A stretch of 40,480 bases of DNA from Mariprofundaceae bacterium (lineage in GTDB: Bacteria; Pseudomonadota; Zetaproteobacteria; Mariprofundales; Mariprofundaceae). Where the stretch lies: the NCBI GenBank assembly GCA_030950585.1, contig JAUZRG010000031.1, forward strand, positions 1 through 40,480, in the 5' to 3' direction. The position numbers and the translations under genes are program-made. Each line of letters starts with the position of its first letter. The first letter of the stretch is position 1. Positions 1 through 40,480 of the stretch are shown here, piece by piece. Under the pieces are notes generated by a model that saw only the letters and a program-made list of their open reading frames with translations, had not been told where the DNA came from and did no database searches.

Positions 1-1352
1 GCCAAGGCAGTGTTTGTAAAGGAGGTTCGACCTTGACCCAAAGCCCCATTTGTTGGTGCATTCACAGCCGCTTGCGGTGGATAATAACTACGTGGTTGCA
101 CAAAGTGATAAAAATTTGTGGCTGGGCTTAGCTGCTTGCGCGTACCCTGACCAAGCGGCAAGAAATCTTTAATGTAGATATGATAGGTAAATTCTTTGCT
201 TGCGCGATAGGCATACACAAAACTTTCTGCATTATAGTGCTCAGGGTTCCTTGCAAGATTATCGTTGATGCCCACGCCACTGACTGTTTCCAAAACAATG
301 CGTTCACTGCGCACATCCAAGTTAACCCGCTTGGTCATCACAATATCACCTTCTGCGGCAAAATTCAGCATGGTATTGGCAACATTGCGACTACCCTGCA
401 TCATCAGCATATAACCAGCATAAGGCCCTGATTTGATTTCACGCGGTTGCGATAAGTTCTTCGCTGATTTATCAATGGCGGACTCTTGGCCAAAAAAGGT
501 AAAGTTATCACTGCCATCCACTTGCATTTTCCACAAAGAAAAACGGTTTGTCTTCGCTTGATGCTCCCATTGGGTAAACACCACCATTTTCAAACCATTA
601 TGGGTGATCAACACAGGATCTTGTTGATGTGAGTTATTAAAGCCTATGCGAAAAACATCACCTGTGACCGCATCCATCTTATGAATTAATGTGGTGGGTT
701 GGCGATCATACTCATCTTTCAAGACTGCCCGATAGTTCACAGGTATTTCAGCATCTGTGACTGACTTGCTCACAAATAACATGGGATGCCCAGTGATAGG
801 GTCATCACCAATGTAGGTTGGTGTGGTAAAGTGCGTGGTGTTTTGTAAACTAATTTTGGTAAATGTATGGCTATTTAAATTATAATTGTAGATACCCAAA
901 TGTGTATCTGTGCCTTGCCGCATCGAAACATACAGGCTTTTCCCATCAGGTGCGACATCAAAACTATGAATGCGAATTTTATCTGTATCCGTGCAATCTA
1001 CATTGCGTTTGGGCAATAGCTGCCAAGTGCGTGTGGTACCATCAGGAAGCTCACGAGAGACAAATAACTTATCTTCAAAATTAATGCCTGTGGTTGGATC
1101 ATAACCTGAGGTTGGAAAGCGTAAATCATTGCGGCTATCAAGCTGTGACCAGCCTATATAAAAAACATCGGGTCTTAGGCGCGCATTAAACAATGGGGGG
1201 CGTTGCGGTGCATAAGTATAGCCATCTTCAGCAGGCACAACACCGCAAGCGGTAATATCAGGTGTTCCAAAGCCTTTTACCGTTGGATTATCCGTCGCAA
1301 TACAAGCATTTAAGAAAAAGATGACAAACAAGTAAAAAAAGATGGTTCTCAT
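1..1352 (-). CDS. Lipoprotein with PD40-like beta-propeller repeats (3' end outside window)
   Basis: An open frame runs without a stop from an ATG at 1350-1352 to the left edge, giving at least 450 codons, so the C-terminus is missing. The N-terminus is a short hydrophobic segment ending in the lipobox L-N-A-C (Cys17), which predicts a lipid-anchored envelope protein. A GAGGGGA Shine-Dalgarno lies about 8 bases upstream. The segment V-A-P-D-G-K-S-L-Y-V-S is typical of TolB/PD40 propeller blades. The rest is rich in short beta-strand-like stretches with aromatic and Asp/Gly turns. The outer-membrane barrel gene lies 75 bp upstream on the same strand, so the two could be co-transcribed. The function is unknown; a surface-exposed binding propeller is only an inference. 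The reading frame and lipobox are directly visible. Confidence 0.8.
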   Translation of the reverse strand, partial: MRTIFFYLFVIFFLNACIATDNPTVKGFGTPDITACGVVPAEDGYTYAPQRPPLFNARLRPDVFYIGWSQLDSRNDLRFPTSGYDPTTGINFEDKLFVSRELPDGTTRTWQLLPKRNVDCTDTDKIRIHSFDVAPDGKSLYVSMRQGTDTHLGIYNYNLNSHTFTKISLQNTTHFTTPTYIGDDPITGHPMLFVSKSVTDAEIPVNYRAVLKDEYDRQPTTLIHKMDAVTGDVFRIGFNNSHQQDPVLITHNGLKMVVFTQWEHQAKTNRFSLWKMQVDGSDNFTFFGQESAIDKSAKNLSQPREIKSGPYAGYMLMMQGSRNVANTMLNFAAEGDIVMTKRVNLDVRSERIVLETVSGVGINDNLARNPEHYNAESFVYAYRASKEFTYHIYIKDFLPLGQGTRKQLSPATNFYHFVQPRSYYPPQAAVNAPTNGALGQGRTSFTNTAL

Positions 1353-1427
1353 TAGGTATATCCCCTCATTTAAACAAGATTAGAAAAAGCATTTATCATA
1401 AAGAAAGTCTGTGTTGAAACTCAAACC

Positions 1428-2198
1428 TTAATAGCGAAAAAGCAAACCAAACACAGGGCCTTTAAAGGTCGTATCAACAAGGATTTGATTATTATTTTGA
1501 CCACTTAGCTTTAATTTAATTTGGCGATAACCAACATACATGCTGACATATTTTTGGTTCCAATAGGCCAATGGGTTTAGGTCTAAGCTTGCTTGAAAAT
1601 CAGAGAATTGATTGCCACTACTGCTATAAACACCATAACGCAGGTTCAATGCAACCCATTCTTTATAAGCCACATGGCCACGAATACCCAAAGATGGTAG
1701 GAGAGCTGAAGCCGAAACGGCTTGGGCAAAGGCAGTCTCACGCACAGATTGCGTGGTTTTAAATGATTTCACACCCAGTTCTGCACCCAAACGCGCCCGC
1801 CATGTCTCCTTTTCGAGAAACAACGGATAATAAGCAAAGCTTCCTTCGATTAGTTTGGCCTTCAATTCATGATAGTAAGGAGGGTTGGCAAAAGCACTGC
1901 CATTAAAATTAAAAAGCACACTCGGCGTGCTGACTACACCGTTGTATTTCATGTTTAAATAAGCAAGATGAAAACTGTGCTGACCAAAAAACACGGAAGC
2001 CTCTGCATCCAAAAAGTTTTCTTTTTTAAGGTTCATATCATTTTTAAGGTTTAATGTTGTACCTGCGACAGCACCCGAAGTCACACTAATATTACCACTT
2101 GGACTTAGGCTGGAAGCACCTAACCTTAACGTCACCATATCAGATGCAGATGCCTCAACGCTCAACAACAAACACAACAGACCTAACCATAAACGCAT
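1428..2198 (-). CDS. Outer-membrane beta-barrel protein, unknown function
   Basis: This 256-residue protein has a clear Sec signal peptide (residues 1-19, cleavage after A-S-A). It continues as alternating polar and hydrophobic beta-strand segments rich in Tyr, Phe, Gly and Asn. It ends in F-R-Y, the terminal aromatic residue expected for recognition by the Bam machinery. The length suggests a barrel of roughly 8-12 strands. I do not recognise a specific family; OmpW/OmpX-like or porin-like small barrels are possible. A GAGGGGAAG ribosome site precedes the ATG at 2198. The gene precedes the lipoprotein gene on the same strand with a 75 bp gap. The outer-membrane placement is well supported, the role is not. 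Confidence 0.75.
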   Translation of the reverse strand: MRLWLGLLCLLLSVEASASDMVTLRLGASSLSPSGNISVTSGAVAGTTLNLKNDMNLKKENFLDAEASVFFGQHSFHLAYLNMKYNGVVSTPSVLFNFNGSAFANPPYYHELKAKLIEGSFAYYPLFLEKETWRARLGAELGVKSFKTTQSVRETAFAQAVSASALLPSLGIRGHVAYKEWVALNLRYGVYSSSGNQFSDFQASLDLNPLAYWNQKYVSMYVGYRQIKLKLSGQNNNQILVDTTFKGPVFGLLFRY

Positions 2199-2410
2199 AC
2201 CGACTTCCCCTCTTAAAAATTAGAAGCAGAGAAGATAACCAACATATAGAAAAAAACAATCTTAAAATCATGGCTAAACAAGGCTTTTTTACATACACCT
2301 GATAAGAAGTCATCACCAAAATAATAGCTTCTCTTTTTATCTCAAGGCTAGCTTTTACAAAAAATAAAAAAGGATGTACGATCCAGATTAAGTTTAAATA
2401 GGGAGATCAT

Positions 2411-2593
2411 ATGACAATCACAGAACTCGTTAACCAAATTATTAAAGATGGAAAAATCACCCAAAACGAATATGAAGGCTTTCTTGCCAAGGTCAAAGAA
2501 GATGGTCAAATTGATGCAGAGGAAAAAGAACAAATCACACGTCTCATGGCGATGATTGATCGAAAAGAACTCACAATAGAGAAGTTTGTTTAA
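2411..2593 (+). CDS. Small acidic helical protein with two EF-hand-like D-G-x-I segments
   Basis: This 60-residue frame is preceded by AGGGAG ten bases upstream of the ATG and followed at once by a strong hairpin terminator, which together make a real gene likely. The sequence is highly charged and lacks a signal peptide, Cys or membrane segment. Two internal segments are similar: D-G-K-I-T-Q-N-E (about residues 13-20) and D-G-Q-I-D-A-E-E (about 31-38). Both resemble EF-hand or TerB-type loops where D-G-x-I is followed by an acidic helix. It stands alone between divergent and convergent neighbours. The opposite-strand frame over the same bases has no ribosome site. I do not recognise a named family; calcium binding is only a possibility. 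Confidence 0.65.
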   Translation: MTITELVNQIIKDGKITQNEYEGFLAKVKEDGQIDAEEKEQITRLMAMIDRKELTIEKFV

Positions 2594-2601
2594 AAACACA
2601 T

Positions 2602-2636
2602 GTGCTTGTGTTCATTGACGCACAAGCACCCTTTTT
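2602..2636. terminator. Rho-independent terminator between convergent genes
   Basis: A perfect 9-bp stem, GTGCTTGTG (2602-2610) with CACAAGCAC (2621-2629), encloses a 10-base loop. It is followed by CCTTTTT on the plus strand. It ends the 60-residue gene. On the minus strand the stem is followed by a T-rich run, so it may also insulate the converging 2638-3636 gene. Confidence 0.75.
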
Positions 2637-2637
2637 A

Positions 2638-3636
2638 TCATTCACCCAACAACATGCTCATAAACTGTTGACGTGTTTGTTTAGAAGCATCGTGGTATTG
2701 CACAAAAGGTGTATGCTGATCTTGTTGATTCATATCAAGCACAATGCCCCAAATGGGTTGACTTGAATTCGCCAACATCGAATAACGAATATCTCCCACC
2801 ATCGTTTCTTTGCCTGTAAACAAAGCAACAAAACCACTAGAAAAGAAATCAAAACGTTGAATATCTTTGGCCATTGTTGAGTTGACTTGAAGCGTCGCCA
2901 AATCTGAAGCCATAAAACGTTTGACCTTTTCCCCTTCATAAACTTTATCATCACCAAGCATCGACGCACGATAAGCATCAATATAAAAAGAACCCTTTGA
3001 TTCATAAATAGCACGCCACAATAATAAATTTCCCATGGTCGGTTTTACTTCAATACGCTCCACTTCATGCCCACGAGACTGAGCAAGATCCATTGTCATA
3101 GTTCGCACACGCTCATGTTGCACAAAACCAAGCAATAGATACGAACAAGCAAACGCGATACCCGCAAATGCATAACGAGGATTCTTTTTAAGAAGCGTCA
3201 AAACAATCGCAATGATCAAAGCCAAAGAAAAAAGAGGATCAAGAATAGAGACAATACTCCATGCAATGCGCGCATCTGAAAAAGGCCATAACAAAGAGGT
3301 TCCATAAGATGTACAGGTATCAATCAAACCAGAAGTGGCATAAGCCACAGTGCAAAATAACAACAAACGCTTAAAGCTTAAATGTTTCTTTAAAACAGGC
3401 CACATCAACAAGGTTGCGCAAAGCCCACCAATAGGAATAAAGAAAATGGAATGACTAAAGTGACGATGAAAATCCAATTGCAACAAAGGATCACTGGCAA
3501 AAAAAGTAAGCACAGCATCCACATCTGCGAGTAGTCCAGCCAAAAAACCAACCACCATAGCCACTCGAACTTCTTTGTCTTTGGCAAAACTTTGAGCCAA
3601 AATGGCACCTGCAAGACCCTGTGTGACAATATCCAT
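2638..3636 (-). CDS. Membrane-bound metal-dependent hydrolase, YdjM/DUF457-like
   Basis: This 332-residue inner-membrane protein has about five hydrophobic segments in its first 180 residues and a soluble C-terminal half. The N-terminus carries the hallmarks of the LexA-regulated/DUF457 metal-dependent hydrolase family: an acidic pair in L-A-D-V-D (Asp38, Asp40), the histidine motif H-R-H-F-S-H-S (His57, His59, His62), and later D-T-C-T-S-Y-G-T preceding a W-P-F segment. The substrate of the family is unknown. AGAGGAG lies seven bases before the ATG at 3636. Upstream is a 386-bp non-coding stretch and ilvC diverges from it. The family assignment is fairly secure, the biochemical role is not. 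Confidence 0.8.
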   Translation of the reverse strand: MDIVTQGLAGAILAQSFAKDKEVRVAMVVGFLAGLLADVDAVLTFFASDPLLQLDFHRHFSHSIFFIPIGGLCATLLMWPVLKKHLSFKRLLLFCTVAYATSGLIDTCTSYGTSLLWPFSDARIAWSIVSILDPLFSLALIIAIVLTLLKKNPRYAFAGIAFACSYLLLGFVQHERVRTMTMDLAQSRGHEVERIEVKPTMGNLLLWRAIYESKGSFYIDAYRASMLGDDKVYEGEKVKRFMASDLATLQVNSTMAKDIQRFDFFSSGFVALFTGKETMVGDIRYSMLANSSQPIWGIVLDMNQQDQHTPFVQYHDASKQTRQQFMSMLLGE

Positions 3637-5039
<1,403 letters not shown>

Positions 5040-5054
5040 AAATATAGCCTAAAA

Positions 5055-5090
5055 AACTAAAGAGACTTCTCTTTTGAAGCCTCTTTAGTT
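5055..5090. terminator. Hairpin after ilvC, probable terminator
   Basis: A 15-bp inverted repeat with one mismatch (5055-5069 against 5076-5090) has a six-base loop. On the plus strand it ends in TT followed by CCCC, so the U-tract is poor. On the minus strand it is followed by T6. It may stop ilvC transcription or act as an mRNA 3' stabiliser. Confidence 0.5.
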
Positions 5091-5174
5091 CCCCATCGCT
5101 ATCGTCACTTAACATACAACTCACAACCATAAAACTGATAAAAAGAATACAAACCAAAGTTGACAAGACTTGCC

Positions 5175-5180
5175 TATAAT
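5175..5180 (+). promoter_or_regulatory. Candidate -10 box for the cytochrome c gene
   Basis: A perfect TATAAT lies 55 bases before the start codon of the cytochrome c gene. A TTGACA at 5160-5165 is only nine bases away, too close to serve as its -35 box, so promoter use of this site rests on the -10 match alone. Confidence 0.35.
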
Positions 5181-5234
5181 GGGTAGAACACTGCCCGCCT
5201 TGTGCAAACATATTTGAATACGGAGGAACTTTTT

Positions 5235-5600
5235 ATGAAAAAAGCGTTAATGATTATGGCTGCAGCATCATTTGTAATGGCTGCTGGTACTAGTGTTGCA
5301 GTTGCTGGTGCAGAATCTAAATGTAAAGCTTGCCATACTTTTGACCAAGGTGGCAAAAACAAAACTGGTCCAAATCTTTTCGGTATCGTTGGCAAAAAAG
5401 CTGGTTCTACTGAAGGCTTTAAATATGGTTCATACCTAAAAGGTTCTGACTTCACTTGGGATGAAACACGTCTAAGAGCTTGGATTTTAAGTTCTAAGAA
5501 AGTTGCAAAAGCAGCTCACGCTAAAACTAAAATGCCTGCTCAAAAAGTAAAAGGCAAAAAAGCTGATGCAGTTATTGCCTTCCTAAAAGGTCTTAAATAA
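5235..5600 (+). CDS. Periplasmic class I c-type cytochrome
   Basis: This is a small electron carrier of 121 residues. I chose the ATG at 5235 because GGAGG lies eight bases before it and it opens a normal Sec signal peptide (M-K-K-A, hydrophobic core, A-V-A-G-A cleavage region near residue 26). The haem-binding motif C-K-A-C-H is at residues 30-34. The distal ligand is probably Met100 in T-K-M-P. The spacing and the G-P-N-L-F-G motif are typical of cytochrome c2/c550-type monohaem proteins. The mature protein is lysine-rich, so basic. It stands alone with its own candidate promoter and a strong terminator. It probably shuttles electrons between membrane complexes and a terminal oxidase. The partner cannot be read from the sequence. 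Confidence 0.93.
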   Translation: MKKALMIMAAASFVMAAGTSVAVAGAESKCKACHTFDQGGKNKTGPNLFGIVGKKAGSTEGFKYGSYLKGSDFTWDETRLRAWILSSKKVAKAAHAKTKMPAQKVKGKKADAVIAFLKGLK

Positions 5601-5622
5601 TATTTCATAAGCATTAAGCTTT

Positions 5623-5652
5623 AAAAAAAGCGACCCTCGGGTCGCTTTTTTT
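5623..5652. terminator. Bidirectional rho-independent terminator
   Basis: An A7 run leads into the palindrome GCGACC-CTCG-GGTCGC, followed by T7. The symmetrical A and T runs let it end both the cytochrome c gene (plus) and the ycgN-to-mutY operon (minus), whose last stop is at 5657. Confidence 0.9.
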
Positions 5653-5656
5653 ATGC

Positions 5657-6631
5657 CTATAAAGAACACTTTTTCAATAAACGCTGCACACCTGTTGGTA
5701 TGGCAATATCATCCAAATCAGAAACCCACTTTCCTTGCCCTTGTGGTAAAGAAGCCATCGACTTTAAATGTAAATGCAAGCGTCGGTGCGTTAAGACATG
5801 CACATGATCGGCTTCACTCAATGTTGGCATCATCTCAATCATGGGCAAACACCATAACTTCGCCCAAATACCTTTTTCAGGTCGCTGAATCATCCAAATA
5901 CCTTTTTCATCATCTTGATGTAATAATGCCTGCCAATACACATTTTTGACTGCTGCTTTCTTGGTTTTTATCGCGGGCTGATTCTCATGTGCTGAGGCAC
6001 AGTGCTGAACCACTGGGCATCGGGCACAAGCAGTGCTTCTTGCCAAACACAACGTGGCACCAAGCTCCATCATGGCCTGATTCCACTGCCCTGCATCCTT
6101 GCTTTGAGCTTGAATCTCTTCTGTTGCCCATTGCCATAAAGTGGTGTCTAAAGCTTCTCGCTCACCATACCAACGACGTAAAACCCGCTTTACATTTCCA
6201 TCCAACACAGGGTTCTTAGCACCAAAACAAATAGAGCTAATCGCACCCGCTGTTGAACGACCAACCCCTGATAAAGCGAGTATATCATCAAAACCTTCAG
6301 GAAAAATAGCCGCATGCTTTTCACAAATCAACTGAGCTGAAGCATGAATAAAACGCGCACGGCGATAATAGCCTAAACCTTCCCATGCTTTTAAAACATC
6401 GTCTTCTTTAGCCAAGGCCAATGTTGTTAAGTCAGGAAAACGTTTTAACCATGCGTTAAATTTAGGAACCACTGTTTTAACTTGGGTTTGCTGCAACATA
6501 ACTTCTGAAATCCACACCGCATAAGGTGATAAATCCCTGCGCCAAGGTAAATCTCTGGCCTGTTGCTCGTACCAAAGATGCAGTTGTTGTTGGCGTTCTT
6601 TATAATGTACGGAATGTGGCACGATCATCAA
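5657..6631 (-). CDS. mutY: Adenine DNA glycosylase MutY
   Basis: MutY removes adenine mispaired with 8-oxoguanine in base excision repair. The 324-residue protein has the HhH-GPD fold. The catalytic Glu43 is in I-S-E-V-M-L-Q-Q-T. The hairpin L-S-G-V-G-R-S-T-A-G-A spans about residues 120-130, and the catalytic Asp144 is in L-D-G-N-V-K-R. The 4Fe-4S ligands follow the C-x6-C-x2-C-x5-C pattern at Cys195, 202, 205 and 211. The C-terminal 100 residues are the NUDIX-like domain that reads 8-oxoG. The start overlaps the end of the TonB-like gene by 32 bp, and an alternative Met lies at codon 2. It is the last gene of the minus-strand operon. Confidence 0.96.
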   Translation of the reverse strand: MMIVPHSVHYKERQQQLHLWYEQQARDLPWRRDLSPYAVWISEVMLQQTQVKTVVPKFNAWLKRFPDLTTLALAKEDDVLKAWEGLGYYRRARFIHASAQLICEKHAAIFPEGFDDILALSGVGRSTAGAISSICFGAKNPVLDGNVKRVLRRWYGEREALDTTLWQWATEEIQAQSKDAGQWNQAMMELGATLCLARSTACARCPVVQHCASAHENQPAIKTKKAAVKNVYWQALLHQDDEKGIWMIQRPEKGIWAKLWCLPMIEMMPTLSEADHVHVLTHRRLHLHLKSMASLPQGQGKWVSDLDDIAIPTGVQRLLKKCSL

Positions 6632-7448
6632 TCACCTCAAAACTTAAACGAAAAGACACACGATCAAAACCCCAAGATAAAGGCAGTGGACGATAGGGGG
6701 CAGCATCCCGAAGTGCTTTGAGCGCGCTTTTATTTAAATGCTCAAGCGGACTAGCGCGCAAAATCACCACACGCTCAAGTTGGCCTTTGCGGTTAATGGT
6801 GATACGCAATAAAACCCTTCGATCCATCTCAGGATAAGCTTGGTAATCATCCTTCCCAGGTTGCCACTGTTCTTCAAGTGCCACAACCAAAGCATGGGCA
6901 TAAGCAGCATATTTTTCTTCACGGGTATTGATGGGAATATTAGCTTCTGAAGACAGCATACTTTTAAGTCGATGTTGCTGTGGTTTCTGTTGCGCAATCT
7001 TATTAATACTATCGCTAGATGGGTCTAAATTGATTTCAGATAATGGTTTGTAGAGTTTCTTTTCAGCTTCTTTTTTGACAACTTGATTGACTTGTTCTTC
7101 CACCTTATCAGGCTGCTTAGGTTTTGGAGACTGAACTTTTTTTCTTTCTTTTTTAACAGCTTCCACAGGTTTTTTTTGGGGTTCTTTCTTAGGTCTGAGT
7201 ACCTTTTTTTCTGGCTCTTTTTCTACTTTCTGATTTTTATCGGCAATGGCAGCAGCTTTCTTTGGCTCTTCTTTCTTCTTTGGTACCTCTGGTGCCAACA
7301 AAGCAACATCCATGATCGTTTTTTCAGGTTTCTTTTCTACCTTCTGTTGCTGCTTCTCTTGCTCATAGCTAAATAACTGCATAAAAAGAAGGTGAAGTAA
7401 AATAGAAACAACAATGGTAATCGCGAGTGTTTTATTTTCTTTCATCAT
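6600..7448 (-). CDS. TonB-like energy transducer
   Basis: The 282-residue protein shows the TonB/TolA layout. It has one N-terminal membrane anchor (about residues 9-27), a long Lys/Glu/Pro-rich periplasmic spacer (about 28-130), and a C-terminal domain (about 190-282) with the TonB family pattern: R-R-V-L-L-R-I-T-I-N-R-K-G, then S-A-L-K-A-L-R-D-A-A-P and a final strand. Such proteins couple the proton motive force from an ExbB/ExbD or TolQ/TolR motor to the outer membrane. No motor genes or TonB-dependent receptor are in this window. The start overlaps the Gx transporter gene by 17 bp. TonB is more likely than TolA because of the C-terminal motif, but the partner system is not visible. Confidence 0.82.
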   Translation of the reverse strand: MMKENKTLAITIVVSILLHLLFMQLFSYEQEKQQQKVEKKPEKTIMDVALLAPEVPKKKEEPKKAAAIADKNQKVEKEPEKKVLRPKKEPQKKPVEAVKKERKKVQSPKPKQPDKVEEQVNQVVKKEAEKKLYKPLSEINLDPSSDSINKIAQQKPQQHRLKSMLSSEANIPINTREEKYAAYAHALVVALEEQWQPGKDDYQAYPEMDRRVLLRITINRKGQLERVVILRASPLEHLNKSALKALRDAAPYRPLPLSWGFDRVSFRLSFEVIDDRATFRTL

Positions 7449-7956
7449 CTAACCTATCAACCACCATACTTGCCCATGCACCATTAAACCACCCCGAAAA
7501 ACAAGATAAAACCAAAAGTGGTGCCAAGGCATAATAAAGTGTCGCCTGCTGAATAAAGAAATATTCCACCACAAAGAACTGTGTACACATATGCACACCA
7601 GCACACAGCATACTGATACTGATTAAACCACAAGAAGTGACGTAAAAAACCAAAACCATCATCAGAGCTGCCGCCATTGACGCCAGCAGCGCAATGAAAA
7701 AAGTCGGTGTAAATAGGGTTCCAATAAAGAAACTACCCACAACCACACGACACACCGCTAAAAGCAGTGCTGCACGCATACCAAGCCATGCTAAAGCCAC
7801 TAATGTGACACCGTTGGCCAATCCCAATTTAAACCACGGCCCTAAAGCGGGTAAAGAGGATTCAAAAACATGAATGGAGCTTGCCAAAGCAAGCAATGTG
7901 ACCCACAGAGCACGTTGGCGTAAGTAGGAAAGTTCAGGACGTGCATGATCTGTCAT
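7432..7956 (-). CDS. Gx transporter family protein (Hpre_diP_synt_I-like)
   Basis: This is a 174-residue integral membrane protein with about five membrane segments. Family hallmarks are the segment L-G-P-W-F-K-L-G-L-A-N-G in the first third and the G-x-F-F-I-G-T-L region that follows. I start at the ATG at 7956, ten bases after the preceding stop and with AGG about eight bases upstream. An upstream in-frame Met at 8004 would overlap the NusG-II gene by 38 bp. The family was once annotated as heptaprenyl diphosphate synthase component I. It is now thought to be an ECF-like substrate-binding membrane protein of unknown substrate, commonly beside NusG-domain-II proteins, as here. Confidence 0.8.
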   Translation of the reverse strand: MTDHARPELSYLRQRALWVTLLALASSIHVFESSLPALGPWFKLGLANGVTLVALAWLGMRAALLLAVCRVVVGSFFIGTLFTPTFFIALLASMAAALMMVLVFYVTSCGLISISMLCAGVHMCTQFFVVEYFFIQQATLYYALAPLLVLSCFSGWFNGAWASMVVDRLDDERK

Positions 7957-7966
7957 TAATAACCTA

Positions 7967-8356
7967 TTATTCCAAAATAACATCCAGACTGCTTTCCCCA
8001 TCAATCATGAACATCACACGATTTGGCACACACGCAGCCATTTGACCCACGCTATGCTGATCATGTTGCGCGACACAATATTGATTCTTACACGGAGAAG
8101 AAAGAAATCGTACATGCATGCCATCAATTTTAAGCGTTGAAACACCAAGCTCACCTTGCACATCTAGCTGAATCACAGCTTTTTGCGGTAATGGGTACCA
8201 AGCCACCAATGTTTGGCCATGAAAAATAGAAACCCCAACGTTTTTACCCTGAGAGAACACAAAACCGATGGAGATAATTCCTAATAAAAGCAGACTGAGC
8301 AATAACCGATCAAGCCAAGTTCCTCGTAAATAATAATAAAAAGAATTAGGCATCAA
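7967..8356 (-). CDS. NusG domain II-containing membrane-anchored protein
   Basis: A 129-residue protein with one N-terminal membrane segment (about residues 17-34) and an extracytoplasmic domain. That domain matches the NusG_II pattern: V-R-F-L-S-S-P-C (Cys89), then N-Q-Y-C (Cys94) and C-V-P-N-R-V (Cys109). Despite the name, these are not transcription factors. The conserved cysteines suggest a redox or metal-binding module outside the membrane. The start overlaps the end of the ycgN-like gene by 11 bp, and the stop is followed after ten bases by the Gx transporter gene, its usual partner. Family membership is well supported; the function is unknown. Confidence 0.8.
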   Translation of the reverse strand: MMPNSFYYYLRGTWLDRLLLSLLLLGIISIGFVFSQGKNVGVSIFHGQTLVAWYPLPQKAVIQLDVQGELGVSTLKIDGMHVRFLSSPCKNQYCVAQHDQHSVGQMAACVPNRVMFMIDGESSLDVILE

Positions 8357-8804
8357 TCCAATGGGCTAAATGCAATATAAAATCATCTTCTTTCACGTCT
8401 ATATCAGAAACCACTTGATCAGAAACAGAGATACCCGCCTCATGGACTGAACGAACATCACCAGAAATAAGCGGGTGCCATGCTGCCAGACTTCTTCCTT
8501 CATCCAAACGACGATAAGCACAACTTTTGGGCAAAAAATGATAGTTAAAACTGGTGCTTGTTCTGATATTAACACAATCAGAAACTTTTTGCTGCCTTGT
8601 CTCGTAGGACTGACAAGCACAACTTTGTTGATCCAATAAATGGCAGGCCACGGTTGTAAATATAATATCTGAAGTCTCTGGATCTTCTAATTTATGAAGG
8701 CAACAGCGACCACAGTGATCACAAAGTGATTCCCATTCTTGATCCGTCATTTCATCAAAACTTTTCACTTTCCAAAAAGCTGCTTTCTTTTCTAAGTCAT
8801 TCAT
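8346..8804 (-). CDS. YcgN/YkgJ-type cysteine cluster protein (UPF0260)
   Basis: A 152-residue cytoplasmic protein of the UPF0260 (YcgN) group. It opens with F-W-K-V-K-S-F-D-E-M-T and the cluster C-D-H-C-G-R-C-C (Cys28, 31, 34, 35). Further cysteines are at 54, 62, 64, 77 and 95, and the C-terminal landmark is W-H-P-L-I-S-G-D followed by V-H-E-A-G-I-S-V. The pattern predicts zinc or iron-sulfur binding. The biochemical role of the family is not known. It is the first gene of a minus-strand operon reaching to mutY. The near-complete family pattern makes the identification secure. Confidence 0.9.
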   Translation of the reverse strand: MNDLEKKAAFWKVKSFDEMTDQEWESLCDHCGRCCLHKLEDPETSDIIFTTVACHLLDQQSCACQSYETRQQKVSDCVNIRTSTSFNYHFLPKSCAYRRLDEGRSLAAWHPLISGDVRSVHEAGISVSDQVVSDIDVKEDDFILHLAHWIDA

Positions 8805-8884
8805 GGCAAAAAGACTACCATCTCAAAACTTTTTTTTACAAAAAACATCACATACCTTTGGCTTTGAATAGGGGGGAATCAATC

Positions 8885-9817
8885 ATGAATAAATATATTT
8901 ATGCGATATGCTTGTGCATAGGCTTCATCAACATCAGCCTGGCTCACAGTGCTGGTCATGTTTATTTAGGTGTTGCACTGGAATCAACGAAAGATATTGC
9001 ACATTGGGAAAAAACGGTAGGCAAGCGTGCTCACATCATTCATATGTTTTATCGCCTTTCATCCGAGTTTCCTTGGCGACAAACACGCAGAGTTTTAAAA
9101 AAGGGCTATGCTGTGATGTTAACCCTTGAGCCTAGGCTACGTGGTGATCATAAGAAAAAAAGCCGTTTAAAAGATATTTACCATGGTCAACTGGATAAAA
9201 ACTTAAACCACTCCATTCAAATGCTAAAATCTATTTATCATGATTTTCCAAAAGCACAAATCATGATTCGATTTGGTCATGAAATGAATGGTGCATGGTA
9301 CCGCTGGGGCTGCAAAAACAACCACAATCAAAATACCGCTCAAGATTTTATTTTAGCCTTTCAATATGTGGTTAAGTTCTTTCGTCAGCATGATTTAAAA
9401 CAAGTACGCTGGGTTTGGTCACCAAATGTTTCTTATCGTGATGATTTTTCTGTGTATTACCCTGGTGATCAATATGTTGATATTATTGGTATGAGTGGTT
9501 TTAACTTTGGACCCAATACAAGTTATAGACCTGATTTAACTTGGCAGACATTTTCTGAAATTTACGATACAACATATCATGTCCTTAAAAATTACCCTAA
9601 ACCATTAATGATTACAGGTATTGCTTGTGCTGAATCTGGTGGAAATAAAGCAACATGGTTAAAAGACATGCAATATCAATTAAAACATCGTTACCAACGT
9701 ATTACAGGGTTAATATGGTTTAATCTTAATAAGGAAGCGGATTGGCGCATTGATTCATCACAAGAAAGTTTAAAAGCTTCTCAAATTCTTTTTTCAGATC
9801 ATTCTTTATGGCATTGA
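8885..9817 (+). CDS. Secreted GH26-like glycoside hydrolase (beta-mannanase-like)
   Basis: I start at the ATG at 8885, which follows GGGGGGA by seven bases and opens a signal peptide (about residues 1-23). The 310-residue product has the GH26 TIM-barrel landmarks. The acid/base Glu133 is in R-F-G-H-E-M-N-G-A-W-Y-R-W-G, and W-V-W-S-P-N is at about 176-181. The probable nucleophile Glu250 is in G-I-A-C-A-E-S-G-G, and W-F-N-L-N at the end forms strand 8. GH26 enzymes cut beta-1,4-mannan or related beta-glycans. In environmental bacteria such single-domain forms often act on the organism's own exopolysaccharide. No glycosyltransferase cluster is nearby, so the substrate is open. The gene ends 42 bp before the origin-like region. 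Confidence 0.85.
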   Translation: MNKYIYAICLCIGFINISLAHSAGHVYLGVALESTKDIAHWEKTVGKRAHIIHMFYRLSSEFPWRQTRRVLKKGYAVMLTLEPRLRGDHKKKSRLKDIYHGQLDKNLNHSIQMLKSIYHDFPKAQIMIRFGHEMNGAWYRWGCKNNHNQNTAQDFILAFQYVVKFFRQHDLKQVRWVWSPNVSYRDDFSVYYPGDQYVDIIGMSGFNFGPNTSYRPDLTWQTFSEIYDTTYHVLKNYPKPLMITGIACAESGGNKATWLKDMQYQLKHRYQRITGLIWFNLNKEADWRIDSSQESLKASQILFSDHSLWH

Positions 9818-9828
9818 GTGAAGACTAA

Positions 9829-9873
9829 TTACTATTATATATAATATTTAATAAATAATAGTAGTATTAGTAG
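9829..9873 (+). other. Candidate DNA unwinding element with DnaA-trio-like repeats
   Basis: Nearly pure A/T from 9829 to 9860, including an inverted repeat TACTATTA (9830-9837) and TAATAGTA (9856-9863). It runs into the triplets TAG-TAG-TAT-TAG-TAG at 9859-9873. These match the DnaA-trio pattern (5'-TAG type triplets) of the basal origin unwinding system. They lie on the strand whose 3' side meets the first DnaA box (9887) after 13 bases, the polarity expected for DnaA filament growth away from the boxes. Confidence 0.6.
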
Positions 9874-9941
9874 GTAAAGCAAAAATTGTGGATAACTTTT
9901 ATCTTTATCTTTAATATCAAGACCTTAAGCATGAATAAGTA

Positions 9942-9994
9942 TGTGGATAACATGTGGAAAACATGTGGAAAACATGTGGATAGATTGTGGATAA
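9942..9994 (+). repeat. Five DnaA boxes at exact 11-bp spacing
   Basis: Boxes in one orientation start at 9942, 9953, 9964, 9975 and 9986: TGTGGATAA, TGTGGAAAA twice, TGTGGATAG, TGTGGATAA. The 11-bp period places them on the same helical face and makes the block an iteron-like tandem repeat. The single box at 9887 has the same orientation. Confidence 0.85.
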
Positions 9995-10031
9995 GTGAGG
10001 TACTTTTTTGGTGGGCTTGTCTTTTCTTCCT

Positions 10032-10095
10032 TTATTCACAAGTTATCCACAAAGTTATCCACATAAAAAGGGGAGTTATCCACAAGTTATCCACA
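10032..10095 (-). repeat. Five DnaA boxes in the opposite orientation
   Basis: TTATTCACA at 10032 and TTATCCACA at 10043, 10055, 10076 and 10087 form a second array facing the first. Two pairs keep the 11-bp spacing and one is at 12. A last box in the first orientation (TGTGGATAA) lies at 10109-10117. A 37-bp T-rich gap (9995-10031) separates the two arrays. Confidence 0.85.
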
Positions 10096-10184
10096 TACGG
10101 GAATACTATGTGGATAACTAAGCTATTCATGACTCACTGTTCTTTTTATTGGCTATTTTCAGGCTTCGTTATAACATCTCTCAG

Positions 10185-10742
10185 ATGTTTCAATTAATTT
10201 TAACCTACTGTGTGACTTTGATTAAAGAAGTGGTGCATTTAGCGATGATGTTTGCAACAGCTATTTTGCTAAGTATGGGTTTAATCTATGCTTATTCGGG
10301 TGCTTGGTTGCTTTATACACATACTCAAATTGGTGAAAAATTTATTGAATCTCAGTTTGAACTGGCTGAACAGATACAGATTCTCTTAACACAGGGAACA
10401 TCATGGATGTTTTCAGTTGAAGTCGCACTTATAAGCCTTATAGCTTCACTGATGCTCGCAGTCACCTTTCAACTCTTGTGTGTTCGTCATCTACTTTATA
10501 CCAATCTACCGCTTATTCTTAAGCTTGTGCTATGTATTGCTTTGTCTTTTGGGGTAGCGAGATACCAAATGGAAGCATATCTTTTAACAAATGATTATAT
10601 TGCAACGATTTTATTTGCGCCTTTGATGTTGGTTTTATTGCCCGCTTGTATGAGCTGCATACCAAAACTCATTCCAAACCTTGTTCAAGTGGCTCTTTAT
10701 CTCTTTGAAATGATGAAAGAGTTTTTATCAAAATATAGATAA
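10185..10742 (+). CDS. Four-segment integral membrane protein, unknown
   Basis: A 185-residue protein from the ATG at 10185; a TTG at 10149 would add 12 residues, and neither start has a clear Shine-Dalgarno. Hydrophobic segments lie at roughly residues 20-45, 75-98, 107-123 and 136-160. The first is followed by a polar segment, and the C-terminus is a short amphipathic helix ending in S-K-Y-R. I do not recognise a family. It lies directly right of the DnaA-box cluster, and its promoter must overlap or neighbour that cluster. The YqaA-like gene follows after 17 bp, so the two may be co-transcribed. Confidence 0.6.
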   Translation: MFQLILTYCVTLIKEVVHLAMMFATAILLSMGLIYAYSGAWLLYTHTQIGEKFIESQFELAEQIQILLTQGTSWMFSVEVALISLIASLMLAVTFQLLCVRHLLYTNLPLILKLVLCIALSFGVARYQMEAYLLTNDYIATILFAPLMLVLLPACMSCIPKLIPNLVQVALYLFEMMKEFLSKYR

Positions 10743-10759
10743 AACGTTTATTAATTAAG

Positions 10760-11179
10760 GTGTTACTAAGCCTTTTTATCGCTTCATTTGTCGCGTCTAC
10801 TTTATTGCCGGGTGGCTCTGAAGCGTTGTTATTATATGGCTTAGATCAGGGCTATTCGGCGTGGTTATTATGCCTTGTTGCTGGAACAGGAAATGTTTTA
10901 GGCAGCATAGTGACCTATTTAATTGGCTCTATGGGCTGTTTGTATGTTTATCGTCGGTATTTAGGGATAAAAGAGAAGTGGCTGACGCGTGCACAGGTTT
11001 ATTTTGATAAATACGGTGCATGGACACTCTTATTTGCATGGCTGCCTATTATTGGCGACCCTATTTGTTTATTGGCAGGTATGTTACGTTATCCTTTTTT
11101 TATTTTTGTGTTATTGATCGCTATTGGTAAATATTCACGTTATGCATTGCTCTGTTGGGGAGCCACATCATTTGCATGA
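10760..11179 (+). CDS. YqaA/DedA-type membrane protein (VTT domain)
   Basis: A 139-residue membrane protein of the SNARE-associated/DedA superfamily, short YqaA type. The hallmarks are S-T-L-L-P-G-G-S-E near the N-terminus, G-N-V-L-G-S-I-V-T-Y-L-I-G in the middle, and the second half with F-D-K-Y-G-A-W-T-L-L-F-A-W-L-P-I-I-G-D-P. DedA proteins are implicated in lipid carrier transport and membrane homeostasis; the YqaA branch is uncharacterised. The start is a GTG at 10760, set by an upstream stop and a weak TAAGG. It lies 17 bp after the preceding membrane protein gene. Confidence 0.82.
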   Translation: MLLSLFIASFVASTLLPGGSEALLLYGLDQGYSAWLLCLVAGTGNVLGSIVTYLIGSMGCLYVYRRYLGIKEKWLTRAQVYFDKYGAWTLLFAWLPIIGDPICLLAGMLRYPFFIFVLLIAIGKYSRYALLCWGATSFA

Positions 11180-11244
11180 TATATGGGTTCATGGCTATCC
11201 TTCCCGCCTTCTGAAAAATATCTAAGCAAATAAGAGAGTAGATA

Positions 11245-11919
11245 ATGCGTATTATTTTTATCATGATTTTGTTGTATTCCATGCCTTCCATTGCCGCTGA
11301 GAGCACATTAAAGACAGACAATGAGAAGTTAAGTTATGCGATTGGTATGGATATTGGAAAGTCCATTCAAGCGATGAAATTAAATTTAGATTTAGACGTT
11401 TTTTTAAAAGGTGTAAAATCTGCGACAGAAGGTTCTGCATTGATGACAGACGCAGAAGCACGTGAAATTCGCCAATCCTTCTTCCAAAAAGTTCAATTAA
11501 AACAAGCAGATAAGCAAAAAATAGTTGCTGATGAAAATTTAAAGAAAGGCGAAGATTTTCTTGCGAAAAACAAAACAAAGAAAGGTGTTATCACCACATC
11601 AAGTGGCTTACAATATGAAGTGATCAAGCAAGGTGATGGTGTTAAGCCAAGTAAAACAGATCAAGTGGAAGTTCATTATCGTGGCACATTGATTGATGGT
11701 ACTGAGTTTGATTCATCTTATAAGCGTGGTACGCCTGCCACTTTTCCTGTGAACCGCGTGATTCCTGGTTGGACAGAAGCCTTACAATTGATGCAAGTGG
11801 GTAGTAAATATAAGTTATTTATTCCAGCAGACATTGCTTATGGTACGAGACAGCAAGGGAAACTGATTACCCCAAATAGCACGCTTATTTTTGAAGTTGA
11901 ATTGCTAAAAGTTTTATAA
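11245..11919 (+). CDS. FKBP-type peptidyl-prolyl isomerase, Mip/FkpA-like
   Basis: This periplasmic prolyl isomerase has 224 residues. The signal peptide is at about 1-18 (ending S-I-A-A). An alpha-helical N-terminal dimerisation domain (about 24-110) carries [11 protein letters not shown] and a long Lys/Gln-rich helix. The C-terminal FKBP domain (about 120-224) has [16 protein letters not shown] and the active-site residues G-W-T-E-A-L, P-A-D-I-A-Y-G and F-E-V-E-L-L. This arrangement is that of Mip/FkpA. The gene precedes bioB by 16 bp on the same strand, so a shared transcript is likely. It probably assists folding of envelope proteins. Confidence 0.93.
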
Positions 11920-11935
11920 AATTAGGAGTTTCTTG

Positions 11936-12904
11936 ATGCGTTACAACTGGAGTGTGGAAGAAATTTCACAACTTTTTTCATTGCCATTTAATGATTTATT
12001 GTTTCAGGCTCAACAAGTACACCGTGCCCATTTTGATGCCAATAGTGTTCAATTATCAACATTATTATCAATAAAAACAGGTGGTTGCCCAGAAGATTGC
12101 AAGTATTGTCCGCAAAGTGTTCATTATGATACACCTGTTGAAGATCAAGCTATGCTTCTTAAAAACGAAGTTTTAGCAGCTGCCAAAGAAGCAAAAGCAC
12201 GCGGTGCGACACGCTTTTGTATGGGTGCTGCTTGGCGTAGTCCCAAAGGTAAGGATTTTGAACATGTTTTAGAGCTTGTTCAAACCGTGAAAGACTTGAA
12301 TATGGAAGCCTGTGCGACCTTGGGTATGTTATCTGAAGAACAAGCTGACCGTTTACGTGAAGCAGGTTTGGATTATTATAACCATAATTTAGATACAAGC
12401 CCTGATTTATATGAAGATATTATCAGTACACGTGATTATCAAGACCGCTTAGATACGCTTAAACATGTCCGCAGCAGTGGTATGAATGTATGCTGTGGTG
12501 GTATTGTGGGTATGGGTGAATCACGTAAGCAGCGTTCGGATTTGGTGGCACAGTTAGCTCGTATGGAGCCACATCCTGAATCTGTGCCTATTAATATGCT
12601 GGTGAAGATTGAAGGTACGCCTTTTGAAGAAGAAGAAGCTTTAGATAACTTTGAATTTATTCGGACGATTGCTGTGGCGAGAATTACGATGCCACAGTCT
12701 TATGTGCGTTTATCCGCAGGTCGGGCAGAAATGTCAGATGAAATGCAAGCTTTATGCTTCTTAGCGGGTGCAAATTCAGTTTTTTATGGTGAAAAGTTGT
12801 TAACAGCAGCAAATAATGATGAAGATCATGATATGAAGTTATTTAACCGTCTTGATATACGGGCTGAATCTTCTTCGACACCATCCACACGTTTAATAGC
12901 ATAG
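11936..12904 (+). CDS. bioB: Biotin synthase
   Basis: BioB inserts sulfur into dethiobiotin in the last step of biotin synthesis, by radical SAM chemistry. I take the ATG at 11936 (322 residues) with GGAG nine bases upstream; a TTG one codon earlier is less likely. The radical SAM motif C-P-E-D-C-K-Y-C puts the 4Fe-4S ligands at Cys51, 55 and 58. Other family marks are [17 protein letters not shown] and [10 protein letters not shown]. The radical SAM barrel is complete. The other bio genes are not adjacent. dapA follows after 10 bp. Confidence 0.97.
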
Positions 12905-12914
12905 GAGTTTATCG

Positions 12915-13793
12915 ATGTTTCATGGGGTGATTACAGCGTTAGTAACACCATTTCGCGATGGTAAAATAGATGATAATGCTTTTAGAGAACATTTAAATCG
13001 CCAAATAGAATCAGGTGTTGATGCCGTGGTTGTGGCAGGTAGCACAGGTGAAGCAGCAACCTTGAGCTTTGATGAGCATAAAGCTTTGATTAAAAGTGCT
13101 ATAGAAGAAGCTTCTGGTCGTATTCCTGTGATTGCAGGCACGGGTTCTAATTGTACACGTGAATCAATTGAACTTAGCCAAGCTGCACGTCACTTAGGTG
13201 CAGATGCTGCACTATTGATCTCACCATATTACAATAAACCAACGCAAGAAGGTATCTACCTTCACTATAAAGCGATTGCAGATGCCGTTCACTTACCTTT
13301 GATTACTTATAGTGTTCCAGGGCGAACAGCATCCGATGTGTTACCTTCAACATTGGGTCGTTTGGCAAAAATTAGTAATATTGTGGGTCACAAAGATGCC
13401 ACAGGTGATATGGCTGTGTTGACGGCTATTCTCAATGAAACAGCGGGCAATATTGAGCTGTATTCAGGTGATGATGGCACATTAATGCCCTTTATGGCTT
13501 TGGGTGGTTCTGGTGTGATTTCAGTGCTATCTAATATTCTTCCTCAGCATCTGAAGGATGTGATTGCACATATTGAACGTGAAGACTTGAAAAAGGCACG
13601 TATTTGCCATCAGCAATTGGCTAAGATCAATGAAGCGATGTTTATACGTAGTAACCCTATTCCTGTTAAAGCAGCTTGTGCACTATTGGGTTGGATGCAA
13701 GATGAATTGCGTTTGCCATTAACAAGTCTGGATGATGAAGCGCGTGTTTTCTTGAAAAAAGAAATGACTTCCTTGGGTTGTTTTTCAATCTAA
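12915..13793 (+). CDS. dapA: 4-hydroxy-tetrahydrodipicolinate synthase
   Basis: DapA condenses pyruvate with aspartate semialdehyde, the first committed step to diaminopimelate and lysine. The 292-residue protein has the class I aldolase fold. The Schiff-base lysine is Lys160 in G-H-K-D-A-T-G-D, Tyr132 is in I-T-Y-S-V-P-G-R-T, and the pyruvate-binding G-S-T-G-E is at 42-46. The usual N-V-P-G-R-T reads S-V-P-G-R-T here, a mild variation. TAGGAG precedes the ATG by about seven bases. It is the last gene of the FKBP-bioB-dapA run and is followed by a strong terminator. Confidence 0.97.
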   Translation: MFHGVITALVTPFRDGKIDDNAFREHLNRQIESGVDAVVVAGSTGEAATLSFDEHKALIKSAIEEASGRIPVIAGTGSNCTRESIELSQAARHLGADAALLISPYYNKPTQEGIYLHYKAIADAVHLPLITYSVPGRTASDVLPSTLGRLAKISNIVGHKDATGDMAVLTAILNETAGNIELYSGDDGTLMPFMALGGSGVISVLSNILPQHLKDVIAHIEREDLKKARICHQQLAKINEAMFIRSNPIPVKAACALLGWMQDELRLPLTSLDDEARVFLKKEMTSLGCFSI

Positions 13794-13812
13794 GTTGTTG
13801 TTTTAAATAGAG

Positions 13813-13844
13813 AAAGGAACGATTCATTGAACCGTTCCTTTTTT
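13813..13844. terminator. Rho-independent terminator between dapA and nuoN
   Basis: A 9-bp stem, AAAGGAACG (13813-13821) with CGTTCCTTT (13833-13841), is followed by further T residues. The loop contains a short inner pairing TTCA/TGAA. It lies between convergent dapA and the end of the nuo operon. Confidence 0.85.
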
Positions 13845-13860
13845 ATTGACACATGATTGC

Positions 13861-15312
13861 TTAGATGAAACCAACCAATGCTGCTTGGCATACCTTGATA
13901 AGAGGATCTGGAAAGAAGCCACTCACAAGCACAAATAATGTACAGAGCACAAGCACAGCTTGTAAGGGTTTATCGCTTAAGGGGTTAAATGCTTCTCTTT
14001 CGCTATCAAATAAGACGTATTTAATCACCCGAATATAATAAAAGGCACCAATAGCTGAGAATAAGAGACCGATTAAAGCAAGCTGTGTATACCCAGCATT
14101 AAAGGCGGACATAAAGACATAGAATTTCGCCCAGAATCCACCTAAAAATGGAATGCCAGCCATAGAGAACATTAATAGAACCATGGCAATCGCATAGCCC
14201 TTATGCACATGTATTAAACCAGCGAAATCATCGAGCAATTCACCTTTTAAGCCATCACGTCTCATCAATAGTAATACGCTGAAAACACCCATCGTCATGA
14301 AAAGGTAAATGAGCATATAAAACAATACGGCGGTATAACCTTCTTCGGTGGCAGAAATAACACCCAGTAAAATAAAACCAACATGGCCAACCGTTGAATA
14401 AGCCAACATCCGCTTGATACTGCGTTGCGCAATGGCGGCTAAGTTACCAATAATCATAGAAAGCACAGCCAAGACACTTAATATTGTGACATATTCGTTT
14501 AACATGGGAGCCAAGGCATCATGTAACACACGAATAAATAAGACAAAACCTGCTACTTTTGGAGCCACTGACATAAAGGCAGTGATGGGCGTTGGCGCGC
14601 CTTCATAGGTATCAGGTGTCCACATATGGAAAGGAGCCATGGAAACTTTAAACGCAAAACCTGCCATAATAAAGACGAGACCTGTCAGCACAGCCATACT
14701 TGTTTGTGCCTCGTGATGACTTAAGGCTTTGGCAACATCACTGAAGTGTAAGCTACCTGATACACCATATAAGAAGGTCACACCATAAAGCAGCATACAA
14801 GAAGCCAATGAACCCAACACAAAGTATTTAAGTGCGGCTTCAGAAGAACGCAACATATCGCGTTGATAACCAACCAAGACATAAACAGAAAGGGCCATTA
14901 ACTCCATACCCAAATACATGCTAAGGAAGTTATTGGCAGAAACCATCAACATCATGCCTAAAATCGAAAAGAGAATCAGGACATAATATTCACCAAGGTG
15001 TGATTCACCTTTCATATATCGTTGCGACATCACAATAGTGAAAATACCAGCAGCACAAATGAGGCCTTTACTAAAGGCAGCAAAAGAATCTTGTATCACA
15101 TAATTAAAGAAAGCCGATACAGGTGCATCACCAACCGCACAGAAGGAAATGATCATGGCGGTGAGTAAGGTGAGAATGGAAAGCGCAGGAACCAGCTTCT
15201 TCTTTGCATCTGTTAAAAAGACATCAAGCAGCAAGATAAACATTGCCATCAATGCGATAAACATCTCTGGAATAAGCGGGTAAATAACTAGGTTTTCTAA
15301 CGTATATTGCAT
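13861..15312 (-). CDS. nuoN: NADH-quinone oxidoreductase subunit N
   Basis: NuoN is one of three antiporter-like proton-pumping subunits in the membrane arm of complex I. At 483 residues it has the usual length, with about 14 hydrophobic segments. The family motif region includes F-K-V-S-M-A-P-F-H-M-W-T-P-D-T-Y-E-G-A-P-T-P, whose Lys lies in the proton path, and R-M-L-A-Y-S-T-V-G-H-V-G. It is the last gene of the nuo operon, ten bp after nuoM, and its stop faces the terminator that also serves dapA. Confidence 0.97.
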   Translation of the reverse strand: MQYTLENLVIYPLIPEMFIALMAMFILLLDVFLTDAKKKLVPALSILTLLTAMIISFCAVGDAPVSAFFNYVIQDSFAAFSKGLICAAGIFTIVMSQRYMKGESHLGEYYVLILFSILGMMLMVSANNFLSMYLGMELMALSVYVLVGYQRDMLRSSEAALKYFVLGSLASCMLLYGVTFLYGVSGSLHFSDVAKALSHHEAQTSMAVLTGLVFIMAGFAFKVSMAPFHMWTPDTYEGAPTPITAFMSVAPKVAGFVLFIRVLHDALAPMLNEYVTILSVLAVLSMIIGNLAAIAQRSIKRMLAYSTVGHVGFILLGVISATEEGYTAVLFYMLIYLFMTMGVFSVLLLMRRDGLKGELLDDFAGLIHVHKGYAIAMVLLMFSMAGIPFLGGFWAKFYVFMSAFNAGYTQLALIGLLFSAIGAFYYIRVIKYVLFDSEREAFNPLSDKPLQAVLVLCTLFVLVSGFFPDPLIKVCQAALVGFI

Positions 15313-15322
15313 ATATAAAACC

Positions 15323-16873
15323 TCAATGAGCCATACTAGAATGCGCTGCTAATGCGGCGGTATCAAGTTTGGTGCTTGTTGCTTGTTCTAAAAGATGGGC
15401 GACAGATGTGTGTAAAATATCAAGGATAGGCAGTGGATAGAAACCCATCCAAAGGACAAGGGCGATCAATGGTACAAACATCCAAAATTCACGTTTGTCT
15501 AAATCCTGCATTTGATCGACGCGATCATTGCCTATTTTACCCATGATCACACGTTTGTACATCCATAGGGTGTAGCAAGCTGATAAGACAATGCTGATGG
15601 TGGCAATAATAGCAACCCACTTGGTTGACATACCCAAATACTGTGGATCTGCTTGGAAAGTACCGATTAAGACCATGATTTCACCGATGAAGGATGAAGC
15701 ACCCGGTAGGGCAACATTGGCCATAGCAAATAACAACATCACCGCAGCAAAAACAGGCATGCGATTGGCCACACCGCCATAATCACCAATATCACGGCTA
15801 TGCATGCGATCATACATGACACCGACACAAAGAAATAAGGCAGCCGCGACAAAGCCATGACTGATCATATTGATCAACGCGCCTTCGAGGGCGATTTGCG
15901 TGAACATGAAGGTACCTAAGGTCACAAAACCCATGTGAGCGATAGAGGAATAAGCCACCAAACGTTTCATATCACGTTGCATCATGGCCACGAGTGAGAT
16001 GTAGACGATGGCAACAAGCGATAAGCCAACCATGAGGGGAACAAAATATTGCGAAGCATCGGGTGTGATGGGTAGAGAAAAACGCAAGAAGCCATAAGCG
16101 CCCATTTTCAATAACACACCTGCCAAAATCACAGAACCTGCGGTGGGTGCTTCGGTATGGGCATCAGGTAACCATGTGTGAACAGGCCACATCGGAACTT
16201 TTACCGCAAAAGCGGCAAAGAAAGCCAACCATATCCATATTTGCCATTCAAAATTGAAGGCATAAGCCATGAAATCTAAAATTTCAAAGCTGCCTGTTTT
16301 ATAATGCATGGCCAATAAAGCCAACAGCATGAGCACAGAGCCAACGAGGGTATAAAGGAAGAATTTAATCGTGGCATAAACACGGTTTTTCCCACCCCAT
16401 ATACCAATAATGATATACATAGGAATCAGCATCGCTTCCCAGAAGAAGTAAAAGAGCATGCTATCTAAGGCAGAAAAGACACCAATTAACGTGGTTTCCA
16501 ATAATAGAAATGCAATCATATAACCTTTAACATTTTTGGTGATGCAGCGAAAGGCCGAGATAATACAAATGATACACAATAAGCTGGTGAGTAAAATGAA
16601 GGGCATGGAAATACCATCAACACCGAGGTGATAGTTGATATTAAAGGACTCAATCCATGAATAATTTTCCTCAAACTGCATATGGTGTGTGGTTGTATTA
16701 AAACGACACCATAAAACAGTGGTGATGAGGAAGGTCACCACAGTGGTTATCAAGGTGGCCCATTTCACATGCTTGTCATCGTCGAGCATGGCCCAAATCA
16801 GTAAAGCTGCGACTGCGGGCAGAAAAATACTTAGGCTGAGAATGGGAAAGTTCAGCACGTTATGCAAATCCAT
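15323..16873 (-). CDS. nuoM: NADH-quinone oxidoreductase subunit M
   Basis: This proton-pumping antiporter-like subunit has 516 residues and about 14 membrane segments. Characteristic features are Y-H-L-G-V-D-G-I-S-M-P near the N-terminus, F-F-W-E-A-M-L-I-P-M-Y (conserved Glu of the pumping path) and K-V-P-M-W-P-V-H-T-W-L-P-D-A-H-T-E-A-P-T. R-L-V-A-Y-S-S-I-A-H-M-G-F follows. It lies between nuoL and nuoN with short gaps of nine and ten bp. Confidence 0.97.
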   Translation of the reverse strand: MDLHNVLNFPILSLSIFLPAVAALLIWAMLDDDKHVKWATLITTVVTFLITTVLWCRFNTTTHHMQFEENYSWIESFNINYHLGVDGISMPFILLTSLLCIICIISAFRCITKNVKGYMIAFLLLETTLIGVFSALDSMLFYFFWEAMLIPMYIIIGIWGGKNRVYATIKFFLYTLVGSVLMLLALLAMHYKTGSFEILDFMAYAFNFEWQIWIWLAFFAAFAVKVPMWPVHTWLPDAHTEAPTAGSVILAGVLLKMGAYGFLRFSLPITPDASQYFVPLMVGLSLVAIVYISLVAMMQRDMKRLVAYSSIAHMGFVTLGTFMFTQIALEGALINMISHGFVAAALFLCVGVMYDRMHSRDIGDYGGVANRMPVFAAVMLLFAMANVALPGASSFIGEIMVLIGTFQADPQYLGMSTKWVAIIATISIVLSACYTLWMYKRVIMGKIGNDRVDQMQDLDKREFWMFVPLIALVLWMGFYPLPILDILHTSVAHLLEQATSTKLDTAALAAHSSMAH

Positions 16874-16882
16874 CTAAATCTC

Positions 16883-18877
16883 CTAAGCCTTTAAAATTAA
16901 ATATGTTAATAATGAAAAGACACCGATCACCATGGCAAAGGCATAATGGGAAAGAAGCCCCGTTTGCATGGCTCGCATCTTGGCAGCACCCGCTAAGATA
17001 TGATCAACCACACCTTTGTGAATGATGCCTTTATCAATGATGCCTAAATCTGCTTTCTGCCATAAGAACTGACCGATACAGCGTGCAGGTTGCACAAAGA
17101 TGATTTGATAAAGCTCATCCCAACGCCATTTGTCCAATAGGAACTGGTGTAACCACGGAAACATCGCTGCAATTTTTGCAGGGTATTTCGTTTTCTTAAG
17201 ATACATGAAAGTTGCCAAAGCAATACCACCGACAGCACACCAAAAAGGTAGCGTGAGTAAAAAGTGATACCAGTGATGACTGGCTGCGTGGGCTTCAAGG
17301 GTAATCAAAGGGTTGTGTGCATCTGTGACAAAAATAGCATCACCAAAGAAAGCTTCAGCACCTGTGCCTGCCATGCCTAAACTATAGTAACCCCACAAAC
17401 CTGCAAATGTGGCTCCAATGGCAAGGATAATTAAAGGCAAGCTAATGCTTGCGGGTGATTCGTGCAGTTGTTTTTTAACTTGAGGATCAACACGATCCGA
17501 ATTATGGAAGGTGAGGTAAAACATTCTAAAGGTGTAGAATGCAGTCATAAACACACCTGTGATCAGTGCAAACTCAGCAAAGCTGGTGACCCAACCCATG
17601 TCACGCACTTGCACCGCTTCAATGATCAAGTCTTTTGACCAGAAGCCTGCAAAAGGAGGGATACCCGCCAGAGCAACAGCACCGATGAGGCAGGTAAAAT
17701 AAGTAATAGGCATGTATTTACGCAATTGCCCCATTTTACGAATGTCTTGTTCATGCATCATGGCATGAATCACAGAACCAGCCGCCAAGAACAACAAGGC
17801 TTTAAAATAAGCATGGGTCATCAAGTGGAAGATACCCGCTGAATAAGCCGATACACCACAAGCCACAAACATATAACCCAATTGAGAACAGGTCGAATAA
17901 GCAATGACCCGTTTAATATCGTTTTGCACTAGGCCAATGGTGGCACACATCCAAGCCGTAATCGCACCAACAACCACAACAGTGGCTAGAGCAACTTCTG
18001 AGAACTCAAACAGCGGAGATAAACGAGCGACCATGAATACGCCAGCAGTTACCATGGTTGCAGCATGGATCAAAGCTGAAATCGGGGTTGGACCTTCCAT
18101 AGAATCAGGAAGCCAAACATGCAAGGGAACCTGCGCACTTTTACCCATTGCACCGACAAAGAGAGCCAAACAAATAAAGGTGATAACGCTGACTTCCATA
18201 TTGGCAAAATACATGTGAATGTCTTGAGCAACAAAACCTTTGACAGCAAGAAAAACAGTGGCGTAGTCCACGCTACCAAAATAGTACCAAACGGCTAAAA
18301 TGCCGATGGCAAAACCAAAGTCACCCACACGGTTGACGATGAATGCTTTCATGGCTGCAACATTGGCGGATTCTTTGGTAAACCAAAAACCAATCAATAG
18401 GTAAGAGAACAAGCCGACAGCTTCCCAACCAAAAAATAAGGTGAAAAAGCTATTACCCATCACCAAGACAAGCATGGAGAAAGTAAAGGCTGAAATATAA
18501 GCAAAGAAACGGCTATAACCTTTATCACCATGCATATAGCCCACGGTGTAGATATGCACACATGAGGAAACAACGGTTACCGTGACCATCATGGTGACGG
18601 TAAGTTTATCAATCATCATACCAATCGGAACGTTGAGCGTATCGGAAACAATCCATGTCCAAAAATTGCCATAGAAACTCATGTCGAAGTAGACCACTTG
18701 ACAGAATACATGCACTGAAAGTATGGCAGAAGCTACCACACCAAGAATACAAATAAGGTGACTGAGTTTTTCTTTTAAGAACCAACCAAATAAACCAGAG
18801 ATTAAGGCTGCAATGAGCGGTAATGCTGGGATTAAAAGTAATTCGTTTACATTAAGATCAAGAATTTCAGTAGTCAT
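16883..18877 (-). CDS. nuoL: NADH-quinone oxidoreductase subunit L
   Basis: NuoL is the distal proton-pumping subunit of the membrane arm. At 664 residues it is full length, including the C-terminal lateral helix that runs along the arm. Landmarks are F-F-G-W-E-A-V-G-L-F-S-Y-L-L-I-G-F-W, G-K-S-A-Q-V-P-L-H-V-W-L-P-D-S-M-E-G-P-T-P and S-A-L-I-H-A-A-T-M-V. R-V-I-A-Y-S-T-C-S-Q-L-G-Y follows. No break is seen. It sits 14 bp after nuoK. Confidence 0.97.
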   Translation of the reverse strand: MTTEILDLNVNELLLIPALPLIAALISGLFGWFLKEKLSHLICILGVVASAILSVHVFCQVVYFDMSFYGNFWTWIVSDTLNVPIGMMIDKLTVTMMVTVTVVSSCVHIYTVGYMHGDKGYSRFFAYISAFTFSMLVLVMGNSFFTLFFGWEAVGLFSYLLIGFWFTKESANVAAMKAFIVNRVGDFGFAIGILAVWYYFGSVDYATVFLAVKGFVAQDIHMYFANMEVSVITFICLALFVGAMGKSAQVPLHVWLPDSMEGPTPISALIHAATMVTAGVFMVARLSPLFEFSEVALATVVVVGAITAWMCATIGLVQNDIKRVIAYSTCSQLGYMFVACGVSAYSAGIFHLMTHAYFKALLFLAAGSVIHAMMHEQDIRKMGQLRKYMPITYFTCLIGAVALAGIPPFAGFWSKDLIIEAVQVRDMGWVTSFAEFALITGVFMTAFYTFRMFYLTFHNSDRVDPQVKKQLHESPASISLPLIILAIGATFAGLWGYYSLGMAGTGAEAFFGDAIFVTDAHNPLITLEAHAASHHWYHFLLTLPFWCAVGGIALATFMYLKKTKYPAKIAAMFPWLHQFLLDKWRWDELYQIIFVQPARCIGQFLWQKADLGIIDKGIIHKGVVDHILAGAAKMRAMQTGLLSHYAFAMVIGVFSLLTYLILKA

Positions 18878-18891
18878 TCGTTAATGTCCCC

Positions 18892-19203
18892 TTAACCCTG
18901 CAAGCTATTCATGTCTTCAATACTGACAGACCGTCTATTGCGATAAAAGGCAATCAAAATAGCTAAGCCAACGGCGACTTCAGCTGCGGCAACGGTTAAG
19001 ACAAAGAATACAAAAATTTGACCATTTATATCATTTAAGTAATGAGAAAAGGCCACAAAATTGATGTTGACAGCAAGAAGCATCAACTCAATGCACATTA
19101 AAACGGTGATGATGTTTTTTCGATTTAGAAAAAGGCCAATCATGCCAATGCTAAATAAACATGCTGCCACTAGTAAGTATGAAGTTAATCCAATCTCAAT
19201 CAT
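18892..19203 (-). CDS. nuoK: NADH-quinone oxidoreductase subunit K
   Basis: A 103-residue three-helix subunit linking NuoJ/NuoA to the antiporter-like subunits. The conserved membrane glutamates of the proton channel are present in [10 protein letters not shown] and [11 protein letters not shown]. It starts one base after the nuoJ stop codon, an arrangement suggesting translational coupling. Confidence 0.97.
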
Positions 19204-19204
19204 A

Positions 19205-19843
19205 TTATAGGCTCGCTTTGCGCAGTCTATCAGCTTTAGAAGCTCGGACTTGCTTGGGAATACTTTGATATTTCACATCTTTACGCGTGCGAAGAGTCAG
19301 GACAACCGCACCAATGAGTGCAACCAGTAGAATCAATGCAGCCACTTCAAAGGCAAACATATATTGGGTATAAAGAACCTTCCCAATTTCAGCAGCGTTA
19401 TTCACTTGAGCAGTAAGAGGTTCAGCTTTTGGAATAATATTTTTTGTTACCTCATCCAAGATGAACTCGCCTGTCTTAGGGTCTGTTTTGTGTGTGACAG
19501 CAACAAAGATATTAGATGCCGCCGCCGCCGCAAATTCCATCAGTAAAATAAGACTAATCATTAAACCAAGTGGTAAATATTGCATGAAGCCTTCACGTAG
19601 TTTTTCAAAGTTGACTTCCATCATCATCAAGACAAACATGAAGAGCACCATGACAGCACCGACATAAATCAAAATGAGAATGATGGCTAAAAACTCAGCA
19701 CCGAGCATTAAAAACAATGCCGATGCATTGAAAAAACAAAAAATGAGCGCGACCACAGAGTGAATGGCATTTTTTGATAAGACCACAAAGCCAGCCGATA
19801 AAATCGCTAAGCCTGAAAAGATAAAGAAAAAGAGTGATTCCAT
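19205..19843 (-). CDS. nuoJ: NADH-quinone oxidoreductase subunit J
   Basis: A 212-residue membrane subunit with five hydrophobic segments. The family marks are [10 protein letters not shown] near residues 25-34, and the third helix with [13 protein letters not shown], the pi-bulge helix that moves during turnover. A loop of about 45 residues between helices 4 and 5 (Thr/Lys/Glu-rich) is longer than in the E. coli protein. It lies 16 bp after nuoI. Confidence 0.95.
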
Positions 19844-19859
19844 TGGCGTTTCCTATTTC

Positions 19860-20360
19860 TCAGTTATATTGTGATTTATCAGCAAGGTTCGCTGATATTT
19901 GTTTGGCGTATTTATCACCTGTCGCTAATAAACGATCTTTGGTGTAATACAAATCTTGGCGGTTTTCGGTCGCATATTCAAAGATTTGCGTCTCAACAAT
20001 AGCATCGACTGGGCATGCTTCTTCACAAAAACCACAGAAAATACAAAGGGTGGTATCAATATCATAACGTGTGGTTCGACGTGATCCATCTTCTCTTTCT
20101 TCTGAGTCAATCTGAATAGCCAGCGCAGGGCAAACCACTTCACATAGTTTACAAGCAATACAGCGTTCTTCACCATCATCATAACGACGAAGTGCGTGTA
20201 AGCCACGAAAACGTGGTGATAACGGGGTACGCTCTTCAGGGTATTCAATGGTGATCTTTGGCTTAAATAAATATTTGCCAGTGAGGGCTAAGCCTCTGAC
20301 AAGCTCAAGGAGAAGCCAAGTATTAATCTGTCTTTTTAACCACTTTAAAACACATTGCAT
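19860..20360 (-). CDS. nuoI: NADH-quinone oxidoreductase subunit I
   Basis: NuoI carries clusters N6a and N6b, which pass electrons towards N2. The 166-residue protein has two 4Fe-4S ferredoxin motifs, [12 protein letters not shown] (Cys67, 70, 73, 77) and [12 protein letters not shown] (Cys106, 109, 112, 116), after an amphipathic N-terminal helix. It lies nine bp after nuoH. Confidence 0.97.
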
Positions 20361-20369
20361 CTTTATCTC

Positions 20370-21491
20370 CTATCTCCAAGCAATCCAGTCAGAAATGGGG
20401 TTTTCTAAAACCCACTCCAAACCAGGTGTGTAGATGAGTAGGCCAATCACAGCCAACCATGCTAATGTCCATGGTAAAAACACTTTCCAGCCCAAGCGCA
20501 TCAATTGATCATAACGATAACGCGGGAAAGTCGCTCTGAACCAAATGAAAACAAAAATAAGGAAAGCTGCTTTACCCAGTAACCAGACTGTTCCCGGTAT
20601 AGGAAGGGCATCTAAGAAAGGAAAAGGTGCATACCAGCCACCGAGGAATAAAATACTGGTGACCAAGCTGATAAGAATCATGGCTGCATATTCAGCCAGT
20701 GAGAAAGTTGCAAACCAAAAACCTGAATACTCGACAAAGAAGCCAGCCACAATTTCAGATTCACCTTCAGGTAAATCAAAAGGGCAACGACTACATTCAG
20801 CCGCACCTGAGATTAAAAAGACCAAAAACATAGGAAACAAAGGAATAAGATACCAATTCCAAAAGCCACCTTGTTGCGCATGTACAATCTCAGCCAAGTT
20901 CATGCTGCCTGCAAGCATCAAAACAGTCACAATCGCAAAGCCCATTGAGATCTCATAAGAGATCATTTGACATGTAGAGCGAATCGCACCCATGAAGGCA
21001 TATTTGGAGTTGGATGCCCAACCTGCCAATAAAATACCGTAAACAGATAAGCTAGAAATGGCCATCACGTACAACACACCAATATTCACATTGGCGATCG
21101 TCATCACACGAGGCTCATCCCAATAGCCAAATAAGGTGGTTTCACCAAAAGGAATCACAGCAAACGCGATAAAGGCGGGAACCATGGCCAAGACAGGTGC
21201 AACCACAAATAGAAATTTACTCGATTTGGCGGGAATGATGGTTTCTTTTAAAAATAACTTGATACCATCGGCAATGGGCTGTAATAAACCAAAGGGTCCG
21301 ACGCGGTTACAACCTTGGCGAACTTGGATCCAACCAATGATACGACGTTCCATATAAGTGGTGTAAGCCACGGTTAATGCAACACCAATTGAAATGGCTA
21401 AAATGGATAGAACCCACCTACCTAATGTGAATAAAACAGTTTCCGCCCCATCTAAGTTGAAGAACAGGCTTTGAACACTTTCCCAAATCAT
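20370..21491 (-). CDS. nuoH: NADH-quinone oxidoreductase subunit H
   Basis: NuoH forms much of the quinone-entry chamber where the membrane arm meets the peripheral arm. At 373 residues it has eight membrane segments and the conserved acidic loops: [28 protein letters not shown] and the glutamate-rich [13 protein letters not shown]. Its ATG overlaps the nuoG stop (ATGA), indicating coupled translation. Confidence 0.97.
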
Positions 21492-23818
21492 GCAGAACCT
21501 CCGTTGATGTCCACGCTAACCACATTCGATATATCGCCCGCAATGCCACGTTTAGAAATAAACAATACACCAGGAGAAATATCATCACGCACATCGATTT
21601 TAAATTGATATTGACCGTGATCAGTGTCGAGGGTGGCGATGCTGCCTGCTTGCGCTGCCAAAGTATCAGGATGCATGATAACATCAGCTAATTTCTGACG
21701 TTCGCCTGCACCACGTAATAATTCAGAAGATCGCGCCCACATGCCTTCTCTATACATAGAATAACGACTGACGACATCCAAAGTACGCAATGTTATCTGA
21801 GTAGGTAAGATACTTTTACGATTTCTAGCACTGCTTAAAAAGATAGCATCTTGTTGCTTGTCATCCACTTTTGTAAGTTCTGGAATGAAACGATGCATGT
21901 GTATGCGCAGCTCTTCTAAACTGACAGCTGGAATATCTTGTCCTAAAGCTTGTAATAAACGCATCATGATTTTCCATAATGGGCGTTGATCACCAAGCAC
22001 TTCTAAGGGATGGTGAGCGGTGCGAACACGGCCTTCCATGTTAATGAAGGTTCCTTCCACTTCTGAATAAGCAGATGCTGGTAATAAAACAGATGCTTGA
22101 TCTGAAATTTCACCTTGAATTGCACCAATTTGAATCAGAGCTACTTTTTTCAATGCTTCGCGGGCTTGTACAGGAAAGAGACCATCACCAATTGGATCAC
22201 TACCAATCAGTAAGATGGCATCAAGCTTGCCTTGATTGGCATCTTCAAAAATATCAGAAACTGACATGCGATCTTTGGCAAAAAGAGCGGTTAAGGCTTG
22301 TGCATTCATACCTTCAGGAATGAGGTTACGGCCATCATTATTGGCTTCAGCATGACCACAGCCACGCATCAATAAATCTAAACCATGAATCAGTGCAGCT
22401 GCATCATTATGACAGCGAATTTCTTCACCGACTAGCAATGAACAAGTCTCAGCCAATAAAGCATCCGCTAAAACCTTACCTGCTTCATGACGATCTTGAG
22501 TGGCATCCAGCCAAGCTTGCATACCCGCAGCTTGCTTACCTAAAGCCATCACTTGTTCGATCGCAGATGCAATCACTGAGACCCAGTCACGAGGACGAAT
22601 AAGCATGTCTTTTTGAAGCTCTGAATTGGTGCGGTAACGCATGCTACCAATTCTAACCACAGGTTTGTCAGCTAACACACGTTTACGAATGCGTTGCATG
22701 ACAAGCGGTAGACGTTGGCGTAAATCACTGCCTAAAATGACCACTTGATCTGCATCTTCAATTTGTTGGGTGGTTTGTGAAAAACCTTCTTCAAAGGCAA
22801 AGCTTCTCTTGTCACGGCGATGTAAATCAAAAGCGACGGGTGCATTTTTAAAAGCAGTATCACGTAGCAAGCGAATGGCACTTAAACCTTCAACACTCCA
22901 GTCAGGTGAACAAATAATACCGATGCGTTTATCTTTAAGCAGGGCAATACTATCGTTAATGGCATCATTCCAGCTTACTTTTTCCTGCTTAGAAATAGGT
23001 TTTAATAAACGACTTTCATTGCGAAAGGCATCATAAACAAAACGTCCACGGTCACATAACCAAGGTTCAGGGCTACCTTCAATGGGTTGAATGCGCATGA
23101 CATCTTGACCGCGTGATTCAATCGAAATATCACAACCTTGTGGGCATTGGGTGCAAGTGCTTTGATGACGTGTCATTTCCCAAGGACGAGAAACATCATG
23201 ACTTGGGCCATCTAATAGTGCGCCAACAGGGCAAATGTCAGGTAAGTTACCTGATAATTCAGAGCTAAGGCATTCATCCACAACCGAGCTGATTTCCATA
23301 TGGTCGCCACGGTTTAAAACACCCATGTCACCTGTGCCTGCAATTTCATCGGCAAAGCGCACGCAACGTGTGCAGTGAATGCAACGTGTCATGCTTGTGG
23401 TCACAAAAGGGCCGAGCTGTTTATCTTTGATAATACGTTTTTCTTCTAAATAACGACCTTTACCTGAGCCATGTTCCATCGCGTAATCTTGTAGCTTACA
23501 CTCACCACCTTGATCGCACACAGGGCAATCAAGCGGATGATGAATCAATAAATATTCCATTGCCATTTCGCGGTCTTTAACAAGGGCTTCACTTTCAGTT
23601 GACACTTTCATGCCTTCTGAAACAGGGGTGCAACAAGAGGCTGGCGGTTTTGGCCAACCTTCAACATTCACCAAGCACATGCGGCAGTTGGCTGCGACAC
23701 TTAATTCTGGGTGATAACAAAAATAGGGTACATCGACATTCGATTGACGACATGCTTCAAGAATACTTGTGCCTGCGGCAACGGTGACTTCTTCTTCATT
23801 GATAAAAAGCGTGGTCAT
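21488..23818 (-). CDS. nuoG: NADH-quinone oxidoreductase subunit G
   Basis: NuoG (776 residues) conducts electrons through several clusters. The N-terminal 2Fe-2S ligands are Cys34, 45, 48 and 62. The His-Cys cluster is His94, Cys98, 101 and 107. The next 4Fe-4S cluster uses Cys146, 149, 152 and 196. A further C-x2-C-x3-C set (Cys222, 225, 229) with Cys255 matches the off-pathway N7 cluster, which many alphaproteobacterial and mitochondrial forms have lost. A molybdopterin-oxidoreductase-like domain without cofactor fills the rest. Both ends overlap neighbours by ATGA. Confidence 0.97.
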
Positions 23819-25092
23819 GATGTTTTCTCCGCGATGGCTTGCTCCACAAGTTCAGGAAAGTGCTCTAGTAAAGATAAAATAGGTGCAGCTGCGCCATCTG
23901 CTAATGCACAAATGGTGCGGCCAGCCATGTGTTTAGCAGCATCTTCAAGTGTACGAATATCTTCTTGTTTACCTTGGCCGCTTTCGATACGTGTTAAAAT
24001 ACGTTCTAACCAACCCGTACCTTCACGGCATGGTGTGCATTGTCCACAAGATTCATGGGCATAAAAATGGGCTAAACGACGCGTGAGAGCGATCAGGTCA
24101 GCGGTTTCATCAATAATAATAACAGCACCAGAACCCAGCATAGAACCTGCACTGGCAAGATCATCATAGGTTAAAGGCACATCATAATGTTCAGCAAGCA
24201 ACCAAGGCGTGGATGATCCACCCGGAATAATGACCTTTGGTACACTACCGTTTTGTAAACCACCTGCATAATCTTCAATTAAGCTGCGCATGGTTGTGCC
24301 TAAAGGGACTTCATAGTTGCCAGCTTTTTTGACATTACCAGAAACAGAAAAAATCTTCATGCCAGCATTGTTAGGTGTGCCAATGGCTTTGTGCCATTCG
24401 CCACCATGTTCGAGAATAGCGGGGACAGTCGCCAATGTTTCGACGTTGTTAACCACGGTGGGACAACGAAAAAAACCTTCGACAGCTGGAAAGGGCGGTT
24501 TGAAACGAGGACGACCGGGGCGACCCTCTAATGATTCAATCAATGCTGTTTCTTCACCACAAATATAAGCACCTGCACCACGATGGACGGTAAGGTGCAT
24601 GCTGTAGGAGGATCCTAAGATATTATCACCTAATAAGTTGGCTGCATAAGCTTCGGAAATAGCATCGTTTAAGCGTTTGGCTTCGTGAATAAATTCACCA
24701 CGAATATAGATATAAGCATCTTTTACACCGAGTGCAAAGCCCGCCATAATCATGCCTTCAATCAATAAATGTGGGTCAAAACGCATAAGATCGCGATCTT
24801 TAAAAGTACCCGGTTCACCTTCATCAGCGTTGCATAATAAATAAGTCGGTTTACCTGTGTTTTTAGGCACAAAAGACCATTTAAGTCCTGTTGGAAAACC
24901 TGCGCCACCGCGACCACGCAGGCCAGATATTTTCATTTCAGAAACAATGTGTTCGCTACTGAATGTATTTAAAACAGTAGGTAAAAACTGATATGCACCT
25001 TGTTGACGTGCCATTTCTAAGGTGTGCATCTTGGGAACATCGATATTTGCAAAGCAAATAGCTGTGACTTTTTTAGGATCAGATGGGATCAT
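23815..25092 (-). CDS. nuoF: NADH-quinone oxidoreductase subunit F
   Basis: NuoF binds FMN and NADH and carries cluster N3, making it the electron entry point. I start at the ATG at 25092 (425 residues), which has GGGGAGG six bases upstream; an earlier in-frame start at 25110 would hide that site. NADH and FMN motifs are G-L-R-G-R-G-G-A-G-F-P-T-G-L-K-W and C-N-A-D-E-G-E-P-G-T-F-K-D-R. The 4Fe-4S motif is S-C-G-Q-C-T-P-C-R-E-G, with its fourth Cys in T-I-C-A-L. The start overlaps nuoE by 14 bp. Confidence 0.97.
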   Translation of the reverse strand: MIPSDPKKVTAICFANIDVPKMHTLEMARQQGAYQFLPTVLNTFSSEHIVSEMKISGLRGRGGAGFPTGLKWSFVPKNTGKPTYLLCNADEGEPGTFKDRDLMRFDPHLLIEGMIMAGFALGVKDAYIYIRGEFIHEAKRLNDAISEAYAANLLGDNILGSSYSMHLTVHRGAGAYICGEETALIESLEGRPGRPRFKPPFPAVEGFFRCPTVVNNVETLATVPAILEHGGEWHKAIGTPNNAGMKIFSVSGNVKKAGNYEVPLGTTMRSLIEDYAGGLQNGSVPKVIIPGGSSTPWLLAEHYDVPLTYDDLASAGSMLGSGAVIIIDETADLIALTRRLAHFYAHESCGQCTPCREGTGWLERILTRIESGQGKQEDIRTLEDAAKHMAGRTICALADGAAAPILSLLEHFPELVEQAIAEKTS

Positions 25093-25570
25093 GTGTCCTC
25101 CCCTTAGCAATCACATCATCAAGATGATGTTCTGTAACGTTTTCGTGATAGTCACCGTTGATTTGAACGATAGGTGCGCCACCACATGCGCCAAGGCATT
25201 CAACTTCGATGACACTAAACATATCATCGTCGGTGGTTTCACCCGGCTGAATTTTTAATTTTTCACATAATTTGGCCAACAGCTCATCTGCACCATTGAG
25301 CATACAGCCTGCATTGGTACACACTTCTAAAAGATTCCTGCCACAAGGTTTTTCACGATACATAGTATAAAAGGTAACCACTTCTCGCACCATCATCAGG
25401 CGTACGCCTAAGGTGTCAGCAACCAATTGCTGGGTTGGAATAGATAAGTGACCAAAGTCTTCCATTGCCATATGTAATACAGGCAAAATAGCTGACTGGG
25501 CTTTGGGGTAACGCTTTACTAAAGTTAAAATCTCATCCAGACGTTGCGGTGAGAACTGCACATCGCTCAT
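25079..25570 (-). CDS. nuoE: NADH-quinone oxidoreductase subunit E
   Basis: The thioredoxin-like NuoE holds cluster N1a. I start at the ATG at 25570 (163 residues), which overlaps the nuoD stop as ATGA. The longer open frame to 25645 merely reads through the end of nuoD. The 2Fe-2S ligands are Cys84 and Cys89 in V-C-T-N-A-G-C and Cys125 and Cys129 in [11 protein letters not shown] short His/Asp-rich tail overlaps nuoF. Confidence 0.96.
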
Positions 25571-26745
25571 CGATCCACCTCTCCAAACACAATATCTTGC
25601 GTACCTAACACCGCCACAACATCTGCGATCAAGTGTCCACGGCACATAAAGTCCAAACCTTGCAGATGAGCAAAGCCCGGTGCGCGTATTTTCATTCTAT
25701 AGGGTTTATTTGAACCATCTGAGACGATATAAACACCAAATTCACCTTTAGGATGTTCAACAGCTTGGTAAACTTCGCCAGCTGGAACATGAAAACCTTC
25801 AGCAAAAAATTTAAAGTGATGAATCAATGATTCCATATCATCTTGAAGTTTCGCACGTTTTGGACGTGCGAGTTTATGGTCATCTAAGTTTACAGGGCCG
25901 TCATTCTTTTGCAGCCACGCAACACATTGGGCAATAATACGATTGGACTGACGCATTTCTTCCACACGCACAAGGTAACGATCATAAGTATCGCCACCAT
26001 CAGTAATCGGCACATCAAAATCTAACTGATCATAGACATCATAAGGTTGTTTCTTACGTAAATCCCACTCAACACCGCTACCGCGCAGCATTGGACCCGT
26101 AAAACCCCATGCCTTGGCTTCTTGAGCTGTCACCACACCAATATCAACTGTCCGTTGTTTCCAGATGCGGTTTTCTGTGAGTAGTGTTTCATATTCATCC
26201 ACATAACCAGGAAAGCGTTGTGTAAATGCTTCAATGCGTTCTAAAAGACCATCAGGAAGATCAAGGGAAACGCCACCCGGACGAAAATAAGCAGCATGCA
26301 TACGCGCACCACTGACGGCTTCATAATAATCAAAAATATCTTCACGTTCTCTAAATGCATATAAGAAAACAGTCATGGCACCAATATCTAGAGCTTGGGC
26401 ACCAATCCATAGTAAATGGTTAAGAAGGCGGGTTAACTCTGCATACATGACACGAATGTATTGTGCCCGTTCAGGCACTTCCACATCGAGCATTTTTTCC
26501 AAAGCAAGGACATAAGCATGCTCATTACACATCATCGAGACGTAATCAAAACGATCAAAATAAGGTAAGTTTTGCAGATAAGACTTATATTCAAATAGTT
26601 TTTCAGTACCACGGTGCAATAAACCGATGTGTGGGTCTGCACGAATAACAGTTTCGCCATCTAACTCGAGAACCAAACGCAAAACACCATGTGCAGATGG
26701 ATGCTGAGGACCAAAGTTTAGGGTGTAGTTTTTAATTTCAGCCAC
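25567..26745 (-). CDS. nuoD: NADH-quinone oxidoreductase subunit D
   Basis: The 392-residue subunit is related to NiFe-hydrogenase large subunits and forms the quinone site with NuoB. It opens with [13 protein letters not shown], whose His and the later Tyr act in quinone reduction. It ends with the typical [16 protein letters not shown]. The start is a GTG at 26745 with GGAG upstream, overlapping nuoC by eight bp. NuoC and NuoD are separate proteins, unlike the fused NuoCD of E. coli. Confidence 0.97.
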
Positions 26746-27292
26746 GATCGACTCCTGGCCATGTCTTTGGAATCAAGACACGATTTTTAAGCTTATTGGG
26801 TTTATAAACACAACGCCATTGCTCTTCATCAAAGAACATTTCAACACGGCCTGTTAACGGAAAGTCTTTGCGTAAGGGGTGACCTTCAAAACCATAATCT
26901 GTTAAAATACGGCGTAAATCAGGGTGACCACTAAAGATAATACCATACATATCAAAAGCTTCGCGTTCATACCAATTGGCAGCAGGCCAAACATCAATGA
27001 TGGATGCCAGCATTTGCCGATCAGCAATATTAACTTTCAGGCGTACACGTTCGTTACGTTCAAGAGATAGTAGGTGATAAACGATTTGAAAACGTTCACC
27101 GCTATGATCAGGATACTCACTCAGATCAAGGCCGCAGAGGTCGATGAGTTGTTCATACTCGCATTCATCACGTAGAAAGAAGCAGGCCTCTTGAATAGAA
27201 GTTGCTTCAACATGAATGGATGCCATACCCGTGCTTGTGTCTTGAGAGACTGCATCGCCAAATTTTTCTCGAAGTCTTATTAAGTCTGACAT
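26738..27292 (-). CDS. nuoC: NADH-quinone oxidoreductase subunit C
   Basis: A 184-residue peripheral-arm subunit without cofactors. The family signature [20 protein letters not shown] is followed by [20 protein letters not shown] precedes the ATG at 27292. It lies ten bp after nuoB. Confidence 0.97.
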
Positions 27293-27302
27293 TAAAACTC
27301 CG

Positions 27303-27779
27303 TTAGCGTGAAATTGTGTTGGTGCGTTTTATTTTTTCTTGCAACTGAATAATACCATAAATCAAAGCTTCAGCTGTTGGCGGACAACCCGGAACATAAA
27401 TATCAACGGGTACAATACGGTCGCAACCACGCACAACAGAATAAGAATAATGATAATAGCCACCACCATTGGCGCAAGAGCCCATGGAGATCACCCAACG
27501 TGGTTCAGACATTTGATCGTAAACCTTACGTAAGGCGGGTGCCATTTTGTTAATTAAAGTTCCTGCAACAACCATCACATCAGATTGTCTGGGGCTAGGT
27601 CTAAAAACCACGCCAAAGCGATCCAAATCATAACGTGATGTACCTGCGTGCATCATCTCAACCGCACAGCAAGCTAAACCAAAAGTCATGGGCCACATAG
27701 AACCTGTGCGTGCCCAGTTGATCACTTTGTCGGCTGATGTGGTGACAAAACCTTTATCAAGAAGTCCTTCTATTCCCAC
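27303..27779 (-). CDS. nuoB: NADH-quinone oxidoreductase subunit B
   Basis: NuoB holds the terminal cluster N2 that reduces quinone. The best start is a GTG at 27779 (158 residues), with AGGAG about seven bases before it and a ten-bp overlap with nuoA. A TTG at 27800 would add seven residues. The N2 ligands are the tandem Cys37-Cys38 (A-C-C-A-V-E), Cys102 (G-S-C-A-N-G-G) and Cys132 (P-G-C-P-P). Confidence 0.96.
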
Positions 27780-28150
27780 TGTAAGGCTCCTTTTTTCCAA
27801 GCGTAAATATAACCAACTACCAAAACGAATAAAAACAACATCATTTCAATGAAGCCAAATATACCAATATCTTTTAAAACAATGGCCCACGGAAACATGA
27901 ATGCTGTTTCCAAATCAAAAAGAATAAAAAGAATCGCAACTAAGTAAAATCGAACGTCAAATTGCATCCGAGAGTCTTCAAAAGCCTCGAATCCGCACTC
28001 ATAAGCAGACAGTTTCTCTGGGTCTGGCTTTTGCGTTGCAACCAACATTGAAAGAATAAGTGGAGCAGCCCCCATAGCCAATGCTATGAGAATAAAGACT
28101 GCGATTGGCGCATATTGTTGAGCTAAATATCCAGCATCCAAAGAGTCCAT
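27770..28150 (-). CDS. nuoA: NADH-quinone oxidoreductase subunit A
   Basis: A 126-residue three-helix subunit at the junction of the two arms. Its signature is the cytoplasmic loop [20 protein letters not shown], followed by [21 protein letters not shown] lies seven bases before the ATG at 28150. It is the first of the 14 nuo genes. The operon promoter should lie in the 134 bp shared divergently with engB; I could not place one with confidence. Confidence 0.97.
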
Positions 28151-28284
28151 ACAACAACCTCCCTTGAAATCATCAACGCAAAAGGCATATTGCGCTGTCT
28201 CAAGCAGGCACGGTTGCTAGCAGCGAGCTTTTTAATCGTCAAGTTAAGATTGGCTTAAGATTTAGCTTTCAAAAGGGTTTATAT

Positions 28285-28896
28285 ATGTCTTTAACGATGC
28301 ATTGGCAAAAGGTTGAATTTGTTCAATCAGTTGCCCAAATGGAACAATTTCCAAATCAAAACTTGCCGTGTATTGGGGTTGCGGGTCACTCAAACGTGGG
28401 TAAGTCTTCACTGTTGAATTCGTTGTTTCAGCGTAAGAAAATGGTCAAAGTTGCCAAGGCTCCCGGCTGTACTCGGTTGTTAAATTTGTTTCGTGTGGAT
28501 GAAAGACTGCTTGTGACGGATTTACCCGGTTATGGTTATGCACGTGTGGCTAAGTCACAGCGCAAGCAATGGGCCAACTTAGTCGATCAGTTTTTTAGTA
28601 GTAGGACTGCGATGTTAATCCTTGTGCTTCTCGATGTTCGTCATGGTCCAAAAGATTCTGATTTACAATTAATTGAGTTTTTAAATGAAGTGGGTGTGCG
28701 CTGGATACCCATTGCCACGAAAACAGATAAATTGGGCACAAATCAGCTTGCTAAGCGTTTAAAAGAGATGCAGGAAGATCTTGGTGGTTACTTAAAACCG
28801 ATTCCAACATCGAGTCACAACAAAAAAGGTATGGATATTTTAAGAGAAACAATTATTCATGAGTGTTTTGTGAAACCTTATGCAGAAGAACTTTGA
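28285..28896 (+). CDS. engB: Ribosome biogenesis GTPase EngB (YihA/YsxC)
   Basis: EngB is a small essential GTPase for assembly of the 50S subunit. The 203-residue protein has G1 G-H-S-N-V-G-K-S (34-41), G2 Thr in A-P-G-C-T-R, G3 D-L-P-G-Y-G-Y-A (79-86) and G4 T-K-T-D (145-148), with the G5 S-S at about 176-177. The usual Arg in G-R-S-N-V-G-K-S is His35 here, and the usual P-G-K-T/P-G-R-T reads P-G-C-T. Both are mild departures. The end overlaps nadB by 17 bp. It diverges from nuoA. Confidence 0.95.
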   Translation: MSLTMHWQKVEFVQSVAQMEQFPNQNLPCIGVAGHSNVGKSSLLNSLFQRKKMVKVAKAPGCTRLLNLFRVDERLLVTDLPGYGYARVAKSQRKQWANLVDQFFSSRTAMLILVLLDVRHGPKDSDLQLIEFLNEVGVRWIPIATKTDKLGTNQLAKRLKEMQEDLGGYLKPIPTSSHNKKGMDILRETIIHECFVKPYAEEL

Positions 28897-30457
28897 TTTT
28901 ATTGTTGTTGGTAATGGCGCCTCAGGGCTCTTAGCTGCGAATCGTCTTGTGAAGTTTGGTCGCGTTGCTTTGGTCAGCAAGGGTGACATTCGAGAGTCCA
29001 ATACCTATCAAGCTCAAGGCGGTATTGCAGGTGTGATGCATGCGCTAGATTCGGTGCAATCTCATGTTCAAGATACCTTGAGAGCAGGTGCAGGTTTGTG
29101 TCATGAAGAGGTGGTGCAACGGGTCATTGAGCGTGGCTCTTCGACCATTCAAAACCTAATCTCTCTGGGTACTGGTTTTGATCATCATGAAGGTGAGTTG
29201 CACTTGACCCAAGAGGGTGGGCACAGCAATCGGCGCATTGCCCATGCGCAAGATGCAACAGGCCAAGCCATTAGCAATACCTTGGCCACACACCTGCATG
29301 CCAATGATAATATTCATTTTTTTAAGCAGCATATGGCCATTGATTTAATCACCACCCATCAAATGGGCTGCTTTCGTGAACAAAAGAACCGTTGTCTTGG
29401 TCTTTATGTGCTTAGTCCCATAGGTGAGATTCTAAGCTTAGGTGCTTTACATGTGATTTTAGCGACGGGTGGGGTGGGTAAGGTCTATATGTATACGACA
29501 AACCCCAGTGTGGCGACGGGTGATGGTATGGCGATGGCATGGCGTGCGGGTTGTCCGATGATGAACCTTGAGTTTATGCAATTTCATCCGACGACATTGT
29601 ACCATGCCCAAAGCCCTTCTCTTTTGTTAAGTGAAGCATTACGAGGAGAGGGTGCGCATTTACTCAATAAATCAGGACATCGCTTTGTCTTCGATTATCA
29701 TGAAAAAGGTGAAATGGCATCGCGTGATATTGTGGCGCGAGCCATAGATCATGAAATTAAAAAAACAGCACAAGATTGTATGTTTTTGGATGCAAGGCAT
29801 TTAGGTAAACCTTGCTTGCAGCGGCATTTTCCTAATATTAGCAAGCGTTTACTTGGTTTAGGTCTCGATATGAGTACGCAACAGATTCCAATTGTACCCG
29901 CTGCACACTATATGTGTGGTGGTGTGCAAACGACCTTATCAGGGCAAACAGCCGTGGACTCATTGTATGTTGTGGGTGAGTCGGCTTGTTCAGGTTTGCA
30001 TGGTGCTAATCGCTTGGCCAGCAACTCTTTGCTGGAATGTTTGGTGATGGCGGAACTGTGTGTTGAGAGTATTTTAAAAACGGATGTTCCTGCACCAACG
30101 CAACGTTTACCAACGTGGGATTCTGGGGGTATTTTTAAACAAAAGGAACGCATTCAAATCAAGCAAAACTGGCATGAGTTGCGTGCAACCATGTCCAATT
30201 ATGTGGGTATTGTGCGTTCGGATGAACGTTTGCATCGCGCATTGCGTCGACAACAGATGATACAAGAAGAAATGACCGCCTATTATTGGCAACATCCTGT
30301 GGATCGAGATCTATTGGAGTTGCGCAATATCTCGTTGTTATCTGAATTAATTATTCGCAGTGCGTTGCAGCGCAAAGAATCACGCGGCTTGCATTATTCC
30401 TTAGATTATCCTGAGTTCAATGCTAAAAAAGAGGATACGGTTCTCAGCCCACATTAG
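28880..30457 (+). CDS. nadB: L-aspartate oxidase
   Basis: NadB oxidises L-aspartate to iminoaspartate, the first step of de novo NAD synthesis. The 525-residue flavoprotein has the FAD dinucleotide motif V-V-G-N-G-A-S-G-L (Gly11, 13, 16), S-N-T-Y-Q-A-Q-G-G-I-A-G and the substrate-site region E-F-M-Q-F-H-P-T-T. The covalent-type motif H-Y-M-C-G-G and the C-terminal FAD loop G-E-S-A-C-S-G-L-H-G-A-N-R-L-A-S-N-S-L are also present. Its partners nadA and nadC are not nearby. The start lies within the end of engB. Confidence 0.96.
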   Translation: MQKNFDFIVVGNGASGLLAANRLVKFGRVALVSKGDIRESNTYQAQGGIAGVMHALDSVQSHVQDTLRAGAGLCHEEVVQRVIERGSSTIQNLISLGTGFDHHEGELHLTQEGGHSNRRIAHAQDATGQAISNTLATHLHANDNIHFFKQHMAIDLITTHQMGCFREQKNRCLGLYVLSPIGEILSLGALHVILATGGVGKVYMYTTNPSVATGDGMAMAWRAGCPMMNLEFMQFHPTTLYHAQSPSLLLSEALRGEGAHLLNKSGHRFVFDYHEKGEMASRDIVARAIDHEIKKTAQDCMFLDARHLGKPCLQRHFPNISKRLLGLGLDMSTQQIPIVPAAHYMCGGVQTTLSGQTAVDSLYVVGESACSGLHGANRLASNSLLECLVMAELCVESILKTDVPAPTQRLPTWDSGGIFKQKERIQIKQNWHELRATMSNYVGIVRSDERLHRALRRQQMIQEEMTAYYWQHPVDRDLLELRNISLLSELIIRSALQRKESRGLHYSLDYPEFNAKKEDTVLSPH

Positions 30458-30462
30458 CGGTG

Positions 30463-30543
30463 ATATACCCATTACACCTTGTGCCTTGCTCTGAATTCCC
30501 TCCTAATCTCTGAAACATGCATCTTGAAGTGTGATGGGTATAT
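30463..30543. repeat. Long imperfect inverted repeat between nadB and TIGR00266 gene
   Basis: The arm at 30463-30480 pairs with 30527-30543. A perfect outer 10-bp stem (ATATACCCAT with ATGGGTATAT) continues with one bulge and one mismatch, enclosing a loop of about 46 bases. It fills the gap between two convergent genes. It lacks a U-tract right after the stem, so it looks more like an intergenic palindromic repeat than a classic terminator. Confidence 0.65.
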
Positions 30544-31287
30544 TTAATCTTTACTGACATCACTGCCGCCAGCTTTGGGGGCATGTTGTAGAATGCGGTC
30601 AGCCATGCGAGAGAAAGGTAGGCTTTGCAGCCAGACTGTTCCTGTGCCACTTAAGGTTGTTAAAAAGAGACCTTCGCCACCGAAAAACATGGATTTCAAG
30701 CCACCTGCTGGTGCAATACTATAGTCAATATCTGAAGTGAAAGCTGCGACGCAGCCAGTGTCGACGAGAATCGTTTGATCGTTGAACTCTTTGCGAATCA
30801 CCGTGCCGCCGACATGCACAAAAGCCATGCCATCGCCACGCAAGCGTTGTAAAATAAAACCTTCACCACCAAAAAATCCTGCACCCAATTTTTGGCTGAA
30901 AGCAAAGCTGACTTCGGTACCGTGTGCTGCACAAAGAAAAGCACCTTTTTGGCATAAGATTTCACCACCAATTTGTGCCATATCAATCGGAATAATTTTA
31001 CCTGGATAAGGTGCTGCAAAGGCCACGACTTTTTTTGTATCAGTCGTGTTGGTGAAGTGGGTCATAAAGATGGACTCACCTGTTAAGGCTCGTTTGCCAA
31101 AATTAAATAATTTGCCGAGAAAATCACCCTCTGAACCATCACCCATCTTGGCTTCAAAATCGATACCAGCATCCATGTAGTTCATGGCTCCAGCTTCAGC
31201 GACGACAGTTTCATCTTGATCTAATTCAATCTCGACGACTTGCATATCATGACCAATTAATTGGTAATCGACTTCGTGGCATTGCAT
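30544..31287 (-). CDS. TIGR00266/AIM24 family protein
   Basis: A 247-residue soluble protein rich in beta-strands. It matches the TIGR00266 (AIM24-like) pattern: [23 protein letters not shown], then [17 protein letters not shown]. The glycine-rich repeats F-F-G-G-E-G and [16 protein letters not shown] follow. The family forms a beta-roll and has no established bacterial function. It lies 12 bp after rsmD on the same strand. Confidence 0.9.
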
Positions 31288-31299
31288 GTGGTTGATCCT

Positions 31300-31842
31300 T
31301 TAAGTGCGCGGCGAACTTTCTAAGAAATGCAGGTTAGTTTGACCATAGCGGCGACTATCACGGCATATCCAAGGTTGAGGCCAGCAAGGTTGAATACTGG
31401 CGAGTTCTTCGATAATGAGAGAGGAGGTGTTAATTTGATATTTGCTTAATAATTGAGGGATTTTCTGGCACCAGCCTGAATCATAAGGAGGATCTGCAAA
31501 CACCATATCAAAGGATTGTCCTTTGAGTTTATGGAGTTGAGATTCAACTTGGCCGTGCACAATACGCCACTGTTCAAGCTGCCATTTTTCTTTGAGCTTT
31601 TGTTGTTCATGGCAGGCTCTTTTTTCGCATTCAACCGATGTGACTATTGCTCCACGCGATAAGGCTTCCAGACTCATGAGTCCAGAGCCTGAAAATAAGT
31701 CCAAAACAGTTTTGTGTTGAATTTGGCCTAAAATATTAAAAAGGGCTTGGCGTACTTTGGCAGAGGTGGGTCGAAGACCTTGAAGGTCAGGAATACTAAC
31801 TGCCCTTCGGTGCAAAGACCCTCCTGTGATATAAACAGACAT
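31300..31842 (-). CDS. rsmD: 16S rRNA (guanine966-N2)-methyltransferase
   Basis: RsmD methylates G966 of 16S rRNA in the assembled 30S subunit. The 180-residue protein shows R-P-T-S-A-K-V-R-Q-A-L-F-N-I-L at 24-38, the SAM-binding L-D-L-F-S-G-S-G (47-54) and the catalytic D-P-P-Y (117-120). A frequent partner, coaD, is absent. The gene follows the response regulator gene with no gap and precedes the TIGR00266 gene. Confidence 0.92.
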   Translation of the reverse strand: MSVYITGGSLHRRAVSIPDLQGLRPTSAKVRQALFNILGQIQHKTVLDLFSGSGLMSLEALSRGAIVTSVECEKRACHEQQKLKEKWQLEQWRIVHGQVESQLHKLKGQSFDMVFADPPYDSGWCQKIPQLLSKYQINTSSLIIEELASIQPCWPQPWICRDSRRYGQTNLHFLESSPRT

Positions 31843-32694
31843 TTACCAGCTACGCTTGAAAGAATCCAAGTGTGTGTTTAAGGCCTCAATAGCATCACTT
31901 TCATTATTGGGCGATAGGCCTTCGATAATAAATTCAATATCAATATCAATTTGTTGCTCTGTTTCTGGCCACCTTGCAGAGACTTGCCATGCAGCACGCA
32001 ACTTATCAGACCATGTTTTGGCCTGAGCAGCTGAGACTTCAGGCATGAGAATCGCAAAACGGCCAACACTAAGATAAGAAATGGTATCATAATCACGGAT
32101 ACGTTGGCGTAGATATAAACCCGCCTCGGTGGCAGCAACCTCGGCAAACCAATCGGCTTGTCCACGCACGATGGCTTCGTAATTACCCATACCTGCAATC
32201 ACCAAGCTCAGAGGGCGTTTAAAGGTTCGGCAGCGGTGAACTTCTTGTAGCATGCGATGCTTGAAGTATGAAGGGAACTCCATATCGGATACGGGGTCAC
32301 GATAAAAATAATCTTCCATGCGATCACTGCGGTTGCATGCCAAGCCAACGCGTGCAATCAATTTAGGTGCAGTAATGGGTTTGGTGATGTAGTCATCCAC
32401 ACCCAAGCTCAAACCTTTTACTTGGTCACCTAAATCATCTAAGCCGCTTAGAAAAAGAAATGGTGTTAAGTTGTAGCGTTTTTGTTCACGAATTTTATGA
32501 TAAAGCGTCCATCCATCCATCACAGGCATCATAATGTCAGCCACGATAATATCGACAGGACGGTCTTCGAGAATGTCTAAAGCTTCTTGACCATTGCCAG
32601 CTTCTAAAATGCGATAGCCGCCTTGTCGTAAGAAATGACCTGTTAACTCCCTACTGGAGTTAGAGTCATCGACAAGCAAAATTGTTTTAATCAC
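31843..32694 (-). CDS. Response regulator with degenerate GGDEF-like domain
   Basis: The 283-residue protein starts with a CheY-type receiver. The acidic pair is Asp9/Asp10, the phospho-acceptor is Asp53 in V-A-D-I-M-M-P-V-M-D-G, and Lys105 is in T-K-P. The C-terminal part (about 135-283) keeps the layout of a GGDEF domain, including R-x-L-Q-E-V-H-R-C-R-T-F-K-R-P-L-S-L and a final R-F-A-I-L-M-P. The active-site loop, however, reads S-V-G-R-F (209-213) instead of GGDEF, so it should not make cyclic-di-GMP. The gene overlaps the upstream peptidase gene by four bp. No histidine kinase gene is nearby. Confidence 0.85.
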   Translation of the reverse strand: MIKTILLVDDSNSSRELTGHFLRQGGYRILEAGNGQEALDILEDRPVDIIVADIMMPVMDGWTLYHKIREQKRYNLTPFLFLSGLDDLGDQVKGLSLGVDDYITKPITAPKLIARVGLACNRSDRMEDYFYRDPVSDMEFPSYFKHRMLQEVHRCRTFKRPLSLVIAGMGNYEAIVRGQADWFAEVAATEAGLYLRQRIRDYDTISYLSVGRFAILMPEVSAAQAKTWSDKLRAAWQVSARWPETEQQIDIDIEFIIEGLSPNNESDAIEALNTHLDSFKRSW

Positions 32695-34016
32695 GGTTTG
32701 TTCCCCCCACTCTTTGAGCCTACTTCCACGATACTCCAGCTTTCTGGTTTTAAAAATCGTTTTGCAACCCTATTTACATCGGCAAGGTTGACCGAATTAA
32801 TTTGTTGCGTCCAGTTTTGCAAATAAGTCTCAGGTAGTTGATAGAAGCCAATCGTGGCAATGGTGCTCGCTCGTTCCTGATTGCTATCTAAGCGTTGTGC
32901 AAAACTGCCCATGAGGTTGGATTTGGCTGCTTTTAAATCTTTCTTATTGATACTCTGATGCATTGTTTCCAAGACATCTAAAACCGTTTTCTTGGCTAGC
33001 TCAGATTGGTCTTGGCGTGTTTTTAACATAATGCTGAAACGACCCACCGCAGCTGTGGATGAAAAATAAGAATAAACACCATAGGCGAGTCCGCGTTTTT
33101 CACGAACCTCTTCCATCAGTTGAGAGGCAAAACCACCACCACCGAGAATTTGGTTTAATACAATCGTCGGAAAGGTGTCAGGATCATGTTTGGCCAAGCC
33201 CGCCCGCACCATTAAAATGGTTGTTTGTTGTTTTTCCATTGGAATATGGCTTGTGAAAGGTCGGTTGTGAACGGTTGGCGCAATCTCCAAGGCTTTCACT
33301 TGAACACTTCCCAGCCATGTGGACTCAAGGTCTTGCAATGCTTCTTTTAGGGATTTCATGTCGATGTCACCACTGACAGCCAGTGTTGCACCTGATGGCT
33401 GGACTTGTTGTTGATGCAAGGCTTGCAGGTGTTTGAGCTGAATGTTTTGCACGCTCTGTGTGCTGCCGCTTGTTGGGTAAGCATAAGGGTGTTTGCCATA
33501 TAGTTTTTTCTTGGCTTCCCATGTAGCGAGGGTACGCGCATTTTCTTGTGATTTTTGCAAATAGGACAGCTGTTGTTTTTTTAGAATGTCAAAGCGTTGA
33601 GCATTCCATCCAGAGTGCTGTAAAACCTCTTGTAGAGCTTGAATTGCAATGCTCAGGTCTTCACGTAAAAAACTTAAATTCACATAAAGTGCATCACTGC
33701 TGACGCTGGCACCGAGATGCAGGGCGTGTTGATCAATGAAGTTTAGCCATGTGTTTCTATCTTGTTTGGCGGTATGATCGGTGAGCATATCGGCCAGAAG
33801 TGAGGCGGTGCCGTGTACTTTATCCATGCGGCTACCTGCGGGAAAAACAAGCTTCATACTCACAATGGGTACTTGGTGTGCTTCCATTAGCATAATCTTC
33901 ATGCCATTTTTAAGGTGACTGCTTTCAATGGCAGGCATCGCAAAAGCCATGACTGGTAAGTATAAGGCCAAGAAAGCTATGGAAAGGAGTGTGGCTATTT
34001 TTTTGAATGGGTTCAT
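32691..34016 (-). CDS. M16 family peptidase-like protein, non-catalytic partner
   Basis: A 441-residue secreted protein with an N-terminal signal peptide (about 1-26) and the two-lobed M16 fold. The place of the zinc motif H-x-x-E-H reads G-T-A-S-L-L-A-D-M-L with no such residues, so it should be inactive. It keeps the M16 C-terminal substrate-binding R/Y region (E-K-R-G-L-A-Y-G-V-Y-S). It overlaps the catalytic M16 gene by four bp, the arrangement of bacterial M16B pairs resembling mitochondrial processing peptidase alpha/beta. It should form a periplasmic heterodimer with its partner. Confidence 0.9.
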   Translation of the reverse strand: MNPFKKIATLLSIAFLALYLPVMAFAMPAIESSHLKNGMKIMLMEAHQVPIVSMKLVFPAGSRMDKVHGTASLLADMLTDHTAKQDRNTWLNFIDQHALHLGASVSSDALYVNLSFLREDLSIAIQALQEVLQHSGWNAQRFDILKKQQLSYLQKSQENARTLATWEAKKKLYGKHPYAYPTSGSTQSVQNIQLKHLQALHQQQVQPSGATLAVSGDIDMKSLKEALQDLESTWLGSVQVKALEIAPTVHNRPFTSHIPMEKQQTTILMVRAGLAKHDPDTFPTIVLNQILGGGGFASQLMEEVREKRGLAYGVYSYFSSTAAVGRFSIMLKTRQDQSELAKKTVLDVLETMHQSINKKDLKAAKSNLMGSFAQRLDSNQERASTIATIGFYQLPETYLQNWTQQINSVNLADVNRVAKRFLKPESWSIVEVGSKSGGNKP

Positions 34017-35338
34017 TGCTTGGCCTCAGTAGGGTAAAGCACGCCTGTGGTGCTGTGTTCTTGAACTAAAAATTGTTGCATGACTGCGCTGACCTGTTTT
34101 GTGTCAACTTGGCGAAGCAAGTCCAGCCAATAGTCCATATTGTTGGCCCCGATGCCGACAGTTTCCATCATGCCAGCTTTCTTAGCCCGCAAGTAAAGGG
34201 AATCTTGGGCGAATATTTCAGAAGAGATCATGCGCTTTTTAGCAGCGGCAACATAGGCATCGGTAATTTGATTGGACATATCCTTGAGTGTTTTCCAAAA
34301 AGCCTTTTGAAAGGCATCAGGCTGTTGTTTTTGCGATAGTTGAGCAGAAACATACCAAAGGTCTAAACCCATGCCAAAGGGGTCATGGTAAATGCCTAAG
34401 CCGCTTGCCACTTGTTGTTGATCAACCAATGCACGGTGCATGAGCGCGCCTTTGCCGCCACCAATGATTTCGGTGGCAATCGCCAAGGCAGCAGCTTGTT
34501 GGTCATTTTGATGCGGTACCCAAACAGGCACCTGTATGGTGATATCAACAGCAGCCAACTTTGCAGGGACGTGTATTTCAATGCGTTTTGCACCGAGTGC
34601 TTTGGGTTCAGTGGGGGTGAACCTTGCAGGAGCAGTGTGTTTTGATTTGATGCGGCCAAATGATTTTTTCGTCCATTTTTGCACATCTTTGAACTGAACA
34701 TCGCCAACGATCACAACGGTCACATTGCTGGGTACATAATGTTTTTTATAAAAAGCATGCACATCTTCAATATTTAGGGATTCTAAATCTTGCATCCAGC
34801 CAATCACAGGGTTTCGATAAGGGTGTAAGCGTAGAGATGCCGCCATGAGTTCTTCGTAAAGACGACCACCCGGATTGTCTTCTGTGCGCATTCTGCGTTC
34901 TTCTTTGATGACTTCAATTTCTTTTAAGAAATCAGCTTTCTTCAAATTAAGCTGTGAAAAACGTTCGGCTTCCATCTTGATGACTTTTTTAATTTCTTGG
35001 GCTGGAATGGTTTCAAAATAAGCGGTGAAATCAGTGCTGGTGAAGGCATTGTCACTACCGCCCATGGCCGCAATGGTTTTAGAAAACTCACCTGCTTTTA
35101 AATGCTTGGAACCTTTAAACATCATGTGTTCAAACACATGCGCCAAGCCTGTTTTGCTTGGCAGTTCATCACGACCACCGACTTTTAGCCAAATCTGGAT
35201 CATCGCAACAGGGGCAGAGTGATCTTCTTGCACCAAGAGGTTCACACCATTGTTAAAATGATCCCGTTGCCAAGCGGCTGCGTGCAGTGAGGATATAGAT
35301 AAATAAAGAAAAAGAAGTAAAATGATTGTTTTTTTCAT
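34013..35338 (-). CDS. Zinc peptidase, M16 family, catalytic partner
   Basis: This 441-residue periplasmic peptidase has a signal peptide (about 1-21). The inverted zinc motif is H-V-F-E-H (His67, Glu70, His71), and the third ligand is probably Glu147 in K-E-E-R-R-M-R. The second lobe carries the usual G-G-G-K-G-A-L-M and G-L-G-I-Y regions. M16B enzymes degrade or process peptides up to small proteins in a clamshell chamber. The neighbouring non-catalytic gene overlaps by four bp and is presumably its dimer partner. The gene diverges from groES, sharing the 159-bp region with the CIRCE sites. Confidence 0.94.
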   Translation of the reverse strand: MKKTIILLLFLYLSISSLHAAAWQRDHFNNGVNLLVQEDHSAPVAMIQIWLKVGGRDELPSKTGLAHVFEHMMFKGSKHLKAGEFSKTIAAMGGSDNAFTSTDFTAYFETIPAQEIKKVIKMEAERFSQLNLKKADFLKEIEVIKEERRMRTEDNPGGRLYEELMAASLRLHPYRNPVIGWMQDLESLNIEDVHAFYKKHYVPSNVTVVIVGDVQFKDVQKWTKKSFGRIKSKHTAPARFTPTEPKALGAKRIEIHVPAKLAAVDITIQVPVWVPHQNDQQAAALAIATEIIGGGKGALMHRALVDQQQVASGLGIYHDPFGMGLDLWYVSAQLSQKQQPDAFQKAFWKTLKDMSNQITDAYVAAAKKRMISSEIFAQDSLYLRAKKAGMMETVGIGANNMDYWLDLLRQVDTKQVSAVMQQFLVQEHSTTGVLYPTEAKQ

Positions 35339-35389
35339 CGCTCGTATTGTGAGAAGTTAATCAACTTTATCAAGGTGCATTGATGTGTT

Positions 35390-35416
35390 TTATCACTCGA
35401 TAGGGGAGAGTGCTAA
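35390..35416. promoter_or_regulatory. CIRCE operator 1 (HrcA binding)
   Basis: TTATCACTC (35390-35398), a 9-base spacer, then GAGTGCTAA (35408-35416). This matches the CIRCE consensus TTAGCACTC-N9-GAGTGCTAA with one mismatch in the left arm. It lies 81 bp before groES and also near the start of the divergent peptidase gene. Confidence 0.75.
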
Positions 35417-35451
35417 AAAAAAGTTGACTTTCTTCGCTTGTTTCTCAGTGT

Positions 35452-35478
35452 TTGGCACTCTCGATAAGTGAGTGCTAA
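35452..35478. promoter_or_regulatory. CIRCE operator 2 (HrcA binding)
   Basis: TTGGCACTC (35452-35460), a 9-base spacer, then GAGTGCTAA (35470-35478), one mismatch from the consensus. It lies 19 bp upstream of the groES ATG, where it would be in the 5' untranslated leader or overlap the transcription start. It predicts HrcA repression relieved by heat shock. Confidence 0.92.
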
Positions 35479-35497
35479 TTTTCTCAGGAGGCAAGTC

Positions 35498-37452
<1,955 letters not shown>

Positions 37453-37489
37453 ATAGCGCCTTGCGCTAATCATCCGTTTTTACTGATGT

Positions 37490-37525
37490 AAAAAGCCCGC
37501 AAGCTTTGTCTTGCGGGCTTTTTTT
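37490..37525 (+). terminator. Rho-independent terminator of groESL
   Basis: The stem GCCCGCAAG (37495-37503) pairs with CTTGCGGGC (37510-37518) around a six-base loop, with A5 before it and T7 after it. Confidence 0.95.
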
Positions 37526-37651
37526 ATGTGTTTTTTAGTGTGAATCAGCTTTGATGTTGAATGATCAAGACATAATTGGTTTTACTCCCTCATTCTCACC
37601 TTCGGAGTGAGGTCGAAGTTACTAAAAAATAAAAGACTTTTTCTTATTATT

Positions 37652-37691
37652 GTTTCCCTCTCCTTGCGGGAGAGGGCTAGGGTGAGGGAAT
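37652..37691. repeat. Intergenic palindromic repeat, CCCTCTCC type
   Basis: CCCTCTCC (37656-37663) pairs with GGAGAGGG (37669-37676), followed by CTAGGGTGAGGG. This resembles the widespread proteobacterial repeat in which CCCTCACCCTA is joined to an inverted CCCTCTCC unit. Confidence 0.7.
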
Positions 37692-37716
37692 CAAATAAGT
37701 GTTCTTTTATGTTTCA

Positions 37717-37751
37717 CTCGTGCCCATCTCTCCAACGTGGGAATGCATACC
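37717..37751. repeat. Degenerate repeat, CGTGGGAATGCAT type
   Basis: CTCGTGCCCA followed by CGTGGGAATGCATACC looks like a decayed copy of the common repeat that pairs CTCGTTCCCACG with CGTGGGAATGCA. The stem is now poor. Confidence 0.5.
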
Positions 37752-37776
37752 AAATACAACAGAATATTTGTTTGAT

Positions 37777-37812
37777 AAATCCCCCTCGATCCCCCTTTTT
37801 CAAAGTGGGAGG
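37777..37812. repeat. Degenerate repeat, AAATCCCCCT type
   Basis: AAATCCCCCTCGATCCCCCTTTTTC is followed by AAAGTGGGA, allowing CCCCCTTT to pair imperfectly with AAAGTGGGA. It resembles the AAATCCCCC...CCCCCTTT...AAAGGGGG repeat seen in many environmental genomes. Confidence 0.55.
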
Positions 37813-37956
37813 CGTTTCTTTCACCACCGTGTATTACTGCATAAAAGCTGGTTTTATCCCTAAGGTGATGAGGGCAAAGGAACCAAAAGAAAAAGGTTTC
37901 TTTACTATAAAAAGACTTCTGCCAAAGTCATGGCTTCATAGGTTTTAGGAGCATGC

Positions 37957-39531
37957 ATGTCTGAAGAAGAAAGGCGATTATTACAGCAACAACTTTGGAA
38001 TATTGCCAACACATTGCGTGGCAAGATGGGGGCGGATGAGTTCCGTGATTACATCTTGGGTTTTATTTTTTATAAATACCTCTCTGAAAAGATTCATCTT
38101 TATGCCAACAGTCTTTTAGAAGAAGATGGCATTGATTACGCGGATATTGATGAAGCAAGCGAAGACGGTCTGGCTATGGTGAAAGCGGTATCTGAAGAAG
38201 CCATCAACGCTTTGGGTTACACCCTTAAACCTTCCGAACTCTTTAGCAATATCGCCAAACGTGGCAACACCAACGAAGAAGGCGCAAGCAATTTCATTTT
38301 GGGTGATTTAGCGGAAATTCTCAACAACATCGAAATCAGCACGATGGGCACAGCAAGTCAGGATGATTTTGATAACCTATTTGAAGACTTAGACCTGACA
38401 TCCAGCAAGTTAGGTAAAACAGAAAAGCAGAAAAATGAACTCATCGCCAAGGTGTTGGCGCACTTGGATCACATTAATTTTAACCTCGAAGATAAAAAAG
38501 CCGATGTGCTTGGTGATGCTTATGAATACCTGATTGGCCAGTTTGCCAGTGGTTCAGGCAAAAAAGCAGGTGAATTTTATACACCGCAACAAATCTCAAC
38601 CATTCTTGCTCGCTTGGTCACCCATGATAAGCAGGTCTTAAAATCAGTGTATGACCCAACCTGTGGTTCAGGTTCTTTGTTGTTGCGTGTGGCCAAAGAA
38701 GTGAAAGATGTGGCCCACTTTTATGGGCAAGAGTTGAATCGTACCACCTACAATTTGGCACGCATGAACATGATTCTGCATGACGTGAACTACCAGAAAT
38801 TTGATATTTTTCAGGAAGATACACTAGAGCACCCCCAGCATGATTTAGACATGCGTTTTGAAGCTATTGTCGCCAATCCGCCTTTTTCAGCCCATTGGAG
38901 TGCGAACCCATTGCACATGTCCGATGATCGCTTTAGCCAATATGGAAAACTCGCACCCAAAACCAAGGCTGACTTCGCCTTTGTTCAGCACATGGTTCAT
39001 CACTTGGCTGATAATGGCACTTTAGCCGTTATTTTACCGCATGGCGTGTTGTTTCGTGGTGCTGCTGAAGGGCATATCCGCCGCTATTTGATTGAAGAAC
39101 GCAATCTCATTGATGCCGTGATTGGCCTGCCCGCCAATCTCTTTTATGGCACATCTATTCCAACGTGTATTTTGGTGCTGAAGAAATGCCGCACCAGTCC
39201 CAAAGATATTCTTTTTATAGATGCCTCAGCCCATTTTGAAAAATCTAAAAATCAAAACAACCTCAGAGAAGAAGACATCGACAAGCTGATGACCGCCTAT
39301 GACAAACGCGAATTTGAAGACAAATACAGCTATGTCGCCAGCATCGAAGAAGTCGCCGAAAATGATTACAATTTAAACATTCCAAGATACGTGGACACCT
39401 TTGAAGAAGAAGAGCCTGTTGATTTGGATGCCGTGGCCACGCAGCTCATTCAACTTGAGAAAGGAATGAAAGAGACTGATGTGAGCATTGCCGATTTTTG
39501 TGGGCAACTCGGCATTAAGGCTCCGTTTTGA
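37957..39531 (+). CDS. hsdM: Type I restriction-modification system methyltransferase subunit HsdM
   Basis: HsdM is the N6-adenine methyltransferase subunit of a type I restriction-modification enzyme. The 524-residue protein has the N-terminal HsdM_N domain (W-N-I-A-N-T-L-R-G-K-M and Y-I-L-G-F-I-F-Y-K-Y-L-S-E), and A-G-E-F-Y-T-P-Q-Q-I-S at about 204-214. The SAM-binding motif I is D-P-T-C-G-S-G-S-L-L (233-242) and the catalytic N-P-P-F is at 308-311. TAGGAG precedes the ATG. The stop overlaps the RhuM gene by one base. hsdS and hsdR should lie beyond the right edge. Confidence 0.96.
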   Translation: MSEEERRLLQQQLWNIANTLRGKMGADEFRDYILGFIFYKYLSEKIHLYANSLLEEDGIDYADIDEASEDGLAMVKAVSEEAINALGYTLKPSELFSNIAKRGNTNEEGASNFILGDLAEILNNIEISTMGTASQDDFDNLFEDLDLTSSKLGKTEKQKNELIAKVLAHLDHINFNLEDKKADVLGDAYEYLIGQFASGSGKKAGEFYTPQQISTILARLVTHDKQVLKSVYDPTCGSGSLLLRVAKEVKDVAHFYGQELNRTTYNLARMNMILHDVNYQKFDIFQEDTLEHPQHDLDMRFEAIVANPPFSAHWSANPLHMSDDRFSQYGKLAPKTKADFAFVQHMVHHLADNGTLAVILPHGVLFRGAAEGHIRRYLIEERNLIDAVIGLPANLFYGTSIPTCILVLKKCRTSPKDILFIDASAHFEKSKNQNNLREEDIDKLMTAYDKREFEDKYSYVASIEEVAENDYNLNIPRYVDTFEEEEPVDLDAVATQLIQLEKGMKETDVSIADFCGQLGIKAPF

Positions 39532-40480
39532 TGGATGAGTTAAGCACACAAAATCAATATACAAACTTTCTGATTTATACAGCACCCAGTGGTGATGTGA
39601 GAATTGAAACACTCTTGCAGAATGAAACACTATGGCTGACACAAAAGCAGATGGAATCACTTTTTGATGTAAAGAAATCAACATTGAGTGAACATTTTAA
39701 TAATATCTTTTCTAGCGGGGAACTGGTGAGAGATGCAACTGTTCGGAAATTCCGAACAGTTCAGAATGAAGGTGGACGTGAAGTTTCACGAAATATAGAG
39801 CATTACAATCTGGATGCGATTCTATCTGTGGGTTATCGCGTCAATTCACGACAAGCCACACAGTTTAGACTTTGGGCAAGTAAGATATTGAAGGGCTACA
39901 TCATCAAAGGCTTTGCGATGGATGATGATAGGCTAAAAAATGGTCAATACTTTGGTAAAGATTATTTCCAAGAACTTTTAGAACGTGTTCGTTCGATTCG
40001 CGCCAGTGAACGGCGAATTTATCAAAAGGTGACCGATGTTTTTGCTGAATGCTGCCTTGATTATGATAACAAGTCTGAAACCGCGAAGCACTTTTACGCC
40101 CATGTACAACATCAATTTCATTTTGCGATCACAGGCCAAACAGCCGCCGAGATTGTTTTTACGCGAGTCGATTCAAGTAAAGAAAAAGCAGGCATGACCA
40201 CCTACAAACACGCGCCTGATGGCAGAGTATTAAAATCGGATGTGGTGATTGCTAAAAATTATCTGCAAGAAGATGAAATCAAAAAACTGGAGCGCACTAT
40301 TTCCAGTTATTTTGATTATATCGAAAATCAGATCGAACAGCACCAAACGCTCTCTATGGAAGCCTTTAGCCAATCCGTAGATAAGTTTCTATCGTTTAAT
40401 GATTTTAAAGTGCTTGATGGATTCGGCAGCGTTTCACATCAACAAGCGAAACAAAAAGCACACCGCGAATATGATCAATT
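39531..40480 (+). CDS. RhuM family protein (3' end outside window)
   Basis: The ATG at 39531 shares its A with the hsdM stop (TGATG), and the frame stays open to the window edge (316 codons). It matches the RhuM (virulence protein RhuM) family. The N-terminal DNA-binding-like part has W-L-T-Q-K-Q-M-E-S-L-F-D-V-K-K-S-T-L and Y-N-L-D-A-I-L-S-V-G-Y-R-V. Then come Q-F-R-L-W-A, M-D-D-D-R-L-K-N and R-S-I-R-A-S-E-R-R-I-Y-Q-K-V, and finally V-I-A-K-N-Y-L, F-L-S-F-N and an A-H-R-E-Y tail. Family members commonly sit inside type I restriction loci between hsdM and hsdS. Their molecular role is not established. Translation is probably coupled to hsdM. Confidence 0.88.
   Translation, partial: MDELSTQNQYTNFLIYTAPSGDVRIETLLQNETLWLTQKQMESLFDVKKSTLSEHFNNIFSSGELVRDATVRKFRTVQNEGGREVSRNIEHYNLDAILSVGYRVNSRQATQFRLWASKILKGYIIKGFAMDDDRLKNGQYFGKDYFQELLERVRSIRASERRIYQKVTDVFAECCLDYDNKSETAKHFYAHVQHQFHFAITGQTAAEIVFTRVDSSKEKAGMTTYKHAPDGRVLKSDVVIAKNYLQEDEIKKLERTISSYFDYIENQIEQHQTLSMEAFSQSVDKFLSFNDFKVLDGFGSVSHQQAKQKAHREYDQ

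Follow-up and report, generated by a model that had tools for sequence, protein, structure and literature searches.

Where does replication of a chromosome begin when the genes that usually mark the origin are scattered? Origins tend to keep their place within a bacterial family, and in 32 genomes sampled from the Mariprofundaceae dnaN lies next to dnaA, across gaps of 247–1073 bp (mostly ~270 bp) that, where looked at, usually contain two to four DnaA boxes. In the bacterium studied here (G000, a 2.52 Mb draft genome of 212 contigs), dnaA is on contig C169, where its neighbors are a PTS enzyme I-family gene and an apparent RNase P RNA, dnaN-recF-gyrB is on C144, and mnmG-rsmG-parA-parB is on C203, with an exact parS by mnmG; the flanks of dnaA, dnaN and mnmG contain no exact DnaA box. 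A cluster of such boxes lies instead in the window, by which we mean the whole 40,480-nt stretch analyzed here (contig C138), in which, as the original prediction stated, none of the usual origin genes was recognized. From the parts and spacings of this locus, the uniqueness of its box cluster, a strand-composition switch, and the location of dnaA, dnaN and mnmG on other contigs, all established by computation, we conclude that positions 9824–10117 are very probably the chromosomal oriC of this bacterium, away from the dnaA-dnaN site usual for the family.

The box cluster is exceptional. Our recount agrees with the eight exact and four variant TTATCCACA boxes originally reported, the variants each having one mismatch, and places them within 231 non-coding bp (9887–10117; Table 1). 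The draft genome contains 66 exact boxes per 2.52 Mb, eight of which are in this interval; the Poisson chance of eight per 231 bp is ~1.6e-23, and none of 2,000 dinucleotide shuffles of 9825–10150 yielded more than one box. We found no second cluster in 58 contigs (1.39 Mb, 55% of the genome), where no 300 bp elsewhere held more than four boxes, counting those with up to one mismatch. The tract is intergenic, and a 103-amino-acid ORF that spans it is simply the box repeats translated. The left neighbor, described earlier as GH26-like, matches PF02156, and the right neighbor, described as an unknown membrane protein, has no Pfam or NCBIfam match. Weak relatives of the latter occur in six family genomes; their loci, where read, are without a box cluster, and a synteny search gave no matching array.

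Table 1. Coordinates of the proposed origin, its surroundings, and related loci
Feature	Position	Strand	Remarks
AT-rich duplex-unwinding element (predicted)	9824..9886	.	13% G+C over 9826-9885; nearest-neighbour stability
DnaA-trio-like TAG run TAGTAGTATTAGTAG	9859..9873	+	13-bp spacer to box 9887
First, unwinding-proximal DnaA box, exact	9887..9895	-	Position of E. coli R1
IHF consensus TATCAAGACCTTA	9915..9927	+	Flanked by boxes 9887 (28 bp away) and 9942
Left array, five DnaA boxes	9942..9994	-	Exact 11-bp steps (9942, 9953, 9964, 9975, 9986)
Right array, five DnaA boxes	10032..10095	+	Opposed to left array (10032, 10043, 10055, 10076, 10087)
Last DnaA box, exact	10109..10117	-	
Exact TTATCCACA boxes	9887-, 9942-, 9986-, 10043+, 10055+, 10076+, 10087+, 10109-		
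One-mismatch TTATCCACA boxes	9953-, 9964-, 9975-, 10032+		
Third-position skew switch	8792..10232	.	Support interval (3 log units); best breakpoint 9370; array inside
GH26-like gene, left neighbor	8726..9817	+	Outside origin; Pfam PF02156, E 1.2e-14
Membrane protein gene, right neighbor	10149..10742	+	Outside origin; start codon uncertain
Loci with DARS-like core	L007, L010, L013, L014, L015, L016, L017, L018, L022, L153, L287, L288, L290, L292		

The AT-rich tract said to adjoin the boxes is indeed there, and for window lengths of 30, 50 and 80 bp alike, nearest-neighbor stability across all 40,480 bases is lowest in the windows that start at 9824–9832, which together span 9824–9905. Within the AT-rich tract lies a run of TAG triplets, TAGTAGTATTAGTAG. 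DnaA-trios are read in the orientation 3′-GAT-5′, with a spacer that peaks at 10–13 bp in BUS origins, and an origin is assigned to the BUS class when at least three trios lie within 16 bp of a DnaA box (PMC8287927). The run here has at least three trios, a 13-bp spacer, and the polarity of the 3′-GAT-5′ rule. However, while BUS origins have a single or paired box, this locus has twelve strong boxes, and its unwinding is predicted. Strand opening would be expected at the trio run and the AT-rich element, judging from the sequence.

A match to the IHF consensus, TATCAAGACCTTA, lies between the first and second boxes. Since the 40 kb contain eight such matches versus 4.0 expected, this site is weak on its own, and it is its position that carries the weight. 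The genome encodes both IhfA and IhfB, and its DnaA retains the DHTTV box-reading motif. Matches to GroEL, DnaA and IHF point to the Pseudomonadota, probably to the Gammaproteobacteria. GGGNAGGG motifs are absent, which is uninformative.

The arrangement of these parts resembles that of E. coli oriC (reference NC_000913.3:3925744-3925975). Common to both are an unwinding element followed by a box in the position and orientation of R1, and left boxes in one orientation with right boxes in the opposite one (PMC5742627); here, six minus-strand boxes are followed by five on the plus strand and one on the minus. The E. coli-type plan, in which R1 is followed by the IHF site at 27 bp and the next box, R5M, at 55 bp, with opposed arrays, is present at 9824–10117 with distances of 28 and 55 bp. 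A box, an exact IHF consensus and a second box in this geometry were found nowhere else in the 6.5 million strand-bases scanned, although the scan misses E. coli itself, whose IHF site does not fully match the consensus applied. There are also differences. Most boxes in E. coli are weak, whereas all twelve here are exact or one mismatch from consensus. The low-affinity, ATP-DnaA-specific boxes and repeated GATC of the E. coli type were not seen here, the boxes having been scored to one mismatch and 9825–10150 containing no GATC. Also unlike E. coli, the left boxes are regularly spaced at 11 bp, the array extends further, its final box is on the minus strand, and mnmG does not adjoin.

If this locus is the origin, does strand composition change there? 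We measured G/C skew on the plus strand at third codon positions, split by gene orientation. To the left of the array, skew is −0.17 for plus-strand genes and −0.32 for minus-strand genes; to the right, it is +0.13 and +0.14, respectively. The cumulative third-position skew has its minimum at 9358, and none of 20,000 gene permutations equaled the observed switch. Raw cumulative GC skew is misleading in this window, as the minus-strand nuo operon draws its minimum to 28,177. The skew change that the original prediction had glimpsed in hand-counted lines holds at third positions, but not in the raw cumulative curve. The cumulative-skew check that it proposed, carried out at the level of genes, showed a change of sign at the array, with negative values to its left and positive ones to its right, and controls agree: in three relatives (the complete genome G008, G007 and G005), third-position skew turns at dnaA-dnaN, less sharply in G008 and G005, with plus-strand genes to the right of dnaA-dnaN in G008 merely neutral (0.00). 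No such turn occurs at the dnaA and dnaN loci of G000 itself. Three features expected of an oriC, namely a non-coding box cluster, an AT-rich element beside the boxes, and a lagging-to-leading composition switch, coincide at 9824–10117.

As the genome is a draft, the skew evidence is local and per contig rather than a whole-chromosome curve. Among the 58 contigs (1.39 Mb, 55% of G000), the window's contig has the sole clear negative-to-positive crossing, and three (C169, C65 and C118) have opposite, terminus-like switches. One terminus accounts for one of the three, which suggests that the others are inversions, foreign DNA or joins. Given this surplus of opposite switches, further switches must exist in the 45% of the genome outside the 58 contigs. 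Comparison of contig ends revealed no overlapping neighbor for the window's contig among the contigs read. Within the window, skew fades at 35468–39531, a point against the origin reading; groESL and hsdM, a type I restriction gene, lie there, and this DNA was perhaps acquired.

Could the array instead titrate or recycle DnaA, as datA and DARS do, with the true origin elsewhere? Sites of this type consist of clustered DnaA boxes, in some cases accompanied by IHF sites (PMC5742627). datA is a box cluster with an IHF site that promotes DnaA-ATP hydrolysis. The array has boxes and an IHF consensus, and on its boxes alone a datA-like role would be conceivable, though such a role would leave the skew switch and the unwinding element unexplained. 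Moreover, DARS-like cores are present in relatives of this bacterium: the arrangement TTATCCACA-N3-TTATCCACA-N5-inverted box, which matches E. coli DARS1 (L307), recurs in many of them at differing loci (Table 1). This core geometry is, however, absent from the window, which disfavors a DARS site and weakens the refutation by a titration site that the original prediction had named. Nor did the core turn up in the 55% of G000 covered by the contigs read. Neither datA nor DARS requires an unwinding element, a trio run or a skew switch, yet all three are present at the array, and the unwinding element and skew switch are not expected of datA. A second cluster of this kind did not turn up in G000, and the flanks of dnaA, dnaN and mnmG offer no exact box. 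We consider a titration or recycling site very unlikely. Box pairs that we considered as candidate origins in other relatives were rejected, as most proved to be DARS-like cores.

A second concern raised with the original prediction was that the array might have come in with an integrated DnaA-dependent plasmid, as that plasmid's origin rather than the chromosome's own. There is a precedent for the left array on a plasmid: in NZ_CP011788 of Candidatus Palibaumannia, six exact boxes in 11-bp steps come after an AT-rich stretch. That repeat differs from the locus described here in that it has one orientation only, contains no match to the IHF consensus, and resides on a 3.5-kb plasmid. A comparison with 72,556 plasmid records gave a single match, which covered 20% of the query. 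In addition, no plasmid replication or mobilization gene was found among the neighbors tested, and the nearby genes, which include ilvC, bioB, dapA, nuo and groESL, are core chromosomal ones. A silent insertion is unlikely because the skew on both flanks has had time to adjust, and a captured origin, had it replaced the old one, would now be the chromosomal origin all the same. An integrated plasmid origin that is not the chromosome's own is therefore highly improbable.

Equally improbable is that the skew switch reflects an inversion or assembly join beside an unrelated box cluster: although the opposite switches in C169, C65 and C118 show that rearrangements or misjoins occur, and ilvC, bioB and nuoH of the window lie hundreds of kilobases apart in the complete relatives G008 and G068, so that the neighborhood must have been rearranged, the breakpoint interval holds the genome's only large box cluster and a complete complement of origin parts at E. 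coli spacing, which would be an improbable coincidence.

How might an origin at 9824–10117 work? We infer that DnaA and IHF bind there, that the DNA unwinds, and that replication actually initiates. DnaA would occupy the twelve boxes and IHF would bend the DNA at 9915–9927, allowing DnaA on the left-hand boxes (9887 to 9994) to grip the strand opened at 9824–9886. The TAG trios of TAGTAGTATTAGTAG could serve as the entry track for DnaA onto the opened strand, after which helicase would be loaded for both directions.

The interpretation of this locus as a chromosomal origin, now supported by the skew switch with its controls, the unwinding element, the trios, the IHF consensus and the spacings, raises the question of how it came to be there. 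Probably the origin was moved or was rebuilt at a new site, and the data fit either course. There is some slight chance that a captured DnaA-dependent, plasmid-type origin with regular strong boxes at 11-bp steps replaced the dnaA-dnaN origin, became the sole chromosomal origin, and acquired E. coli-like geometry. If so, initiation would be controlled without weak, ATP-specific boxes.

An early survey found that ~40% of 568 chromosomes did not fit the expectation of an oriC next to dnaA and near a skew switch (PMC2275245); an origin away from dnaA is therefore not new in kind. What is notable is relocation in a family where the dnaA-dnaN arrangement is otherwise retained, together with a box set that is all strong. 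The family's dnaA-dnaN origin (for example in G005, G008 and G036) has the same box consensus, is likewise non-coding, and lies at a skew switch, but it usually has two to four boxes, compared with the twelve found here away from both genes. This bacterium thus presents a twelve-box origin among unrelated metabolic genes, with dnaA, dnaN and mnmG-parAB scattered and the family site left behind, and it offers a natural case for studying how origins move. In E. coli, weak DnaA sites help time initiation, and the locus is equally a natural case for asking whether such timing is possible with strong boxes alone. A practical consequence is that, for genomes of this sort, numbering that takes dnaA as base 1 would put the origin in the wrong place.

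The partition sites also lie away from the array, which counts against the origin reading. The best parS match in the window has three mismatches, which is near chance, and parS-like sites are on C203 and C160, with none on the window's contig. Those on C160 are at 42.3 and 54.9 kb, and near 54 kb of the same contig third-position skew climbs from −0.27 to −0.03 toward the contig end; this contig may belong close to the origin or carry foreign DNA.

Separation of dnaA from dnaN also occurs in a second genus, g14, where the two genes are on different contigs in three genomes (G013, G028 and G035) and probably split in a fourth (G021), in which dnaN was not found. The split may be common to g14 and g1, the genus of G000. 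Finally, we note that the detached dnaA of G000 lies ~6 kb from the gene for the Cas3 helicase of a type I CRISPR system (C169, 5499–7697).
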